Positions 1 through 64,000 of a stretch of DNA of 64,000 nt are shown here, in pieces. Made by a program: the position numbers and the translations under genes. Source of the stretch: Streptomyces caniferus. Its GTDB lineage: Bacteria > Actinomycetota > Actinomycetes > Streptomycetales > Streptomycetaceae. Each line of letters starts with the position of its first letter. The first letter of the stretch is position 1. The notes beneath the pieces were generated by a model that searched no databases, was not told the DNA's origin, and saw only the letters and a list, made by a program, of their open reading frames with translations. The stretch spans positions 682,001-746,000 of the forward strand of contig NZ_BLIN01000002.1 in assembly GCF_009811555.1 (NCBI RefSeq), in the 5' to 3' direction.

Positions 1-823
1 TGCGCCGGATGCCGGAGAGCTCCTCGACCTCTTCCTGCTCCAGCCAGCCGTCGCAGCCCACCGCCAGCTCGCCGTCGACCTTCTCCAGCGCGGCGAACTC
101 CAGGGCGCTGACCAGGTCCTCGACGTGGCAGAACTGCCAGGCGGGGCGGGACCCGGCGACGACCAGGAGGCGGGGCGACTCGAAGTAGCGGGTCAGCGCC
201 GTATCCGTGCCGCCCACCAGGACGGTGGGGCGCAGCACGGTGACGTTCAGGCCGGGGTGCGCGCGGGGCGCGCGGTGTGCCAGGTGCTCGATCTCCAGGA
301 GGTCGCCGACGCCGGTGGCGTCCGCGGTGGCCCGCAGCTCGGCGTCCTCGGCCAGGGGAACATCGTTGTCGGGCAGCGCCCCGTAGACCATGGCGGAGGT
401 GCACAGCACCGCCCGGTGGACACCGGCGGCCGCGGCGGCGGTGAGCACGGTCTGGGTGCCGCGCACGTTGTACGCGGTGCGCGCCGCGTCGTCGGTCTCC
501 AGGTCGAGGTCGAGCGCCAGGTGGACGACGACGTCCGCGCCGCGCAGTTTGTCGGCGATGGCCGGGTCCCGGACGTCCAGGACGTGCCAGTGCGCCTCGG
601 CGACGTCGCCGCGCCGCTCATCGATGGCCACCACCTCCTTGACCTCGTCGGACGCGACCAGGGCGCGTGTGAGCAGCGCACCGACTCCGGAGGCGGCTCC
701 GGTCACGGCGACCACGGGCCGCCGCAGCGGCCGGTTCGTGGTCCCGCCTGCGGTATCGCCTGCCTTCTCGGTCTGGGCCGCAGCGTTTCGCGCTGCGCGA
801 ACGGTCGGATCTGGGGAACTCAC
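1..823 (-). CDS. NAD-dependent epimerase/dehydratase family protein (C-terminus beyond window)
   Basis: Extended SDR-type sugar-nucleotide epimerase or dehydratase. The start is taken as GTG at 823 because GGAG lies 8 nt upstream. After about 38 polar residues comes a Rossmann strand with the glycine motif VTGAASGVGALL. Further on are DVRDPA (adenine-side acidic region), VVHLALDLD, and CTSAMVYG followed by a proline-rich loop. The reading frame is still open at base 1, so the C-terminus lies outside the window. It is transcribed divergently from the Zincin_2 gene. The substrate cannot be inferred. The active-site YxxxK is not clear in the visible part, so this could be an atypical family member. 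Confidence 0.85.
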   Translation of the reverse strand, partial: MSSPDPTVRAARNAAAQTEKAGDTAGGTTNRPLRRPVVAVTGAASGVGALLTRALVASDEVKEVVAIDERRGDVAEAHWHVLDVRDPAIADKLRGADVVVHLALDLDLETDDAARTAYNVRGTQTVLTAAAAAGVHRAVLCTSAMVYGALPDNDVPLAEDAELRATADATGVGDLLEIEHLAHRAPRAHPGLNVTVLRPTVLVGGTDTALTRYFESPRLLVVAGSRPAWQFCHVEDLVSALEFAALEKVDGELAVGCDGWLEQEEVEELSGIRR

Positions 824-1015
824 CGGGCGTCTCCAGCGGTTGTCTTCAGTGCGGACACGTGCTGACGCGTCCGCACCAGGTGGCGTCCATCCTGCCGCAG
901 CCACCGGGTCAGCGAAGCACCGAGCCCCGAAGCGGTCCGGGTGTCTACGCTGGAGGTGATGTCGGGCAGCCGCCGTCGGCCACCTGGTCGGCGGCCCTAC
1001 GAGCCGAGGAAACCC

Positions 1016-2479
1016 GTGAGTGACACCCCATTTGGATTCGGCCTTCCGCCGGAGGAGCCGGAGGACGGCGACAACGGCAAGAAGAAGGGCGGCCAGGGAG
1101 GTAGCCAGGGCCCCGCGGACCCCTTCGGGTTCGGCGGCGGGAGCGGCGGCGCGGACAACCCGTTCGCGGCGCTCTTCGGCGGCATGGGCGGCCCCGGCGG
1201 CGAAATGAACCCTGGTGACCTGGGAGCCGCGTTCCAGAAGCTCGGGCAGATGCTCTCCTACGAGGGCGGCCCGGTGAACTGGGACATGGCCAAGGACATC
1301 GCGCGGCAGACCGTGGCGCAGGGCGCCGAGGACGGCAGCAAGGACGCGAGTCTGTCGCCGGGCGAGCGCAGCGCGGTCGAGGAGGCCGTACGCCTCGCCG
1401 ACCTGTGGCTGGACGGTGTGACGTCGCTGCCGTCGGGCTCCGGCTCGGTGGTGGCCTGGAGCCGCGCCGAGTGGGTCGAGGAGACCCTCCCGGTGTGGAA
1501 GGACCTGGTCAATCCGCTCGCCGAGCGCGTCGGCTCGGCCATGGGCGACGTACTGCCCGGGGAGATGCAGGCCATGGCGGGCCCGCTGCTCGGGATGATG
1601 CGCTCCATGGGCGGCGCGATGTTCGGCACCCAGATCGGCCAGGCGCTCGGCGTGCTGGCCGGCGAGGTCGTCGGTTCGACGGACATCGGCCTTCCGCTGG
1701 GGCCGGCCGGCAAGGCGGCGCTGCTGCCCGGGAACATCGCGACGTTCGGCGAGGGCCTGGGCGTGCCGGAGGAGGAAGTGCGGCTGTATCTGGCCCTGCG
1801 CGAGGCCGCCCACCAGCGGCTCTTCGCGCATGTGCCGTGGCTGCGCTCGCATCTGTTCGGTGCCGTCGAGGGCTATGCGCGCGGCATCAAGGTCGACACG
1901 ACCAAGCTGGAGGACGTGGTCGGCCAGATCGACCCGCAGCACCCCGAGGAGCTGCAGAACGCCCTTCAGCAGGGCATGTTCCAGCCCGAGGACACCCCGG
2001 AGCAGAAGGCGGCGCTGGCCCGGCTGGAGACCGCGCTGGCCCTCGTCGAGGGCTGGGTGGACGCGGTGGTGCACGCCGCCGCCAAGCCGCATCTGCCGTC
2101 GGCGGACAAGCTCCGTGAGACGCTGCGGCGGCGCCGGGCCAGCGGGGGCCCCGCCGAGCAGACGTTCTCGACGCTGATCGGTCTGCAGCTGCGGCCGCGG
2201 CGGCTGCGGGACGCCTCGCGGCTGTGGGCGTCACTGACCGACGCGCGCGGTCTGGAGGGCCGCGACGGCCTGTGGGAGCACCCGGACATGCTGCCGACGG
2301 CGGCCGACCTGGACGACCCGGACGGCTTCGTGCACCACGAGCAGCCGGACTTCTCCGAGCTCGACAAGATGCTCGGCGAGGCCGCGAGCGGCAACAAGCC
2401 GGACCTGGAGAAGCCCGCCCGGGAGAGCGAGGGCCCGGACGGGACCCCCGGCGAGGGCAAGGACGACGGCGACAAGTGA
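1016..2479 (+). CDS. Zincin_2 (DUF2342) family putative zinc-dependent metalloprotease
   Basis: Protein of 487 aa starting at GTG 1016, with GAGGA 5 nt upstream. Residues 1-90 are Gly/Asp-rich and probably disordered. The conserved core (about 95-430) has the family pattern GSVVAWSRAEWVEETLP, a Gly/Met-rich helix, and LREAAHQRLF near residue 265, the presumed zinc-site helix. The C-terminus is acidic. A mycobacterial homologue (Rv3195, from memory) sits in the same neighbourhood. The stop overlaps the start of the downstream NUDIX gene, so the two are translationally coupled. Peptidase activity is inferred from the family name only; no substrate is known. Confidence 0.85.
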   Translation: MSDTPFGFGLPPEEPEDGDNGKKKGGQGGSQGPADPFGFGGGSGGADNPFAALFGGMGGPGGEMNPGDLGAAFQKLGQMLSYEGGPVNWDMAKDIARQTVAQGAEDGSKDASLSPGERSAVEEAVRLADLWLDGVTSLPSGSGSVVAWSRAEWVEETLPVWKDLVNPLAERVGSAMGDVLPGEMQAMAGPLLGMMRSMGGAMFGTQIGQALGVLAGEVVGSTDIGLPLGPAGKAALLPGNIATFGEGLGVPEEEVRLYLALREAAHQRLFAHVPWLRSHLFGAVEGYARGIKVDTTKLEDVVGQIDPQHPEELQNALQQGMFQPEDTPEQKAALARLETALALVEGWVDAVVHAAAKPHLPSADKLRETLRRRRASGGPAEQTFSTLIGLQLRPRRLRDASRLWASLTDARGLEGRDGLWEHPDMLPTAADLDDPDGFVHHEQPDFSELDKMLGEAASGNKPDLEKPARESEGPDGTPGEGKDDGDK

Positions 2480-3006
2480 GTCTGCACGAGGAAGCGGCGC
2501 GGGTGCTCAAGGAGTGGCCCGCGCCGTCCCCCGAACAGGAACAGCTGCGGCTGACGTACCTGGACCATCTCGCCGCCCATCGGGACGGCATGTGGAAGCC
2601 CTGCAAGGACGGACACCTCACGGCCAGCGCGCTGGTGATCGACCCGGCCGGCGGCCGGGTGCTGCTCACCCTCCACCGCAAGCTGGAGATGTGGCTGCAG
2701 ATGGGCGGCCACTGCGAGCCGGAGGACGCCTCGCTGGCCGATGCGGCGCTGCGTGAGGCGCGCGAGGAGTCGGGGATCGCGCAGGGGCTGACGCTGCTGC
2801 CCGGCGGCCCGGTGCGGCTGGACCGTCATCACACGCCCTGCGCGGTGCATCTGGACGTCCAGTACGCGGCGCTGGCCCCCGCGGACGCGGTGGCGGCGAT
2901 CAGCGACGAGTCGCTGGATCTGCGGTGGTTCGCCTACGACGAGGTGCCCGGCGTCGCCGACACCTCGGTGGTGCGGTTGGTGGAGCGCACCCGCGCACTC
3001 CTCTAG
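2476..3006 (+). CDS. NUDIX hydrolase
   Basis: Protein of 176 aa. The GTG start (2476-2478) overlaps the TGA of the upstream gene in a GTGA arrangement. The NUDIX fold is recognised from MGGHCEPED followed by ALREAREESGI. The helix REAREESG is intact, but the glutamate usually found 7 residues before RE is replaced or shifted, so the box is atypical. Such proteins hydrolyse nucleoside diphosphates linked to another moiety; the substrate here is unknown. Co-transcription with the Zincin_2 gene is inferred from the overlap. A strong hairpin follows 25 bases after the stop. Confidence 0.85.
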   Translation: MSLHEEAARVLKEWPAPSPEQEQLRLTYLDHLAAHRDGMWKPCKDGHLTASALVIDPAGGRVLLTLHRKLEMWLQMGGHCEPEDASLADAALREAREESGIAQGLTLLPGGPVRLDRHHTPCAVHLDVQYAALAPADAVAAISDESLDLRWFAYDEVPGVADTSVVRLVERTRALL

Positions 3007-3031
3007 CCGCCGGCAGACCCGCATCGCCCGC

Positions 3032-3069
3032 GCTTCGGCGCCCGCCCTTTCCCGGGTGGGCGCCGAAGC
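3032..3069. terminator. Bidirectional hairpin between convergent genes
   Basis: A 16-bp inverted repeat (3032-3047 with 3054-3069, one G:U pair) has a 6-base loop. It lies between the ends of the NUDIX gene (+) and the last AIM24 gene (-). There is no long T-run, as is usual for high-GC actinomycete terminators. Confidence 0.7.
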
Positions 3070-3112
3070 ACGTCAACGGCGTGCCGGCAAACGTCGGTGA
3101 CGCTGCGGGCGG

Positions 3113-3871
3113 TCAGTTGGTGAAGATGTTGCCCTGGTTCATGCCCCGCGCGCCCTGCTGGCCCATGCCGAACTGGGCGGCCGCACCGGAGCCGATGACG
3201 GCGTTCTGCGGCGGCAGCAGCTCGCTGGGCTGGACCAGTGCGTAGCCCTGGCCGAGGAAGCTGAGCTCCCAGCCCTCGCCGGTGTTGCCGCGCCGGCGGA
3301 ACACTCCCGAGGAGTGCGTCTGCGCCTGCATCTGCACCCGCAGCGAGGCGGACCAGGCGACCACCGCGTCGGCGTCGGCGTTGACGTACTTGTCGGGCGT
3401 GACCTGCAGCATCAGCGGTTCGCCGGAGGTCATCAGGACCACCTGGCCCTGCCCGGAGATGTTGAGCTGGTACTTGCCGGTGCCGGAGATGCCGTACTGG
3501 CTGTCGACGGAGACGACCTCCCAGTGGAGGCGGGAGTCCAGCGCCAGGACGTAACTGCTGTCCACGGTCAGGCCGTCGTGGTCGACGTCGACGACATGGA
3601 TGTACTGGGCGAGGTTGGCCAGGTAGACCGTGCCCTGCCCGGAGACGCGCATCAGGTCGAGACCCTCGCCGGAATGCGCGCGGGTGCGGTGCTGGCCGGG
3701 CGTCTGGTAGTTGCCGTCGAATTCGAGCAGCCCCTGGTAGGCGACCATCGCGCCCTTGCGGGCGAGAAGGTCCTCGTGGCCCTGGAGGGCGACGCGCAGC
3801 AGCTGGCTGTTCTGCAGGGCGTAGCGGTCCTGGGTCTGTGCCTCCGTGAAGGCGAAAAGCGGACTCTGCAT
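3113..3871 (-). CDS. AIM24 family protein (third gene of an AIM24 operon)
   Basis: Protein of 252 aa starting at ATG 3871. It is built of beta-rich AIM24/TRAP-like repeats: GAMVAYQGLLEFDG, GLDLMRVSGQGTVYLANLAQ and a final SFLGQGYALVQPSELLP. No signal peptide or membrane segment is seen, so it is probably cytoplasmic. It is the last of three adjacent AIM24-domain genes on this strand, 20 bp after the previous stop. The bacterial function is poorly understood; the mitochondrial namesake affects inner-membrane organisation. The paralogues look like old tandem duplicates. Confidence 0.85.
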   Translation of the reverse strand: MQSPLFAFTEAQTQDRYALQNSQLLRVALQGHEDLLARKGAMVAYQGLLEFDGNYQTPGQHRTRAHSGEGLDLMRVSGQGTVYLANLAQYIHVVDVDHDGLTVDSSYVLALDSRLHWEVVSVDSQYGISGTGKYQLNISGQGQVVLMTSGEPLMLQVTPDKYVNADADAVVAWSASLRVQMQAQTHSSGVFRRRGNTGEGWELSFLGQGYALVQPSELLPPQNAVIGSGAAAQFGMGQQGARGMNQGNIFTN

Positions 3872-3891
3872 GGCGTGTTCGGTCCTCCCCC

Positions 3892-4575
3892 TCAGCCCCG
3901 GGCCCGGAGCCGGTCGGTGCTGTCCTCGCTGGGCTGGACGACGACGAACCCGTGGCCGGAGAAGCCCAGTTGGTACGCCTCGCCGCTGCCGCGCCCGATC
4001 ATCGAGGACGCCTTGAAGCTGCGCTTGCCCTTCATCTTCAGATTGGTCGACCAGGCGACCAGGGCGTCCGGGTCCACATACGTCTCGTCCTCGCCGCGGC
4101 CGCAGTCGACGACGATGGGCGTGCCCCGGGAGGTCAGGGCGACCCAGCCGGTGCCGGAGATACCGACGTTGAAGAGCCCCTGGCCGGCGAACTTCGCCAT
4201 GCCCTTGACGCGCTGCACGCCCCACTGGAGCTGTGCGTCGAAGGCGAGGAGGTTGGTGCCGTTGACGGAGAGCGAATCGCCGTCGAGGTTGATGCAGACG
4301 ACGTCGGCGCCGTAGTCGGCGAGGTAGAGCAGGCCGTCTCCGGAGCACTTCATCAAAGGTGCGCCTTCGCCGGTGATCCACTGGGACGCCATCTGGCGGA
4401 CGGCGGGCGGGTTCGGCTCGTACTGGACGAAGCCTTCGTAGGCGACCATCGAGCCGGTGCGCGCGAAGACGTCCTGGCCGCTCTGCATGGCGATCTTCAC
4501 CATGGCGCTGCCGTGGTTCTCCATACGGGCGGCGGGCGGGGTCGGGACGTAGCCCGACAGCTGCTGCTGGTTCAT
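3892..4575 (-). CDS. AIM24 family protein (second gene of the operon)
   Basis: Protein of 227 aa starting at ATG 4575. A short Pro/Gln-rich N-terminus precedes the AIM24 domain, with motifs TGSMVAYEGFVQYEP, LMKCSGDGLLYLADYGADV, VGISGTGWVALTSRGTP and LGFSGHGFVVVQPSED. The same motifs recur in the two flanking genes. The start is 11 bp after the stop of the TerD-AIM24 gene, which indicates an operon. No catalytic residues can be proposed. Confidence 0.85.
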   Translation of the reverse strand: MNQQQLSGYVPTPPAARMENHGSAMVKIAMQSGQDVFARTGSMVAYEGFVQYEPNPPAVRQMASQWITGEGAPLMKCSGDGLLYLADYGADVVCINLDGDSLSVNGTNLLAFDAQLQWGVQRVKGMAKFAGQGLFNVGISGTGWVALTSRGTPIVVDCGRGEDETYVDPDALVAWSTNLKMKGKRSFKASSMIGRGSGEAYQLGFSGHGFVVVQPSEDSTDRLRARG

Positions 4576-4586
4576 GACGGGCTCCC

Positions 4587-6254
4587 TCAGACCTCGTAGG
4601 GCTGGACGACGATGAAGTTGCCGGGCGCGCCGCGGAACTGGAGGTTCACGGTCTCGCCGGAGTGGCCGGGGAAGGCGTGCCGGCGCAGGCTCACCTGACT
4701 GGAGATGATCACCTGCGAGGCCGCGGACCAGGCCACGATGGCATTGGCATCGGCGAAGGTGGTCGGGGTGACCGGCAGCACGACCGGGGTGCCCTGGGTC
4801 TTGACGACGAGGGTGCCGGTGCCCTGGAACTGCATGGTGAACAGGGCGCCACCGGGGATGCCGTGGCCCTCGATGCGGCGGACCTCGTGCTGCAACGACT
4901 CGTCGAAGGCGAGGACGCTCTCGGCGGACACGCAGATCGCGTCGCCCTGCAGCTCGATGGGGTGGACATGGGCGCTGTTCTCGGCGAAGAAGACCTGGCC
5001 CTGGCCGGTGCAGCGCATCAGCTGCATTTCCTGGCCGGTGGCGTTGCCGACGATCCGGCCGCGGAAGCCGGCGCCCTTGTAGCCGAAGTCGACCTTGCCC
5101 TGGTAGAGCACCATGCTGCCCTGGCGGGCGAGCACCGGCTGGCCGTCGACGCCGAGGTCGACACGGATCAGCTTGCTGTTCTGCGGGGTCCAGCGCTGGC
5201 CGGTGGGGGCTTCCTTGTACTTGTCCAGTACGACGCCGAGGCCGGGGCCGCCGCCCTGGGGGACCGCCGGGGCCTGGCCGCCGGGGTACGGGGCGCCCGG
5301 GGGCGGTCCCGGCTGACCGTACGGGGCGGGCTGTCCCTGCGGGGCACCGTATCCGCCGGGCGGCGGGGCGGGCTGGCCGTAGGGCGGAGCCTGCTGGCCC
5401 GGGAAACCGCCGGGCACGGTCTGCTGCTGTCCGTAGGGGTCCTGGCCGGGCGCCGGCTGGCCGTACGGGGCGGGCGGCTGCTGGCCGGGCGGCGCCAGCG
5501 GCGCGGCGATGGTGGGCGCGTGGTGCACCTGCGGGGCGGTGGGCTGCGGCGCGGCCGGGGGCGCTTGCGGCGCGCCCTGGGGCGGGCCGAAGTCGGGCGC
5601 GGGCTGCAGGGGTACGGGCGCGGCGGCGGGCGCCCCGAAGGACGGCGCGGGGGCCGCCGCACCGGACGGCGGCGCGAAGCCGGGCGCGCCCTGCGGCGCG
5701 GCGGGCGGCGCGGGTGCCTCGGCCTCTTCGGCGACCTCGCCGCCGAAGTTCTTCAGCAGCGCCTCGAGGCCGCCGTCGAAGCCCTGGCCGACCGCGGCGA
5801 ACCGCCAGACGTCCTTGAGGTAGAAGTCACCGAGCATGACGGCGCGTTCGGTGCTGAACTCGCTGCCGTCGAAGGAGTAGCGGGCGACCTCTTCGCCTCC
5901 GGCCACGATCCGGAGGTAGCCGGGGCCGATCTGCGAGATCTGGCCCGCGCCGTCGAGCGCGGCGGTGAAGGAGAGCTTCTGGATGTGCGGGGGGATCTTG
6001 TCGAGGGTGACCCGGAACGACTCGCTGTCGCCGGCCTGCGCCCCGAGCAGCTGGATCGACTCCTCGGGCGACTTGGGCTGGTTGAAGAAGATGAAGTACC
6101 GGTCGTCGGACAGCCGCTCGTCGGCGTCCAGACCGAAGCAGCTGATGTCGAAGGTCAGGCCGGATCCGGCGATCTGCACGCCGACGTACAGATCCGTTCC
6201 CGCCGTCAGATCACCGATCTTGGCCTTGTGGCCCCGCTGGAATTCCCTGGCCAT
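4587..6254 (-). CDS. TerD - (Pro/Gln-rich linker) - AIM24 fusion protein
   Basis: Protein of 555 aa starting at ATG 6254. Residues 1-185 form a TerD (CABP/stress-protein) domain, with DLYVGVQIAGSGLTFDISCF, ERLSDDRYFIFFNQPKSPEES and a terminal FYLKDVWRFAAVGQGFDGGL. Residues 190-345 are a Pro/Gln/Gly/Ala low-complexity linker with PYGQPAP-type repeats. Residues 350-555 are an AIM24 domain ending in FIVVQPYEV. TerD domains bind calcium and accompany stress and tellurite-type operons. The usual terZABCE partners are absent here, so tellurite resistance should not be assumed. It is the first gene of a three-gene minus-strand operon. Confidence 0.88.
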   Translation of the reverse strand: MAREFQRGHKAKIGDLTAGTDLYVGVQIAGSGLTFDISCFGLDADERLSDDRYFIFFNQPKSPEESIQLLGAQAGDSESFRVTLDKIPPHIQKLSFTAALDGAGQISQIGPGYLRIVAGGEEVARYSFDGSEFSTERAVMLGDFYLKDVWRFAAVGQGFDGGLEALLKNFGGEVAEEAEAPAPPAAPQGAPGFAPPSGAAAPAPSFGAPAAAPVPLQPAPDFGPPQGAPQAPPAAPQPTAPQVHHAPTIAAPLAPPGQQPPAPYGQPAPGQDPYGQQQTVPGGFPGQQAPPYGQPAPPPGGYGAPQGQPAPYGQPGPPPGAPYPGGQAPAVPQGGGPGLGVVLDKYKEAPTGQRWTPQNSKLIRVDLGVDGQPVLARQGSMVLYQGKVDFGYKGAGFRGRIVGNATGQEMQLMRCTGQGQVFFAENSAHVHPIELQGDAICVSAESVLAFDESLQHEVRRIEGHGIPGGALFTMQFQGTGTLVVKTQGTPVVLPVTPTTFADANAIVAWSAASQVIISSQVSLRRHAFPGHSGETVNLQFRGAPGNFIVVQPYEV

Positions 6255-6367
6255 ACGTAACGCCCGTCCCCCGCTCCCGCTGTGAGTTCCTTCTGCGCGG
6301 CCAGGCTAACCGCTGGCGCCGACAACGGGCGATGCCGGGGCGCGACGGATCTCGCCGGCTGCCGCGG

Positions 6368-6991
6368 TCAATCGCCGCGGGCGGCGGGCAGCTGGGGCAG
6401 CCGGTCGGCCGCGACCACTCCTTCGAGGTAGCCGCGGGCCCGCTCCGTACGGGGGTAGGCCTCCAGCAGCCGCCAGAAACGGGGGCCGTGGCCGGGGACG
6501 AGCAGATGGGCGAGTTCGTGCAGCAGGACGTAGTCGATGACGTACTCCGGCATGCCCTGAAGACGGTGCGACAGGCGGATGCTGCCCTCAGCGGGGGTGC
6601 ACGAGCCCCAGCGGGTGTTCTGGTTGGTCACCCAGCGCACCGACGCGGGGCGGGCCCGGCCGTCCAGATACTGGCCGGAGAGCCGTTCGGCGCGCTGGAC
6701 CAGCTCGCCGTCGCCCAGCAGCCGCTTGCTTTCCTGGGCGGCGAGCTTGTCCAGCATGACGGTGACCCAACGCCGCTCCTCCGCCTCGGACATACGGGCC
6801 GGAATCAGGACAACGGTGCGGTCGCCCTCGCGGTACGCCGAGACCGTTCTGCGCCGCCGTGAGCTGCGGCGCACCTCGACGGCGCTGGTACCCGGCCGGC
6901 GGGCTTCGGGGCTCGGGGCAGGCCTGCGCGATGTGTCAGCGGCGCGGCGCAGGGGTGTCTCCCCGGGTCCGTGGGAGGGGTCGGCGGGCAC
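6368..6991 (-). CDS. YgjP/WUG114-type zinc metallopeptidase (M48-like)
   Basis: Protein of 207 aa with the proposed GTG start at 6991. The ribosome-binding site is weak, so a start further inside is possible. The N-terminal 60 residues are basic and disordered. The domain follows with WVTNQNTRWGSCTP, LSHRLQGMPEYVIDYVLLHE and the zinc motif HELAHLLVPGHGPRFW (HExxH plus a downstream GH). This architecture is typical of small cytosolic YgjP-like metalloproteases. The start lies 178 bp from the divergent ThiF-like gene. The substrate is unknown. Confidence 0.85.
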   Translation of the reverse strand: MPADPSHGPGETPLRRAADTSRRPAPSPEARRPGTSAVEVRRSSRRRRTVSAYREGDRTVVLIPARMSEAEERRWVTVMLDKLAAQESKRLLGDGELVQRAERLSGQYLDGRARPASVRWVTNQNTRWGSCTPAEGSIRLSHRLQGMPEYVIDYVLLHELAHLLVPGHGPRFWRLLEAYPRTERARGYLEGVVAADRLPQLPAARGD

Positions 6992-7169
6992 GCGCCCGAC
7001 GTTACCCGCTGGCGGTGCACGAAGTCCCGCCCCGCGGTCGGTTCGCCACCGAACCACTCCATGGCGTGCACCGCTTGTACGACCGCTGCCCCCTGCCTGT
7101 GGATAACTTCCGCACGAATCCGCGGCACGGCGCATGCTGAGGGCCGGACGACGAAGGACGGGGGCAACG

Positions 7170-8298
7170 ATGCGGCATCCGATGCTCAAGCCCGCGCTGC
7201 GGCGCGGCTGGCGCGACCGGGAAACGGTGCGGTTCGGTGTGGCGCCGGCGCATGCGCTGGTGGTCGGCCCGGTCGACACGGCGACCGGCAGCTTCCTCTC
7301 GCTGATCGACGGCACCCGCACCCTGCAGCAACTGATCGACGAGGCCGCGTTGCTCGACCTCCCGCCCGACCACGTACGGGGTGTGGTCGACCGGCTCGGC
7401 GCGGCCGGGCTGCTGGAAGCGCCCACCGCCGGCGGCCCGTCGGCCGAGGCCGTACGGGCGGACCAGGCCGCCTTCGAACGGCTGCGGCCCGACCTGGCGT
7501 CGCTCTCGGTACGGCATCCGGAGCCCGCGGGCGCCCTGGGCCGGATGGGCGCGCGCCGGGCGGTCCGGGCGCGGGTCAAGGGAGCGGGTCGGGTCGGCGC
7601 CGCGATCGCGGCGCTGCTCTCGGCCTCGGGGATCGGCCGGGTGGAGGTGGTCGACGGCGGCACGGTCCAGCCGTGGGACGTGATGCCCGGCGCCCTGCCC
7701 GCCGAGCGGACCGGAGAGCGGCGGGACGCCGCCGCGCGACGGCTGGTCCGCCGGTCCTCCCCCTGGGGCCGTACGCCGCGGCCGCGGGTCCCGGTGGACG
7801 AATCCGGTGAACCCGGACTGTCCCTCATGGTGCTCGCCCCGCGCGACGGGCTCGGCGCGTACGCCCCCGACCCCCGTGATCTCCGAGCCGCTGCTCACCG
7901 CCGGCATCCCGCATCTTTACGCGGGGGTGATCGAGGGCACGGGGGTGGTGGGTCCGTTGGTACTGCCCGGAGGTTCGGCCTGTGCCCGTTGCGATGAACT
8001 GCGCCGTACGGACGCGGAGCCGGCCTGGCCGCGGCTGCTGGCGCAGTGGCGGTCGGGACGAGGTTCCCCCGCGGTGCCGGCCTGCGATGCCGCGCTGGCA
8101 ACGGCGGTCGCGGGAGTCGCCGCCGTGCAGGCACTGACGTTCCTGGACGGTGAACTGCCGCCGTGCACAGGGGTGCGGATGGAGCTCGCCTCGCCGTGTG
8201 CCACCGTGCGCACGGTGCGGATCGAGCCGCATCCGGAGTGCGGCTGCGGTGCTGCCGATGCCCGGTGTACGGCAGACGCCTCGGATCCTCGGCCGTGA
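7170..8298 (+). pseudogene. ThiF/E1-like family gene with a one-base frameshift
   Basis: The start is ATG 7170 with AAGGA and GGGGG upstream. The N-terminus (about 1-90) resembles a PqqD-like leader-binding fold, and a Rossmann segment follows with VKGAGRVGAAIAALL and VEVVDGGTVQPWDVMPG. The first frame runs into a non-homologous tail after AYAPDP. Homologous-looking sequence continues in the +1 frame as VISEPLLTAGIPHLYAGV, GPLVLPGGSACARCDEL and a Cys-rich end (ECGCG). The switch falls in the C-run at 7871-7875; removing one C restores a single frame of about 375 aa. Either the gene is a recent pseudogene or the assembly has a homopolymer error. A homologue (Rv3196, from memory) sits in the same place in mycobacteria. 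Confidence 0.75.
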
Positions 8299-8354
8299 CA
8301 CGCCACAATGACGGAGTAACCCCGGTTGGGGGACAGTGTGAGTTGGAGGGGCGC

Positions 8355-9794
8355 ATGTCTGATCTTCCCCGCAAGGCGGTCACCCGCACCGCCAAGCTGG
8401 CCGCGCTGCCACTGGGGTTCGCCGGCCGTGCCACCTGGGGCCTCGGCAAGCGGATCGGCGGCAGATCCGCCGAGATCGTCGGCCGGGAGCTGCAACAGCG
8501 CACCGCGGAACAGCTCTTCAAGGTGCTCGGTGAGCTGAAGGGCGGGGCGATGAAGTTCGGGCAGGCGCTGTCCGTCTTCGAGTCGGCGCTGCCCGAGGAG
8601 ATCGCCGGCCCCTACCGCGCCGCCCTGACGAAGCTTCAGGAGGCGGCGCCGCCGATGCCGACCAGCACGGTGCACGCGGTGCTGGCGGAGCGGCTCGGCG
8701 AGGACTGGCGGGAGTTGTTCGAGGAGTTCGAGGACAAACCGGCGGCGGCGGCCTCGATCGGGCAGGTCCACCGTGCGGTGTGGCACGACGGCCGGGAGGT
8801 GGCCGTCAAGGTGCAGTATCCGGGCGCGGGTCAGGCCCTGTTGTCGGACCTGGCGCAGCTGAGCCGGTTCGCCCGGCTGCTGGGCCCGCTGATCCCGGGT
8901 ATGGACATCAAGCCGCTGATCACCGAGCTACGCGACCGGGTGTCGGAGGAGCTGGACTACTCCCTGGAGGCGGCGGCCCAGCAGGCGCATGCCGAGGAGT
9001 TCGCCGACGACCCGGATGTGGTGGTGCCGGCGGTGGTGCACCAGTGCGACGAGGTGCTGGTGACGGAGTGGATGGACGGGGTGCCGCTGTCGGAGGTGAT
9101 CGCGGAGGGCACTGACGAGCAGCGGGACCGGGCCGGTCAGCTGCTGGCCCGCTTCCTCTTCTCCGGCCCCGCCCGTACGGGCCTGCTGCACGCCGATCCG
9201 CACCCGGGCAACTTCCGGCTGCTGGCCGGGGACTCCCCGGACGGCCCGGTCGAGGAGTGGCGGCTGGGGGTGCTGGACTTCGGCACCGTCGACCGGCTGC
9301 CGGAGGGGCTGCCGCCGACGATCGGCACCTCGCTGCGGATGACGCTGGACAGCGAGGCGGACGCCGTCTACCAGCTGCTGTGCGAGGAGGGCTTCGTCAA
9401 GGAGTCCATCGAGCTGGACCCGGACGCGGTGCTCGCATACCTGCTGCCGATCATCGAGCCCGCCCTGGTCGACGAGTTCACCTTCACCCGGAGCTGGATG
9501 CGCCATCAGGCCGCCCGGATCGGTGATCTGCGCTCCCCCGCACACCAGTTGGGCAAACAGCTCAATCTGCCGCCTTCCTACCTCCTGATCCACCGTGTGA
9601 CCTTGAGCACGATCGGGGTGCTGTGCCAGCTGGGGGCGACGGTGCGACTGCGCGACGAACTGGAGGCCTGGCTGCCCGGCTTCGTACCCGAGGAGGAACC
9701 GGCCGGCCCGGACGTCACCGGCATCGCCACCGCCGTGGACGACGAGACCGGCGCGGATCTGAGCAAGCGTGCCGTCGAGGAGACCACGGCCTGA
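8355..9794 (+). CDS. ABC1/AarF (UbiB/ADCK) family protein kinase-like protein
   Basis: Protein of 479 aa starting at ATG 8355, with GGAGGGG upstream. Atypical-kinase motifs occur in order: the KxGQ segment GGAMKFGQALS near 65, the Ala-rich loop AAAASIGQVHRA, the lysine in VAVKVQYPG, the catalytic loop LLHADPHPGNF, and LDFGTVDRLP (DFG). It follows the ThiF-like gene on the same strand. In other bacteria the family supports isoprenoid-quinone metabolism. Streptomyces uses menaquinone, so the role here is unresolved. Its position next to wblC is shared with mycobacteria (Rv3197, reported to contribute to macrolide tolerance; from memory). Confidence 0.92.
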   Translation: MSDLPRKAVTRTAKLAALPLGFAGRATWGLGKRIGGRSAEIVGRELQQRTAEQLFKVLGELKGGAMKFGQALSVFESALPEEIAGPYRAALTKLQEAAPPMPTSTVHAVLAERLGEDWRELFEEFEDKPAAAASIGQVHRAVWHDGREVAVKVQYPGAGQALLSDLAQLSRFARLLGPLIPGMDIKPLITELRDRVSEELDYSLEAAAQQAHAEEFADDPDVVVPAVVHQCDEVLVTEWMDGVPLSEVIAEGTDEQRDRAGQLLARFLFSGPARTGLLHADPHPGNFRLLAGDSPDGPVEEWRLGVLDFGTVDRLPEGLPPTIGTSLRMTLDSEADAVYQLLCEEGFVKESIELDPDAVLAYLLPIIEPALVDEFTFTRSWMRHQAARIGDLRSPAHQLGKQLNLPPSYLLIHRVTLSTIGVLCQLGATVRLRDELEAWLPGFVPEEEPAGPDVTGIATAVDDETGADLSKRAVEETTA

Positions 9795-9905
9795 CCCGGA
9801 CCCGCCCGGCCGCACGGCCCCGTCCCGCCCACTCCGTCCACCGGAGCGGACGGGACGGCCCGGGGTCCTCCGGCGCCGGCAGCCTCGGCAGGCGGCCGGG
9901 GCCGC

Positions 9906-10103
9906 TCACCACCAGCTCGAATCCAGCCGCCCTTCGATGGCCCTGATGTTCTGCCGGGCGCAGCCGTCGCAGAAGTAGCGGCGCTCACCGTTCTCGACGG
10001 AGCAGGTCCAGGTCGGCGGGGAGCCCTCGGCGACCGCGCCGCAGCCGGCGCACACCACATCCCCGTCGGCCAACTTCGCCTGTTCATGCGTCTTCTGGTC
10101 CAC
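9906..10103 (-). CDS. Small zinc-ribbon-like hypothetical protein
   Basis: Protein of 65 aa with the suggested GTG start at 10103. Four cysteines occur in two pairs, CAGC near residue 20 and CDGC near residue 48, plus TWTC between them. This suggests a structural zinc site. The C-terminus ends GRLDSSWW. No enzymatic motif is seen and the family is not recognised. The ribosome-binding site is weak. It lies downstream of the wblC transcript and is convergent with the ABC1 gene. Confidence 0.7.
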   Translation of the reverse strand: MDQKTHEQAKLADGDVVCAGCGAVAEGSPPTWTCSVENGERRYFCDGCARQNIRAIEGRLDSSWW

Positions 10104-10204
10104 CAGCCGACGATAGCCCCGTCCACCCCGCGAAACGGGACACCACGCACCGCGGGGCCCGCCCTGTCGGACGGACCCCGTGGGTGGCGGCATCAGCGGC
10201 CGCC

Positions 10205-10453
10205 TTACTGCATCACGGCCATCGCCAGCGCGCGGCGGGCGCGGAGCGACGCGCGCTCGGCGCGCCGCTGCATCCGCCGCGCGGCGGCGAGCCGATGAGC
10301 CCTGCGTTCCGATTCGGCCTCTTGCAGGCGTTCGTGCATATGGGCACGCGCCAGGGCTTCTGGGATGAGTTGCATGGCGAGGTTCCTGTTCTGACGCGAC
10401 TCGATCGCGTCGACGTTCACGGGGACGGGCGTGTCGGTGAGGGAGGGATTCAT
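10205..10453 (-). CDS. Small Arg/Ala-rich helical hypothetical protein downstream of wblC
   Basis: Protein of 82 aa from ATG 10453, with AGGA 8 nt upstream. An in-frame ATG at 10522 overlaps the wblC stop (ATGA) and would add 23 residues. The N-terminus reads MNPSLTDTPVPVNVDAIES. The C-terminal half is a strongly basic helix rich in Arg, Ala, Glu and His. It is probably co-transcribed with wblC. No known domain is recognised. Binding to nucleic acid or to the ribosome is possible from composition alone, but this is inference. Confidence 0.7.
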   Translation of the reverse strand: MNPSLTDTPVPVNVDAIESRQNRNLAMQLIPEALARAHMHERLQEAESERRAHRLAAARRMQRRAERASLRARRALAMAVMQ

Positions 10454-10518
10454 CGTGAGGTCCTGCTTCTGGGGGTCCCGTGTGAGGGGACGGTCGATCG
10501 TTCCTGTGCCGAAGGTGT

Positions 10519-10872
10519 TCATGCCGCAACCGGGTTCTTGCGCGGACGGCCACGCGGACGCTTCCGCGGTACGACGACACCCTGGACGAAGAGCTCGCCG
10601 CCCCAGACGCCCCACGGCTCACGGCGGTCTTTGGCACCGGCGAGACAGGCCTCACGGACCGGGCAGGTCTGGCACAGCGTCTTGGCGTACTCGACGTCGG
10701 CCGGGGACTCGGCGAAGAAGACCTCGGGGTCGTAGGTGCGGCACGGTACGGCAGCGCCGAGGCGGTCGATCTCGTCGTCGAGCTCGGTGAGGGGAAGCAA
10801 GGAGTTCTCCTGAGGGTCGGGCGGAGGGATCAGGTCGGTTGCTACGGACGGGGTGTGCGTCTGCAGTTGCAC
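10519..10872 (-). CDS. wblC: WhiB-family regulator WblC (WhiB7 orthologue)
   Basis: Protein of 117 aa with start GTG 10872 and GAGGA about 10 nt upstream. The four [4Fe-4S] cysteines are visible: one in VPCRTYDPEVFF, two in TLCQTCPV and one in REACLAG. The beta-turn GVWGGE follows, and the C-terminus carries the AT-hook RGRPRK. The AT-hook is diagnostic of WhiB7/WblC. The family activates intrinsic resistance to ribosome-targeting antibiotics by binding sigma-A/HrdB and an AT-rich site next to the -35 element. Upstream lie a long leader with an ORF, a terminator and a promoter carrying that AT-rich site. The uvrD2-wblC order is as in mycobacteria. Confidence 0.93.
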   Translation of the reverse strand: MQLQTHTPSVATDLIPPPDPQENSLLPLTELDDEIDRLGAAVPCRTYDPEVFFAESPADVEYAKTLCQTCPVREACLAGAKDRREPWGVWGGELFVQGVVVPRKRPRGRPRKNPVAA

Positions 10873-10931
10873 GGTGGTGTGTTCCTCGTCTGTTCGGCCC
10901 GGCTGGTGGCTGGGCGCGTTGGGCAAGCAAA

Positions 10932-10966
10932 AGGGCCGCGGATCCCGGTGTGGGTTCCGCGGCCCT
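10932..10966 (-). terminator. Intrinsic terminator inside the wblC leader (attenuator)
   Basis: Inverted repeat of 15-base arms (10932-10946 and 10952-10966, one mismatch) with a 5-base loop. On the minus strand it is followed by TTTTGCTTG. It lies 60 bases before the wblC start codon and 27 bases after the stop of the leader ORF, as expected for transcription attenuation. Its 5' arm can also pair with bases 11008-11026. Confidence 0.85.
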
Positions 10967-10978
10967 GGAAGGTGCCGA

Positions 10979-11026
10979 CCTGATCGTGCCGATCAGGCTG
11001 GATCTCTCCAGGGTTCGAGGCCGCGG
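10979..11026 (-). promoter_or_regulatory. Candidate antiterminator strand and stop-codon hairpin of the wblC leader
   Basis: On the minus strand, 11026-11008 reads CCGCGGCC then CCCTGG. These are complementary to GGCCGCGG and CCAGGG of the terminator 5' arm (10957-10968). About 12-14 pairs, interrupted by a 5-7 base bulge, would exclude the terminator. The segment lies within the last codons of the leader ORF. A perfect 7-bp hairpin (10979-10985 with 10991-10997) overlaps the ORF stop. The structure is inferred by eye and no folding was computed. Confidence 0.55.
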
Positions 11027-11319
11027 TAGGCCCACATTTCATGCTGCGTCTGGTACTGATTCCGGGATTCGGCACCATTGGCCGCCCCGAAGACACGGGC
11101 GAGTGCCGATGCCGCCGTTGCTGCTACCGCAGGTGCCTCGGTCGGTCGCGCGGTGCGCTCACTGCGCGTCAGCACAGCGAGAGACTTGGGGCGCGCGACC
11201 TCGATACCGGACGGACGGCCGAAGCCGGACAGACCGGTACCACGGAGCGAGGAGCCGAGCGGGCAGGTGGCGACGACCGAGCGATCGGTCATTTTGCTGG
11301 TCTCGATGAAGCTGATCAC
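10993..11319 (-). CDS. Upstream ORF in the wblC leader (108 aa)
   Basis: GTG start at 11319 preceded by AGAGGAGG at a spacing of 8 nt, the strongest ribosome-binding site in this neighbourhood. The product begins VISFIETSKMTDRSVVATCP and ends YRGLEPWRDPA; it is Ala/Arg/Ser-rich with no known domain. It ends 27 bases before the attenuator hairpin. Two readings are possible: a regulatory ORF whose translation sets the leader structure, or an independent small gene. Mycobacterial whiB7 leaders also contain an upstream ORF, from memory. That supports the first reading. Confidence 0.65.
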   Translation of the reverse strand: MISFIETSKMTDRSVVATCPLGSSLRGTGLSGFGRPSGIEVARPKSLAVLTRSERTARPTEAPAVAATAASALARVFGAANGAESRNQYQTQHEMWAYRGLEPWRDPA

Positions 11320-11432
11320 TGGGCTCGCCTCCTCTCGGCGTCTCGGTGGACCGGGAATCCCGTTCCAGGGTGTTCAAGTACAGCACGGATCCATCGGATC
11401 TCGGAAGATTCCGTTGTCTCCGTTGCTCCCGA

Positions 11433-11471
11433 AGGCTATGGGGATGCGCTCCGCGCGCGCAAACTATTTTT
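11433..11471 (-). promoter_or_regulatory. wblC promoter with WhiB7-type AT-rich box
   Basis: Minus-strand -35 TTGCGC (11462-11457), an 18-bp spacer and -10 TAGCCT (11438-11433). The run AAAAATA (11471-11465) lies 2 bases upstream of the -35. This matches the known WhiB7/WblC target layout and implies autoregulation. The AT-rich box overlaps the uvrD2 stop codon (11464-11466). Transcription should begin near 11426, giving a leader of about 550 nt. Confidence 0.7.
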
Positions 11472-13692
11472 CCGACGAGTTTTCCGCGGCGTCCCCGGAC
11501 CCGTCCCCGGAGGCCCCCACGAGCCCCTCGCCGGCACAGATTGCCAGCACGTCACTGCCGTAGCGGTCGAACTTCCGCCGCCCCACTCCTGAGATGACCG
11601 CAAGCTCCGATTCGGTTCCCGGAACGGCCTCCGCGATCGCCATCAGGGTCTTGTCGGTGAAGACGCAGTAGGCGGGCTGCCGGGAACGCGCCGCCTGCTC
11701 GGCCCGCCACTCGCACAGCCGCTCATAGAGCCCCTCGTCGAGCTCCGAGGGGCAGTCCTCGCACCGCATCAGCTTCATCTCCCCCGCGTCCGTGAGGGTC
11801 CGGTTGCAGACCCGGCAGCGGGCCGGGCTGCGGTGCCGGGGACGCCGTGCCACCGCCGCCGCCCCGTCGCCGCGCTCGACGCCGCCCGAGAGCGCGCCCG
11901 GAGTACGGCGGCCGGCCACCGCCCCGGACCCGGGCCGCAGGCCGCTGAGGAAGCGGCTGGCGCGGCGGGAGGCCCGCCCGCCGGGCGAGCGCGCCAGCGA
12001 CCAGGACAGGCCCAGATGCAGCCGGGCGCGGGTGACACCGACGTAGAGCAGTCGGCGCTCCTCCTCGATCTGCTCCTCGCTCTTGGCGTAGGTGATCGGC
12101 ATCATGCCTTCGGTCAGACCGACCAGGAAGACGGCGTCCCACTCCAGGCCCTTGGCGGCGTGCAGGGACGCGAGGGTCACCCCCTCGACCGTCGGGGCGT
12201 GCTGGGCGTTGGCCCGCTCGTCCAGCTCGGCGACCAGGTCCGCGAGGGTGGCTGCGGGCCGGGCCTTGGCGAAGTCCTCGGCGAGCCGCACCAGGGCCGC
12301 CAGGGACTCCCAGCGGTCCCGCACCGCCCCGGAGCCGGCCGGCGGCCGACTCGTCCAGCCCATGTCGCTGAGCACCGCCCGCACCTCGGACGGCAGGTCC
12401 AGGGCGTCGTCGAGCAGCGCGTCGTTGGCGCCGAAACGGGCGGCGCCGCGCAGTTTGACGCCCGCCTCGCGCACCTCCGGCCGCTCGAAGAACCGCTCGG
12501 CGCCCCGCAGCTGATACGGGACCCCGGCGTCGGCGAGCGCCTGCTCGTAGACCTCGGACTGGGCGTTGATACGGAAGAGCACGGCGATCTCGCTGGCGGG
12601 CACCCCGGAGGCGATCAGGTCGCGGATCCGGCGGGCGGTGCCCTCGGCCTCAGCGGGCTCGTCGGCGTACTCCGTGTACACGGGCTCGGGTCCGGCCTCG
12701 CGCTGCGAGATCAGCTCCAGGCGCTGCTCGGCGGCGCGCCCCTTGGCCTGGGAGAGCAGACCGTTGGCGAGGCGCACGACCTGGGGGCTGGAGCGGTAGT
12801 CGCGGACGAGCTTGACGACCGTCGCGTTCGGATGGCGGGTGCGGAAGTTGAGGAGGTGGTCGGGGGTGGCGCCGGTGAAGCTGTAGATCGTCTGGCTGGC
12901 GTCGCCGACCACGCAGAGGGTGTCGCGGTCCCCCAGCCACAGCTCCAGCAGCCGCTGCTGGAGCGGGCTGACGTCCTGGTACTCGTCGACGACGAAGTGC
13001 TGGTACTGGGCGCGGACCTGCTCGGCGATGTCGTGCCGGTCCTGCAGCACACCGACCGTGAGCAGCAGCACGTCCTCGAAGTCGATGCTGCCCCGCTCGC
13101 GCTTGAGCTGTTCGTACGTGCCGTAGACCTGTGCGATCTCCGCCGGGTCCCGAGGGGCCTCGCGGCCGGCCTTGACCACCGCCGCCGGATAGTCGGCGGG
13201 CACGGTCTGGGTGACCTTGGACCATTCGATCTCGGCCGTGACATCGCGCAGCTCATTGCGGTCGAACCGCAGGCCGCAGCGGGACGCGGCCTCGGCGACC
13301 AACTGGATCTTGCGCTCCAGCAGCCGCGGGACCTCACCGCCGACGGCCTTCGGCCAGAAGAACTGGAGTTGCCGCAGGGCCGCGGAGTGGAACGTCCTGG
13401 CCTGGACCCCGCCCGCACCGAGCTGACGCAGCCGGCCGCGCATCTCGCCGGCCGCGCGGGCCGTGAACGTGACAGCGAGCACACTCGCGGGCTGCAGGAT
13501 CCCGGCCCGTACCCCGTACGCGATCCGGTGGGTGATGGCGCGGGTCTTGCCCGTACCGGCGCCGGCCAGCACGCAGACGGGACCGTGCAGAGCCGTGGCG
13601 ACCTCGCGCTGCTCGGGGTCGAGCCCGTCGAGCACCCCGTCGGCCGAGTCAGGCACCTGCGGGAAGAGAGAGGAGTCCGTTGCTGCTGTCAC
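11464..13692 (-). CDS. uvrD2: ATP-dependent DNA helicase UvrD2 (HRDC-containing)
   Basis: Superfamily 1A helicase of 742 aa starting at 13692. Walker A is AGAGTGKTRAI near 45; the DEYQDVSPLQQRLL box, GDASQTIYSF and SLHAAKGLEWDAVFLVG (motif V) follow in order. After the motor come a four-cysteine motif (CRVCNRTL and MRCEDCPSE) and a C-terminal HRDC domain (CVFTDKTLMAIAEAVP, VGRRKFDRYG). This arrangement is that of actinobacterial UvrD2, which is essential in mycobacteria. It is divergent from the mycoredoxin gene, and its stop overlaps the wblC promoter. Confidence 0.93.
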   Translation of the reverse strand: MTAATDSSLFPQVPDSADGVLDGLDPEQREVATALHGPVCVLAGAGTGKTRAITHRIAYGVRAGILQPASVLAVTFTARAAGEMRGRLRQLGAGGVQARTFHSAALRQLQFFWPKAVGGEVPRLLERKIQLVAEAASRCGLRFDRNELRDVTAEIEWSKVTQTVPADYPAAVVKAGREAPRDPAEIAQVYGTYEQLKRERGSIDFEDVLLLTVGVLQDRHDIAEQVRAQYQHFVVDEYQDVSPLQQRLLELWLGDRDTLCVVGDASQTIYSFTGATPDHLLNFRTRHPNATVVKLVRDYRSSPQVVRLANGLLSQAKGRAAEQRLELISQREAGPEPVYTEYADEPAEAEGTARRIRDLIASGVPASEIAVLFRINAQSEVYEQALADAGVPYQLRGAERFFERPEVREAGVKLRGAARFGANDALLDDALDLPSEVRAVLSDMGWTSRPPAGSGAVRDRWESLAALVRLAEDFAKARPAATLADLVAELDERANAQHAPTVEGVTLASLHAAKGLEWDAVFLVGLTEGMMPITYAKSEEQIEEERRLLYVGVTRARLHLGLSWSLARSPGGRASRRASRFLSGLRPGSGAVAGRRTPGALSGGVERGDGAAAVARRPRHRSPARCRVCNRTLTDAGEMKLMRCEDCPSELDEGLYERLCEWRAEQAARSRQPAYCVFTDKTLMAIAEAVPGTESELAVISGVGRRKFDRYGSDVLAICAGEGLVGASGDGSGDAAENSSEK

Positions 13693-14062
13693 CCCGCCAT
13701 GCTGCCAGGTCCGCGACGGCGCCCGGGAAGCCCGTCCACAGCCGCCACACCCCGGTCATACGCATCGCGGCCGCTGGGGACAACAGACGACGCGTCGCCG
13801 CGGCGGATGCTTTGCTCTTCTCAGCGGCGAGCAGAAGGGCAGCGAGCGGCGGGCGGGCGACGGTGCGCGGCAGGTGGGCAGCGGTGGGCAGCGGGCGCCC
13901 TGCGGCCCGCGGAGGCGGGCTGGGGGCCGCTGAGCGGGGCGGGGATGCGTACCCGGCGGCGGGGGGGCGTGCGGGGCGGGGGTACGTGCCGTACGGGCCG
14001 GAGGGCCGGGTTCGGCCGATGAGGGGGAGGGGTGGGGGCGGGGTGGGGGGTGGGGCCCCCGG
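13693..14062. other. Divergent intergenic region with a G-run tract
   Basis: There is no convincing gene between uvrD2 and mycoredoxin. The first 200 bases are mixed sequence and must hold the uvrD2 promoter, which I could not pick out. From 13908 to 14062 the plus strand carries many runs of 3-7 G separated by short spacers, ending just before the sigma-R-type promoter. It has G-quadruplex potential, but in DNA this GC-rich the run could be incidental. Confidence 0.6.
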
Positions 14063-14088
14063 GGAATGCTTCTGGCACCTCGTACGTT
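14063..14088 (+). promoter_or_regulatory. Sigma-R-type promoter upstream of mycoredoxin
   Basis: GGAAT at 14063-14067, exactly 18 bases, then GTT at 14086-14088. This is the sigma-R (thiol-oxidative stress) consensus GGAAT-N18-GTT. Transcription would start near 14095, about 65 bases before the ATG. Sigma-R control fits a thiol-disulfide oxidoreductase gene. Confidence 0.75.
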
Positions 14089-14161
14089 GTGTCCCGTGGC
14101 CGCACCGATGGCGACATCGGGCGGGATCGGAACCAAGACTTATCGAAGGAGCGCGGGACGC

Positions 14162-14404
14162 ATGGCGGGCACTGTGACGATGTACAGCACGACCTGGTGC
14201 GGTTACTGCCGTCGGCTGAAGGGCCAGATGGACCGCGAGGGCATCACGTACACCGAGATCAACATCGAGCACGACCCGGAGTCCGCGGCGTTCGTGGAGA
14301 AGGCCAACGGCGGCAACCAGACGGTGCCGACCGTGCTCTTCCCCGACGGTTCGACGCTGACCAACCCGTCCCTGGCGCAGGTCAAGCAGAAGGTCGGCGC
14401 CTGA
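14162..14404 (+). CDS. mrx1: Mycoredoxin (glutaredoxin-like, Mrx1)
   Basis: Protein of 80 aa from ATG 14162 with AAGGAG upstream. It has a thioredoxin fold with active-site WCGYC (Cys13 and Cys16), the cis-proline segment QTVPTVLFPDG and the C-terminal helix SLAQVKQKVGA. In mycothiol-producing actinobacteria this family reduces mycothiol mixed disulfides on proteins. It is preceded by a sigma-R-type promoter and followed by a strong terminator, so it appears monocistronic. Placement beside uvrD2 and nudC matches Rv3198A. Confidence 0.92.
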   Translation: MAGTVTMYSTTWCGYCRRLKGQMDREGITYTEINIEHDPESAAFVEKANGGNQTVPTVLFPDGSTLTNPSLAQVKQKVGA

Positions 14405-14428
14405 CGGCAGGTGTGAGCCGTTTCATGG

Positions 14429-14466
14429 GCCGTCGGCCGGTTCGTCTTCACGAACCGGCCGACGGC
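14429..14466 (+). terminator. Terminator of the mycoredoxin gene
   Basis: Perfect 17-bp stem (14429-14445 with 14450-14466), CTTC loop, followed by TCTCTTTG on the plus strand. It starts 25 bases after the mycoredoxin stop. Confidence 0.88.
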
Positions 14467-14609
14467 TCTCTTTGTGCGCGCGGGAGGAGCGGCCCGTCCA
14501 GCCTTCAGGAGCGCGGGCGGGTGCAGCCCGTCCGGCTTTGCGAAGGCGGACGGGCCGGAGCGGCCCGCCGTGCTGTGCGCACGCGAGGGGCCGCCCCGTC
14601 CCGTCGCGC

Positions 14610-15545
14610 CTACGGCTTGGGCAGCGGCTTGCCGTACCAGAGCTCGATGAGGCGGGCGGCGATGGAGATGCCGTACGGCGGGAGGACCTCGCCGGATTCG
14701 AAGGCGGCGCGCAGATCCTCCCGGGAGAACCAGCGGGCCTCCTCGATCTCCTCGCCGTCGACCTGGATCTCGGAGGAGGTGGCGCGCGCCATGAAGCCCA
14801 GCATCAGGCTGGAGGGGAAGGGCCAGGGCTGGCTGGCGATGTACTCGACATCGCCGACGACGACGCCGGCCTCCTCGAAGACCTCGCGGGCCACCGACTG
14901 CTCGATGGACTCGCCCGGCTCGACGAAGCCGGCGAGGGTGGAGAAGCGGCCCTCGGGCCAGTGGACCTGGCGGCCGAGGAGCGCGCGGTCGTCCTCGTCG
15001 GTGACGAGCATGATCACTGCCGGGTCGGTGCGCGGGTAGTGCTCGGCGCCGCAGGCCGGGCAGCGGCGGATGTGGCCCGCCGCGGCGATGACGGTGCGCT
15101 CGCCGCAGCGTGAGCAGAAGCGGTGCAGCCGCTGCCAGTTCTCCAGGGCGACGGCGTGGACGAGCAGTCCGGCGTCACGCGGGGAGAGCAGCAGACCGGC
15201 CTCGCGCAGGCCCGCGGGGCGCGCGGACTGGTCCATGCGGCCGGGCAGCGAGTCCTTCTGGAGGGCGAAGTAGCTGACCCCGTCGTCGTCGGTTCCGAGG
15301 TAGTAGCGGTGGGCCTCGGTCAGCGGCGCCTCGAAGGACGGCGTCATGATCAGCTCGGTGCGGCCGTCAGGGGTGTCGTCGATCAGCGCCTGTCCGCCGG
15401 ACACCACGAAGACGCGCGTCGTCGGGTGGCTCCAGGCCGCCGCCAGCCAGGCCTCGTCGAGCCGGTGATGAGCGGAGCGGTCGATTCCGCTCGGCGCGCT
15501 GAAGGTGAGCGGCCGGCCGGCGGTGTGGTCGGTCCAGGTGGTCAC
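14610..15545 (-). CDS. nudC: NAD(+)/NADH diphosphatase NudC
   Basis: Protein of 311 aa. GTG 15545 is preferred; a TTG four codons earlier abuts the GGGGGAG sequence. A zinc ribbon is present (FCSRCGERT and RCPACGAEHYPRTDPA). The NUDIX box lies in GFVEPGESIEQSVA followed by REVFEEAGV, with all canonical residues. The NudC specificity signature SQPWPFPSSLMLGF follows. The enzyme cleaves NAD(H) to NMN(H) and AMP and can remove NAD caps from RNA. Its order between the mycoredoxin and adn genes is as in mycobacteria (Rv3199c). Confidence 0.93.
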   Translation of the reverse strand: MTTWTDHTAGRPLTFSAPSGIDRSAHHRLDEAWLAAAWSHPTTRVFVVSGGQALIDDTPDGRTELIMTPSFEAPLTEAHRYYLGTDDDGVSYFALQKDSLPGRMDQSARPAGLREAGLLLSPRDAGLLVHAVALENWQRLHRFCSRCGERTVIAAAGHIRRCPACGAEHYPRTDPAVIMLVTDEDDRALLGRQVHWPEGRFSTLAGFVEPGESIEQSVAREVFEEAGVVVGDVEYIASQPWPFPSSLMLGFMARATSSEIQVDGEEIEEARWFSREDLRAAFESGEVLPPYGISIAARLIELWYGKPLPKP

Positions 15546-15621
15546 TGCTGTTTCCAACTCCCCCTATGGCGTGGGTGATTGCTGCGTACGGGCGCGGAGC
15601 GGTACGGCGGTACGCGCGCGG

Positions 15622-17022
15622 TCAAGCCGGGCGCCAGGTCTCCGCCAGGTCGCCCCACAGGTGGGCGGCGGTCTCGACGCCCTTCATCAGCAGGTCGAGC
15701 TCGACCTTTTCGTTCGGTGCGTGCCAGCCGTCGGACGGCACGGAGATCCCCAGGAAGAGGACCGGGACGCCGAGGACGTCCTGCAGGTCGGCCGCGGGTC
15801 CGGAGCCGCCCTCGCGGGTGAAGCGGATCTTCTGTTCGAAGGCCAGGCCCATGGCGCGGACGAGGGACCGGAGCGCGGGGTGGTCGAGCGGGGTGAGGCA
15901 GGGGCGGGTGGCGCCCCAGAAGGTGATCTCGTGGCGGATGCCGGCCGGGAGCTGGGCGGCGACCCAGTCGCGTACGGACTGCTGCACGGCGGCCGCGCTC
16001 TGGCCCGCGACCAGCCGGAAGGACAGCTTGAGCTGTGCGGTGGACGGCACGATGGTCTTGCCGCCGGGGCCCTGGTAGCCGCCGCCGATGCCGTTGACCT
16101 CGGCGGTGGGGCGGGCCCAGATGCGCTCCAGGGTCGTGCTGCCCGCCTCGCCGAGGGGGGCGTGGGAGTGCGCGGTGCGCAGCCACTCCTCCTCGTCGAA
16201 GGGCAGCTCGGCGAAGAGTTCCCGCTCCCGCTCGGTGAGCTCGATCACGCCGTCGTAGAAGCCGGGGACGGCGACGCGGCGGTCGGTGTCGTGCAGCGCG
16301 GCGGCCAGCCGGGCGGCCTCGGTGGCGGGGTTGGGGACCGCACCGCCGAACGAGCCGGAGTGGATGTCCTGGTCGGGGCCGTAGAGGTCGATCTGGCAGT
16401 CCGTGAGGCCGCGCATGCCGGTGCACACCGTGGGGGTGTCCCGGGACCACATGCCGGTGTCGGAAACGATCACCGCGTCGCAGGCGAGGCGGTCGGCGTG
16501 CTTCTCGATCAGGGCCGGGAAGTTCGGTGAGCCGGACTCCTCCTCGCCCTCGATGAGCAGCTTGAGGTTGACCGCGGGGGCGGTGCGGCCGGTCGCGGCG
16601 AGGTGCGCGCGCACGCCCAGGGTGTGGAAGAACACCTGGCCCTTGTCGTCGGCGGCGCCGCGGGCATAGAGCTTGCCGTCGACGGTGTGCGGGGTGAAGG
16701 GGTCGGTGTGCCAGCCGTCCTCGCGGGCGGCGGGCTGTACGTCGTGGTGGCCGTAGACGAGCACGGTCGGCGCGGACGGGTCGTCCGAGGGCCACTCGGC
16801 GAAGACCGCGGGCAGGCCGTCGGTCTCCCAGATCTCGGCGGTGGTGAAGCCGGTGTCGGAGAGCTTCGCGGCGAGCCATTCGGCGCTGCGGCGCACCTCG
16901 CCTGCGCGCTCCGGGTCGGCGGACACGGAGGGGATGCGCAGCCACTCGGCGAGGTCCTGGAGGAAGGCTTCGCGGTGGAGGGCGATGTACGCGCGGACGG
17001 CGCTGTCCGGGGTTGTGCTCAT
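15622..17022 (-). CDS. M20-family metallodipeptidase
   Basis: Protein of 466 aa starting at ATG 17022. M20 signatures are visible: the first metal-ligand segment VYGHHDVQPA near 90, DDKGQVFFH, the catalytic pair in EGEEESGSPN near 150, SDTGMW, and a C-terminal FTREGGSGPAADLQ. It hydrolyses di- or acyl-peptides with a two-metal centre; specificity cannot be told. Its stop at 15622 is 76 bp from the nudC start. It lies between nudC and adnB, where mycobacteria have Rv3200c, so it seems to be a lineage-specific replacement. Confidence 0.9.
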   Translation of the reverse strand: MSTTPDSAVRAYIALHREAFLQDLAEWLRIPSVSADPERAGEVRRSAEWLAAKLSDTGFTTAEIWETDGLPAVFAEWPSDDPSAPTVLVYGHHDVQPAAREDGWHTDPFTPHTVDGKLYARGAADDKGQVFFHTLGVRAHLAATGRTAPAVNLKLLIEGEEESGSPNFPALIEKHADRLACDAVIVSDTGMWSRDTPTVCTGMRGLTDCQIDLYGPDQDIHSGSFGGAVPNPATEAARLAAALHDTDRRVAVPGFYDGVIELTERERELFAELPFDEEEWLRTAHSHAPLGEAGSTTLERIWARPTAEVNGIGGGYQGPGGKTIVPSTAQLKLSFRLVAGQSAAAVQQSVRDWVAAQLPAGIRHEITFWGATRPCLTPLDHPALRSLVRAMGLAFEQKIRFTREGGSGPAADLQDVLGVPVLFLGISVPSDGWHAPNEKVELDLLMKGVETAAHLWGDLAETWRPA

Positions 17023-17032
17023 ACGCCCGACC

Positions 17033-20000
17033 CTATCGGCCGTGCGCGGGCGGCCGGTCGGCGGTCTCGCCGAGCAGGATGCGTTCGAGTCCGGCGCGGC
17101 CGGGCAGCCGGGCGGGTCTGACCACTTCGCCGCTGCGGACGTAGAGGAAGGCGGCGTCGACGGCGGACGGTTCCAGGCCGTACCGCTCGGCCCAGGCGAG
17201 GCGGTAGACGGCCAGCTGGAGGGGGTCGGCGCTGTGGGCGCGGCCGGTCTTCCAGTCGACGATCTCGAAGCGGTCGCCGTCGGGGCCGGGCTCCTTGTAG
17301 ACGGCGTCGATCCGGCCGCGGATCAGCCGTCCCGCGAGGGTGAGTTCGAAGGGGGCCTCGACGCGGTAGGGAGTGCGGTGGGCGTAGGGGGTGCGGGCGA
17401 AGGCTTCCTTGAGGGTTTCGAGGTCGTGCTCGTCGACGATCCCGGCTTCTGCGCCCTCTTCGGCGCCGGGCAGCTCGTCGGGGCCGAGCAGCGGCAGGGT
17501 CAGCTCTTCGAAGCGGGACTCGACCCAGGCGTGGAAGCGGGTGCCACGGCGGGCGCCGGGCTGCGGCGGGCGCGGCATGGGGCGGGCGAGTTCGCGGGCG
17601 AAGCCGTCGGGGTCGGCGGCGAGGCGGAGCAGTTGGGTGGCGCTGAGCGCGGAGGGCAGCGGGACGTCACGGACGGTGGCGCGGGAGCGGCGCAGCTCGG
17701 CGGCGAGCGCGTCCAGATCGCGGTCCCAGGAGCCGACGGTGCGCCGTTCCTCGGGGAGGAGGGTGTGCGGCGCGGTGTCTTCGGGGTGGGCGGCGCCGGG
17801 GTGGGGGGCTGCCGTGACGTCGGGCTCGGCGGAGCGCTGGGCGACGATACGGGCACGGTGGGGGGACGGCTGGGTCTCGGGGGCGTCGTACGGCGCGGCC
17901 TCATCGGACGGCCCGGGGCCGGCCTCGGCGGCGGACCCGTCGAAGGGCGTGGCCTCGTCGTACATGGCGGCCTCGTAGTCCGACGGGGCCTCGTCGAACG
18001 GCGGGACCTCGTCGTACGGCGGGATCTCGTCGTAGGGCGGGCCCTCGTCGTACGGGTCGGCCTCGGGGAGGCCGTACGGGTCGGCGTCCCATGGATCGTC
18101 CGCCGGTGGCGGCGGCCAGTCGGGGTCGTGGGCGGACAGGGACGGGGCAGCGGTGGCGTGCTCCTCCGTCCGGCGCTCCAGATGGGCGCGGACCGTGGCC
18201 GCGGCGGCGCGGCGGCGGGCCGTGGCGGTGGGGTCGAGGGGCAGCGGCCAGGCCTGTTCCGTGGCGGCCTCGGCGAGGGCGGGGTTCTCCTCGCCGTCCT
18301 CGGGGGCCGGGGCCCAGTGCTCGATCTCGCCGTGTCCTGCCTCGCAGTGCTCGCGCAGCGCCTCCAGGAAGGCGGACGGACCGCGGGGCCGCTTCTGCTG
18401 GGGGCCCCACCAGTGGCCGGAGCCGAGCAGCAGGGAGCGGGGGCGGGTGAAGGTGACGTAGCCGAGGCGGAGTTCCTCGGTCTCCTGGTGCTGCTTCATC
18501 GCCTCCTTGAAGGATTTCAGCCCGCGGGCGGCCCATTCCCCGACGTCGGGGAGGGTGGCGGCGTCGCCGCGCAGGGCGTGCGGGAGGACCTTGGACCGGC
18601 TGGTCCAGGACTCGCGGGCCTGTTCGCTGGGGAACTGCTTGGCGACCAGGCCGGGTACGGCGACCACGTCCCATTCCAGGCCCTTGGACTTGTGGGCGGT
18701 GAGGACCTTGACGGTGTTGTCGCCGCCGGGGAGGGAGCTGTCCAGGCCCTTTTCGTGCTGGACGGCGGTGCGCAGGAAGCCGAGGAAGGCGAGCAGGGTG
18801 GCGTCGCCGTCGAGGGATTCGCCGCCCTGTTTGGCGGCGAATCCGGCGGCGATGTCGAGGAAGGTGCCGAGCGTTTCGCGGCGGCGGGCGGCGAGGGCGT
18901 GCGGTGACGCGGACAGCTCGACTTCCAGGCCGGTGGCGGCGAGCACCCGGTGGAGCACGTCCATGAGGGGGTCGCCGAGGGAGCGGCGCAGGTCGCGGAG
19001 TTCGGTGGCGAGGTAGGCGAAGCGCACCCGTGCCTCGGCGGAGAACGGGAGTCCGTCGTCGGGCCCTTCGGCCTCCAGGAAGGTGTCGAGCGCGTCGGCG
19101 AGCGAGATGGTCTCGGCGGGGTCCACGCCTTCGACGGCCTCGGCGAGGCGCTGCCCGGGGTCGTCGGACGGTGCGGCGCGGTGGACGAGGGTGCGGGCGC
19201 GTCGGCCCAGGAGCGCGAGGTCGCGGGGGCCGATCCGCCAGCGCGGGCCGACCAGCAGGCGGACCAGGGCGGCGTTGGCCGTCGGGTCCTGGAGCACTTC
19301 GCAGACGGCGACGAGGTCGGCGATCTCGGGCAGGTGCAGCAGCCCGGAGAGCCCGACGACCTCCACGGGGACGTCCCGGGCGACCAGCTCTCCCTGGATG
19401 CGGGCGAAGTCGCCGGCGGTGCGGCACAGGACGGCGATCTCGCCGGGTGGGGTGCCGGTGCGGACGAGGTGGGCGAGGGAGTCGGCGAGCCAGGTGAGCT
19501 CTTCGGCGTGGGTGGGCAGCAGGGCGCAGCGGACGATGCCGTCGCGTTCGGCGCCGGGGGCGGGGCGGAGCGCTTCGACGCCCTCGTGCAGGTGGCGGAG
19601 CGGTGCGGCGAGGCCGTTGGCGAGGTCGAGGAGGCGGCCGCCGCTGCGGCGGTTCTCGCTGAGGGCGTACCGGCGGGCGGGGGTGCCGTCCTGGAAGGGG
19701 AAGTGGGCGGGGAAGTCGTCGAGGTTGGCCACGGAGGCGCCGCGCCAGCCGTAGATGGCCTGGCAGGGGTCGCCGACGGCGGTGACGGCGTGCCCGGTGG
19801 GGGTACCGGGGTCGGCACCGGTCCCGGGGTCGGCACCGGCACCGAAGAGGCCGGAGAGCAGCAGTCGTTGGGCGACGGAGGTGTCCTGGTACTCGTCGAG
19901 CAGGACGACACGGAATTCGTCGCGCAGGATCCGGCCGACTTCGGGGCGGGTGGTGGCGAGGGTCGCGCAGTGGGCGATCTGGTCGCCGAAGTCGAGGAGG

Positions 20001-20728
20001 TCGCGGCGGCGCTTCTCGGCCCGGTAGGCGGTGACGAGGTCGAGGAGTTCCAGGCGGCCGCGGGCGGTTTCGGGGGCCTTGCGCAGGTCGGCGTTGGTGA
20101 GCTTCACGCCGTCGAGGGCGGCGAGGAGCTCGGTGTCGTGGGTGCGGAGCGCGGCGGGGTCCACGAGGTGCTCGGCGAGCTCGGCGTCCAGGGCGAGGAC
20201 GTCCTCCACGAGGGAGGGCAGGGAGGTGGTGAGCGCCGGGTAGGGGCCGGGGGCGGCTCGGAGGGTACGGGCGGCGAGCTGGAAGCGGGTGGCGTCGGCG
20301 AGGAGCCGGGCGCTGGGCTCCAGGCCGATGCGCAGGCCGTGGTCCTTGAGGAGCTGGCCGGCGAAGGCGTGGTAAGTGGAGATCCGCGGCTCTCCGGGGG
20401 GCTGGCCGCCGGCGGTGCCGTCGGCGTCGGGCGGGAGCGCGTCGGGGTCGGTGACTCCGGCGGCGAGGAGGGCGGCCCTGACGCGTTCGGCGAGCTCGCC
20501 GGCCGCTTTGTTCGTGAACGTCAGCCCGAGGACCTGTTCGGGGGCGACCTGGCCGGTGCCGACCAGCCACACCACGCGCGCGGCCATCACCGTGGTCTTG
20601 CCCGAACCGGCTCCGGCCACGATGACCTGCGGAGCGGGCGGAGCGGTGATGCACTCCATCTGCTCCGGCGTGAACGGGATGCCGAGGAGCTCCTTGAGCT
20701 GCTCGGGGTCGTTGAGTCGAGCTGACAC
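17033..20728 (-). CDS. adnB: AdnB-like helicase-nuclease subunit (UvrD-type motor plus RecB-type nuclease)
   Basis: Protein of 1231 aa from GTG 20728 (VSARLNDPEQLK); an ATG 10 codons upstream is also possible. The motor has GAGSGKTTVMAARV (Walker A), LDEYQDTSVAQRLLL, GDPCQAIYGWRGAS and LTAHKSKGLEWDVV. The C-terminal nuclease has RGRIDAVY, IVDWKTGRAHSADPLQ and LAVYRL (PD-(D/E)xK motifs). AdnAB is the actinobacterial heterodimeric end-resection motor-nuclease, and the locus has been reported as essential in Streptomyces (from memory). Residues about 875-980 are an acidic insertion of repeated YDE/PPYDE units. It lies downstream of adnA with a 194-bp gap. Confidence 0.9.
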   Translation of the reverse strand: MSARLNDPEQLKELLGIPFTPEQMECITAPPAPQVIVAGAGSGKTTVMAARVVWLVGTGQVAPEQVLGLTFTNKAAGELAERVRAALLAAGVTDPDALPPDADGTAGGQPPGEPRISTYHAFAGQLLKDHGLRIGLEPSARLLADATRFQLAARTLRAAPGPYPALTTSLPSLVEDVLALDAELAEHLVDPAALRTHDTELLAALDGVKLTNADLRKAPETARGRLELLDLVTAYRAEKRRRDLLDFGDQIAHCATLATTRPEVGRILRDEFRVVLLDEYQDTSVAQRLLLSGLFGAGADPGTGADPGTPTGHAVTAVGDPCQAIYGWRGASVANLDDFPAHFPFQDGTPARRYALSENRRSGGRLLDLANGLAAPLRHLHEGVEALRPAPGAERDGIVRCALLPTHAEELTWLADSLAHLVRTGTPPGEIAVLCRTAGDFARIQGELVARDVPVEVVGLSGLLHLPEIADLVAVCEVLQDPTANAALVRLLVGPRWRIGPRDLALLGRRARTLVHRAAPSDDPGQRLAEAVEGVDPAETISLADALDTFLEAEGPDDGLPFSAEARVRFAYLATELRDLRRSLGDPLMDVLHRVLAATGLEVELSASPHALAARRRETLGTFLDIAAGFAAKQGGESLDGDATLLAFLGFLRTAVQHEKGLDSSLPGGDNTVKVLTAHKSKGLEWDVVAVPGLVAKQFPSEQARESWTSRSKVLPHALRGDAATLPDVGEWAARGLKSFKEAMKQHQETEELRLGYVTFTRPRSLLLGSGHWWGPQQKRPRGPSAFLEALREHCEAGHGEIEHWAPAPEDGEENPALAEAATEQAWPLPLDPTATARRRAAAATVRAHLERRTEEHATAAPSLSAHDPDWPPPPADDPWDADPYGLPEADPYDEGPPYDEIPPYDEVPPFDEAPSDYEAAMYDEATPFDGSAAEAGPGPSDEAAPYDAPETQPSPHRARIVAQRSAEPDVTAAPHPGAAHPEDTAPHTLLPEERRTVGSWDRDLDALAAELRRSRATVRDVPLPSALSATQLLRLAADPDGFARELARPMPRPPQPGARRGTRFHAWVESRFEELTLPLLGPDELPGAEEGAEAGIVDEHDLETLKEAFARTPYAHRTPYRVEAPFELTLAGRLIRGRIDAVYKEPGPDGDRFEIVDWKTGRAHSADPLQLAVYRLAWAERYGLEPSAVDAAFLYVRSGEVVRPARLPGRAGLERILLGETADRPPAHGR

Positions 20729-20922
20729 AGCGAAAACCGTAACGGGCGCCACTGACATTCACCGTCGCCCGGGGCATCGGCGCAGGTCACAGGGGCGGAG
20801 ACGCCGAGGCGGGACCGCTGGGGCGCGGGCACCGAGGCCGGGACACCCGGGCGGGCCGTCGCCCGCGGAGGGGCCGACGCCCTCCTGCCCCGCTCCTCCA
20901 CTCCCCCGCCGCCGCGGCCCGC

Positions 20923-23900
20923 TCACTCCACGACGTGCCGCCCCTCCGGCTGTGCGCTGCACGACGCCCGGAACGCGCAGTGGGTGCAGTGCGTGCCGGT
21001 GGTCGGCGTGAACCGCTCCTCCAGGACGCGGCCCGCGGCGGTGGCGAGCAGGTCGCCGACCCACTCCCCCTCCAGCGGCTGCTGCGCCTGTACGGAGGGC
21101 AGCGCATCGCCGCCTTCCTTCTGGGCGGCGCCCAGCCGCAGGTGCACCAGTTCCGCGCCGCCCGGTTCCGGCGTGCGGCCGTCGAAGGCGTCGTCGACGG
21201 CGCCCTCGCGCACCGCGAGCTGGTAGACGGCGAGCTGGGGGTGGCGGGCGACCTCGGGTCCGGTCGGTTTCTGCTTGCCGGTCTTGAAGTCGACGACGTA
21301 CGCCCGGCCCTGCGCGTCCCGGGAGACGTGGTCCATGCTGCCGCGGATACGGACCTCGTAGGCGCCGGCCCGGAGGGTCAGGTCGAAGCCGTGCTCGGTG
21401 GCGACGGTGTCCCGGCCGCGGGTCTCGCGTTCCATGACGTGCCAGCGCAGGAAGCGCTCCAGGGCGGCGCGCGCGGTGTCCTTCTCCTGGCGTGACTTCC
21501 AGGGGGCGTCGAAGGCGAGGGCGTCCCATACGGAGTCCAAGCGCTCCATCAGGACGGTCAGATCGGCGGGCGTACGGCCGGAGGCGACCTCGTCGGCGAG
21601 CACGTGCACCACGTTGCCGAAGCCCTGGGCGGCGGTGGCCGGGGTGTCCGCCTTGACCTCGCGTCCCAGGAACCACTGGAGGGAGCAGGTGTGGGCGAGC
21701 TGGTCGAGGGCGCTGCCGGAGAGGACCACGGGGTGGTCCCGGTCGCGGAGCGGGACGGTGCTGTGGGTGGGTTCGTACAGGCCCCACCAGTTGTCGGGGT
21801 GGGCGGCCGGCACCAAGGGGTGGTGGTCGTCGTCGTGCAGGCCGGCGAGTTTCGCGAGGCGCTGGGCGGCGGCCTCGCGCAGCGCCGGGGTGGCGGCCGG
21901 GTCGACGGTGGTGGCGCGCAGCTCGGCGACGAGCGCGGCCACCGACAGGGGCCGGCGCGGGCGGCCGGTGACGTCCTGGGGGGTGACGCCCAGCTCGGTG
22001 AGGAACCGGGAGGGCTGGTCACCGTCGTCGGCCGCGGCCTTCACGGCGGTGACGACCAGCCGTTCGCGGGCCCGGGTGGCGGCGACGTAGAACAGCCGGC
22101 GTTCCTCGGCGAGCAGCGCGCCCGGGGTGAGCGGCTCGGCCAGGCCGTCGCGGCCGATCCTGTCGGCTTCCAGGAGCGAGCCGCGCCGGCGCAGGTCGGG
22201 CCAGAGTCCTTCCTGCACCCCGGCGACGACGACGAGCCGCCATTCCAGGCCCTTGGCGCGGTGCGCGGTCATCAGCCGTACGGCGTCGGGGCGCACCGCG
22301 CGCCGGGTGAGGGTGTCGGCAGCGATGTCCTGGGCGTCGAGTTCCTCCAGGAAGTTGAGCGCGCCGCGGCCGCCGGTGCGCTCCTCGGCGCGGGCCGCGG
22401 TCTCGAACAGCGCGACGACGGCGTCCAGGTCCCGGTCGGCGTTGCGCCCGGCGGCGCCCCCGCGGTGGGCGGCCCGCTCCAGGCGCTGCGGCCAGGGGGT
22501 GCCGTCCCACAGCTCCCACAGCGCCTGCTCCGCCGTGCCGCCGCCGGCCAGCAGTTCGCGGGCCTTGCGCAGCAGCAGCCCGAGCCGCTGGGCGCCGCGC
22601 GCGTAGGCGGGGTCGTGGGCCACCAGGCGCTGCGGTTCGGCGAGCGCCCGGGCGATCAGCTCGTCGGAGGGCCGCGGCAGGGCCTGCCCGGCGGCCCGTT
22701 CCTCCTCGCGCAGGGCCCGGCCCAGTCGCCGCAGATCGGCGGAGTCCATTCCGCCCAGGGGGGAGGTCAGCAGGTCGAGGGCGGTTTCGGCATCGAGCAC
22801 GGGGCGGGCGGCGTCTCCGGGGACGGCTTCGGTGGTCGGAGCGGCCTCGGGGGCGGCCTCGACGAACACGGCGTCCTCAGGAGCGACCTCGTCGGTCGGG
22901 GCGTCCTCGGAGGCGCCCCCGGCGGACGGAGCGACCTCAGGAGCGACCTCGACGAACGCGGCGTCCTCGGAGGCCGCCGCGCCGGCTTCCGCCCCACCGG
23001 ATGTGGCGTCACCCGATGCGGCGTCACCGAAGGAGTCACCGCCGCAGGAGTCGTCCCCGAAGGAGTCGTCCCCGAAAGAATCCTCACCGAGGAAGTCGCC
23101 GCCGATGGAGTCGTCGACGAAGGCAGCCTCGGCGTCCTGCTGCCCCAGCGCAGCCCGTGCCGCCACCCGTAGTGCCGTCAGCAGGGGGGCGACCGCGGGT
23201 TCGTGGCGCAGGGGCAGATCGTCGCCGTCGATGTCGAGCGGCACTCCGGCGGAGGTCAGCGCGCGGCGTACCGCGGGGAGCGAGCGCCCCCCGGCGCGGA
23301 CGAGAACGGCCATCTCGCGCCAGGGCACGCCGTCCTCCAGGTGGGCGCGGCGCAGGATGTCGGCGATGTTGTCGAGCTCGGTGCCGGGTGTCGGGTACGT
23401 GTACACCTCGACGCGGCCGCCGTCCCGTACGGGCACCGGCTCGCGGTGGGCGCGTACCGCCTTGGCCGGGAGGCGGGTGAGCGGCATCCGGCGGGTCAGC
23501 AGCCGGGTGGCCGCGAGCAGGTCGGCGCCGGAGCGCCGGGCGGTGCCGAGCACGGCCACCGGGGCGGGGGTGCCGTCGGCGCGGCGGAAGGTCTCGGGGA
23601 AGTCGAGGATGCCGTTGACGTCGGCGCCCCGGAAGGCGTAGATCGACTGGTCCGGGTCGCCGAAGGCGATGAGCGTGCGTCCCGGGGAGCCCGGCCGTCC
23701 CGTCGCTCCGTGGTTGCCGGCGAGCGCGCGCAGCAGCCGTACCTGGGCGACGTCGGTGTCCTGGTACTCGTCGACGTAGACCGCGTCATAGGCGGCGGCC
23801 AGCTGCGCCGCGACATCGGTGTGTTCGGCGAGCAGCACCGCACGGTGCACCAGCTCGGCGTAGTCCAGTACGCCCTGGCCGTCGAGGACGTCGAGGTATT

Positions 23901-24636
23901 CGGCGAGGAAGGCGGCCGCGGCGCTCCAGTCGGGGCGTCCGGTGCGGCGGGCGAAGGCGCCGAGGGCGTCCGGGCCCAGGCCCAGTTCGCGACTGCGGGC
24001 TAGCACCGCGCGGACCTCGTCGGCGAAGCCGCGGGTGGTCAGGCAGGCCCGCAGTTCGTCCGGCCAGCTCACCCGGGCGCGGCCGGCGCCGGCCAGCTCC
24101 GCCTGTCCTTCGAGGAGCTCGCGGACGACGAGATCCTGCTCGGGTCCGGACAGCAGCCGCACCGGGTCGGCGAAGAGGTCGGCGTCCTGGTGGGCGCGCA
24201 CCAGGGCGTAGCAGAAGGAGTGGAAGGTCGTCGCCTGCGGGATGCCCGCCCGCGGCCCGCCGCCCCCCGTGCCGGGTGGCCCGCCGGGCTGTCCTTCCAG
24301 GTCCGTCAGCCGGGCCGCGAGCCGGTCGCGGAGTTCGACGGCGGCCTTGCGGCTGAAGGTGAGGACGAGGATCCGCTCGGGGTCGCCGCCGGCCCGTACC
24401 CGGCGGGCCACCGACTCCACCAGCGTCGTGGTCTTGCCGGTGCCCGGTCCGGCCAGCACCAGCAGCGGCCCGTGCCGGTGGTCAACCACGGCGCGCTGTG
24501 CTGCGTCCAACGCAGGAGGAGTCACCCGTCCCGGCGGGGTGCGCACCAGCCGGTACGCGCCTGCGGCACCCCGCGGCGCCGCCCGGTGGGGCTGCGTCGG
24601 CGGGATGGCCGGGAAGGCCGAGAAGGAGGAACTCAC
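20923..24636 (-). CDS. adnA: AdnA-like helicase-nuclease subunit (UvrD-type motor plus RecB-type nuclease)
   Basis: Protein of 1237 aa from GTG 24636. LAGPGTGKTTTLVESVARR is Walker A, followed by VDEYQDTDVAQVRLL, GDPDQSIYAFRGADV, MTAHRAKGLEWRLV and ATRARERLV. The C-terminal nuclease has GSMDHVSRD, VVDFKTGKQKPTGPEV and QLAVYQLAV. The cluster CTHCAFRASC near the end, with an upstream Cys in HTCSLQWF, looks like the iron-sulfur staple of AddB/AdnA nucleases. Residues about 500-620 form a low-complexity Asp/Glu/Ala/Ser insertion. Gene order equals Rv3202c-Rv3201c; assignment to AdnA rather than AdnB rests on order and the cysteine cluster. Confidence 0.9.
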   Translation of the reverse strand: MSSSFSAFPAIPPTQPHRAAPRGAAGAYRLVRTPPGRVTPPALDAAQRAVVDHRHGPLLVLAGPGTGKTTTLVESVARRVRAGGDPERILVLTFSRKAAVELRDRLAARLTDLEGQPGGPPGTGGGGPRAGIPQATTFHSFCYALVRAHQDADLFADPVRLLSGPEQDLVVRELLEGQAELAGAGRARVSWPDELRACLTTRGFADEVRAVLARSRELGLGPDALGAFARRTGRPDWSAAAAFLAEYLDVLDGQGVLDYAELVHRAVLLAEHTDVAAQLAAAYDAVYVDEYQDTDVAQVRLLRALAGNHGATGRPGSPGRTLIAFGDPDQSIYAFRGADVNGILDFPETFRRADGTPAPVAVLGTARRSGADLLAATRLLTRRMPLTRLPAKAVRAHREPVPVRDGGRVEVYTYPTPGTELDNIADILRRAHLEDGVPWREMAVLVRAGGRSLPAVRRALTSAGVPLDIDGDDLPLRHEPAVAPLLTALRVAARAALGQQDAEAAFVDDSIGGDFLGEDSFGDDSFGDDSCGGDSFGDAASGDATSGGAEAGAAASEDAAFVEVAPEVAPSAGGASEDAPTDEVAPEDAVFVEAAPEAAPTTEAVPGDAARPVLDAETALDLLTSPLGGMDSADLRRLGRALREEERAAGQALPRPSDELIARALAEPQRLVAHDPAYARGAQRLGLLLRKARELLAGGGTAEQALWELWDGTPWPQRLERAAHRGGAAGRNADRDLDAVVALFETAARAEERTGGRGALNFLEELDAQDIAADTLTRRAVRPDAVRLMTAHRAKGLEWRLVVVAGVQEGLWPDLRRRGSLLEADRIGRDGLAEPLTPGALLAEERRLFYVAATRARERLVVTAVKAAADDGDQPSRFLTELGVTPQDVTGRPRRPLSVAALVAELRATTVDPAATPALREAAAQRLAKLAGLHDDDHHPLVPAAHPDNWWGLYEPTHSTVPLRDRDHPVVLSGSALDQLAHTCSLQWFLGREVKADTPATAAQGFGNVVHVLADEVASGRTPADLTVLMERLDSVWDALAFDAPWKSRQEKDTARAALERFLRWHVMERETRGRDTVATEHGFDLTLRAGAYEVRIRGSMDHVSRDAQGRAYVVDFKTGKQKPTGPEVARHPQLAVYQLAVREGAVDDAFDGRTPEPGGAELVHLRLGAAQKEGGDALPSVQAQQPLEGEWVGDLLATAAGRVLEERFTPTTGTHCTHCAFRASCSAQPEGRHVVE

Positions 24637-24829
24637 GTGGATCGCCGGTCCTGAGGAGGTGCTCGTCGTGGTGCGGAGGTGGTGCGCGGCGCCGTGGGCC
24701 GCCGGCCGGGGGTGGTCCGGCTGCGCGGCGCGCGCCGGGGCCGTCGTCGTGACGGCAGGGCCCGACGCTACGCCAGGCGGCGCCCGGCCCGCAGCGCGTC
24801 CCACGGCCCGTCGCGGGGCGCCGCCGGTG

Positions 24830-25297
24830 CTACGGAACCGCGCCGCCGTCGGGGAGCGCGTCGCCGCCCTCGGGGCGCCCGTCCCAGCGGGCCCGCCGCA
24901 TGTCGAGCCGCGGTATGTGGTCCTCGGCGGCGTGCGGGGCCGTGCGCAGGGGCGTGCCCTCGTCGCGGTAGTGCGCCAGCGCGCGCAGTTCGCTGCCGGG
25001 CAGCAGCCGGCCGTCCGCGCGCACCACCCGCCACCAGGGCACCGCGGCACCGTAGAGCGCCATCACCCGGCCCACCTGCCGCGGGCCGCCCTCCCGTCGC
25101 CCGCCACCGTCCTTCGCCACGAGCCCGTCGGGCCGCTCCTCGTCCCGCAGCCACTCGGCGACGTCGCCGTACGTCATCACCCGGCCCGCCGGGATCAGCT
25201 CGGCCACGGCCAGGACCCGTTCCGCGTACTCCGGGTATTCCGGGTCTTCCGGGTTTGCGGGGAATTCACCCTTCGTCTCATCTCCGGTCCCACTCAT
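24830..25297 (-). CDS. Alkyltransferase-like (ATL) DNA-damage protein
   Basis: Protein of 155 aa from ATG 25297, with AGGA 8 nt upstream. It has the fold of the O6-alkylguanine-DNA transferase DNA-binding domain: LIPAGRVMTYGDVAEWLRD, VGRVMALYG and VPWWRVVRADGRLLPG. The reactive Cys of the PCHR motif is replaced (PWWR), so it cannot accept alkyl groups. ATL proteins bind O6-alkylguanine lesions and recruit nucleotide-excision repair. The C-terminus is unusually long and acidic. It lies upstream of adnA on the same strand, consistent with a repair cluster. Confidence 0.88.
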   Translation of the reverse strand: MSGTGDETKGEFPANPEDPEYPEYAERVLAVAELIPAGRVMTYGDVAEWLRDEERPDGLVAKDGGGRREGGPRQVGRVMALYGAAVPWWRVVRADGRLLPGSELRALAHYRDEGTPLRTAPHAAEDHIPRLDMRRARWDGRPEGGDALPDGGAVP

Positions 25298-25483
25298 TCG
25301 GTCCATCCTGCCGCACGGCACCGACAATGGGATCGGACACACGGTCCCGCGCCCCCGGGAGGTCGGTGGCAGGGCGCCGACGGCCCCGTGCGGGGAGGCC
25401 GTTCCGCTACCCGCACCCCCGAAATGCACCCTGATGCCCCCCTCCACCACTCGGCCGTGCCACCATCTTCCGGACGGTGACTG

Positions 25484-28400
25484 GTGATACGAGATCAAGA
25501 AGAGACGGCCGAGCAGCAGGGTGCGGCGCCTCCACGGGAGGCGGGCACCCCTGAGGCGCTGGCCGTCGAAGCCGCCGGCTCCGCACCCGGACCGGCCGCA
25601 CGGACCGAGCGGCCGGAGCGGCGGCAGGCGGCACCACAGGGGACGCACCAACGGAGGCCGGGCACGGCTTCCGCTACCGAAAAGGCGAGCACGATCGAGA
25701 AGGCCGAACGACCCGGGGCGTCCGAGAGGCCGGAAGGACCCAAGGAGCCCGAGCCAACCGAGCGGCACGAGGAGGAGCGGAACAGCCACGAGGAGCGGGA
25801 GCACGAGGAGCGGGAGCACGAGGAGCCCGAGCAGGGGCAGGACGGACCGGCCGCGCGCGACGAGCGCGAGGAGCCGGCATCCGGCACGGCCGGGGGCAGG
25901 CCCCACACGGGCGCGCACCGTTCCGACCTGAGCTCCGACGAGTACGGCGAGTTCCACGTCGACCGGGTCTCCGGCGACGAGCCGCTGCTGCCCGCCCGGG
26001 TGCACCGCCCCGCCGACCTGCTGCGGCTGCTGCTCGGCATCGCGGGGATCGCCCTCGTCCTCGGACTCGCGACCTTCGCCCACGGCACCACGCAGGGCCT
26101 GGCGCGGGACATCGGGACCGGTGCGAAGGCGGCGCCGCCCCTGCTGATCAACCTGGCGGGGCTCACCTCCAGTGTCGCGGTGCTGATCGTGCCGGTGGCG
26201 TTCGCCGTCGAGCGGCTGATCAAGCGCGACGGGCTGCGGATCGCGGACGGTGTGCTGGCCGCCGTCCTCGCCCACGGGGTGTCGCTGGCCGCCGATCTGT
26301 GGGTGGCCGATTCCGCGCCCGTCTCCATCCGGGACGCGCTGACCCAGCCCCTCGAAAACGGTTCGCTCTCCGCTCCGGTGCACAGCTATCTGGCGCCCGT
26401 GATCGCCTATATGACGGCGGTGGGCATGTCCCGGCGGCCGCGCTGGCGGGTCGCGATGTGGTGCGTGCTGCTGCTGGACGCGTTCGCGGTGCTGGTCGGG
26501 CGGTACACCACTCCGTTCGCGATCATCACGACCGTGCTGATCGGCTGGACGGTCGCCTACGGCACCCTCTACGCGGTCGGCTCCCCCAATGTGCGCCCCA
26601 CCGGCCAGAACCTCCTCGCGGGGCTGCGCCGGGTCGGCTTCCACCCGGTCTCCGCGCTGCGGGCGGAGACGGAGGACGCCACCACCCCGGAGCACTCCGA
26701 GCACCCCGACCGCGGCCGCCGCTACCTCGTCACCCTGGAGGACGGCCCGCCGATCGATGTCACCGTCGTCGACCGCGAGCAGCAGGCGCACGGCTTCTTC
26801 TACCGCGTGTGGCGCCGGCTCTCGCTGCGCGGCATCAACCAGCGCCGCAGCCTGCAGTCGCTGCGCCAGGCGCTGGAGCAGGAGGCGCTGCTGGCGTATG
26901 CGGCCATCGCGGCCGGCGCCCATGCCCCCAAGCTGATCGCCACCTCCGAGCTCGGCCCGGACGCGGTGATGCTGGTCTACGAGCACATCGGCGGCCGCAC
27001 CTTCGACTCGCTGGCCGACGAGGAGATCACCGACGCGCTGATGCACAGCGCGTGGCGGCAGGTCGAGGCGCTGCAGTCGCGGCGGATCGCGCACCGGCGG
27101 CTGGTCGGGGACGCGCTGCTGATGGATCGTTCCGGCAATATCGTGCTGACCGAGCTGCGCGGCGGCGAGATCGCGGCCGGTGATCTCGTACTGCGGATGG
27201 ACATCGCCCAGTTGCTGGCCACCTGCGGTCTGCGGGTCGGTGCCGAGCGCGCGGTGGCCGCGGCCGTCGAGGTGCTCGGGCCGGACGCGGTCGCCGACAG
27301 CCTGCCGCTGCTGCAGCCGATCGCGCTGAGCCGCACCACCCGCGCGACCCTGCGCCAGTTGGCCCGTGAGCGCTCCAAGCGGGAGCGGGAGGCCGTGCTG
27401 GCGGCCTCGCAGGCCGCCAAGGAGGCGCGGGAGGAGCGCGAGGCGGAGGGCCCCAAGGACCGCAGGACGATGCGGGCCGAGCGGCACGCGGAGAAGAACG
27501 CCGAGAAGCGGGCCCTGGACGAGGCGTCGGAGGAGGCCCGCGAGGAGGATCTGCTCGCCCAGATCCGCCGGCAGGTGCTGCTGATCCGTCCGACGGCGGT
27601 GATCGAACCCGCCAAGCTGGAGCGGCTCAGCCCGCGCAAACTGATCACCTGGATCGCCGGCGCCTTCGCGGTGTACCTGCTGTTGTCCCAGCTCACGAAC
27701 TTCAACCTGGGCGACATGGTCAACAAGGCGGAGTGGGAGTGGGTGCTGGTCGCGGCCTTCTTCTCGGCGCTGACGTACATCGCGGCGGCGATGAGCCTGC
27801 TGGGGTTCGTCACCGAGCGGGTGGCGTTCGTCCGCACGGTCATCGCGCAGATCGCGGGCAACTTCGTGAAGCTGGTGGCGCCCGCGGCGATCGGCGGTGT
27901 GGCGCTCAACACCCGCTTCCTGCAGCGGGCCGGGGTCCGGCCGGGGCTGGCGGTGGCGAGTGTCGGCGCGTCCCAGCTGTTCGGCCTGGGCAGCCATGTG
28001 CTGCTGCTGCTGGTCTTCGGCTATCTGACCGGCACCCAGGAGCAGACCCCGACGATCTCGCCGTCCCGTACGGTCATCGCCGGGCTGCTGACGGTGGCCG
28101 TGCTCGTCCTGATCGTCACGGCGGTGCCGGCCCTGCGGAAGTTCGTCTCGACCCGGGTGCGGTCGCTGTTCGCGGGCGTCGTCCCGCGGATGCTGGACAT
28201 CCTGCAGCGGCCCGGGAAGCTGGTCACCGGCATCGGCGGGATGCTGCTGCTGACGGCGGCGAACGTGATGTGCCTGGACGCCTCGATCCGGGCGTTCGGC
28301 GGCGGCGACACGATCAGCTACGCGAGTATCGCGGTCGCCTTCCTCGCCGGTAACGCGCTGGGGTCGGCCGCGCCGACGCCGGGTGGTGTGGGCGCCGTCG

Positions 28401-28552
28401 AGGGCGCGCTGATCGGTGCGCTGACGGTGGCCGGGCTCGCCGGCGACACGGCCTTCCCCGCGGTGCTGCTGTTCCGGCTGATGGTCTTCTGGCTGCCGGT
28501 GCTGCCGGGGTGGCTGGCCTTCACCTACCTCACCCGCAAGGGCGAGATCTGA
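25484..28552 (+). CDS. Pseudokinase-like plus lysylphosphatidylglycerol-synthase-TM (UPF0104) membrane protein
   Basis: Protein of 1022 aa from GTG 25484. The first 150 residues are highly charged, with EREHEE-type repeats. About seven hydrophobic segments follow (residues 180-370). Then comes a kinase-like domain (about 440-620) with EQEALLAYAAIAAGAHAPKL, LVYEHIGGRTFDSLADEE and the degenerate loop IAHRRLVGDALLMDRSGNIV. The catalytic Asp (HRD) and DFG are missing, so it is probably a pseudokinase. The C-terminal 310 residues are a polytopic LPG_synthase_TM/AglD2-type domain with GNFVKLVAPAAIGGVALNTR and APTPGGVGAVEGALIGAL. A role in lipid or glycolipid translocation is inferred. Confidence 0.85.
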   Translation: MIRDQEETAEQQGAAPPREAGTPEALAVEAAGSAPGPAARTERPERRQAAPQGTHQRRPGTASATEKASTIEKAERPGASERPEGPKEPEPTERHEEERNSHEEREHEEREHEEPEQGQDGPAARDEREEPASGTAGGRPHTGAHRSDLSSDEYGEFHVDRVSGDEPLLPARVHRPADLLRLLLGIAGIALVLGLATFAHGTTQGLARDIGTGAKAAPPLLINLAGLTSSVAVLIVPVAFAVERLIKRDGLRIADGVLAAVLAHGVSLAADLWVADSAPVSIRDALTQPLENGSLSAPVHSYLAPVIAYMTAVGMSRRPRWRVAMWCVLLLDAFAVLVGRYTTPFAIITTVLIGWTVAYGTLYAVGSPNVRPTGQNLLAGLRRVGFHPVSALRAETEDATTPEHSEHPDRGRRYLVTLEDGPPIDVTVVDREQQAHGFFYRVWRRLSLRGINQRRSLQSLRQALEQEALLAYAAIAAGAHAPKLIATSELGPDAVMLVYEHIGGRTFDSLADEEITDALMHSAWRQVEALQSRRIAHRRLVGDALLMDRSGNIVLTELRGGEIAAGDLVLRMDIAQLLATCGLRVGAERAVAAAVEVLGPDAVADSLPLLQPIALSRTTRATLRQLARERSKREREAVLAASQAAKEAREEREAEGPKDRRTMRAERHAEKNAEKRALDEASEEAREEDLLAQIRRQVLLIRPTAVIEPAKLERLSPRKLITWIAGAFAVYLLLSQLTNFNLGDMVNKAEWEWVLVAAFFSALTYIAAAMSLLGFVTERVAFVRTVIAQIAGNFVKLVAPAAIGGVALNTRFLQRAGVRPGLAVASVGASQLFGLGSHVLLLLVFGYLTGTQEQTPTISPSRTVIAGLLTVAVLVLIVTAVPALRKFVSTRVRSLFAGVVPRMLDILQRPGKLVTGIGGMLLLTAANVMCLDASIRAFGGGDTISYASIAVAFLAGNALGSAAPTPGGVGAVEGALIGALTVAGLAGDTAFPAVLLFRLMVFWLPVLPGWLAFTYLTRKGEI

Positions 28553-28610
28553 GCGGAGGCCGCCGTCGTGGCGGCCGGGAGAACCCCCGCCCACCACGCG
28601 CCGCACGCAC

Positions 28611-28653
28611 GCGAAGACGCCGGTCCGTTCGGTACGGACCGGCGCCTTCGCGC
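28611..28653. terminator. Bidirectional hairpin between convergent genes
   Basis: A stem of about 19 bp with one internal mismatch (28611-28629 with 28635-28653) and loop TCGGT. It lies between the flippase-like gene (+) and moeZ (-). Confidence 0.8.
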
Positions 28654-28685
28654 TGGACTCATGGGCCTCCGCGGAGGCCGCGGGT

Positions 28686-29864
28686 CTAGTAGACCGGCTT
28701 CTCGGGCTCGACGGTGTTGACCCAGCCGATCACGCCGCCACCGACGTGCACGGCGTCGGCGAAGCCCGCGGACTTCAGCACGGCCAGCACCTCGGCGGAG
28801 CGGACGCCCGTCTTGCAGTGCAGGACGATCTTCTTGTCCTGCGGGAGGTCCTGGAGAGCGGTGCCCATCAGGAACTCGTTCTTCGGGACCAGCCGGGCGC
28901 CGGGGATCGAGACGATCTCGAACTCGTTCGGCTCACGGACGTCGATGATCTCGATCTTCTCGTCGCCGTCGATCCACTCCTTGAGCTGCCGGGGAGTGAT
29001 CGTCGAGCCGGCCGCCGCCTCCTGGGCCTCCTCGGACACGACGCCGCAGAAGGCCTCGTAGTCGATGAGCTCGGTGACGGTCGGGTTCTCACCGCAGATG
29101 GCGCAGTCCGGGTCCTTGCGGACCTTGACCTGGCGGTAGGTCATCTCCAGCGCGTCGTAGATCATCAGCCGGCCGACGAGCGGGTCGCCGATGCCGGCGA
29201 GCAGCTTGATGGCCTCGTTGACCTGGATGGAGCCGATGGAGGCGCACAGCACACCCAGGACGCCGCCCTCGGCGCAGGAGGGCACCATGCCGGGCGGCGG
29301 GGGCTCCGGGTACAGGCAGCGGTAGCAGGGGCCGTGCTCGCTCCAGAACACCGACGCCTGGCCGTCGAAGCGGTAGATCGAACCCCAGACGTACGGCTTG
29401 TTCAGCAGCACGCAGGCGTCGTTGACGAGGTAACGGGTGGCGAAGTTGTCCGTGCCGTCGACGATCAGGTCGTACTGGGCGAAGAGCTCCATGACGTTGG
29501 TGGAGTCGAGGCGCTCTTGGTGCAGGTTGACCGTGACGTACGGGTTGATGCCCAGGACGGTGTCCTTGGCGGACTCCGCCTTGGAGCGGCCGATGTCCGC
29601 CTGGCTGTGGATGATCTGGCGCTGCAGGTTCGACTCGTCGACCTCGTCGAACTCCACGATGCCGAGCGTGCCGACGCCGGCCGCGGCCAGATACATCAGG
29701 GCGGGCGAGCCCAGGCCACCGGCGCCGACGCACAGCACCTTGGCGTTCTTCAGCCGCTTCTGCCCGTCCATCCCGACATCGGGGATGATCAGGTGGCGGG
29801 AGTACCTGCGGACCTCATCGACGGTGAGCTCCGAAGCGGGCTCGACCAGGGGTGGCAGCGACAC
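28686..29864 (-). CDS. moeZ: Adenylyltransferase/sulfurtransferase MoeZ
   Basis: Protein of 392 aa from GTG 29864, with GGAG 6 nt upstream. The E1-like domain has CVGAGGLGSPALMYLAAAG, SNLQRQIIHSQADIG and DGTDNFATRYLVND. A zinc-ligand pair is seen in CYRCLYP and CAICGENP. The C-terminal rhodanese domain has the persulfide-forming Cys in IVLHCKTGVRSAEVLAVL. MoeZ adenylates and thiolates ubiquitin-like sulfur carriers for molybdopterin and thiamine-type pathways, and for CysO-like carriers in actinobacteria. The length equals that of the mycobacterial enzyme (392 aa, from memory). A repeat element lies just upstream. Confidence 0.94.
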   Translation of the reverse strand: MSLPPLVEPASELTVDEVRRYSRHLIIPDVGMDGQKRLKNAKVLCVGAGGLGSPALMYLAAAGVGTLGIVEFDEVDESNLQRQIIHSQADIGRSKAESAKDTVLGINPYVTVNLHQERLDSTNVMELFAQYDLIVDGTDNFATRYLVNDACVLLNKPYVWGSIYRFDGQASVFWSEHGPCYRCLYPEPPPPGMVPSCAEGGVLGVLCASIGSIQVNEAIKLLAGIGDPLVGRLMIYDALEMTYRQVKVRKDPDCAICGENPTVTELIDYEAFCGVVSEEAQEAAAGSTITPRQLKEWIDGDEKIEIIDVREPNEFEIVSIPGARLVPKNEFLMGTALQDLPQDKKIVLHCKTGVRSAEVLAVLKSAGFADAVHVGGGVIGWVNTVEPEKPVY

Positions 29865-29889
29865 GGGGACTCCGTTGGTCGGTCTAGAT

Positions 29890-29940
29890 GGGGTTCCCCC
29901 CGCCCGAGCGGAGCCGAGAGTGGGGGAGCTTGCTCTCCCC
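29890..29940. repeat. Small GC-rich palindromic interspersed repeat (copy A)
   Basis: About 51 bases built of GGGGTTCCCCCC, the core CCGAGCGGAGCCGAGAG, and TGGGGGAGC with its partial inverse GCTCTCCCC. It lies between moeZ and the spherulin-4-like gene. Sequences of this form recur in intergenic spacers of Streptomyces genomes, from memory. Copy B at 30186 shares the CCCCC...GGGAG arrangement. Confidence 0.6.
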
Positions 29941-29961
29941 GTAACACTGCCACGCCCTTCT

Positions 29962-30814
29962 TCATTCCGAGACACCTGTTCCGATGCGCGAGACGAGTTC
30001 GTCCCAGTAGCCGGGCAGCGCCTCCCAGGCACCGCCGGCGGCGCCCGCCGGCCCGGTGGCGCGGCGGTCGGTGACGTACACGGTGCCCGCCCCCTGCCAG
30101 CGGGCGATCCGCAGCGCCTCGTCGAGATGCGTCCGCGGCACGCTGTGGACGAGGTGGCAGAACCGCTCCGGAGGGTAGTCGGCGGTCCTCCCCCGAGCTC
30201 TTAAGGAGCAGGGAGGTGCCCCCAGGCCACCTGCGGCCAGCGGTAATCGGCCCAGGAGCCGGCGAAGGTGACGAGCTGGTCGGCGGACTCGGCATAGCCG
30301 GGGTGGGGGTGGCTGCCGTGCCCGAAGACGAGGTGGCCGCCGCAGAGCGCGCGCAGGGTGGTGGCCAGCCGCCGGGTCGCGGGCAGCAGTGCCCGGTCCG
30401 TGGGACAGCGGTCCAGCCAGAAGCCGCCCGCTTTGTACCACTCCAGGTAGCGGTGGGCGTCGGAGAGCAGCTCACCGAAGGGGCGCGTCCCACGTCCCAT
30501 GTCCAGGTGTCCCAACAGGCGGACACCGGCGTCCCGCAGCCGGGCGGCGGCCGGCAGGCAGTGCGGGTCGGGACGGGATCCGGGGCCGTTGGACACATCG
30601 AGCACCGCCCAGTGCAGCGGCCCCGCCCCCAGGGGGCCCGGCCGCCGCCGCCCTCCGCGTCCTGCCCCAGGGCGAAACCCCCGGCGCAGCGCAGCAGTGC
30701 GGCCCATCCGGCGGGGGCCCGCAGCGGATGGGCGAAGCCCGGCACCCCGATCCCGCGCGGTGTCGCCCCGTTCGGGGCGGGCGCGGTGCCGGTGGGGCTG
30801 GTCAGATACGACAC
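29962..30814 (-). pseudogene. Spherulin-4/Sph3-like (GH135-type) glycosidase gene, disrupted
   Basis: Coding similarity runs through three minus-strand frames. Frame 1 from GTG 30814 gives VSYLTSPTGTAPAP to GWAALLRC. Frame 2 (about 30640-30201) gives PLHWAVLDVSNGPGSRPDP, LLGHLDMGRGTRPFGELLSD and FWLDRCPTDR, and stops at TAA in WGHLPAP. Frame 3 (about 30215-29962) gives TADYPPERFCHLVHSVPRTH and PGYWDELVSRIGTGVSE. The second break coincides with a repeat (30186-30224). The first falls in a GC-rich stretch (30620-30690). The family contains fungal Sph3, which cuts galactosamine-containing polysaccharide. The start overlaps the upstream epimerase gene by 13 bases, so it belongs to that operon. 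Confidence 0.72.
30186..30224. repeat. Small palindromic repeat inserted in the spherulin-4-like gene (copy B)
   Basis: About 39 bases containing CCTCCCCCGAGCTC, the near-palindrome CTTAAG and GGGAGGTGCCCCC. It brings an in-frame TAA and shifts the frame between the codons for WPQVA and ADYPPERF, which are adjacent in homologues as I recall them. The outer bases (TCCTCCCCC and GGGAGGTGCCCCCA) are imperfect inverted repeats. No target-site duplication was established. Confidence 0.6.
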
Positions 30815-31758
30815 GCGGCCTCCATCCAGATGTCGGCCAGGGACTCCTCCAGCCCGATCCGCGGGCGCCAGCCGAGCCGGTCGCGGGCGGTGCGGACGTC
30901 CGCCTGCTGCCAGGTGCCGCAGCCGTCCGGATACGGGTAGGTGGCGGGCGGCGAGCCGACCGGGTGCTCGGGGGACGGGCCGGGGATGACCAGCCGGGCG
31001 GGCGGGGAGTCGAGCTCGTGGAGCGCGCCGCCGAAGCCGGCGACCCGGGCGAGCACGGACGCGGCCTCGCGCAGCCGGACGGCCCGGCCGGTCCCGATGT
31101 TGACGACGCCCTGCGCGGCGGACAGCGAGGCGGCGTGCACCGCCCGCGCGACATCGCGGACATCGACGAAGTCGCGCTGGACGCCGAGCCCGCCGAGCTT
31201 GAGCTCGTTGTCGCCGGACTGCATGGCGCGGCGCATCGCCTCGGCGAGCCGGCCGAGCGGCGACCCCGCCGGGGTGCCCGGGCCGACCGGCGAGAAGATC
31301 CGCAGCACGACGGCGTCGAGCCCGGAGCCCAGGACCAGTTCGGTGGCGGCGAGTTTGCTGACGCCGTACGGCCCCCCGGGGCGCGGCACCGCGTCCTCGG
31401 CGGTGGAGGAGCCGGGCTGGGAGGGCCCGTACTCGGAGGCGCAGCCCAGGTGGACGAGGCGGGCGCCGCAGCTGCTGCGGCGCAGCGATTCGCAGATGGT
31501 GGCGACCGCGACGGTGTTGTGCCGGGTCAGCTCGCGGGCGCCGCCGCGGGTGGCGCCCGCGCAGTTGACGACGACTCCGGGGTGGACCGCGTCGAGGAAG
31601 CGGGTGAGCGCCCCGGGGCTGCCGGTGGCCAGGTCGAAGCGGACGTCGGCGTCGTCGCCCCGCCCGAGGGCGGTGAGCTGGACGGCGGGGTCGGCGAGCA
31701 GGCGGTCGGCGACATAACGGCCCAGATAGCCGTTGGCGCCGATGAGCAGCACCCTCAT
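30802..31758 (-). CDS. NAD-dependent sugar-nucleotide epimerase/dehydratase
   Basis: Protein of 318 aa from ATG 31758. It is an extended SDR with MRVLLIGANGYLGRYVADRL (GxxGxxG), VVNCAGATRGGA, VHLGCASEYG, and active-site Tyr/Lys in GGPYGVSKLAATELV. RDFVDVRDVARAV and the C-terminal LGWRPRIGLEESLADIW follow. Members interconvert or dehydrate UDP- or dTDP-sugars. Between a glycosyltransferase operon and a spherulin-4-like gene it is a good candidate for supplying the sugar donor. A 16-codon ORF is coupled to its start. Its own stop overlaps the next gene's start. Confidence 0.88.
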   Translation of the reverse strand: MRVLLIGANGYLGRYVADRLLADPAVQLTALGRGDDADVRFDLATGSPGALTRFLDAVHPGVVVNCAGATRGGARELTRHNTVAVATICESLRRSSCGARLVHLGCASEYGPSQPGSSTAEDAVPRPGGPYGVSKLAATELVLGSGLDAVVLRIFSPVGPGTPAGSPLGRLAEAMRRAMQSGDNELKLGGLGVQRDFVDVRDVARAVHAASLSAAQGVVNIGTGRAVRLREAASVLARVAGFGGALHELDSPPARLVIPGPSPEHPVGSPPATYPYPDGCGTWQQADVRTARDRLGWRPRIGLEESLADIWMEAACRI

Positions 31759-31805
31759 CGTGCGACCCCCCGGTCCGCGTGGCGTGTGGTCGGCTGGACG
31801 TTCAT
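31755..31805 (-). CDS. Sixteen-residue leader ORF coupled to the epimerase gene
   Basis: ATG 31805 with AGGAG about 8 nt upstream encodes MNVQPTTRHADRGVAR. The TGA (31757-31755) overlaps the epimerase ATG in an ATGA arrangement. Its ribosome-binding site is better than the GGGGGG before the epimerase. It may therefore serve to load ribosomes for translational coupling. No peptide function is suggested. Confidence 0.5.
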   Translation of the reverse strand: MNVQPTTRHADRGVAR

Positions 31806-32011
31806 ATGTCGTGCTCCTAAAGCGGATCGAGGGAAGTGCGTCGGCTTCCGCGGAGTCGGCGTCCGCCCAGGGGGCGGGGCCCACATGGGGGGTGAGGTCC
31901 GCGGGGAAGGGGTCCGGGCGGCCGTTTCGGGGTGCCGCTCCGGGGGTGGTGCGTGGTGGGGGTGCCCGTGTGGGGGGACGGGGAGTCGGGGGCCGGGGAT
32001 CGTCCGGACGG

Positions 32012-33247
32012 TCACGGCCGCTGCGCCTCCGCCGGGCCGGAGGGGGCCGGCCGGTGCGCGCAGGCGCCGGTGAGCGCCCGCAGGCCGTATACGAGGAGGC
32101 CGACGGCGGCGGCCGTGCAGGCCACGGCGGGTACGGCGGCCGGTCCCACGGCGGTGGTGAGCGCCTCGACCGGGACGTCCAGCGGGGGCAGGCCGGGGAG
32201 CCGGGCGATCAGCACCAGGGACAGGGCGAGGGCTTCCAGGGCGGCGGCCGCGGCCACGCCCGTCGCGGCCGCGGCGGGGAAGCCGTGCACGGCCAGCAGC
32301 CGGGCGAGGAAGAGCAGCACCCCCAGGGCCGCCGCGGCGGCCATCGCCGTCCTGCCGTCGCCCCCGAAGGCCGCGTCCGCGCCGAGGAGCAGCGCGACCA
32401 GCGCGCCCAGGAAGAGCACGGTGGCGGCGAGCAGCAACGGCCGGATGCGGGCGGCGAGTTCTCCGAGGTCCCGGCTGGCGGCCAGGCCGCGCCGCCCGCG
32501 CGCCGCGAACCAGCGGGCGCAGCCGGCCGCGGGGGCGAGGGCGAAGGACAGGGCCACGGCGGTGGCGACGGCGGCCCGGGGAGCGGCGTGCGGCAGATCG
32601 GGGCCGCCGGCCAGCAGCTGTTCGAGCAGCCAGTCGCCGTACACCGCGTAGCCGGCCGTCCAGCCGACCCACAGTCCGGCGGTCCACGGTCCGGCGCCGC
32701 GGTGGCGCAGTCGCAGCGGCCCGGACCGGACGGCCAGCCGGACGGCGAGGGCGAGCAGCACGCCGCCCGCGGCGCCGACGGCGCTGCGCACGGCGGGGGG
32801 TGCGGCACCGACCGAGGCGACGGCGGCGAGCGCCGCGACGCAGACGGCACCCGGCAGCAGCTGGAGCACCCCGCGCACCCCGCCCGGCCCCTGGGCGGGG
32901 ACGGGCGCCGGGGGGTGCCCCGGCCCGTCCGGCCGGGCGCCCTCCGGGTCGGCGCGGGGCACCCGGGCGTAGAGCTCCTCGGCCAGCGAGAAGACGTCGC
33001 GGTGCCGGAAGCGTGCGGCCGTACGGTCGGTGACGCCGTGCGCCTCCAGGCCGGCGGCGATCTCCAGCGCGTCGACGGCGCGGGCGCACAGCTCCTGGTG
33101 GCGGTGCATCAGGGACCGTACGGGGTCGGCGGGGCCGCGGCGCCCGGGGCGGGCGGTGGCCTCCTTGGGCGGCGGCGCGGGACGGGCGGCGGGCCCGTCC
33201 TCCCTGGCGGGCACGGCGCGGGTGGCGCCGGTGTCGGGTGTGGTCAC
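32012..33247 (-). CDS. Polytopic membrane protein of the polysaccharide locus
   Basis: Protein of 411 aa from GTG 33247. The start overlaps the stop of the previous small gene (GTGA), and AGAGGGG lies upstream. Residues 1-140 are soluble, with a conserved-looking stretch VRSLMHRHQELCARAVDALE. The rest has about ten hydrophobic Ala/Leu/Val segments. I do not recognise the family. By position it could be an exporter or flippase partner of the PelF-like glycosyltransferase. The sequence does not show clear PelG motifs, so this is only positional inference. Confidence 0.75.
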   Translation of the reverse strand: MTTPDTGATRAVPAREDGPAARPAPPPKEATARPGRRGPADPVRSLMHRHQELCARAVDALEIAAGLEAHGVTDRTAARFRHRDVFSLAEELYARVPRADPEGARPDGPGHPPAPVPAQGPGGVRGVLQLLPGAVCVAALAAVASVGAAPPAVRSAVGAAGGVLLALAVRLAVRSGPLRLRHRGAGPWTAGLWVGWTAGYAVYGDWLLEQLLAGGPDLPHAAPRAAVATAVALSFALAPAAGCARWFAARGRRGLAASRDLGELAARIRPLLLAATVLFLGALVALLLGADAAFGGDGRTAMAAAAALGVLLFLARLLAVHGFPAAAATGVAAAAALEALALSLVLIARLPGLPPLDVPVEALTTAVGPAAVPAVACTAAAVGLLVYGLRALTGACAHRPAPSGPAEAQRP

Positions 33248-33495
33248 CTTCCGTCCCCTCTCCCCCGGGCCGCCGCGCAGCCGTCCCGGCCGGGGCGGGG
33301 GTACGGCATACGCCGCCGGGCCGGGCGGCCCCGGCCGCCGGGGGCGGTGGGGTCGGCGTACGCGGGGCTGCCGGGACGGCGGGCGCGACGGAGGCCGGGC
33401 CGGCTCCCGCCGTGGGCCACATCCGCCATGCCCGTCACCAGTGCCACGCCCACCAGGCCCATCGCACACATCACGTCCAGCACAGCCGTCACCAT
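33244..33495 (-). CDS. Small single-TM protein
   Basis: Protein of 83 aa from ATG 33495, with GGAGG 8 nt upstream. One membrane segment lies near the N-terminus (VLDVMCAMGLVGVALVTGMA), followed by a basic Pro/Arg/Gly-rich tail. It overlaps the upstream glycosyltransferase gene by 7 bases and the downstream membrane-protein gene by 4. These overlaps argue that it is a real, co-translated gene. The function is unknown; it may be a membrane adaptor for the cytosolic glycosyltransferase. Confidence 0.7.
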   Translation of the reverse strand: MVTAVLDVMCAMGLVGVALVTGMADVAHGGSRPGLRRARRPGSPAYADPTAPGGRGRPARRRMPYPRPGRDGCAAARGRGDGR

Positions 33496-35420
33496 TGCCC
33501 TGCCTCCTTCACTCCGGTCGCACCCGTCGGGTCGCCGGTCGCTCCCCATCTCACCGGCTGTCTCACTTCTCGGACGCCGGCCGCTCCCCCGCTCTCCGCA
33601 CCGGCCGGGACCGGCAGCGCGGCGGCCGGCTCCTGCGCGGGGAGGGCCCAGCTCGGCGTACGGCCGGCGGGCACGGCGGCCCGGGCGGCGGCATCGGTCG
33701 CGGCCCAGCGGCCGGGGACATGGGACTCGGCGGGGCGGGCGAAGGGCTGCGGCGGGACGCCCTCGCGCCCGGGGCAGGCGGCCGGCCGGGCCGGGGCATG
33801 GGAGATCAGCTCCAGGTAGATGCCACGAAATGCCGCGACGTTCTGCTCGACGGTGAACAGCTCCAGTGCCCGCGCCCGGGCCGCCGCGCCCAGCCGGGCC
33901 CTGCGGTCCGGGTCGCCGAGCAGCGCGGTGCAGGCCTCGGCGAGGGCGCGGGGGTTGCGGGGCGGGACGACCAGTCCGGTGCCGCCGATGACTTCACAGA
34001 CCGCGCCGGCATCGGTCGACACCGTGGCACGGCCGCAGAACATCGCCTCCACCAGGGAACGCGGAAAGCCCTCGATGACGCTGGAGGACACCACCACGGC
34101 ACCGGAGGCGTAGGCGTCCTCCAGGGACGGCACCTCGGGGCTGCCGATCTCCTCGAAGCTGACCGGGTTCTCGCCGACGGTGCGGGCGTCGGCCGCCTCG
34201 TCGGGGAAGAGCTGGGCGGCCAGCGCCCGGCAGTGCGCGAGATATCCGGGCGCCTGCGGATCGCGGCCCACCCCGCCGATGATCCGCAGGGTGGCCTCCG
34301 GCTCGGCCCTGCGGACCTCGGCGAAGGCGTGCAGCAGCGCGAAGAGGTCCTTCGCCGGCTCGACGCTGCCGACCCACACCAGCGTCTTGGAGTCGTCCGC
34401 CGCGGCGTCCGCGACCGCGGCGAAGGGGGCGGCGTCCATGCCCGGGTGGACCGTGCGCAGCCGCGCGCGGTCGGCGCCGCAGCGCTCCTGCCAGCGCCGG
34501 GCGTGGGTGTTGCCGGGGGTGATCAGCGCCGCCTGCGCATAGGTCTCGGCGGCCAGCGCGCCCTGCAGGGCGGCGAGCAGCGCGCGCACCGGCGCACTGA
34601 GCGGCGAGGTGGCGCGCGCGAGGTAGTGCTCGCGCAGCCGTACGCCGTACTCGGTGACCAGGAGCGGGGTGGCGAAGAAGTGCTTGGCCAGCAGCCCGGG
34701 GAGGGCGGCCGCGCCGCCGGAGGTGGCATGGCACAGGTCCACACCGCCGAGCCCGGGGGCCCGCCCGTCGCCGTACCAGTCCAGGGACAGCGGCCGCAGC
34801 GCACGGGCGAGCCCGGCGGTGACCGCCAGCAGATCGTCGACCTGGGCACCGTGGGCGGCGGGCAGCGCATGGGGGCCGTGGCAGGCGGATTCCAGGAGGC
34901 GTACGGCGTCCTCGGAGCGCAGCAGCGCGGGCAGCCCCCGGTGCTCTCGGGCGAGTTCGGCGAGCCCGTACAGGCCACTGGCGAAACGGTCCGCCTTGCT
35001 GGTCACGGAGCGATCCGGGGCACCGGCCGGAACGGCCGGCGGGTCGTCGGCCGACGCGCCCCCGTGGGGTGTGCCGCCGACCGGCCCGCCTGTCGCGGGC
35101 GCCGTGGCGAAGGCCGAAACGAGAGCGCCGAAGCTCTCGGCGAAGCGGCGGCGTTCCCGGCGTCCGGGGGTGCGGCCCTTGCGCGGCTCGCCGGTCCGGC
35201 GGCGCCCGGCGGGGACGTCGTCCCCCAGGGGTGCGCTGTGCACCAGCCGTACGTGGTGCGGCAGTTCGTACCGCGGGAGCGCTTCCTGGCGGGGCTCGGC
35301 GCTCAGGGCGTAGACCTCGAAGTCATGGCCGGTGAGCCCGCGCACGAGCCGGTCGCACCACGCGTGCGCCTCACCGGACGCATATGGATAACCACCTTCG
35401 GTGAGCAGTCCAATACGCAC
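33489..35420 (-). CDS. PelF-like GT4 glycosyltransferase (DUF3492 N-terminus)
   Basis: Protein of 643 aa from GTG 35420. The N-terminus MRIGLLTEGGYPYASGEAHA is the DUF3492 signature found in PelF, the cytosolic glycosyltransferase of Pel polysaccharide. The middle has LCHATSGGAAALPGLLAKH and ITPGNTHARRW. The GT-B donor half has VGSVEPAKDLFALLHAF, the E-x7-E motif in EGFPRSLVEAMFCG, and VCEVIGGTGLVVPPRNP. Several Pro/Ala/Gly-rich inserts (residues 80-150 and the last 70) lengthen it compared with PelF. It is the first gene of a minus-strand operon behind a terminator at 35505. UDP-GalNAc or a related donor is inferred from the family. Confidence 0.85.
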   Translation of the reverse strand: MRIGLLTEGGYPYASGEAHAWCDRLVRGLTGHDFEVYALSAEPRQEALPRYELPHHVRLVHSAPLGDDVPAGRRRTGEPRKGRTPGRRERRRFAESFGALVSAFATAPATGGPVGGTPHGGASADDPPAVPAGAPDRSVTSKADRFASGLYGLAELAREHRGLPALLRSEDAVRLLESACHGPHALPAAHGAQVDDLLAVTAGLARALRPLSLDWYGDGRAPGLGGVDLCHATSGGAAALPGLLAKHFFATPLLVTEYGVRLREHYLARATSPLSAPVRALLAALQGALAAETYAQAALITPGNTHARRWQERCGADRARLRTVHPGMDAAPFAAVADAAADDSKTLVWVGSVEPAKDLFALLHAFAEVRRAEPEATLRIIGGVGRDPQAPGYLAHCRALAAQLFPDEAADARTVGENPVSFEEIGSPEVPSLEDAYASGAVVVSSSVIEGFPRSLVEAMFCGRATVSTDAGAVCEVIGGTGLVVPPRNPRALAEACTALLGDPDRRARLGAAARARALELFTVEQNVAAFRGIYLELISHAPARPAACPGREGVPPQPFARPAESHVPGRWAATDAAARAAVPAGRTPSWALPAQEPAAALPVPAGAESGGAAGVREVRQPVRWGATGDPTGATGVKEAGQW

Positions 35421-35504
35421 GAGTGCACCACCGTCCTCCCATATCGGCGTCCCTGGTGTGCCAGCGACACGGCCGCCACCTGCGGGAAGAAGCTATGCAA
35501 AGGG

Positions 35505-35542
35505 CCGGTGGCGCGATGGACGGTTGTCCATCGCGCCACCGG
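35505..35542 (-). terminator. Terminator downstream of the DUF3152 gene
   Basis: Perfect 17-bp stem (35505-35521 with 35526-35542) with a 4-base loop, followed on the minus strand by CCCTTTGC. It separates the hydrolase-DUF3152 transcript from the glycosyltransferase operon, whose promoter must lie between here and 35420. Confidence 0.85.
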
Positions 35543-35694
35543 AAGGGGTGAACACACGTAACTTTCCGCCCCGCAGGGCGTTTCGGCGCGCTATGTGAGC
35601 GCGGCGCCACCGCCCGTAGCGGCCGCGGCCCGGCGGCGACCTGCGGAAGAGCCGTCGCCCTCCGGGCTCCCGGCGCGGCGGGTGCCCGCTCCGG

Positions 35695-37146
35695 TCACCG
35701 CTGGGTGGGGAACGGCCAGGAGTTGGGCCGGCAGGTCGCGCCGTCCGTCGTCAGGAACTTCGTCTGCTGCATCATCACCGGGGCCAGGGCGCCCTGCCGG
35801 GAGCAGACCTCGTGGTTGTGACCGAGACGGTGGCCGACCTCGTGATTGATCAGCATCTGGCGGTAGGCGAGCATCTTGTCGTGGCCGTAGGTCCGGGCGC
35901 CCTGCGCCCAGCGGTAGGCGTTGATCATGACCCGGTCGGTCGCCGCCGAGTCGCACGACACGTTGTCCTCGCTGGTGTCGAGTCCGGACTTGGCGCACCA
36001 GGCGTCCGTGGTCCCCGGGCTCGCCAGCGTGATCACGAAATCGGCGTCGCCGGACCCCACCCGCTGGAAGGTCCGCTGCCCGCCGTGCGCCCAACTGCGC
36101 TCGTCGTTGAGGGTCTTGTGGACCGCCTCGGCGAAGAGCTTGCCGTCCAGCGGCAGTCCCTCCTCGATGTCGACGCGGTAGCGCACCACCTTGCCGTGGC
36201 CGGGCGCCTTGGCGTCGCCGCCGGTCGGCGTGAACCGGCCGCTGGCCGTCATCCGCGCGTCCAGCGGGAAGACCTGCGTCATCTGCTCGTCGTAACTGGC
36301 GGGCTTGGCGTCGTGGGTGGCCCTGGTGTGCGACCGGGAGGCCTCGTCGTCGGCCCCGTCGGTTCGGTCGTTGCCGCTGCGCGGCTGCGGGTCGCCGCCG
36401 TCCTTGTGCTGTTCGGCGACCTGGCCCGCGATGACGACGGCGAGGACGGTGGTCACCGCCGCGGCCGCCGCCCCGGTGAACGTCCGGCCCATGCCGCCCT
36501 TCTTGCCGCCGTGCCGCGACTCGTCCGCGGCAAGGCCGTCGGCCGGGTCGTGGTCCGCCGGATCGCCCGGCTCGCCGCCGTCCGCCCCGGACTCGGCCCG
36601 CCGGTCCTGCTCGTCGGCCTCGTCGCGGTCGAAGACCACCGACCGCCCGGTGAAGCGGCCGCCGGGCGGCATGCCGTCCGCGCCGGGCCCGTACGGACCG
36701 GGCGCCGGGCCCGCCGTACGGGGCGCACCGGCCCGGAACACATCGTCGTCCGGGTCGTCCGCGCCGCCCCGGCGTCCGGGGAACGCCCCGGCGTCGAAGG
36801 CGGCCACGTAGTCGCGCCGCGGCCCCGGCCCGCTGCCCGGCGGGGCGAGGGGCGGTGCGTCACCGGACATCTCCGCGCGCGGCCGGGGAATCCTCGGCGC
36901 GCCGCGACCGGCGGCCGCCGGGGACGCCGGCGTCCCGGGGACCGCGCCCCAGCCGCCACCCGGTTCGTGCTGCTCGGGGTGTCCGCCGCGCACCGCATCG
37001 CCCTCGAACGGCTCGCGTCTGCGGCGTCCGGAACCCGGCCCGGCGCCGGGGGCGCCGCCCCCGGAAGGGCTGTTTCCGGGCGGACCGGCCGTCTCCGGGC
37101 TCTCCGCAGCGGTCTCCGGCCGGCCTCGGCGGCTATGGCGTCCCAC
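35695..37146 (-). CDS. DUF3152 putative membrane-anchored zinc metalloprotease
   Basis: Protein of 483 aa from GTG 37146, with AGGAG 12 nt upstream. Residues 1-215 are Pro/Gly/Asp-rich. One membrane helix lies near 225-245 (TGAAAAAVTTVLAVVIAGQV). The C-terminal domain contains NHEVGHRLGHNHEVCS (extended zinc motif HExxHxxGxxH near 430) and a Met-turn VMMQQTKF, both typical of metzincins. This predicts an active secreted-side protease. It is 8 bp downstream of the alpha/beta-hydrolase gene. A homologue (Rv3207c, from memory) has the same neighbours. Confidence 0.88.
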   Translation of the reverse strand: MGRHSRRGRPETAAESPETAGPPGNSPSGGGAPGAGPGSGRRRREPFEGDAVRGGHPEQHEPGGGWGAVPGTPASPAAAGRGAPRIPRPRAEMSGDAPPLAPPGSGPGPRRDYVAAFDAGAFPGRRGGADDPDDDVFRAGAPRTAGPAPGPYGPGADGMPPGGRFTGRSVVFDRDEADEQDRRAESGADGGEPGDPADHDPADGLAADESRHGGKKGGMGRTFTGAAAAAVTTVLAVVIAGQVAEQHKDGGDPQPRSGNDRTDGADDEASRSHTRATHDAKPASYDEQMTQVFPLDARMTASGRFTPTGGDAKAPGHGKVVRYRVDIEEGLPLDGKLFAEAVHKTLNDERSWAHGGQRTFQRVGSGDADFVITLASPGTTDAWCAKSGLDTSEDNVSCDSAATDRVMINAYRWAQGARTYGHDKMLAYRQMLINHEVGHRLGHNHEVCSRQGALAPVMMQQTKFLTTDGATCRPNSWPFPTQR

Positions 37147-37154
37147 GGGGCGTG

Positions 37155-38180
37155 TCAGCTCCTGCCCGCATCAGCGGTCACATCGTTCACTTCACTGTCG
37201 AGCAGCTCACGGATGGCCCGCGCCACTGCCTCCGGGTACTCCATCATCGCCACATGCCCCGCCTCCGGCAGCGTCAGCAGTCGCGCACCGCGGAACGCCG
37301 CGGCCGCGCGCCGGGCCATCCGGAAGGAGACCAGGCGGTCGCGCCCACCGTAGACGAGAAGCGTGGGGGCGAGAACTCTCTCTGCCTGACGCCACAAATT
37401 ATGCTGCCCGCCGAGCGTGTAGGCGTTCACCAGCCCGCGCGCCGAGCGCTCCATGACCTCCCAGAAGTAGGGGAGTTCCAGCCGTCGCGCGTACTCGTCG
37501 ACCGCGGCGTTGAACCCTTCCGGGCTGACCCGGCCGGGGTCGCCGTAACAGAGCGCCAGCACCTCGCGGGTGCGGCGCTCGGGCGTCCAGTCATGGGTGA
37601 GCCGGCCGAAGAACCCGGCGAGACCGGGGACGGCGAGCAGCGCCGTGGGCACCGCGCTCAGCTGCGGCCGCAGTTCGGGCAGCGCCGGGGAGACCAGTGT
37701 CAGGGTGCGGACCAGATCGGGGCGCATCGCCGCCACCCGGGTCGAGGCGGCACCGCCCATGGAGTTGCCGATGAGGTGGACGGGGCCGCGCCCGGCGGCG
37801 TCGAGGTGGCGGATGACCGCGCGGGCCTGGGCGGAGACGGAGTAGTTGCCGTCGACGGGCGGCGGCGAGTGGCCGAAGCCGGGCAGGTCGATCGCCTCGC
37901 CGTCCAGCCGGTCGGCGAGCAGCGGCATCAGGCCCGACCAGTTCTGCGAGGAGCCGCCGAGGCCGTGGACGTAGAGCGCGGGCTCGCGCTCGTCGCCGTC
38001 GTGTGCGGCGCCCGCCCCGTCGTCGTCGCGCGCCGGCCCTCGGGCCGGGGCCCGTACGGCCAGCGTCAGGCCCGGCAGGGTCACGGTGCGCACCGTCTCC
38101 TCCCCGCCGCGCGGGCCGGGGCCGGCCGGCGGCACCGGGAGGGCGGCGGTCGCGGTGTCCGGCGACTCGGTCGAAGACAT
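37155..38180 (-). CDS. Alpha/beta hydrolase
   Basis: Protein of 341 aa from ATG 38180. Core motifs are YVHGLGGSSQNWSG (oxyanion region), DLPGFGHSPPP, nucleophile elbow LIGNSMGGAAS, VYGGRDRLVS (acid region) and the C-terminal histidine in EAGHVAMMEYPEAVARAI. All triad positions are present. The N-terminal 60 residues are Pro/Gly/Asp-rich. The substrate is not predictable. It is the first gene of a transcript with the DUF3152 gene and is divergent from the small acidic gene at 38351. Confidence 0.9.
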   Translation of the reverse strand: MSSTESPDTATAALPVPPAGPGPRGGEETVRTVTLPGLTLAVRAPARGPARDDDGAGAAHDGDEREPALYVHGLGGSSQNWSGLMPLLADRLDGEAIDLPGFGHSPPPVDGNYSVSAQARAVIRHLDAAGRGPVHLIGNSMGGAASTRVAAMRPDLVRTLTLVSPALPELRPQLSAVPTALLAVPGLAGFFGRLTHDWTPERRTREVLALCYGDPGRVSPEGFNAAVDEYARRLELPYFWEVMERSARGLVNAYTLGGQHNLWRQAERVLAPTLLVYGGRDRLVSFRMARRAAAAFRGARLLTLPEAGHVAMMEYPEAVARAIRELLDSEVNDVTADAGRS

Positions 38181-38350
38181 GGGAACGATGTTACGAGACG
38201 ATCACGCCCCCGATCGTGTGTCCGCGGTCACACACCGCATCGCGCTGCGGCGGCCACTCTCCTACGCTCGTAGGCGAGGGCAGCCGCCCCGGCCCCTGCT
38301 TTCATGCCAGGCATCAGCCGACGAACGAGCACGCGGGAAAGGGAGCCACC

Positions 38351-38569
38351 ATGCGCGTCGACCCGACAGACCCGGAGACCTTCGCGGACGAGAGCGACGC
38401 CGCCCAGATCGACGTCGAGGCGCCGGAAGCGGACGCCGCCGAGCAGTACACCGATCTCGCACCGCAGCGTGACGAACCGCTGACCGACCACGATCCGGAC
38501 GAGGCGAACGAGGCGGATCTCGCCGAACAGGCCCGTGTCGTGGAGCTCAACGAAGACGAATACCGATGA
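38351..38569 (+). CDS. Small acidic hypothetical protein
   Basis: Protein of 72 aa from ATG 38351 with GGGAG upstream. It is very acidic (Asp/Glu about one third), starts MRVDPTDPETFADESDAAQ and ends VVELNEDEYR. No cysteines, signal peptide or membrane segment are present, so it is probably disordered. No family is recognised. It precedes the TetR gene by about 150 bp on the same strand. Confidence 0.75.
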   Translation: MRVDPTDPETFADESDAAQIDVEAPEADAAEQYTDLAPQRDEPLTDHDPDEANEADLAEQARVVELNEDEYR

Positions 38570-38717
38570 CCTGGGACGTTATGTCGGCTTCCGAACAGGG
38601 GGCCGGGCAGAAATTCTCGGCCTCGACCGCGCACAGCCGGGTTACCCAAAAGTACGATGGCGGGCGCGGTGCACCACCTTGTACGAGCCGCGTACGAAAC
38701 CACTTCTGGGAGGCAGC

Positions 38718-39359
38718 GTGAGCGCCATCGAGCAGACCGAGGCGGCGCGCCCGCGGGGCACACGCCTGCCACGACGGGCCCGGCGCAATCAGCTTCTGGG
38801 CGCCGCCCAGGAAGTCTTTGTCGCGCAGGGCTACCACGCGGCCGCGATGGACGACATCGCCGAGCGGGCGGGCGTCAGCAAGCCCGTGCTCTACCAGCAC
38901 TTCCCGGGCAAGCTGGACCTCTACCTCGCCCTGCTGGACCAGCACTGCGAGGCCCTGCTGCACTCGGTGCGTTCGGCGCTGGCGTCGACGAGCGACAACA
39001 AGCAGCGGGTCGCGGCGACGATGGACGCCTACTTCGCGTACGTGGAGGACCCGGGCGGCGCCTTCCGACTGGTGTTCGAGTCGGACCTCACCAACGAGCC
39101 GGCGGTCCGCGAGCGGGTGGACAAGGTGTCGCTGGAGTGCGCCGAGGCCATAAGCGCGGTGATCGCCGAGGACACCGGCCTGTCGCGGGACGAGTCGATG
39201 CTGCTCGCCGTCGGCCTGGGCGGTGTCTCCCAGGTGGTGGCGCGGTACTGGCTGTCCTCGGAGAGCAAGGTTCCGCGGGACACCGCGGTGCAGCTGCTGA
39301 CCTCCCTCGCATGGAAGGGCATCGCCGGCTTCCCGCTGCACGGCAGCGACACGCACTGA
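38718..39359 (+). CDS. TetR-family transcriptional regulator
   Basis: Protein of 213 aa from GTG 38718 with GGGAGG upstream. The N-terminal helix-turn-helix reads MDDIAERAGVSKPVLYQHF, preceded by RRNQLLGAAQEVFVAQGYHA. The C-terminal ligand and dimerisation domain has AYFAYVEDPGGAFRLVFESD and LLAVGLGGVSQVVARYWL. The ligand is unknown. It stands alone before the DUF3107 gene; the pairing TetR-DUF3107 is conserved in actinobacteria (Rv3208-Rv3208A, from memory). I did not find a clear operator. Confidence 0.92.
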   Translation: MSAIEQTEAARPRGTRLPRRARRNQLLGAAQEVFVAQGYHAAAMDDIAERAGVSKPVLYQHFPGKLDLYLALLDQHCEALLHSVRSALASTSDNKQRVAATMDAYFAYVEDPGGAFRLVFESDLTNEPAVRERVDKVSLECAEAISAVIAEDTGLSRDESMLLAVGLGGVSQVVARYWLSSESKVPRDTAVQLLTSLAWKGIAGFPLHGSDTH

Positions 39360-39498
39360 CCGTGTTCGCTGCGGGCGTGGGCCATGGCGTCCTGCGCATC
39401 CCCGGACCGGGCTAATGTGTGCTGCGTACGGCGCGGATGGCCGCGCATCCTCCCCAGCCCACGCTGGGGACACCCAGACCGTCGGAGGGACATAAGCC

Positions 39499-39726
39499 GT
39501 GGAGGTCAAGATCGGCGTGCAGCACGCACCCCGCGAGATCGTTCTTGAGAGCGGGCAGTCTGCCGAAGAGGTCGAGAGCGCGGTGTCCGACGCGCTGGGC
39601 GGCAAGTCACAGCTGCTGAGCCTGGTGGACGACCACGGTCGCAAGATCCTGGTCCCGGCGGACCGGCTGGCCTATGTCGAGATCGGCGAGCCGACCGCCC
39701 GCAAGGTCGGGTTCGGCGCGCTCTGA
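39499..39726 (+). CDS. DUF3107 domain protein
   Basis: Protein of 75 aa from GTG 39499 with GGAGGGA upstream. The whole protein is the DUF3107 domain: VKIGVQHAPREIVLESGQSA, LLSLVDDHGRKILVPADRL and ARKVGFGAL. The mycobacterial counterpart is TB9.4 (Rv3208A). It is a small cytosolic protein of unknown function with an SpoVT/ubiquitin-like beta-rich pattern. A strong terminator follows within 40 bases. Confidence 0.92.
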   Translation: MEVKIGVQHAPREIVLESGQSAEEVESAVSDALGGKSQLLSLVDDHGRKILVPADRLAYVEIGEPTARKVGFGAL

Positions 39727-39761
39727 AGCAGGGGGCGCCCGATGCGGCGCCCGTAGGTGAC

Positions 39762-39803
39762 AAGGGCGGCGGCCCGGAGATTCCACTCCGGGCCGCCGCC
39801 CTT
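39762..39803 (+). terminator. Terminator after DUF3107
   Basis: Perfect 18-bp stem (39762-39779 with 39786-39803) with a 6-base loop, ending in TTTT. The following 260 bases up to the next gene are non-coding; I see only GC-rich spacer and a possible AGCTGATC direct repeat near 39953 and 40031. Confidence 0.92.
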
Positions 39804-40065
39804 TTCCCTGCCCGCTTCCCAGCTTTTCGCGGACTTTCCGCGGACTTTTCCGGCCGCTTGCGCGCGCCGGCCCGCCGCGTCGCCGCCGCCTTCTCCCGGG
39901 CCCCCGGCCGCCGCTTTTGCGCAGATCAGGCCGTTCGGGGCGGTCCGGCTGAGCTGATCAGGCAGGGCACCGCCGTCGAGAGGGTTGCTGCCGGTGCCCC
40001 CTGGGTACGACCGCCTACGACCGATTTGTTCAGCTGATCGGCATCGTCACGCGGGAGGGAAAAGC

Positions 40066-40356
40066 ATGATCTGGGAAGCGCTCGGCGCCGTGCTCATCGG
40101 CTTCGCCATCGCCCTGTCCGCCACACGATGGCTGCCCGACCGTTTCCCCGCCGGCCCCCTCACGCTGGCGACCGGCCCGGTCGCGGCGCTGCTCGGCGCG
40201 CTGCTGACCCGCTCGATCCTCGGCCCGGGCCACCCCGTCCAGGTGATGGTGGCCGCGATCGCCGTCGGAGCGGCTCTGCTGTCGGTGCTGGCGCGCCCGC
40301 CGCGCCGGCGTCTTCGGCGGCCGGCCGCGCCACTGAAGGGGCACCGGACGGCCTGA
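40066..40356 (+). CDS. Small membrane protein
   Basis: Protein of 96 aa from ATG 40066 with GGGAGGG upstream. Three hydrophobic segments are visible: LGAVLIGFAIALSATRWL, LATGPVAALLGALLTRSIL and MVAAIAVGAALLSVLA. A basic RRRLRRPAAP tail follows. It is a conserved-type integral membrane protein with no recognised function. Convergent with the ferritin-like gene, whose stop is 24 bases away. Confidence 0.8.
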   Translation: MIWEALGAVLIGFAIALSATRWLPDRFPAGPLTLATGPVAALLGALLTRSILGPGHPVQVMVAAIAVGAALLSVLARPPRRRLRRPAAPLKGHRTA

Positions 40357-40379
40357 ACCGCCCGGCGCGCCCGCCGGCG

Positions 40380-41117
40380 TCAGGCCGCGAGGCCCAGCGC
40401 CGCCATCCGCTTGGTGTGCGCCTCGGTGATCCGCGAGAACATCCGGCCCACCTCGGCCAGGTCGAAGCCGTCGGCCACCCCGCCCACCAGCATCGTGGAC
40501 AGCGCGTCGCGGTCCGCGACCACCCGCTGCGCCTGCGAGAGCGCCTCGCCCATCAGACGGCGCGCCCACAGCGCGAGGCGCCCGCCGACCCGCGGCTCGG
40601 CCTCGATGGCGGCGCGCACCTTCTCCACGGCGAACGTGGCATGCCCGGTGTCGTCCAGTACGGCCAGCACCAGGCCACGGGTGTCGGTGTCCAGCCGGGC
40701 CGCGACCTCGCGGTAGAAGTCACTGGCGATCGAGTCGCCGACATAGGCCTTGACCAGGCCCTCCAGCCAGTCGGACGGCGCGGTCTGGCGGTGGAACTCG
40801 TCCAGGGCGCCGGCGAACGGCTCCATGGCCTCGTTCGGCTCCGCCTCGATCTGCGCGAGCCGCTCCCGCAGCCGCTCGAAGTGGTGGAACTCGGCCGAGG
40901 CCATCTTGGCCAGCTCGGCCTTGTCGTCCATCGTCGGCGCGAGCTTGGCGTCCTCCGCCAGGCGCTCGAAGGCGGACAGCTCGCCGTAGGCGAGCGCGCC
41001 GAGCAGGTCGATCACGGCGGCCCGGTACTGCGGGTCGGCGGATGCCTGTGCCCAGTCCTGGGCGGCGATCCCGGTGTGTTCTTGCGCGTCAGCTGCGGCG
41101 TTGTCAGACGTTCCCAT
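40380..41117 (-). CDS. Ferritin-like fold protein (MiaE-like, PF13794 type)
   Basis: Protein of 245 aa from ATG 41117. Four-helix-bundle features carry carboxylate and histidine residues placed as in di-iron proteins: LGALAYGELSAFERLAED, MASAEFHHFERLRERLAQIE and DDTGHATFAVEKVR. Relatives are annotated as tRNA-hydroxylating MiaE-like proteins, but activity is unproven in actinobacteria. It is divergent from the DEAD-box helicase gene, as in mycobacteria (Rv3210c-Rv3211, from memory). Confidence 0.87.
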   Translation of the reverse strand: MGTSDNAAADAQEHTGIAAQDWAQASADPQYRAAVIDLLGALAYGELSAFERLAEDAKLAPTMDDKAELAKMASAEFHHFERLRERLAQIEAEPNEAMEPFAGALDEFHRQTAPSDWLEGLVKAYVGDSIASDFYREVAARLDTDTRGLVLAVLDDTGHATFAVEKVRAAIEAEPRVGGRLALWARRLMGEALSQAQRVVADRDALSTMLVGGVADGFDLAEVGRMFSRITEAHTKRMAALGLAA

Positions 41118-41554
41118 GACCGGCACAATAGCCCGCCCGGCCGCTCGGGGAAGGGCCTGGTCAGCCACTTCCGCCTCCCGTACGAACGACGGTAGGAGCC
41201 GGTGCCCCGGTGGCCGGGCGGGCCGTGATGTATTCCTCACTCATACAAGCCTTCGGATGAGCACGCCATATCCGGGGTACAGTGGTATTTGGACCTGCCG
41301 AGTATCGGTGGGTCGTTCCACGAAGCGGATGCCCGGTCGGTGGCCCGATCGGCTCCAAACCGACCGCCCTCTATTGCGGCGCGTAGCAGACATACGCACG
41401 GCAAGAGGGACACCGCTCGCGGCAGGAGTGCCTGAGCGTTGGCAGTGGTCCCGCCCCTTACCGGCCGCCCAGGCCGGCCCGTACGAACCCGTACGAAGGT
41501 GCGGTACGACCCCCTTCGCCGCCTCATGTCGCGTCTCACAGAAGAGGCAAGATT
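41118..41554. other. Divergent intergenic region and probable helicase mRNA leader
   Basis: 437 bases without a gene. A possible -10 (TACAGT, 41278-41283) would give a helicase leader of about 260 nt, but no good -35 was found. The final part contains GAAGAGG (41541-41547), the likely ribosome-binding site of the helicase. Long leaders are common for cold-induced RNA helicases. I did not recognise a riboswitch. Confidence 0.5.
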
Positions 41555-43717
41555 CTGTCTACATTTCGTGACCTCGGCATTTTCCCCGAGACGGCCGAGG
41601 CCCTGGAAGCCGTCGGCATCATTTCCCCCTTTCCCATCCAGGAGCTGACGCTCCCCGTCGCCCTCTCCGGCAACGACGTCATCGGCCAGGCCAAGACCGG
41701 CACCGGCAAGACCCTGGGATTCGGCCTGCCGCTCCTGGAGCGCACCACGGTCCCCGCCGATGTCGAGGCGGGCCGCGCGAAGCCCGAGCAGCTGACCGAG
41801 GCGCCGCAGGCCCTGGTGGTCGTGCCCACCCGCGAGCTGTGCCAGCAGGTCACCAACGACCTGCTCACCGCCGGCAAGGTGCGCAATGTCCGCGTCCTGG
41901 CGATCTACGGCGGCCGTGCCTACGAGCCCCAGGTCGAGGCGCTGAAGAAGGGCGTCGACGTCATCGTCGGCACGCCCGGCCGGCTGCTCGACCTCGCGGG
42001 CCAGAAGAAGCTCAACCTCTCCCAGGTCAAGAGCCTGGTCCTGGACGAGGCCGACGAGATGCTCGACCTGGGCTTCCTGCCCGACGTCGAGAAGATCATC
42101 CAGCTGCTCCCGGCCAAGCGCCAGACGATGCTGTTCTCCGCGACCATGCCCGGCCAGGTCATCTCCCTGGCCCGCCGCTACATGTCGCAGCCCACGCACA
42201 TCCGCGCCACCGCGCCGGACGACGAGGGCCAGACCGTCCGCAACACCACCCAGCACATCTTCCGGGCCCACTCCATGGACAAGCCGGAGATGGTCGCCCG
42301 CATCCTGCAGGCCGAGGGCCGGGGCCTGGCGATGGTGTTCTGCCGCACGAAGCGGACCGCCGCCGACATCGCCGACCAGCTCGCGCGCCGCGGCTTCGCC
42401 TCCGGCGCGGTCCACGGCGACCTCGGCCAAGGCGCCCGTGAGCAGGCGCTGCGCGCCTTCCGCAACGGCAAGGTCGACGTCCTGGTCTGCACCGACGTCG
42501 CCGCCCGAGGCATCGACGTCGAGGGCGTCACGCACGTCATCAACTACCAGTCGCCCGAGGACGAGAAGACCTACCTGCACCGCATCGGCCGTACCGGCCG
42601 CGCGGGCGCCAAGGGCACCGCGGTCACCCTCGTCGACTGGGACGACATCCCGCGCTGGAAGCTGATCAACAAGGCGCTGGACCTGGCGTTCGACGAGCCG
42701 GAGGAGACCTACTCCACCTCGCCGCATCTGTACGAGCAGCTGAACATCCCCGCGGGCACCAAGGGCGTGCTGCCGCGCGCCGAGCGCACCCGGGCCGGGC
42801 TGGCGGCGGAAGAGGTCGAGGACCTGGGCGAGACCGGCGGCCGCGGCCGTGGGCCTCGCAAGGGCGCCGTCGTCGAGGAGGAGCGCCCCCAGCGCACCCG
42901 TACGCCGCGGCAGCGCCGCCGCACCCGTGGCGGCTCGACGCCGGACGGGGCGGCCTCCGCCGAGGCACCGTCCGCCGCGTCGCCCGCCGTCGTCGAGGGC
43001 ACCGAGGGTGCGGAGGCCGCCGGGCCGCGTCAGCCGCGCCGGCGCCGCCGTACCCGCAACGGGCAGTCCTCCGGTGCGGCCGCCGTGGTGACGGCGCCGG
43101 CCGCCGAGGCCGCGAACGCCCCCGCTGAGGCTGCCGCCGTGGCGGCCGAGGCTCCGGCCGAGGCTCCGGCCGAGCCCGCCAAGCCGCGCCGTCGCCGTGC
43201 GCGGGTCGCCCGTCCTGAGGAGACCGGGACCTTCCAGACCGTCGAGACCGCCGCGAGCGCACTCACGGCCGCGGCCGCCGCCGCGGCGCCGGCCGTGGTG
43301 ACGGAGACCGTCGCGGACGCCGCGGTGGAGGCTCCCGCCAAGCCGAAGCGGACCCGCAAGGCCGCCCCCAAGGCCGCCGAGGCCGTGGTCGACACGGCCG
43401 AGGCCGCCGTCGAGGCACCGGCAAAGCCCAAGCGCACCCGCAAGGCCGCCGCCAAGCCGGCCGCCGAGAGCGCCGTGGACACCGCCGAGGGCACCGAGGC
43501 CGCGCCGGCCAAGCCCAAGCGCACCCGGAAGACCGCGGCCGCCGCGAAGTCCACGGCGGACGCACCCGCCGCCGAGGACGCCCCGGCCAAGCCGAAGCGG
43601 ACCCGCAAGGCGGCGGCGAAGCCGGCCGCGGAGGCGACGGACACCGCCGAGGCCAAGCCGGTGCGCCGCCGCACCCGCGCCAAGGCCCCCGCCGCGGAGG
43701 CGACGCCCGAGAGCTGA
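41555..43717 (+). CDS. DEAD-box RNA helicase with histone-like C-terminal tail
   Basis: The open frame runs from 41387 (after TAG 41384) to 43717, but no ATG, GTG or TTG occurs before 41817. Coding similarity begins STFRDLGIFPETAEALEAVG at 41558. CTG 41555 (7 nt from GAAGAGG) or ATT 41552 must therefore be the start; 720 aa is given for CTG. Helicase motifs are QAKTGTGKTLGFGLPLLE (I), VVVPTRELCQQ (Ia), VLDEADEMLDLG (DEAD), FSATMPG (SAT), VFCRTKRTAADIADQL and HRIGRTGRAGAKG (VI). The tail (about 430-720) is Ala/Lys/Arg/Pro-rich with at least four AKPKRTRKAA-type repeats. It is the RhlE/CsdA type for RNA remodelling. Confidence 0.9.
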   Translation: MSTFRDLGIFPETAEALEAVGIISPFPIQELTLPVALSGNDVIGQAKTGTGKTLGFGLPLLERTTVPADVEAGRAKPEQLTEAPQALVVVPTRELCQQVTNDLLTAGKVRNVRVLAIYGGRAYEPQVEALKKGVDVIVGTPGRLLDLAGQKKLNLSQVKSLVLDEADEMLDLGFLPDVEKIIQLLPAKRQTMLFSATMPGQVISLARRYMSQPTHIRATAPDDEGQTVRNTTQHIFRAHSMDKPEMVARILQAEGRGLAMVFCRTKRTAADIADQLARRGFASGAVHGDLGQGAREQALRAFRNGKVDVLVCTDVAARGIDVEGVTHVINYQSPEDEKTYLHRIGRTGRAGAKGTAVTLVDWDDIPRWKLINKALDLAFDEPEETYSTSPHLYEQLNIPAGTKGVLPRAERTRAGLAAEEVEDLGETGGRGRGPRKGAVVEEERPQRTRTPRQRRRTRGGSTPDGAASAEAPSAASPAVVEGTEGAEAAGPRQPRRRRRTRNGQSSGAAAVVTAPAAEAANAPAEAAAVAAEAPAEAPAEPAKPRRRRARVARPEETGTFQTVETAASALTAAAAAAAPAVVTETVADAAVEAPAKPKRTRKAAPKAAEAVVDTAEAAVEAPAKPKRTRKAAAKPAAESAVDTAEGTEAAPAKPKRTRKTAAAAKSTADAPAAEDAPAKPKRTRKAAAKPAAEATDTAEAKPVRRRTRAKAPAAEATPES

Positions 43718-43747
43718 GCCTCCCCGGCACACGCCGGAACTCCGGCC

Positions 43748-43787
43748 CGACGACCCGGCCCCGCACTCCGCGGGTGCCGGGTCGTCG
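43748..43787 (+). terminator. Terminator after the DEAD-box helicase
   Basis: 12-bp outer stem (43748-43759 with 43776-43787) plus an inner CCCGC/GCGGG pairing. It lies 30 bases after the helicase stop and 47 bases before the next gene on the same strand. Confidence 0.75.
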
Positions 43788-43833
43788 GCGTCCCGGGCCG
43801 GGTTTTGCCGTCCGGCCCGGATAACCTCAGCCC

Positions 43834-44700
43834 ATGAGCAGGCCGCCCACCCTCACACTGCCCCCGTGCGCCCGTGCGTACCGACTCGACACCGAGCGCG
43901 GCGCGTTCGCCGTGCAGGACGCCCGGCCCGATGCCGCGCCGATCGGGACCGCCCTGCTGGTGCCCGGATTCACCGGCAGCAAGGAGGACTTCGTCGCCCT
44001 GCTGGCCCCGCTGGCCGCGGCCGGTTTCCGGGCGGTCGCCGTGGACGGGCGCGGGCAGCACGAGTCCCCCGGGCCGCGCGACGAACGGGCTTACGCGCAA
44101 AGGGAGTTGGCGCTCGATGTGCTGGCCCAGGCGCGGGCCCTGCGGGAGCCGGACAGCGGGCCGGTGCATCTGCTGGGGCACTCGCTGGGCGGGCTGGTCA
44201 CCCGGGCCGCCGTGCTGCTCGACGCGGCCCCGTTCCGCTCGCTGACCGTGCTCAGCTCCGGGCCCGCCGCCATCGAGGCGTCCCAGCAGGCCCGGGTACG
44301 GATGCTGATCGAGGCGCTCGGCACGTTCGACATGGAGGGCGTCTGGCGGGCGATGCGCGAGCTGGACCCGCCGGAGGCGGCGGACGCGGCGACGCCGCCG
44401 GAGATCGGCGCGTTCCTGCACCGTCGTTGGCTGAACACCGTCCCCGAGCAGCTGATCGCGACCGGCCGTCAGATGCTGGAGGAGCCCGACCGGGTGGCGG
44501 AGCTGGCCCGTACGGGGCTCGCCGTCCATGTCGTCTCCGGCGCCGTCGACTACGCCTGGCCGGTGCCGTCGATGGATGCGATGGCCGAGCGGCTGTCCGC
44601 CCGGCGCACCGTCATCGAGGGCGCCGAGCACTCCCCCAACGCCGAACGGCCGGAGAAGACCGCCGAGGCGCTCGCCGGGTTCTGGAGCGGCGTGGGCTGA
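43834..44700 (+). CDS. Alpha/beta hydrolase
   Basis: Protein of 288 aa from ATG 43834. Motifs are LLVPGFTGSKEDFVALL, AVDGRGQHESPGP, nucleophile elbow LLGHSLGGLVTRA, VVSGAVDYAWPV (acid) and EGAEHSPNAERPEKTAE (His). The complete triad suggests an active esterase or lipase-like enzyme; the substrate is unknown. It is probably monocistronic, with a terminator upstream and 170 bp before the next gene. Confidence 0.9.
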   Translation: MSRPPTLTLPPCARAYRLDTERGAFAVQDARPDAAPIGTALLVPGFTGSKEDFVALLAPLAAAGFRAVAVDGRGQHESPGPRDERAYAQRELALDVLAQARALREPDSGPVHLLGHSLGGLVTRAAVLLDAAPFRSLTVLSSGPAAIEASQQARVRMLIEALGTFDMEGVWRAMRELDPPEAADAATPPEIGAFLHRRWLNTVPEQLIATGRQMLEEPDRVAELARTGLAVHVVSGAVDYAWPVPSMDAMAERLSARRTVIEGAEHSPNAERPEKTAEALAGFWSGVG

Positions 44701-44870
44701 GCGCCGTCCGGCCGCAGTGGCGCGCGGGCCCGGCGGCGCGCGGACGCGCAGGGCCGTGTGGGCCGAGCGGACGGTGTCGCCAGGACAGCGCCGGGCGGTT
44801 CGGCGAGCATCGAGGGAGGCGGGCCCTCACCGGCGCCCGGCCGGCACCGCTTCGTACGAAGGGCCCGACC

Positions 44871-45353
44871 ATGACCGAGAACCCGTCGACTCACCCGGCC
44901 GGCGCCGAGGACGGCCCCCACGGCATCGCCCTCACCCGGACCTTCGCCGCCCGCCGGGAGCTGGTCTTCGAAGCCTGGACGACGCCCGAGCACTTCGCGT
45001 ACTGGTTCGGCGGGGAGCTGGAGGTGCCGGTCGACCGGATGTCGATGGACCCCCGGCCGGGCGGGGTCTGGAGTCTGGTCATGCGCACCCCGGACGGCGG
45101 CGAGCTGCCGTTCTCCGGTGTCTACCGCGAGGTGGCCGCCCCGGAACGGCTGGAGTTCACCGTCAGGGACGCGGCCGCTCCCGGGGGCAGCGAGGGCGAG
45201 ATCGTCCGGGTCACCCTGACCGAGACCGGCGACGGTACGCAGATGGCCTTCCGCCAGCTCGGCGGCAACCTCACCTCGGAGCAGTACCGCCAGGCGGAGG
45301 CGGGCTGGGCGGGCTTCTTCGACCGCCTCACGGAGCTGCTGGCGAGGGCCTGA
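44871..45353 (+). CDS. SRPBCC (AHSA1/activator of Hsp90-like) domain protein
   Basis: Protein of 160 aa from ATG 44871; GAAGGG upstream is a modest ribosome-binding site. AHSA1-family motifs are LTRTFAARRELVFEAWTTPE, FAYWFGGELEVP, MDPRPGGVWSLVM, FSGVYREVAAPERLEFT and AGWAGFFDRLTELLA. The fold binds hydrophobic ligands; no catalytic claim is possible. Confidence 0.88.
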   Translation: MTENPSTHPAGAEDGPHGIALTRTFAARRELVFEAWTTPEHFAYWFGGELEVPVDRMSMDPRPGGVWSLVMRTPDGGELPFSGVYREVAAPERLEFTVRDAAAPGGSEGEIVRVTLTETGDGTQMAFRQLGGNLTSEQYRQAEAGWAGFFDRLTELLARA

Positions 45354-45463
45354 GCCCGCCGGACGGTACGGGCGGCCCGAGCGTCTGTGCGCCGCGAACC
45401 GGCCGCGCGCCCCTGCGCTCGCGTCCCAGGGGGCGGACCGGGGGCGGACTGGAGGCGAAAACC

Positions 45464-46390
45464 CTAGTACTGCCCCTGGACGTGGTCCCAGAACCCGTCG
45501 CGCAGGACGCGCCGCAGGTCGGCATGGCTGCGCAGGGAGTGCCGCAGCAGCGCCTCCGCGGCGGTCAGGAGTTCCTGGTCGACGGCTCCGGGCAGATACG
45601 GATGGCCCGGCAGCAGGCCCGCCACCCACTCGCGGCCGCGTTCCGCGAGCCACTGCGCGGCGACCTGCGCGCCGACGAAGCGGACCTCCTCACGGCTGGG
45701 CGGTGGCCCCTCGCCCGCCGTCTGGTCGCTGTATTCGACGCCGACCCGCCGGGTGACGTACGGCTTGCAGAACTCCATGTCGAAGGTGCGCGCGCTGTCG
45801 ACCTCCCACAGCAGCGGTTCGGCCTGGTTGCGGCCGCCCTGGGCCTCGATGCCCCACAGATGCACCCGCGCGCCATAGCCCTGCGCCGCCTCCACCGCGG
45901 AGACCAGGTCCTCGTCGCCGCCGATGAGCACCGCATCGGTGATCGCGCGGTGCCGGGCCAGCGACTCCAGGTCCGAACGGATCAGGGAGTCGACGCCCTT
46001 TTGCTGGTTGTTGGCGTTGAGGTTGCCGAGCCTGACCTTCACATCGGGCAGCTCGGCGATCCGCTGCTGCTCCTGGGTGTGGATCCGCCGGCGGGCGCCG
46101 TCGTACCAGTAGACGCGCAGCAGCCGGCTGTCCGGGAAGATCATCCGGGCCTTGTCGATGAAGGCCTCGATGATCCCTTCCGCGTCGAGATCGAAGGCCT
46201 TGCGGTCTTCCGTGCCGGTGACCAGCCGTCCCGCCGCGGCGTAGACATAGCCCGCGTCCACGAAGGCCGCATGGGTGGACGGGGTGGTGGCGACCTCGGC
46301 GAGCACGCGGGTGAGCAGCTCGTTGGTGCGCTCGATCCCGGCGGCGAGCGCGGTGAGGTCGGTGGGGCCCGTGGGCCGGACGTCGTTCAT
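45464..46390 (-). CDS. NYN-domain (PIN-like) putative ribonuclease
   Basis: Protein of 308 aa from ATG 46390 with GGGG upstream. The NYN core has AAFVDAGYVYAAAGRL (first Asp), YWYDGARRR, KGVDSLIRSDLESLA and VLIGGDEDLVSAVEAAQ. These are the acidic residues of a Mg-dependent PIN/NYN nuclease. The C-terminal third has helical segments FVGAQVAAQWLAERGREWVA and LRHSLRSHADLRRVLRDGFW. Such proteins act on RNA in other bacteria; targets here are unknown. Divergent from the small gene at 46594. Confidence 0.88.
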   Translation of the reverse strand: MNDVRPTGPTDLTALAAGIERTNELLTRVLAEVATTPSTHAAFVDAGYVYAAAGRLVTGTEDRKAFDLDAEGIIEAFIDKARMIFPDSRLLRVYWYDGARRRIHTQEQQRIAELPDVKVRLGNLNANNQQKGVDSLIRSDLESLARHRAITDAVLIGGDEDLVSAVEAAQGYGARVHLWGIEAQGGRNQAEPLLWEVDSARTFDMEFCKPYVTRRVGVEYSDQTAGEGPPPSREEVRFVGAQVAAQWLAERGREWVAGLLPGHPYLPGAVDQELLTAAEALLRHSLRSHADLRRVLRDGFWDHVQGQY

Positions 46391-46593
46391 ACCGGCCCCA
46401 TTGTCCGGGCGGTCGCTGCGCAGGCACAACTGCGCTCGGGCTGCGTATTTAGACCGTCGAAATTTTTCTTTAGCGTAGGGAATGATTGCACTGGGCAGGT
46501 CGTTGTACCCGTACAGAGCGCCCGGCAGCGACGCCGGGCGGCTCGTACACCCAGAAGTTCTCCGCAGGAGGATCAGACGAAGGGAGAAGCCGT

Positions 46594-46746
46594 ATGCGCT
46601 TCGAGATCATGCGCCTGGACGATGTCGACGGCACCGCCGTGGACAGCACCGTCGTGGACGCCGCCTCCGTCAACCGGATCGTGCAGCAGGCCGCCGCAAT
46701 AGGCCAGCGCATCTACATCCGCCCGGCCGGCACCGCCGTCCGCTAA
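46594..46746 (+). CDS. Conserved 50-residue protein
   Basis: Protein of 50 aa from ATG 46594 with AAGGGAG upstream: it begins MRFEIMRLDDVDGTAVDSTV and ends RIYIRPAGTAVR. It looks like one beta-alpha-beta unit. I recall near-identical small proteins in other Streptomyces, which argues for a real gene. The function is unknown. A 15-bp hairpin follows. The upstream 100 bases (46450-46500) are unusually AT-rich for this genome and likely hold its promoter. Confidence 0.75.
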   Translation: MRFEIMRLDDVDGTAVDSTVVDAASVNRIVQQAAAIGQRIYIRPAGTAVR

Positions 46747-46810
46747 CACCCGCCCCGCCGCCCGGCGCGACGCGACAGCACCCGCCGGCCGAGCACGGCC
46801 GCACCGCATG

Positions 46811-46845
46811 AGCGCCCCCGTACGAACACGTCGTACGGGGGCGCT
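46811..46845. terminator. Bidirectional hairpin between convergent genes
   Basis: Perfect 15-bp stem (46811-46825 with 46831-46845) with loop ACACG, between the 50-residue gene (+) and the MarC-family gene (-). No T-run. Confidence 0.8.
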
Positions 46846-46880
46846 GCGCTGTCCGGGTCCTGCCCGGGTCCGGGCGGGCC

Positions 46881-47486
46881 TCAGGCCCCCTGGATCACCT
46901 GCAGCACGCCGTTGATGATCTGCTGCACCGCGAGGGCGGAGAGCATCATGCCCGCCAGCCGGGTCACCAGGACCACTCCGCCGTCCTTGATCACGCGGAT
47001 GATCACCAGCGAGAACCGCATCACCAGGTAGAGCACCACATGGATCGCCGCGATCGCCGTCCAGACGGAGAGCTGGGCGGCGAAGCCGTGCGCGTGCTGC
47101 ACCGCGAGGATCACCGACACGATCGCGCCGGGCCCGGCCAGCAGCGGCATGCCCAGCGGCACCAGCGCCACATTGACGTCCTTGGTCTGGGTCGGCTCCT
47201 CCGACTTCCCGGTCAGCAGATCCAGCGCGACCAGCAGGAGCAGCAGCCCACCCGCGATCATCAGCGCGGGCGTCGAGATGTGCAGCCGCCCCAGGATCTG
47301 CCGGCCGAAGAGGCCGAAGACGGCGATGACGCAGAAGGCGACGGTGGCCGCCTGCCAGGCCATCCGGCGCTGCACCTTGGCGGGCCGGCCGGAGGTCAGG
47401 CCCAGGAAGATCGGGGTGATCCCCGGCGGATCCATGATCACGAAGAGGGTGACGAAGAGCGTACTGAAGACAGCGATGTCGAACAC
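46881..47486 (-). CDS. MarC-family integral membrane protein
   Basis: Protein of 201 aa from GTG 47486. Six hydrophobic segments are visible; family motifs are FVTLFVIMDPPGITPIFLGL, MIAGGLLLLLVALDLL, LVPLGMPLLAGPGAIVSVIL and a terminal TRLAGMMLSALAVQQIINGV. The NPPG-like DPPG and GPGA motifs define the MarC/YchE family. Transport is suspected but no substrate is established. The name does not imply multiple-antibiotic resistance. Confidence 0.9.
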   Translation of the reverse strand: MFDIAVFSTLFVTLFVIMDPPGITPIFLGLTSGRPAKVQRRMAWQAATVAFCVIAVFGLFGRQILGRLHISTPALMIAGGLLLLLVALDLLTGKSEEPTQTKDVNVALVPLGMPLLAGPGAIVSVILAVQHAHGFAAQLSVWTAIAAIHVVLYLVMRFSLVIIRVIKDGGVVLVTRLAGMMLSALAVQQIINGVLQVIQGA

Positions 47487-47695
47487 GGTGAAGGCCTTGC
47501 GAGAGGTGGTACGGGACGGACGCTCACGGGCGGCGCGCGGGAGCGGACCCGTGTGAGGAGGCAGGAACGGAGGGGGGAGAGGGCGGGCGGCGGCGGACGC
47601 ACGGCGGTACCCGCACCGCTCGGACGGCGCCGGGCAGGTGTCGGTGAAGGTCCGGGGGAACGGGGCGCGCGCCGCAGCCGGCGGCCGCGGTGGGC

Positions 47696-48550
47696 TCAGC
47701 CGCCCGTGCCGGGAACGGGGAAGGCGCCGGTCGCGCGGCGGACGATCTCGCCGTAGACCTCGGGGTCGGTGGTGTATTCGCCCAGCCGGCAGGTCTTGCG
47801 GCTGCCGTGGTAGTCGCTGGAGCCGCAGGCCAGCAGGCCGAGGTCGGCGGAGAGGCCGCGCAGCCGCGCGCGGGTCGGCGCGTCGTGGTCCATGTGGTCG
47901 ACCTCGATGCCGTCGAGGCCGGCCGCGGCGAGTTCGGCGATCGCGCTCTCCGGTACGCAGGAGCCGCGCTTGACGGCCAGCGGATGCGCGAAGACGGTGA
48001 CCCCGCCGGCGGCCTTGACCAGCCGGATCGCGTCGAACGGGTCGAGCTCGTGCTTCTGCACGTACGCCCTGCCGTCGTTCGCGAGCCACTCGGAGGTGAA
48101 GGCGTCCGAGACGGAGCCGACCACGCCCAGGTCGACGAGGGCGGTGGCGATGTGCGGCCGTCCCACGGCGCCGTCGCCGGCGATCCGGGCGACCTGCTCC
48201 CAGGTGACCGGCACACCGAGCTCACGCAGCTTGGCGACCATGCCCTGGGCCCGCGGCACCCGGTCGTCCCGCACCAGCTCCCGCTCGCCGGCGAGTTCCG
48301 GCTCCTCGGGATCGAAGAGGTAGGCGAGCATGTGGAGGCTCACGCCGTCGAGCCGGCAGGAGAGTTCGGCGCCGGTGACCAGCGTCAGCCCCGCGGGCAG
48401 CGCGGCCCGCGCCTCGGCGTGGCCGCCGACGGTGTCGTGGTCGGTCAGCGCGACGACGTCCAGACCCGCGGCCGCGGCGTTCCGCACCAGCTCCGCGGGG
48501 GTGTCCGTACCGTCGGACGCCGTGGAGTGGGTGTGCAGATCGATGCGCAC
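47696..48550 (-). CDS. PHP-domain phosphoesterase
   Basis: Protein of 284 aa from GTG 48550, with GGAG 8 nt upstream. PHP metal-ligand motifs are RIDLHTHSTASDGTDTP (HxHxxxSDG), VVALTDHDTVGGHAEA, GAELSCRL, VTVFAHPLAVKRG and SSDYHGSRKTCRLGEY. It probably hydrolyses 3',5'-nucleoside bisphosphate or short oligonucleotides (TrpH/YciV type), though substrates vary. It precedes the MarC-family gene on the same strand with a 209-bp gap. Confidence 0.9.
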   Translation of the reverse strand: MRIDLHTHSTASDGTDTPAELVRNAAAAGLDVVALTDHDTVGGHAEARAALPAGLTLVTGAELSCRLDGVSLHMLAYLFDPEEPELAGERELVRDDRVPRAQGMVAKLRELGVPVTWEQVARIAGDGAVGRPHIATALVDLGVVGSVSDAFTSEWLANDGRAYVQKHELDPFDAIRLVKAAGGVTVFAHPLAVKRGSCVPESAIAELAAAGLDGIEVDHMDHDAPTRARLRGLSADLGLLACGSSDYHGSRKTCRLGEYTTDPEVYGEIVRRATGAFPVPGTGG

Positions 48551-48740
48551 GACGCGGACTCCAGACTCCTGCGGGACGGATACGGGACGGGGCCCGGCAG
48601 GCGCGCCGGGGGGAGGTACACCGTAGGGGGACCTCAGAAGGATACCGGGCGGCCGGTGGCGCCCGAGGCCCGCCGGACGGTGAGCGACGCCACCCCGGCT
48701 GCTCGCCCCGGCCGCTCCCCCGGCCTCCCGCGACCGGCCC

Positions 48741-49385
48741 TCAGCCCAGGATGCGCGGGGAGATGGCCCCGCACGGCAGCAGGTCCACCTCGGCACCCGC
48801 CTCGCGCAGATCCGTCAGTACCAGCTCGTCGTACAGCAGCAGCCCCGACTGCTCCGGCCAGGCGATCGCCCAGAGCCACAGCCCGCGCGCCTCGCCCGCG
48901 AAGACCGCACGGTCCGGGGGCGCACCGTCGACGTGCCACAGCGCGGTCGGGCGTCCGGCGGCGAGCACCTTGGCGTGCGGCGGTTTGTCCACGCACATGT
49001 GGGAGCCGGGGTCGGGGCCGTCGATGCCGGCGTAGCGCGCGCCGAGGCCGACGCCCAGCTCCTCGGCGATCAGCAGCAGTTCGCCCGGTCCGCCGAGCGG
49101 CCCGGGGCCCGTGCAGGCCACCGCGGTCGCGCGGCCGCCGCTGCGGTCGTCCCCGGCGCAGGCCACGCCGGTGAACAGCCAGCCGACCGGCAGCGGCCAG
49201 GGCATCCATACGGGCACCTGTGCGCGGTGCACGACGACGCCGAGCGCCTCGACGCTCGGCGGGACGACGGGCTGGAGTGGGTGCACGGTGCCGTGCAGCG
49301 CGCACTGCCAGGTGTCGGAGAAGAGACCGGGCGCCCTTACCCGGCCTCCGCACTTCGGGCAACTGGGTTCGCCCCTCATAGGCAT
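48741..49385 (-). CDS. DUF6758-type conserved protein with zinc-ribbon N-terminus
   Basis: Protein of 214 aa from ATG 49385, with GGAGG 8 nt upstream. The N-terminal CPKCGGRVRAPGLFSDTWQC looks like a zinc ribbon, completed by Cys and His in QCALHGTVHPLQ. The body contains VPVWMPWPLPVGWLFTGVAC and a glycine-rich ACTGPGPLGGPGELLLI. I know this as a Streptomyces conserved family without an assigned role. It lies 190 bp upstream of the PHP gene. Confidence 0.8.
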   Translation of the reverse strand: MPMRGEPSCPKCGGRVRAPGLFSDTWQCALHGTVHPLQPVVPPSVEALGVVVHRAQVPVWMPWPLPVGWLFTGVACAGDDRSGGRATAVACTGPGPLGGPGELLLIAEELGVGLGARYAGIDGPDPGSHMCVDKPPHAKVLAAGRPTALWHVDGAPPDRAVFAGEARGLWLWAIAWPEQSGLLLYDELVLTDLREAGAEVDLLPCGAISPRILG

Positions 49386-49502
49386 CCACGGTCCTCCAGC
49401 CCCGCCGCCGCGTCAAGGACGATCACCCGACCGGTGTGCCCCGAATCACGTACGCCGCAGCGCAATTGGCCGCTTTCCGTGGCCTGCGGGCGCCGGCCGA
49501 GG

Positions 49503-49537
49503 AAGTAGTTGCTACTTGCACTCTTTAGCTTGTCTAA
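49503..49537 (+). promoter_or_regulatory. Two inverted repeats, probable operator of the MFS remnant
   Basis: AAGTAG-TTG-CTACTT (49503-49517, perfect 6-bp arms) and TTAG-N5-CTAA (49525-49537). TTGC and TTGCAC elements lie between them. Such AT-rich dyads are typical operators of MarR- or PadR-type repressors in front of drug-exporter genes. No regulator gene of that type is adjacent. Confidence 0.5.
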
Positions 49538-49539
49538 CG

Positions 49540-50337
49540 CTGGTCGGGGCGGTGCTCGGCGACATGAAGTGGCGCTACCCGTTCTTCGGCACTGCCGCCC
49601 TGATGACCATCGGCTTCCTCGCCATCACGGCCTTCCTCGAGGAGCAGCCCCGGCCCGCCCGGCAGGCCACCGCCCCTCATCGAGCCGCTTCGCCGCACCC
49701 CGGCCGCATCTCGCTCCTCGACCCGGTCAAGGCGCTCGGCCACGGGGCCCTGGCCTCCGTCGCCGCCTCCGCGTTCTTCTACAACTACGCGTTCTTCACG
49801 GTGCTGGCCTTCACCCCGTTCGTGCTCGACATGTCGCCGTACACATCCGGCGCTGTCTTCTTCGCCTGGGGTGTGCTGCTCGCGGTGTTCTCGGTGCTCG
49901 TGGCGCCCCGGCTGCAGCACCGCCTCGGCTCGCTGAAGGTGCTGGGCGGCTCACTGCTGCTGCTCGCCGCCGACCTGCTCGTACTGGGCTACGGCGACCA
50001 CACCACCGCCGTCGTCTGCACGGTCCTCTCCGGTGCCTTCATCGGCCTGAACAACACCGTCTTCACCGAACTGGCCCTGGGCGTCTCGGACGCGCCGCGC
50101 CCGGTGGCGAGCGCCGGCTACAACTTCGTGCGGTGGTTCGCGGCGGCGGCCGCACCGTTCCTCGCGCCCAAGATCGAGGAGTGGACCGACAGCCACCTGC
50201 CCTTCGTGGTCGCGGCCGCCGCCGCGGTGACCGGCGCCGGCATCGTCGCCGTCCGGCGCCGCGCGCTGACCACCGGGGCCGAGGTGCCGCAGCCGCGGCC
50301 CGCCAGGGAGGACGGGGTCGCGGCCTTCGCCGACTGA
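49540..50337 (+). pseudogene. 5'-truncated MFS transporter remnant
   Basis: The readable frame holds about 265 residues: LGDMKWRYPFFGTAALMTIG, ALASVAASAFFYNYAFFTVL, FFAWGVLLAVFSVLVAPRLQ, GAFIGLNNTVFTELALGVS and YNFVRWFAAAAAPFLAPKIE. This matches the last seven or so helices of a 12-TM drug exporter. The first five helices, including the normal start, are missing. The join lies near 49540, directly behind operator-like DNA. A deletion that removed the 5' half but kept the control region is the simplest reading. Expression from GTG 49552 or ATG 49564 is possible, but a working carrier is unlikely. Confidence 0.75.
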
Positions 50338-50393
50338 AGCGGCCGGGCGCGGCGCGCACGCCCCTCGGCCCGCCCGCGCACCGAAACTGACGC

Positions 50394-50425
50394 CCCGTCC
50401 GCCCCCTCTCCGGAGGGCGGACGGG
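50394..50425. terminator. Hairpin between convergent genes
   Basis: Perfect 11-bp stem (50394-50404 with 50415-50425) with a 10-base loop between the MFS remnant (+) and the SUFU-like gene (-). Confidence 0.65.
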
Positions 50426-50452
50426 ACGTGCGCCGTCGTACTGCCGCGCGGC

Positions 50453-51037
50453 TCAGTCGAGCGGTACGCCCGTACGCAGCGGGTCACGCAGATCCGTACC
50501 GTGCTCCAGCCACCGCTTCTCCAGGGCCTCGGCCCCGTGCACCCGCTTCCAGGCCGCCTCGTTGGGCGTCATCGGCAGCAGCGGCAGGAAGCGGACCGGC
50601 TCCCTCGGCTCATCGAGTTCGAGATCCTCGACCAGCCCCCCGGGCGAGGCGACCAGGACCGAGGTGAAAGCCGCCCCCGGCCACAGCGGCTCCCCCACGT
50701 CCAGCGAGGCCCCGGGGGCCACGACCACCCCTTCGACCTGCGGCGACGCGGCGAGTACGGCGAGCGGCCGGAGCACCTTGTCGCTCTCCACCCGGCCGGC
50801 GCGTACGGACAGCAGGAGTTCGGCACGCGGGCCGCGCAGCGGATCGGCCAGCACCGCGGTGGGATCGGCCATGGGCTGCGCGGACATCCCGAGCGTGGCG
50901 TAACGCACCACCCCGTTGTCCACGAAGCGGAGGACCTCGATACGGTCGGTGCCGAGGAACGTGACGGCAGCGCGCGCGTCCGGCTCGCCCAGGGTCGTCC
51001 GCAACCGGGCCTCGACCAGCTCAAGAACGTCAGACAT
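50453..51037 (-). CDS. Suppressor-of-fused (SUFU) domain protein
   Basis: Protein of 194 aa from ATG 51037. It covers the bacterial SUFU domain: VRYATLGMSAQPMADPTAV, ELLLSVRAGRVESDKVLRPL, LPLLPMTPNEAAWKRVHGAE and ALEKRWLEHGTDLRDPLR. Bacterial members are often immunity or stress-linked, but in Streptomyces a stand-alone copy of unknown role is common. No polymorphic toxin gene is nearby, so an immunity role is not supported. Confidence 0.78.
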   Translation of the reverse strand: MSDVLELVEARLRTTLGEPDARAAVTFLGTDRIEVLRFVDNGVVRYATLGMSAQPMADPTAVLADPLRGPRAELLLSVRAGRVESDKVLRPLAVLAASPQVEGVVVAPGASLDVGEPLWPGAAFTSVLVASPGGLVEDLELDEPREPVRFLPLLPMTPNEAAWKRVHGAEALEKRWLEHGTDLRDPLRTGVPLD

Positions 51038-51539
51038 GCCGTGAGCATAGGCCGGGCCCTTCGCCCGGCCATCACCGCTCCACGAGCGGCTCCACAGCGC
51101 CCCCGTTCTTCGTATCGAACGGGCAAAGCGGCGCCGTAACACTTCAGGCGGCTGATAGCCTTGCCGTCTGGTCAGGGAATGACGTCGTCCCCCAACGGGG
51201 ACCGGCCGGAGGAGGTGGGGCTGCGGTGGATCCGAGTCGACCGTGCAGTACCGATAGTTCTCCTGTCATCCCCTACGCGCAGCGAATCTCCTGATCCGAG
51301 AGCTTCCGTACCCCGCCGCTCAGCGGCGAAACCAGGGAAGCACCTTTGCGCCGGATGTAGATGACGGAAGAGCGCCTTCGACTCTTTGTTCCGTGTTTTC
51401 TGCGAACTGCCGTCAGTGCCCTCGCACGAGCGCCGCCCGCTTTGCGGACGTACAGCCGATGACGCCTCGTACGTCCACGTTCCGGGCAGCGTTGCGCCCC
51501 GCGCTCGCAGCTGACGGCCGGCCCGTGAAGGAGCCTGCC
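51038..51539. other. Long intergenic region and probable corA leader
   Basis: 502 bases between the divergent SUFU-like and corA genes. Hairpins are visible: GTCCCC/GGGGAC at about 51189-51202 and CGCCGC-TCA-GCGGCG at about 51316-51330. The region is less GC-rich around 51240-51400. I compared it by eye with M-box, ydaO, yybP-ykoY and cobalamin consensus elements and saw no match. It may carry an unrecognised regulatory RNA or simply promoters for both genes. Confidence 0.45.
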
Positions 51540-52667
51540 ATGTCGATGATCCGTGACCTGCGTGCCGCCGTACGTCCCTCCCGGCGCCGCGACGTCCCCC
51601 CGTACGGCTATGAGAAGTCCGCCCCGGCCTGCCCGAACAGCGCCATCGTCGACTGCGGTGTGTACCGCGAGGGGCGCCGGGTGAGCGACCACGTCAGCCC
51701 GGCCGAGGCGATGGCCCGTGTGCGGTCCGAGGGCGGTTTCGCCTGGATCGGGCTGCACGAGCCCACCGAGGCCGAATTCGCCGGTATCGCCCAGGAGTTC
51801 GGGCTGCACCCGCTCGCCGTCGAGGACGCCGTGCACGCGCACCAGCGGCCCAAGCTGGAGCGCTACGACGAGACCCTGTTCACCGTCTTCAAGACGGTCC
51901 ACTACGTCGAGCACACCGAGCTGACCGCCACCAGCGAGGTGGTGGAGACCGGCGAGGTGATGTGCTTCACCGGCCGGGACTTCATCGTGACCGTGCGGCA
52001 CGGCGGCCAGGGCTCGCTGCGCGCGCTGCGCCACCGGCTGCAGGACGACCCGGAGCTGCTGGCCAAGGGGCCGTCCGCGGTGCTGCACGCCATCGCCGAC
52101 CAGGTCGTCGACGGCTACATGGCGGTGGCCGGCGCGGTCCAGGACGACATCGACGAGGTGGAGATCGACGTCTTCAGCTCGGGCACCAACGGCAAGGGCA
52201 ACGGCGGCAAGGGCTCCCCCAAGGGCGGCGACGCCGGGCGGATCTACCAACTCAAGCGTGAGGTACTGGAGTTCAAGCGCGCGGTGTCGCCGCTGCTGCG
52301 GCCGATGCAGCTGCTGAGCGAGCGCCCCATGCGGCTGGTCGACTCCGACATCCAGAAGTACTTCCGGGACGTCGCCGACCACCTGGCGCGGGTCAACGAG
52401 CAGGTGCTGTCCTTCGACGATCTGCTCAACTCCATCCTGCAGGCCAACCTCGCGCAGGCGGCCGTCGCGCAGAACGAGGACATGCGCAAGATCACGGCCT
52501 GGGCGGCGATCTTCGCCGTCCCCACGATGATCGCCGGGATCTACGGCATGAACTTCGACTACATGCCCGAGCTTCACTGGAAGTTCGGCTATCCGGCGAT
52601 GATGCTGACGACCGTGGCGATCTGCTTCGGCATCCACCGCGGGTTCAAGCGCAACGGGTGGCTGTGA
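51540..52667 (+). CDS. corA: CorA-type magnesium/cobalt channel
   Basis: Protein of 375 aa from ATG 51540, with AAGGAG 7 nt upstream. The cytosolic N-terminal domain has WIGLHEPTEAEFAGIAQEFG, HPLAVEDAVHAHQRPKLERY and CFTGRDFIVTVRHG. The long stalk helix contains a Gly/Lys-rich insert (residues 218-230). Two C-terminal membrane helices flank the selectivity signature GIYGMNF. Homopentameric CorA conducts Mg2+ passively. The long structured leader upstream is a candidate regulator. An MgtE-N/CBS protein is encoded 3 kb downstream. Confidence 0.93.
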   Translation: MSMIRDLRAAVRPSRRRDVPPYGYEKSAPACPNSAIVDCGVYREGRRVSDHVSPAEAMARVRSEGGFAWIGLHEPTEAEFAGIAQEFGLHPLAVEDAVHAHQRPKLERYDETLFTVFKTVHYVEHTELTATSEVVETGEVMCFTGRDFIVTVRHGGQGSLRALRHRLQDDPELLAKGPSAVLHAIADQVVDGYMAVAGAVQDDIDEVEIDVFSSGTNGKGNGGKGSPKGGDAGRIYQLKREVLEFKRAVSPLLRPMQLLSERPMRLVDSDIQKYFRDVADHLARVNEQVLSFDDLLNSILQANLAQAAVAQNEDMRKITAWAAIFAVPTMIAGIYGMNFDYMPELHWKFGYPAMMLTTVAICFGIHRGFKRNGWL

Positions 52668-52754
52668 CGCGGACCCCGCGACGTCCGGGGCCGCCGCATC
52701 TCAGCGCCCGGGCGGCCCCGGCCCGCCCCGGACGGGGCCATTAGGCTGGTCCGT

Positions 52755-53294
52755 ATGACGGAGACCGTGTCGCAGGCCCTGCAGGATCGGGCGCTCATCG
52801 AAGAGGCCACGAAGAAGTCCGGCCTCATCTGGGTGCGGGGGAACGCCGGCCCGGCGCGGGCGCTGTGGCATCTGTGGCACGACGGGGCCGCCTGCCTCGT
52901 CGGGGACGGGTCCGGCGAACAGCCGCTGGCCGACCTCGGGCTCACCGACGGCGGGACGGCGACGGTCACCGTGCGCAGCAAGGACAAGGGCGGCCGGCTG
53001 ATCGCCTGGCAGGCCAGGGTCGTCGAGCCCGCCCCGGAGAGCGAGGCCTGGCGGGCCGCCGTCGACGAGCTGAAGGGCAAGCGCCTCAACGCGCCGGATG
53101 CCGACACCCTCACGGAGCGCTGGGCGCGCGAGTGCCGGGTGCTGCGGCTGGAGCCGACCGGGGAGACGACGCAGCGCCCCGGCCGGATGCCGGACGACGC
53201 GCAGGCCGCGCCGCCGCTGGCGACCTCCGCGATCACCCGGCGTCCCGCGCCGGCGGCGCTGCCGAAGCTGCTGCGGCGGGGGCGCAAGGGCTGA
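52755..53294 (+). CDS. Conserved hypothetical protein (179 aa)
   Basis: ATG 52755. The fold appears mixed alpha/beta: LIWVRGNAGPARALWHLWHD, ACLVGDGSGEQPLADLGL, RSKDKGGRLIAWQARVVEP and ECRVLRLEPTGET, followed by a Pro/Arg-rich tail. The pattern of short strands recalls flavin-reductase-like split barrels, but no signature is convincing, so no function is proposed. It follows corA by 87 bp on the same strand. Confidence 0.8.
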   Translation: MTETVSQALQDRALIEEATKKSGLIWVRGNAGPARALWHLWHDGAACLVGDGSGEQPLADLGLTDGGTATVTVRSKDKGGRLIAWQARVVEPAPESEAWRAAVDELKGKRLNAPDADTLTERWARECRVLRLEPTGETTQRPGRMPDDAQAAPPLATSAITRRPAPAALPKLLRRGRKG

Positions 53295-53428
53295 GGCCCG
53301 GGCGAGGCCGTAACGGGCTGAGCCGGATTGGTGTACTCGCAGGCCGGAGCGCACTCACTCGGTGGCGCCAGCGCCGTGGCCAGGACGGCAACGACAAAGC
53401 CCTGGTTTCATGGCCGGCTGATGACAGA

Positions 53429-53462
53429 TTGGCTCTCGCTCGGAGTTTCGAGTGAGAGCCAA
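53429..53462. terminator. Strong hairpin in a non-coding stretch
   Basis: 14-bp stem with one G:U pair (53429-53442 with 53449-53462) and loop GAGTTT, in a 290-bp gap between a hypothetical gene and the NUDIX gene. No T-run follows on either strand, so it may be a terminator or a scar. The rest of the gap shows no gene. Confidence 0.5.
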
Positions 53463-53586
53463 CGGCTACCCTCCACGCCCTGTCGAGGAGATCCCTATTC
53501 GTCACCGTGACGTGAATTGGATGGAACCTGGCTGCCGGCGGCAGCAGCTCTGCGATGCTGGCGGTCGATCGAGAGGGGCCGCAGCG

Positions 53587-54120
53587 ATGCAGTGGAAGAT
53601 CCACGGGGAACGTCCGATCTACGAGAACCAGTGGGTCAACCTGTGGTTGACCGATGTGGAGCAGCCGGATGGGCGCCGGTGGGAGTACCACGTCGTCAAG
53701 CTCCGGCACCTGGCCGTGGCCGCTGTGATCAACGAACGGCAAGAGATCCTCATGATGTGGCGACACCGCTTCATCACGGACTCGTGGGCCTGGGAGCTGC
53801 CCATGGGCCTCGTCGAGGACGGGGAGAGCCCCGCCGACGCCGCCGCGCGTGAGGTTCTGGAGGAGACGGGCTGGCGGCCCGGCCCGGTCAAGCCGCTCAT
53901 CTACGCCGAGCCGGCCAACGGCATCACCGACTCCCAGCACCATGTCTTCCGGGCCGACGGAGCGACGTACGAAGGACCACCGACCGAGAAGAACGAGTCG
54001 GATCGGATCGAGTGGATCCCGCTGGCCGACGTACGGGGCATGATCGACCGGCGCGAGATCGTCAGCAGCGGTTCCCTCGTCGGTCTGTTGTACGTGCTCA
54101 TGGACGAGGCGATCCGCTGA
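53587..54120 (+). CDS. NUDIX hydrolase (regulator-linked type)
   Basis: Protein of 177 aa from ATG 53587, with GAGGGG 9 nt upstream. MQWKIHGERPIYENQWVNLW begins the protein. The NUDIX box is complete: GLVEDGESPADAAA then REVLEETGW. The ADP-ribose-pyrophosphatase-like segment AEPANGITDSQHHVFRAD follows. In Streptomyces this subtype is usually encoded convergent to an XRE/TPR regulator; here only a fragment of such a regulator remains on the other strand. The substrate is probably an ADP-sugar or related nucleotide. Confidence 0.9.
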   Translation: MQWKIHGERPIYENQWVNLWLTDVEQPDGRRWEYHVVKLRHLAVAAVINERQEILMMWRHRFITDSWAWELPMGLVEDGESPADAAAREVLEETGWRPGPVKPLIYAEPANGITDSQHHVFRADGATYEGPPTEKNESDRIEWIPLADVRGMIDRREIVSSGSLVGLLYVLMDEAIR

Positions 54121-54367
54121 CCTGATGGGGCAGCACTTCCCTGAGCCGGGCCTCGAACGCCACGGGGGCTGGTTCCTGACGGAAGGGCTCCAGCTGCTCG
54201 CAGAACTCCCGAAGGTGGCCGGCGACTCGATGCGAGCTGACGGCCGCCGCTGGGGCCAGAGCCTCCATCGCCGTATGGCACGCCTCGTCGAGTTTGCCGC
54301 GCTGGAGCTGGGTACGGGCGAGCCAGAAGGCATGGAAGGCACGGCCTCGGTGGTTCGTCCGGTGCTT
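54098..54367 (-). pseudogene. C-terminal fragment of an XRE/TPR-type regulator
   Basis: About 85 codons in one frame: NHRGRAFHAFWLARTQLQRG, KLDEACHTAMEALAPAAAV and VAGHLREFCEQLEPFRQEPA, ending at 54098. This is the TPR-like end of large Streptomyces helix-turn-helix regulators. No helix-turn-helix or start lies upstream; instead the lipoprotein gene's stop occurs 2 bases away (54369). It overlaps the convergent NUDIX gene by 23 bases. It is a remnant of a deletion or insertion event at this junction. Confidence 0.65.
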
Positions 54368-54368
54368 C

Positions 54369-55148
54369 TCAGCGCTTGCCGGAGATCTTGGATCCGTAGT
54401 CCACGACCTGGCCCTTGTCCGGGGCCTTGAGGTCCACGTTCCGGCCCCAGTCGGCCAGCCGGACGACCCCCGCGCCGCCGGCCCGGCGCAGCCGCAGCGG
54501 ATAGGGCGTGCCCTCCAGCGAGACGTCCAGGGTGCCGCCGGAGCCCGCGCCTGCGGACACCCGGATGGTGCGGACCCCGTCGATGTCGCTGCGGTCACCG
54601 GTCGTCAGCTTGCCGTGCAGCCCGAGCAGGCCGGCCAGCAGGGTGTCCTTGTCGGTGAAGCCGCTGAAGCGCTGGTAGACCGGGTCGCCGGCGGGCACCT
54701 TGACGTATTTGCCGTCGAGCTTGTCCGCCGCCTGGTTGGGCCTGCCCGAGCCGCCGCTCTTCTCGCCGGCCCAGAAGGCCGCGTTCGCCTTCAGATAGAG
54801 CGCATCGCCGACCCGCAGCAGCTGGAAGGCGGCCGCCTTCGTGGTCAGCTCCCCCTTGGCGCCGTCCTTCGCCAGGCTCATGTCGAGCTTGTAGGTGCGG
54901 CCCTGGCTGACGACATTGCCGGAGAGGTGCACGGTGTCGGCGCGCTGGGCCGCGGCCCGCGCCTTGGATTCGATCTTCGCGGCGGGCAGCTTCCCCACCC
55001 CGTTGGTGCCGGCGTCCGGATCTTCCCCGCCGCAGCCCGTCAGCGCCACGGCCAGTACCGCGCAGGCCGCCCCCACCAGCGCGGCCCGTCCCGTACGACG
55101 GGATCCGGCCAGGGGTCGGGGGCCGGCGCCCGGGGGAATTGCGCTCAC
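54369..55148 (-). CDS. LppX_LprAFG-family lipoprotein
   Basis: Protein of 259 aa from GTG 55148, with AGGAGG 10 nt upstream. An Arg-rich n-region, a hydrophobic stretch ALVGAACAVLAVALTGC with lipobox LTGC and then GGEDPDAG give a lipidated mature start. The mature part has the LppX/LprG-like beta pattern: DTVHLSGNVVSQGRTYKLDM, LRVGDALYLKANAAFWAGEK and VKVPAGDPVYQRFSGFTD. Mycobacterial relatives carry lipids or glycolipids across the periplasm; in Streptomyces the ligand is unknown. Confidence 0.87.
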   Translation of the reverse strand: MSAIPPGAGPRPLAGSRRTGRAALVGAACAVLAVALTGCGGEDPDAGTNGVGKLPAAKIESKARAAAQRADTVHLSGNVVSQGRTYKLDMSLAKDGAKGELTTKAAAFQLLRVGDALYLKANAAFWAGEKSGGSGRPNQAADKLDGKYVKVPAGDPVYQRFSGFTDKDTLLAGLLGLHGKLTTGDRSDIDGVRTIRVSAGAGSGGTLDVSLEGTPYPLRLRRAGGAGVVRLADWGRNVDLKAPDKGQVVDYGSKISGKR

Positions 55149-55345
55149 GTCGGCTCTGCCTCCTGATGCGGGTGACCTCGACAGCAGTACGGCAGCGTAC
55201 CTGGGCCGCGCACGGTCGTCGGCGGGGTGCGTGGCGGTCACCCTACGGCCTCCTCCACCGGGGCGGCACAGGCCGGGGCGCGTTAGCCTGAACCCGACTT
55301 GATGCCGTATTTCGGGGCTGAACGGGAGAAAGGGCGGCACTCTGC

Positions 55346-56653
55346 ATGGCAGTGGTGACTCCCCGGGTCTTCGTCTCCCACCTCGCCGGCATCGCCGTCT
55401 TCGACCCCAACGGCGACCAGGTCGGCCGGCTGCGGGACCTCGTCGCGCTGCTCCGGGTCGGCGACCGCCCGCCGCGGGTGCTCGGGGTGGTCGTCGAGGT
55501 GATCAGCAGGCGCCGGATCTTCGTGCCCATGACGCGGGTGACCGGAGTGGAGTCCGGCCAGATCATCATCACCGGCGTGGTCAACATGCGGCGCTTCGAG
55601 CAGCGGGCGTCCGAGACGCTGGTGCTCGGCGAGCTGCTCGACCGGCGGGTGCGGCTGGTGGACACCGCGGAGGAGGCCACCGTCCTCGACATCGGCATCA
55701 CCCAGCTGCCCGCCCGCCGCGACTGGGAGATCGACAAGGTCTTCGTGCGGAAGGGCAAGGGCGGGGCACTGCGCCGCAAGGGCGAGGTGCTGACCGTGGA
55801 GTGGTCGGCGGTGACCGGCTTCTCGCTGGAGGAGCACGGACAGGGCGCGGAGAGCCTGCTGGCCACCTTCGAACAGCTGCGGCCCGCCGACCTCGCCGGT
55901 GTACTGCACCACCTCTCCGCCAAGCGCCGAGCCGAGGTCGCCGCGGCGCTCGACGACGACCGGCTCGCCGACGTCCTGGAGGAGCTGCCGGAGGACGACC
56001 AGGTCGAGATCATCGGCAAGCTGAAGGACGAGCGGGCCGCCGACGTCCTGGAGGCGATGGACCCGGACGACGCCGCCGACCTGCTCTCCGAGCTGCCGGA
56101 GGAGGAGAAGGAACGGCTGCTGGCGCTGATGCGGCCGGAGGAGGCCGCGGACGTGCGGCGGCTGATGTCGTACGAGGAACGGACCGCGGGCGGGCTGATG
56201 ACCACCGAGCCGATCGTGCTGCGCCCGGACGCGACGGTCGCGGACGCGCTGGCCCGGGTGCGCGACCCGGACCTCTCGCCCGCGCTGGCCGCCCAGGTCT
56301 ATGTCTGCCGGCCGCCGGACGAGACGCCCACCGGCAAGTACCTGGGCCTGGTGCACTTCCAACGGCTGCTGCGCGACCCACCGTTCACCCTCGTCAGCTC
56401 GATCGCCGACACCGATCTGCCGGCCCTGCCGCCGGACACCCCGCTGCCGGAGGTGACCAGCTATCTGGCCGCGTACAACATGGTCGCCGCCCCGGTCGTG
56501 GACGAGAGCGGGGCGCTGCTGGGCGCCGTCACCGTCGACGACGTACTGGACCATCTGCTGCCGGACGACTGGCGGGAGGACGGGCTGCACGGCCCGGCCG
56601 CGGCCGGTCTGAACGGTGACCGGCCGGTCGGGGAGGGTACCGATGGGCGCTGA
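55346..56653 (+). CDS. PRC-barrel - MgtE_N - CBS protein without channel domain
   Basis: Protein of 435 aa from ATG 55346. The N-terminal PRC-like region has VFDPNGDQVGRLRDLVALLR. The MgtE N-domain has ADLAGVLHHLSAKRRAEVAA, DRLADVLEELPEDDQVEII and DAADLLSELPEEEKERLLAL. Two CBS domains follow (GGLMTTEPIVLRPDATVADA and AYNMVAAPVVDESGALLGAV). The transmembrane part of MgtE is missing, so this is a soluble magnesium- or nucleotide-sensing module. The stop overlaps the DUF1003 gene, which does encode a membrane protein. A mycobacterial homologue (Rv1232c, from memory) lies near mrp. Confidence 0.9.
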   Translation: MAVVTPRVFVSHLAGIAVFDPNGDQVGRLRDLVALLRVGDRPPRVLGVVVEVISRRRIFVPMTRVTGVESGQIIITGVVNMRRFEQRASETLVLGELLDRRVRLVDTAEEATVLDIGITQLPARRDWEIDKVFVRKGKGGALRRKGEVLTVEWSAVTGFSLEEHGQGAESLLATFEQLRPADLAGVLHHLSAKRRAEVAAALDDDRLADVLEELPEDDQVEIIGKLKDERAADVLEAMDPDDAADLLSELPEEEKERLLALMRPEEAADVRRLMSYEERTAGGLMTTEPIVLRPDATVADALARVRDPDLSPALAAQVYVCRPPDETPTGKYLGLVHFQRLLRDPPFTLVSSIADTDLPALPPDTPLPEVTSYLAAYNMVAAPVVDESGALLGAVTVDDVLDHLLPDDWREDGLHGPAAAGLNGDRPVGEGTDGR

Positions 56654-57224
56654 GGAGCGGGAGAGCGCCAGGGAGCGGTCGCGGGCGAACGGGGCCTCGG
56701 CGGTGCGCCGGGGCGCCGCGGACCGGCCCCGGGTGCGCCTCGACCAGCCGCGGGCGCCGCGCCGTACGTTCCTGCCGGAGTACGACCCGGAGGCGTTCGG
56801 GCGGCTCTCGGAGAAGATCGCCCGCTTCCTGGGGACCGGCCGGTTCATCGTCTGGATGACCTTCACCATCATCCTGTGGGTCATCTGGAACACCACGGCA
56901 CCCAGCGGCCTGAGGTTCGATCAGTACCCGTTCATCTTCCTGACGCTGGCGCTGTCCCTGCAGGCCTCGTACGCCGCGCCGCTGATCCTGCTGGCGCAGA
57001 ACCGCCAGGACGACCGCGACCGGGTCACCCACGAGCAGGACCGCAAGCAGAACGAGCGGTCCATCGCCGATACGGAGTACCTGACCCGCGAGATCGCGGC
57101 CCTGCGGCTCGGCCTGGGCGAGGTCGCCACCCGCGACTGGATCCGCTCCGAGCTCCAGGACATGCTGAGGGATCTGGAGCCGCGGCGGCCGGCCGGCGCG
57201 GAGAGTGATGAACGCGACCGCTGA
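56643..57224 (+). CDS. DUF1003 membrane protein
   Basis: Protein of 193 aa from ATG 56643 with GGAGGG upstream, overlapping the preceding stop by 11 bases. A basic N-terminus of 60 residues is followed by two membrane helices (FIVWMTFTIILWVIWNTTAP and YPFIFLTLALSLQASYAAPL). The DUF1003 signature LLAQNRQDDRDRVTHEQDRK follows, then a coiled helix with LTREIAALRLGLGEVATRDW. Tight coupling to the MgtE_N/CBS gene suggests a physical partnership, perhaps sensing and response to divalent cations; that is inference. Confidence 0.9.
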   Translation: MGAEERESARERSRANGASAVRRGAADRPRVRLDQPRAPRRTFLPEYDPEAFGRLSEKIARFLGTGRFIVWMTFTIILWVIWNTTAPSGLRFDQYPFIFLTLALSLQASYAAPLILLAQNRQDDRDRVTHEQDRKQNERSIADTEYLTREIAALRLGLGEVATRDWIRSELQDMLRDLEPRRPAGAESDERDR

Positions 57225-57266
57225 CGGGCTTTCCGGAGGCACCCTCACGCGCCGTACCATCGGGAC

Positions 57267-58427
57267 ATGGCTACCCACACGCCCGAAGGCGCCACCCCGA
57301 GCGAGGACGCGATCCGCGAAGCGCTCGCGACGGTGAACGACCCCGAGATCCACCGCCCCATCACCGAGCTGGGGATGGTCAAATCGGTGGACATCGCGGC
57401 GGACGGCGCGGTGGCGGTCGTGGTCTACCTCACGGTCTCCGGCTGTCCGATGCGCGAGACGATCACCAACAGCGTGCGGGAGGCCGTCGAGCGGGTCGAG
57501 GGCGTCACCTCCGTCGCCGTTGAGCTGGACGTGATGAGCGACGAGCAGCGCAAGGAGCTGGCGACGTCGCTGCGCGGCGGCACCGCCGAGCGCGAGGTGC
57601 CGTTCGCCCAGCCCGGTTCGCTGACCCGGGTCTACGCCGTCGCCTCCGGCAAGGGCGGCGTCGGCAAGTCGTCGGTGACCGTCAACCTCGCCGCGGCGAT
57701 GGCGGCCGACGGTCTGAAGGTCGGTGTCGTGGACGCCGACATCTACGGCCACTCCGTGCCCCGCATGCTCGGTGCCGACGGCAAGCCCACCCAGGTCGAG
57801 AACATGATCATGCCGCCGTCGGCGCACGGCGTGAAGGTCATCTCGATCGGCATGTTCACCCCCGGCAACGCCCCCGTCGTCTGGCGCGGCCCGATGCTGC
57901 ACCGCGCGCTGCAGCAGTTCCTCGCCGATGTCTACTGGGGCGACCTGGACGTGCTGCTGCTGGACCTGCCCCCGGGCACCGGCGACATCGCGATCTCGGT
58001 GGCGCAGCTGGTGCCGAACGCCGAGATCCTGGTGGTCACCACCCCGCAGCAGGCCGCCGCCGAGGTCGCCGAGCGGGCCGGTTCGATCGCCGTGCAGACC
58101 CACCAGAAGATCGTCGGCGTGGTCGAGAACATGTCCGGGCTGCCCTGCCCGCACTGCGACGAGATGGTCGACGTCTTCGGCACCGGCGGCGGCGAGCGGG
58201 TCGCCGAGGGCCTGACGAAGACGACCGGGACCCAGGTGCCGGTGCTCGGCGCCATCCCGATCGACGTCCGGCTGCGCGAGGGCGGCGACGAGGGCAAGCC
58301 GGTCGTGCTGACCGACCCCGACTCCCCCGCCGGCTCGGCGATCCGCACGATCGCGGGCAAGCTGGGCGGCCGGCAGCGGGGTCTGCAGGGCATGTCGCTC
58401 GGCATCACCCCGCGCAACAAGTTCTGA
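57267..58427 (+). CDS. mrp: Mrp/NBP35-family iron-sulfur carrier ATPase
   Basis: Protein of 386 aa from ATG 57267. The N-terminal MIP18-like domain (1-100) has ALATVNDPEIHRPITELGMV and VSGCPMRETITNSVREAVE. The P-loop ATPase has the deviant Walker A VASGKGGVGKSSVTVNLAAA near 130, VVDADIYGHSVPRMLG, DLPPGTGDIAISVAQL and the Cys pair in SGLPCPHCDEMVDVFG. The protein binds and delivers [4Fe-4S] clusters to apoproteins in the cytosol. It lies 42 bp downstream of the DUF1003 gene and is followed by a strong terminator. Confidence 0.94.
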   Translation: MATHTPEGATPSEDAIREALATVNDPEIHRPITELGMVKSVDIAADGAVAVVVYLTVSGCPMRETITNSVREAVERVEGVTSVAVELDVMSDEQRKELATSLRGGTAEREVPFAQPGSLTRVYAVASGKGGVGKSSVTVNLAAAMAADGLKVGVVDADIYGHSVPRMLGADGKPTQVENMIMPPSAHGVKVISIGMFTPGNAPVVWRGPMLHRALQQFLADVYWGDLDVLLLDLPPGTGDIAISVAQLVPNAEILVVTTPQQAAAEVAERAGSIAVQTHQKIVGVVENMSGLPCPHCDEMVDVFGTGGGERVAEGLTKTTGTQVPVLGAIPIDVRLREGGDEGKPVVLTDPDSPAGSAIRTIAGKLGGRQRGLQGMSLGITPRNKF

Positions 58428-58488
58428 GACCGCGACCGGTTCCCCGGCGGCCCCGGCCCGTCGGGGACGCCGGCTCCCGGATGACGTA

Positions 58489-58522
58489 CGAAGGGGCGGA
58501 CCCGTGCGGGTCCGCCCCTTCG
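58489..58522. terminator. Bidirectional terminator after mrp
   Basis: 16-bp inverted repeat (58489-58504 with 58507-58522; the innermost pairs open to a GTGC loop) between convergent mrp (+) and the hypothetical gene (-). Confidence 0.85.
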
Positions 58523-58556
58523 TGCGTGGCCGTCCGGCCTCGTCCGCGGTGGCCGT

Positions 58557-59207
58557 TCAGCCCTCGTACGCGGCGAGGTCCTTGATCACCGAGAAGCCCA
58601 GGCCGTACGCGCTCATCCCGCGCCCGTAGGCACCGAGGTGCACGCCCTCGCCCTCCGGCCCCTCGCTCGCCGAGCCGGCCAGGACCCAGCCGTACTCGGA
58701 CTCGCGGTAGGCGAACGACGTTGGCTCGCCGTCCACCGGCAGCATCAGCTCGCTCCAGCTGCCGCCGCCCAGGTCGTCGGCCAGCTCCCAGGCGAGCATC
58801 GTCTGCTGGTCCAGCCAGTCCTGGCGCAGCGTCCGGTCCATCTGGGTGGGCCAGGTCTGCGCGAGCAGCCCCGACCCGGCGAGCCAGGCGGCCGTCGAGA
58901 CCGAGGTCGCCTCCAGTACACCGGTGCCGTCGGCACTGCGCCGCACGGGGCGGCTGGCGACCGTCACCACGACCGCGAACCGCTCGTCCTGCGGCGGTTC
59001 CACCTTGATGGTGGGCTCCTCGCCGTGACCGGTGGCGCCGTGCTCGACGGTGCCGTCCGCGGCGGCGCCGACCTGCATCAGCCAGCGCGGACCGGTGAAC
59101 GCCTCGTCGAGGCCGTACCACGGGAACGCGGCCAGCAGATAGCCGTCGACCTTCCGGCCGGCCTCCGCGGACACCTGTTGTGCCGCCGTCCGACTCGTCG
59201 TCTCCAT
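58557..59207 (-). CDS. Conserved hypothetical protein (216 aa)
   Basis: ATG 59207. There are no membrane segments or Cys motifs. Distinct stretches are VDGYLLAAFPWYGLDEAFTG, ERFAVVVTVASRPVRRSADG, WLDQQTMLAWELADDLGGGS and YGLGFSVIKDLAAYEG. I do not recognise the family. It is convergent with mrp, and its start lies 119 bp from the tatB stop on the same strand. Confidence 0.8.
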   Translation of the reverse strand: METTSRTAAQQVSAEAGRKVDGYLLAAFPWYGLDEAFTGPRWLMQVGAAADGTVEHGATGHGEEPTIKVEPPQDERFAVVVTVASRPVRRSADGTGVLEATSVSTAAWLAGSGLLAQTWPTQMDRTLRQDWLDQQTMLAWELADDLGGGSWSELMLPVDGEPTSFAYRESEYGWVLAGSASEGPEGEGVHLGAYGRGMSAYGLGFSVIKDLAAYEG

Positions 59208-59326
59208 CTGCGCGGAGCCTCCTTGTTGCCCTGCGTCGTGGGCGGCCCGCCCCCCTCAGGCGACCGAACCCCGGACACCCGGAGCATAGCCATAGGCGTC
59301 AACACAGCCGGTCATACCGGTGTGTG

Positions 59327-59812
59327 TCAGGTGGCGTCGGCGTCGAACGGCGGACGCTCGTCCGGCTGAGGGCTCCCGGTCTTCTTCACCAGGTCGGGGC
59401 GGCCTGCGGAGGCGGCCGGGGACTCCTTGGACAGGCTGGGACCTGCGCCGTTCGAGGGCGTGGCGGAAGAGGCGCCGTCGTGGCCGTGGACGGCGTCGGT
59501 GACCTCGGCCATCTCCTTCTTCAGGTCGAAGCCGTTGCGGATCTCCTGGAGGTCCTTGAGGCCGTACTCGTCCTTCTCCAGGACGTGCTTGCGCACGAAG
59601 TTCTTGGGCTTGAGGTCCTCGAACTCGAAGTCCTTGAAGTCCGGTCCCAGCTCGCTGCGGATGTCTTCCTTGGCGCTGTCGGAGAACGCCCGGACCTTGC
59701 GGATGAAGGACATGACGTCCTGGATGACCTTGGGCAGCTTGTCCGGGCCGAAGACGAGCACCGCAAGGATCACGAGCGCCACCAGCTCGAGGGGTCCTAT
59801 GTCGAAGAACAC
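59327..59812 (-). CDS. tatB: Sec-independent protein translocase subunit TatB
   Basis: Protein of 161 aa from GTG 59812. The N-terminal helix VFFDIGPLELVALVILAVLV contains the conserved Glu and is followed by the FGPDKLPK hinge. The amphipathic helix VIQDVMSFIRKVRAFSDSA and the charged KEDIRSELGPDFKDFEFEDL follow, then a disordered Ser/Pro tail. TatB forms the twin-arginine signal receptor with TatC in the membrane. Proximity to htrA, the anti-sigma factor and sigE is as in mycobacteria. Confidence 0.94.
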   Translation of the reverse strand: MFFDIGPLELVALVILAVLVFGPDKLPKVIQDVMSFIRKVRAFSDSAKEDIRSELGPDFKDFEFEDLKPKNFVRKHVLEKDEYGLKDLQEIRNGFDLKKEMAEVTDAVHGHDGASSATPSNGAGPSLSKESPAASAGRPDLVKKTGSPQPDERPPFDADAT

Positions 59813-59928
59813 CTAGCAGCTCCTTGGGTAATCCGCGGCCTTCGTCGGCCTATGGGCCAGGCCGCCTATCACGGTACCTGGCCCCGTACGTCGGGCGGGA
59901 GTCACCCGTGCCAACACCATGCAAACGA

Positions 59929-62379
59929 TCAGTCCGTGCTGGAGGAACCCAGGCTGAGCCGTACGGACCGGTCCTTGCCGCCCCGCAGGAGGGTGAGCGC
60001 CAGCGTGTCGCCGGGCCGGTGGCTGCGGATCTTGACGATCAGCTCCTCGCCGCTGTGCACCGGGGCACCGTCCACCTTGGTGATCACATCGCCGGCCTTG
60101 ATCCCGGCCTTGGCGGCGGGGCCGTCCGGGGCGACCGGGGGCTTGCCGCTCTTGCTGTGCTCGCCGACCCGCGCCCCGTCGCCGGCGTACTCCATCTCCA
60201 GGGTCACGCCGATCACCGGATGGGTCGCCCGGCCGGTGTTGATCAGCTCCTCGGCCACCCGCTTGCCCTGGTTGACCGGTATGGCGAAGCCCAGCCCTAT
60301 GCTGCCGCCCTGGCTGCCGCCGCCCAGGCCGCTGCCGCTGTCGGCCGCGCGGATGGCGCTGTTGATGCCGATCACCCGCGCCCTGGCGTCCACCAGCGGG
60401 CCACCGGAGTTGCCGGGGTTGATGGGCGCATCGGTCTGCAGCGCGTCCACGTACGAGACATCGCTGCCGTCGCCCTTCTCGCCGCCCGCGGTGATCGGGC
60501 GCTGCTTGGCGCTGATGATCCCGGAGGTGACGGTGTTGGCGAGGTCGAAGGGGGCGCCGATCGCCACCACCGGGTCGCCGACCTGGACGGAGTCGGAGTT
60601 GCCGAGCGTGAGCGGCCGCAGGCCCGTGACGCCCTCCACCTGGATGACGGCGAGGTCGTAGCCGCCGTCCTGGCCGACGACCTTGGCCTTGGCCGTCTGG
60701 CCGCCGCTGAAGGTCACCGAGATCTCGCCACCGCTGCCGGCCGGCTGGACGACGTGGTTGTTGGTGAGGATGTGCCCCTGGCGGTCGAGGACGAAGCCGG
60801 TGCCGGTGCCCTGCTCGGCGCTGCCCCGCACATGGATCGTGACCACTCCGGGCAGCGCCCGCTGCGCGATCCCGGCCACGCTGTCGGGCCTGCGGCCCCC
60901 TCCGTCATCGGCGGACTGCGGCAGCCTGATGTCGTGGATCCCGCCGTAGCGCTCGACGTACGCGCCGATGCCGCCGCCGATGCCGCCCGCGAGCAGCGCC
61001 AGCGCCACCGCGCCGGCGACCAGCGGCCCGCGCCGCCGGCGCCGGTCGTGCGGCGACGCGGCGAGGGGCCCGCCCGGCAGCGGCGCGCTCCAGGGGTCGT
61101 ACTGCTGCCAGGCGCCGTGCGGGGCGGGGTGCGGTCCCTGGGCGCCGGCCGGACCGTGGTCGCCGGGCAGGCCGGCGAAGGGCTGCGGCGGGGCCGGGTA
61201 GGGACCGGCCGCGGCTGCCGGGCGGGGGCCGCCGTCGCCGGGGTGGGGGACGAAGGGGCCGTCCGGACCGTCCTGGGCCGCCCCGTCGGGGCCGGCGGAC
61301 GGCCCGGGGACGGAGTCCAGGGGGGTGGCCTGCGGGGCGGTGGGGTGCGCGGACGTGGCCTGCGGGGCGGTGGCGTGCAGGGCGGTGGTCTGCGCGGCGT
61401 CGGGCCGGGGTGCGTCGGCGCGGGAGGGGGCGTCCGGGGCCGAAGGGGGCTGCGGGGAGCCGGACTTCTGCAGGTCCGGACGGGGGGAGGCGGCAGGCCC
61501 GTCGGCCGGGCGGGGGTGCGCGGCATCGGCCGTCCCGGCCGGGTACGGCTGCTCGCCGGGGTGCGCGAACGGCGCGGGGGCCTCCCCGGTCGCCGTCGGC
61601 GGAGCGGGCGGTGGGCTCGGGTGGCCCGTGGCCGGCATGGCGGACCGCGGGGCGGCCGGGGCCCCGTACGGGGGCAGCGGCCCGGCGGCCGGAGGGAGGG
61701 GGGTGCCGTGCGCGGGGGTCGCCACCGGCCGCTGTACGGGCGGCGCGGGCGCCCACGGCCCGGGACCGCCGTACGGAGGGGTGCCGTAGGGGTCCTCGGC
61801 GTGCAACGGCTGCTGCCGCTGCGGCGCCGCGCTCGATGTCCCGGATACGGGAGCGGCCGTCCTCGGGGGCACGGCCGCCTCGGCCGGCCGCTCGTCCGGT
61901 GCGCCGGAGAGCGCCTCGCCCCGTGCGTCGGGCCGTTCCTCGCCCCGCGCGCCACCGGCCACCCGGCCGAGCGTCATGGTCGACGGGGTCGGGCGCGCGC
62001 CGCTCGTCGCGGCGCCCGGGGCCCCGGGGCCCTCCCGGTGCGAACCGTCAGCGGCCGCCGCCTCGCGCGGCACCGCCAACTCATCAACCGCGCCGTCCAC
62101 TTCGTGCGGCCCGGTGCTCGCGGACGACTCCGGAGGCAGCTCCGGCCCGGCGTCGGTGCGCGGCTCCGGGGGACGCACGAGCCAGTCCTCCGACCCCTGC
62201 GCCGCAAAGGCATCGGAGGCATCGGAGGCGTCGGATGCGTCGGCCCGTGCGCCGTCCGCCGTAGCGTCGGCGGGCGGCGTCGCCTGCGGACCGGCCTCGG
62301 CGGACGGTTCCGTGCGCGGGGTGCCTCCCGGGCGGCTCCACCACTTCAGCTTCGGCCCGGCGGCCTTACCGTCGTCCAT
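59929..62379 (-). CDS. HtrA/DegP-type membrane serine protease with long Pro-rich N-terminus
   Basis: Protein of 816 aa from ATG 62379 with GGGGAG upstream. Residues 1-440 are Pro/Ala/Gly-rich and cytosolic. One membrane helix lies near 455-475 (PLVAGAVALALLAGGIGGGI). The trypsin-like domain has His in LTNNHVVQPAG (about 540), Asp in GGYDLAVIQVEG (about 578) and Ser in NPGNSGGPLVDARARVIGIN (about 656). A C-terminal PDZ domain has GPAAKAGIKAGDVITKVDGA. It degrades or refolds damaged extracytoplasmic proteins. The location next to the anti-sigma factor and SigE suggests envelope-stress control. Confidence 0.93.
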   Translation of the reverse strand: MDDGKAAGPKLKWWSRPGGTPRTEPSAEAGPQATPPADATADGARADASDASDASDAFAAQGSEDWLVRPPEPRTDAGPELPPESSASTGPHEVDGAVDELAVPREAAAADGSHREGPGAPGAATSGARPTPSTMTLGRVAGGARGEERPDARGEALSGAPDERPAEAAVPPRTAAPVSGTSSAAPQRQQPLHAEDPYGTPPYGGPGPWAPAPPVQRPVATPAHGTPLPPAAGPLPPYGAPAAPRSAMPATGHPSPPPAPPTATGEAPAPFAHPGEQPYPAGTADAAHPRPADGPAASPRPDLQKSGSPQPPSAPDAPSRADAPRPDAAQTTALHATAPQATSAHPTAPQATPLDSVPGPSAGPDGAAQDGPDGPFVPHPGDGGPRPAAAAGPYPAPPQPFAGLPGDHGPAGAQGPHPAPHGAWQQYDPWSAPLPGGPLAASPHDRRRRRGPLVAGAVALALLAGGIGGGIGAYVERYGGIHDIRLPQSADDGGGRRPDSVAGIAQRALPGVVTIHVRGSAEQGTGTGFVLDRQGHILTNNHVVQPAGSGGEISVTFSGGQTAKAKVVGQDGGYDLAVIQVEGVTGLRPLTLGNSDSVQVGDPVVAIGAPFDLANTVTSGIISAKQRPITAGGEKGDGSDVSYVDALQTDAPINPGNSGGPLVDARARVIGINSAIRAADSGSGLGGGSQGGSIGLGFAIPVNQGKRVAEELINTGRATHPVIGVTLEMEYAGDGARVGEHSKSGKPPVAPDGPAAKAGIKAGDVITKVDGAPVHSGEELIVKIRSHRPGDTLALTLLRGGKDRSVRLSLGSSSTD

Positions 62380-62503
62380 GCTCTCCCCAGAATTCGCCCA
62401 CGGCCGTGCGCGGGCCACCACCACCTCGCGGCACGCGCCCGGTCAGGGGTGCGCCGCCCCACAGGGATTCAACCAGTTCCGTGCGGGGCTGCGCAGGGGA
62501 CGG

Positions 62504-63460
62504 TCAGCGCTGGGCGGAGGTTGAGCCAGGGACGGACGGGAGCGCGGCGGCCGCGGAACCGATCAGCGGGCGCATGGGCTCCAGGGGCGGCAGCCCGGGC
62601 GGGTTCTTCCGCACCGGGGTGTTGCCGGTCGCGGCGGCGAGGGGTGCGAGGTAGTTCGCCGTGGCCGCGCCGCTCGCGGCTATCAGCGGCGACAGGCCGA
62701 AGCGACCGGCCTGGGCGGGCGCCGCGACCGAGGCCGACGGCGCGGGGGGCGCCGTGGTGGGGCCGTACAGGGTCAGGGTGCTGGGGGCCGGGGCCATGGT
62801 CGGACCACCGGTGGGCCGCCAGGCGCCGGGCCGGGAATTCTTGGCGGGAAACTCCTCACCGCGCAGGAGGGAACCACCGTCGGCCGCCGGGCTGACGCTG
62901 AGCGGGGTGACGGTCGTGCCGCCGCCGTCGACGCGTCCGCCGGGGAGATCGACGGCCGCCTCCAGCGGGAGGGCGCCACCCAGCGCGAACGCCGCGAGGG
63001 AGACCGCACCGGCCGCCGCGAAGGCGAACCGACGCCGCTGCGCGGGCCGGTAGCTCTCCTGCACACGGAAGCCGCGTCCGCGGGGCTGCGAGGGAATCGC
63101 CGCCATCGCATGGCCGGAGAGGCCGTCCGCGGGGACGTAGCGGAACGCGCCGCCGCCGCGGGCGAAGTCGCCGCGTCCGAAGCTGCCGTTGCCGAGCCGG
63201 CTGCCGGGACCGCCGGGGTCGCCGCCGGGCAGCTGCTGCAGCCGCGCCAGCAGCCCCTCGGAGGGGCCGGGGGGTGCCGTCTGGGCGAATACGCTCTTCA
63301 GCCGACGCTGGGCGTCGGCCTCTGCTTTGCACCGTCCGCATGTCGCAAGATGCGCGAGCACCCGCTCGCGTGCGTCATGCCCCAACTCGCCGTCGACCAG
63401 GGCCGCGAGGCGGTCGCCGAGATGCTGCTCGGCGGGGGACGGACCGCCACTGCCGCTCAC
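62504..63460 (-). CDS. Zinc-binding anti-sigma factor (RseA-like)
   Basis: Protein of 318 aa. GTG 63460 overlaps the sigma-factor stop (GTGA), so the pair is coupled. The ZAS motif is visible: His37, Cys41 and Cys44 in [18 protein letters not shown]. One membrane helix lies near 185-205 ([20 protein letters not shown]), with a long Pro/Ala extracytoplasmic tail. The N-terminal domain should hold the ECF sigma factor inactive. The HxxxCxxC motif allows redox or zinc sensing. The htrA-like gene follows 124 bp downstream on the same strand. Confidence 0.9.
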
Positions 63461-64000
63461 GCGATTCCGACCTCCCCCGTGGGCACCACGGCCAGCGACC
63501 GCCGCTGCGCACGCTCTTCGGCACGGGTGGCCGGGGCGCGGTGCTTGAGGGCCTTGCGCAGATGGGAACGGCCGCGGTGGATCCGGCTGCGGACCGTACC
63601 GAGCTTGACACCGAGCGTCGCGGCGATCTCCTCGTAGGACAGGCCCTCGATGTCGCACAGGACGACGGCGGCACGGAATTCGGGCGCAAGGGTGTCCAGC
63701 GCCTGCTGGACATCGGCGTCGAAGTGGGTGTCGTTGAAGTGCTGCTGCGGGGAGGGCTCGCGGCTGGGGAGCCGCTCGGCCGCGTCGTCACCGAGCGCGT
63801 CGAAGCGGATGCGCTGACGGCGGCGGACCATGTCCAGGAAGAGGTTGGTGGTGATCCGGTGCAGCCAGCCCTCGAAGGTCCCGGGGGTGTACGTCGACAG
63901 CGAGCGGAAGACGCGGACGAACACCTCCTGGGTGAGATCCTCGGCGTCGTGTTGATTGCCGGTGAGGCGGTAGGCGAGGCGGTAGACCCGTGCACTGTGG
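63457..64000 (-). CDS. sigE: ECF RNA polymerase sigma factor, SigE type (N-terminus beyond window)
   Basis: The frame is open to the window end, giving 180 visible residues. The first visible segment is [20 protein letters not shown] followed by [14 protein letters not shown] (region 2). [20 protein letters not shown] and VRRRQR complete that domain. Region 4 is [20 protein letters not shown] followed by [12 protein letters not shown] (helix-turn-helix). Immediate coupling to a ZAS anti-sigma gene and then an HtrA-type protease and tatB matches the mycobacterial sigE-rseA-htrA-tatB order. It should not be confused with the unrelated S. coelicolor cell-wall sigma-E. Confidence 0.9.

Follow-up and report, generated by a model that had tools for sequence, protein, structure and literature searches.

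Is the long leader in front of wblC (whiB7) a switch that is set by the ribosome, and if so, which strands of the RNA does the ribosome control? We addressed this question in a 64-kb stretch of the Streptomyces caniferus genome (the window), in which the minus strand carries a promoter, an upstream open reading frame (uORF), a terminator and wblC. An earlier interpretation made from the sequence alone (the sequence-only reading) had described this order, with about 100 nt of leader ahead of a 108-codon ORF. We found all of these elements in that order on the minus strand (predicted leader ~107 nt), and the array is thus confirmed. We consider it highly probable (roughly 0.93) that this leader is a ribosome-controlled transcription attenuator. 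Our comparison covered 177 leaders: 100 from Streptomyces (95 from the 120 genomes with a strong wblC, plus five from a wider search of the class) and 77 from other Actinomycetes, the latter being part of the non-Streptomyces wblC matches, mostly the better-scoring ones.

The wblC gene lies behind a WblC-type promoter and a long uORF

The gene at the end of the array (10872..10519, minus strand) encodes a WhiB-like transcription factor of 117 aa. It is a WhiB7-type WhiB protein, based on a match to PF02467 above the Pfam cut-off (G000:C2:692597-692743) and a strong orthologue (E ≤ 4e-50) in 120/121 Streptomyces genomes; the Pfam search gave nine WhiB-family matches genome-wide, this gene among them, and it carries a C-terminal RGRPRKN AT-hook, which we take to be a mark of WhiB7. 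An NCBIfam search returned no family name for wblC or for the uORF. The start codon of wblC is most likely the GTG at 10872, rather than the first TTG of the open frame at 10926, because alignments of the relatives begin there and GAGGAA precedes it. On the other side, the upstream gene (11464..13692, minus strand), a UvrD/PcrA-like helicase according to its best NCBIfam matches, which fall below the curated cut-offs, overlaps the wblC promoter with its 3' end. Past wblC, we also note a small ORF (10522-10205, minus strand) whose C-terminal end has much Arg and Ala; with its ATG at 10522, this ORF would share bases with the stop codon of wblC.

The published layout of WblC promoters is GAAAWY, 3 bp, TKGMNN, 16-19 bp and TANNNT, with the transcript starting 7-8 bp past the -10 element (PMC7157823; citations here and below refer to excerpts of the papers). 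The window has an A-rich box AAAAAT (11471-11466), 3 bases, a -35 element TTGCGC (11462-11457), 18 bases and a -10 element TAGCCT (11438-11433), and thus matches this layout at all but the first base, where it has A instead of G. Given the published distance, transcription from this autoregulated, WblC-type promoter (11471..11433, minus strand) would start near 11426-11425, ~107 nt ahead of the uORF GTG at 11319. A simple consensus scanner run over 10400-11900 found no promoter and two terminator-like sites, both on the plus strand. As it reported neither leader feature, our promoter and terminator calls rest on the published WblC layout, on folding and on conservation.

We considered that the terminator might merely insulate wblC from upstream transcription, with wblC then driven by a promoter below the terminator. 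In the five closest relatives, the gap between the terminator and the wblC start measures 57-85 nt, and in many others it exceeds 100 nt, which offers room for such a promoter, but a loose WblC-type pattern, which represents this promoter type alone, was found in the gap in 0/100 Streptomyces leaders, compared to 100/100 upstream of the uORF. The same counts argue against a transcript start downstream of 10930, which the sequence-only reading had named as the result that would overturn it. Moreover, insulation leaves the pairing and covariation of the uORF described below unexplained, and we regard it as most improbable.

The uORF (11319..10993, minus strand) runs for 108 codons from its GTG to a TGA stop (10995-10993), with a Shine-Dalgarno sequence GGAGG (11332..11328) 8 nt before the GTG. 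We found GGAGG ahead of the uORF in 168/177 leaders (100/100 Streptomyces; 68/77 others), and a uORF bearing a Shine-Dalgarno sequence was picked before the terminator in 177/177, with a picker that favours such ORFs. The picked uORFs, which are homologous to that of the window in the 100 Streptomyces leaders, span 88-133 codons in Streptomyces (median 108; n=100) and 43-175 codons elsewhere (median 78; n=77). The 133-codon value is the unmoved pick for one leader (L092), whose start was shifted inward by hand for the codon alignment (the next longest has 127), and the 175-codon pick (L182), whose stop codon is unusual and sits 42 nt away from the core of the terminator, may be wrong. Long leader ORFs are the rule for wblC in Streptomyces. 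The suggestion that the ORF length and the exact pairing might be new was therefore not upheld, since the Streptomyces median is itself 108 codons and the mechanism is already published.

The uORF peptides have a C-terminal end, M W A F/Y R G.. P W, that is well kept across Streptomyces. From one genus to another, the peptides show little resemblance outside their last residues, where the codons also make RNA pairs. Pro-Pro occurs within the last six residues in 46/77 non-Streptomyces uORFs (often as W-S/G-P-P-V-stop; e.g. L049, L058, L147) and in 0/100 Streptomyces uORFs; in those non-Streptomyces leaders, it might slow the ribosome at the stop codon. Alanine sensing was also considered: Ala makes up 17.6% of uORF residues in Streptomyces and 17.3% in the others, raw frequencies from which we draw no conclusion.

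The end of the uORF and the terminator form alternative structures

The intrinsic terminator (10966..10929, minus strand) consists of AGGGCCGCGG (10966-10957), a loop, CCGCGGCCCT (10941-10932) and a U tract to 10929, and is supported by folding, conservation and pair counts. The segment 10970-10928 folds at -30.6 kcal/mol (shuffle mean -13.6, z -6.4) and runs into TTTT; the sequence-only reading had placed the terminator 5' arm correctly, at 10968-10957. We then folded the RNA as it would stand before the 3' arm exists (11030-10957), which gave -40.3 (shuffle mean -25.1, z -4.4). In this fold, CCGCGGCC together with CTGGAG (or CCTGGAG, at equal energy) pairs with the 5' arm side, so that the complementarity previously claimed between the last codons of the uORF (11026-11008) and this arm is indeed seen.

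Extension of this fold to 10949, in the terminator loop, gave -49.4, with TGTGGG (11036-11031) paired to the loop sequence CCCACA (10954-10949), CCGCGGCC to GGCCGCGG and CTGGA(G) to TCCAG, all around a hairpin at the uORF stop codon (CCTGATC/GATCAGG, 10997..10979, minus strand). This stop-codon hairpin forms the core of the antiterminator and is seen both in the window fold and as a facing hairpin in 32 leaders. From the folds and a contact map, the 5' strand of the antiterminator (11036..11007, minus strand), within the uORF, comprises TGTGGG, CCGCGGCC (11026-11019) and CCCTGGA (11013-11007), and its 3' strand, TTCCAGGGCCGCGGAACCCACA (10970..10949, minus strand), overlaps the terminator 5' arm and loop. 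These results suggest that the antiterminator is longer than first described, with 11036-11007 predicted to pair with 10970-10949 and to take up the whole 5' arm and loop over a covarying stop-codon hairpin. The pairing proposed by the sequence-only reading thus stands, but not its extent, which included neither the terminator loop nor the stop-codon hairpin. When 11030-10928 is folded as a whole, the terminator plus the stop-codon hairpin wins (-51.8), and antitermination must therefore be kinetic.

An Rfam 15 search at curated scores gave 0 matches in the whole 64-kb window, the leader included. Since no Rfam model fired on the leader, a family could be built from it.

The leader is found at wblC in most genomes of the class searched

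The terminator core between the uORF and wblC was located by a regular expression in 174/177 leaders, and by eye in the other three. In a scan of the named genomes with the terminator pattern, 78 of the 80 matches listed, among at least 118 that exist, precede wblC on the same strand; the remaining two have only 222 and 202 nt of downstream sequence. Similarly, a search of the window's own genome with model R1 yielded a single strong match, at wblC (E 1.8e-12); four others there had E values of 0.09 to 4.8, one of them at the same place on the opposite strand. We considered that other genes in this genome might be under a wblC-type element, and rejected this idea on the basis of the single strong match to R1.

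Among 98 genomes of the class, model R1 matched 76 at E ≤ 0.01, and the best match was at wblC in 75, places being compared by eye. In one genome (G174), the best match lay away from wblC, and one further weak match elsewhere was present in each of four others (G084, G092, G160, G166); the best E value of these five was 3.9e-4. Model R1 misses divergent leaders, in that four genomes (G146, G178, G186, G206) have a wblC match without an R1 match. Among 149 genomes of the phylum, 17 matched; one weak match (L207), next to a cold-shock-type ORF and with no WhiB-like ORF found by eye in its ORF list, was taken as noise.

The antiterminator strands covary outside Streptomyces

Within Streptomyces, the pairing is nearly invariant. 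CCGYGG is kept at the uORF end in 96/100 Streptomyces leaders and is present in 3/77 others, whereas words of the GGGTTC, GGGTCC or GGGATC type face a GGAACCC-type arm in 24 of those 77; CCGCGGCC is a Streptomyces feature. The sequence-only reading had called for compensatory changes across Streptomyces, and these were found in part. One leader (L015), the sole one with arm CCGCGA for CCGCGG, is also alone in having T as the facing base of the uORF. Of three leaders with CGGG for TGGG, two have a matching loop CCCGAAC, which occurs in no other Streptomyces leader, and the third a poorer match, CCCCAAC. In contrast, three of the 100 have an unmatched CCGCAGG facing an unchanged arm. A swap test was flat (natural better than swapped in 49.5%) and is uninformative because the pairing varies so little. 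In the Streptomyces contact map, stray cells that do not belong to the expected pairing reach z -5.4, so that relatedness alone can yield such values. Substitution of upstream coding sequence for the uORF end, done twice, lowered the paired arm bases from 12.7 to 5.2 and 4.1, with the leader's own end higher in 100/100 both times. The covariation evidence inside Streptomyces is thin.

Outside Streptomyces, by contrast, the uORF 3' end covaries with the 5' arm of the terminator; an absence of covariation between these strands would, according to the sequence-only reading, have refuted it. We scored the uORF end (stop -36 to -4) in a register-free duplex test against two windows defined from q, the first G of the terminator arm (n=77). 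With q-9 to q+4, the mean for a leader's own partner was -13.11, compared to -11.51 for permuted partners, and with q+4 to q+17 it was -15.10, compared to -13.07; in both cases, 0/5000 permutations, which ignore phylogeny, were as good. Four uORF windows further upstream gave no covariation signal in this test (z -0.7 to 1.3), nor did the terminator 3' arm or two windows past it. A contact map of windows showed an anti-diagonal, with z to -8.9, as expected of one long helix, and one cell off the expected band (z -3.4). The effect is an average one: the own partner was within the best 10% for 23/77 leaders (median rank 0.19). In a half-swap MFE test, the fold was weaker in 79% of swaps, with 17/77 leaders ranking in the best 5% and 17/77 worse than 30%. 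The duplex test replaced a fixed-register count of the outer stem, which had been weak (347/616 cells paired vs 325.4; 5/2000), a result that probably reflects shifts of register. Exchange of the uORF end for upstream coding sequence reduced the paired arm bases from 10.7 to 6.7 and 5.4, with the own end higher in 69 and 74 of 77.

The stop-codon hairpin and the terminator also covary. On alignment A1 (32 chosen leaders out of 92 prepared segments), the facing stop-codon hairpin was 79.1% paired (69.2% shuffled), with 26 cells changed on both sides (11.2 shuffled; 0/500 each), and the terminator was 98.4% paired (96.3%), with 7 such cells (0.5; 0/500). Compensatory changes in each structure exceeded every shuffle on four of five measures; for the hairpin, the number of pairs changed on both sides did not stand out (6 vs 4.9; 107/500).

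A stalled ribosome would favour the antiterminator

We propose that RNA polymerase would start near 11426 and that a ribosome would load onto the 108-codon uORF. As long as translation stays in pace, the ribosome close to the stop would shield CCCTGGA as well as the stop-codon hairpin; the antiterminator could then neither nucleate nor zip, the 5' arm would pair with its own 3' arm and transcription would end at ~10929. When an antibiotic or amino-acid shortage slows or stalls ribosomes before ~codon 90, or when ribosomes are absent there, the stop-codon hairpin would form, and pairing of uORF strand 11036-11007 with 10970-10949 would take up the terminator 5' arm and loop, allowing polymerase to read on into wblC, whose product would then activate its own promoter. 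The order of nucleation, the efficiency of termination and the response to drugs are predictions of this model.

A ribosome on the uORF stop, with the usual footprint, covers ~11013-10982. On this estimate it would hide CCCTGGA and the stop-codon hairpin and leave CCGCGGCC exposed. The idea that a ribosome finishing the ORF covers the pairing strand would thus hold for CCCTGGA, but not for 11026-11019, and termination would prevail through a failure of the antiterminator to zip up from its core rather than through hiding of the whole strand. The mechanism of the sequence-only reading, in which a stalled ribosome leads to the antiterminator and to wblC expression, was nevertheless right in substance; it is the published one, here with covariation in 77 leaders. 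In orthologues, translation inhibitors and amino-acid shortage are reported to induce the gene, and translation of the uORF is reported to control it (PMC11550727, PMC12421871, PMC10727445). Since the strand would stay unoccupied after any stall before ~codon 90, and also if no ribosome initiates, the model suits the many inducers reported.

We weighed two other roles for the uORF. Its nascent peptide might itself arrest the ribosome on a given drug, as in erm-type or RAPP-type systems, such that conservation reflects the peptide. The well-kept peptide end in Streptomyces and the Pro-Pro of 46/77 other uORFs would fit such arrest, but the likeness between genera is confined to codons that also form RNA pairs, the lengths outside Streptomyces range from 43 to 175 codons, and reported inducers span many drug classes and amino-acid shortage, as expected for any stall rather than for one arrest peptide. 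We consider peptide arrest quite unlikely. Alternatively, the leader might act through Rho-dependent or coupling-dependent polarity, with an untranslated or slow uORF altering Rho access and the hairpins being secondary. A long leader ORF with a good ribosome site is compatible with this scheme; however, stalling would then reduce read-through, the opposite of the reported induction, and a strong terminator and a covarying antiterminator would need another reason. Polarity therefore has very little to recommend it, and we retain ribosome-controlled attenuation.

Streptomyces uORFs contain conserved rare codons and a pause-like motif

Codon use distinguishes the Streptomyces uORFs from their neighbours. 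In a comparison of 100 uORFs, 99 ends of the adjoining helicase gene and 87 wblC parts, third positions were A or T in 25.0%, 10.2% and 10.9% of codons, respectively, and columns with a conserved residue had an A/T-ending majority codon in 21/64, 3/76 and 7/97 cases; 16 of the 21 uORF columns precede the antiterminator. In comparisons made within each locus, the uORF was higher in 96/98 Streptomyces, whereas outside Streptomyces the excess was not significant (0.173 vs 0.166; higher in 46/71; P = 0.07). Rare A/T-ending codons that precede the antiterminator are conserved at single columns, for example CGA in 98, AAA in 96, GCA and GGT in 92 each, and GAT and TAT in 86 each of the 100 Streptomyces uORFs. 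The window uORF does not have the conserved TAT.

A nucleotide motif within the uORF (GGTACCGGTCTGTCC, 11241..11227, minus strand) is conserved more strongly than its codons would require and looks like a pause site for RNA polymerase. The elemental pause consensus is G-11 G-10 ... T-3. Y-1 G+1, which the uORF motif, GG.AC..GT.YGYCC, fits. This pattern, drawn up post hoc from the sequences, occurs in 73/100 Streptomyces uORFs, which are related and so not 73 independent cases, compared to a mean of 5.5 (maximum 13) in 200 synonymous shuffles, and in 13/77 other uORFs, compared to a mean of 0.8 (maximum 4) in 200 synonymous shuffles. We also considered whether the internal motif might pair with the stop-codon hairpin, on its 3' strand; inspection led us to drop this idea, as the pairing fits some genera, but not Streptomyces.

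One tentative reading, which we think is rather less than an even bet, is that the Streptomyces uORF is a tuned timer, in which conserved slow codons ahead of the antiterminator (AAA, GAT, CGA, GCA, TAT, GGT) and a conserved internal polymerase pause would keep ribosome and polymerase in step, while the stop-codon hairpin, conserved class-wide, would nucleate the antiterminator. If so, a slight loss of translation speed would tip the switch. Among the titles and abstract openings listed by our literature searches, none announced a pause site, rare codons under conservation or covariation across the class for the wblC leader.

Relationship to known attenuators

The wblC leader switch is already known in kind, and the window leader is an orthologous copy of the published Streptomyces wblC and mycobacterial whiB7 system. 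uORF-linked attenuation of wblC or whiB7 is described in PMC11550727, PMC12421871, PMC13236596, PMC10727445, PMC13393426 and PMC4128351, all but the last of which cite Lee, Lee and Roe 2022 (Mol Microbiol 117:179) as the source for the S. coelicolor wblC uORF attenuator. That attenuator shares the gene, uORF, terminator and switching by uORF translation with the window (PMC11550727, PMC12421871, PMC10727445), and its antiterminator is built from overlapping uORF and terminator sequences (PMC10727445). The main text of a bacterial RNA-motif survey contains neither 'whib' nor 'wbl' (PMC11109978).

This switch governs intrinsic resistance to many ribosome-targeting drugs in actinomycetes. Our comparison adds class-wide base-pair evidence for the antiterminator and suggests that this structure engages the complete 5' arm of the terminator together with the loop. 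The stop codon within the core hairpin of this refined antiterminator would tell where the ribosome must be for termination, and the pause-like motif, like the rare codons kept in the uORF, is a lead on the source of the sensor's sensitivity. The mycobacterial whiB7 leader has reportedly been studied by Burian and Thompson in 2018 and Poulton in 2024. Like the window, it has a uORF after a consensus Shine-Dalgarno sequence, and its RNA declines beyond the uORF, where a stem-loop is followed by a T-rich tail; it is ~350 nt long (Dinan 2014, PMC4128351), compared to ~555 nt predicted here.

More distant systems share the principle. In the trp leader, ribosome position selects terminator or antiterminator by means of a short peptide with a run of sensing codons. 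Likewise, in the ilvB1 attenuator of M. tuberculosis (PMC13236596), the position of the ribosome on the leader ORF picks terminator or antiterminator, but it too has a short leader peptide with a run of sensing codons, whereas ~90 codons of the window uORF could sense any stall. The S. coelicolor ARE-ABCF leaders tiaA and are5sc are also drug-responsive uORF attenuators in Streptomyces; their uORFs have 3-9 codons, with stalling at the start codon (PMC12421871), unlike the long wblC uORF.
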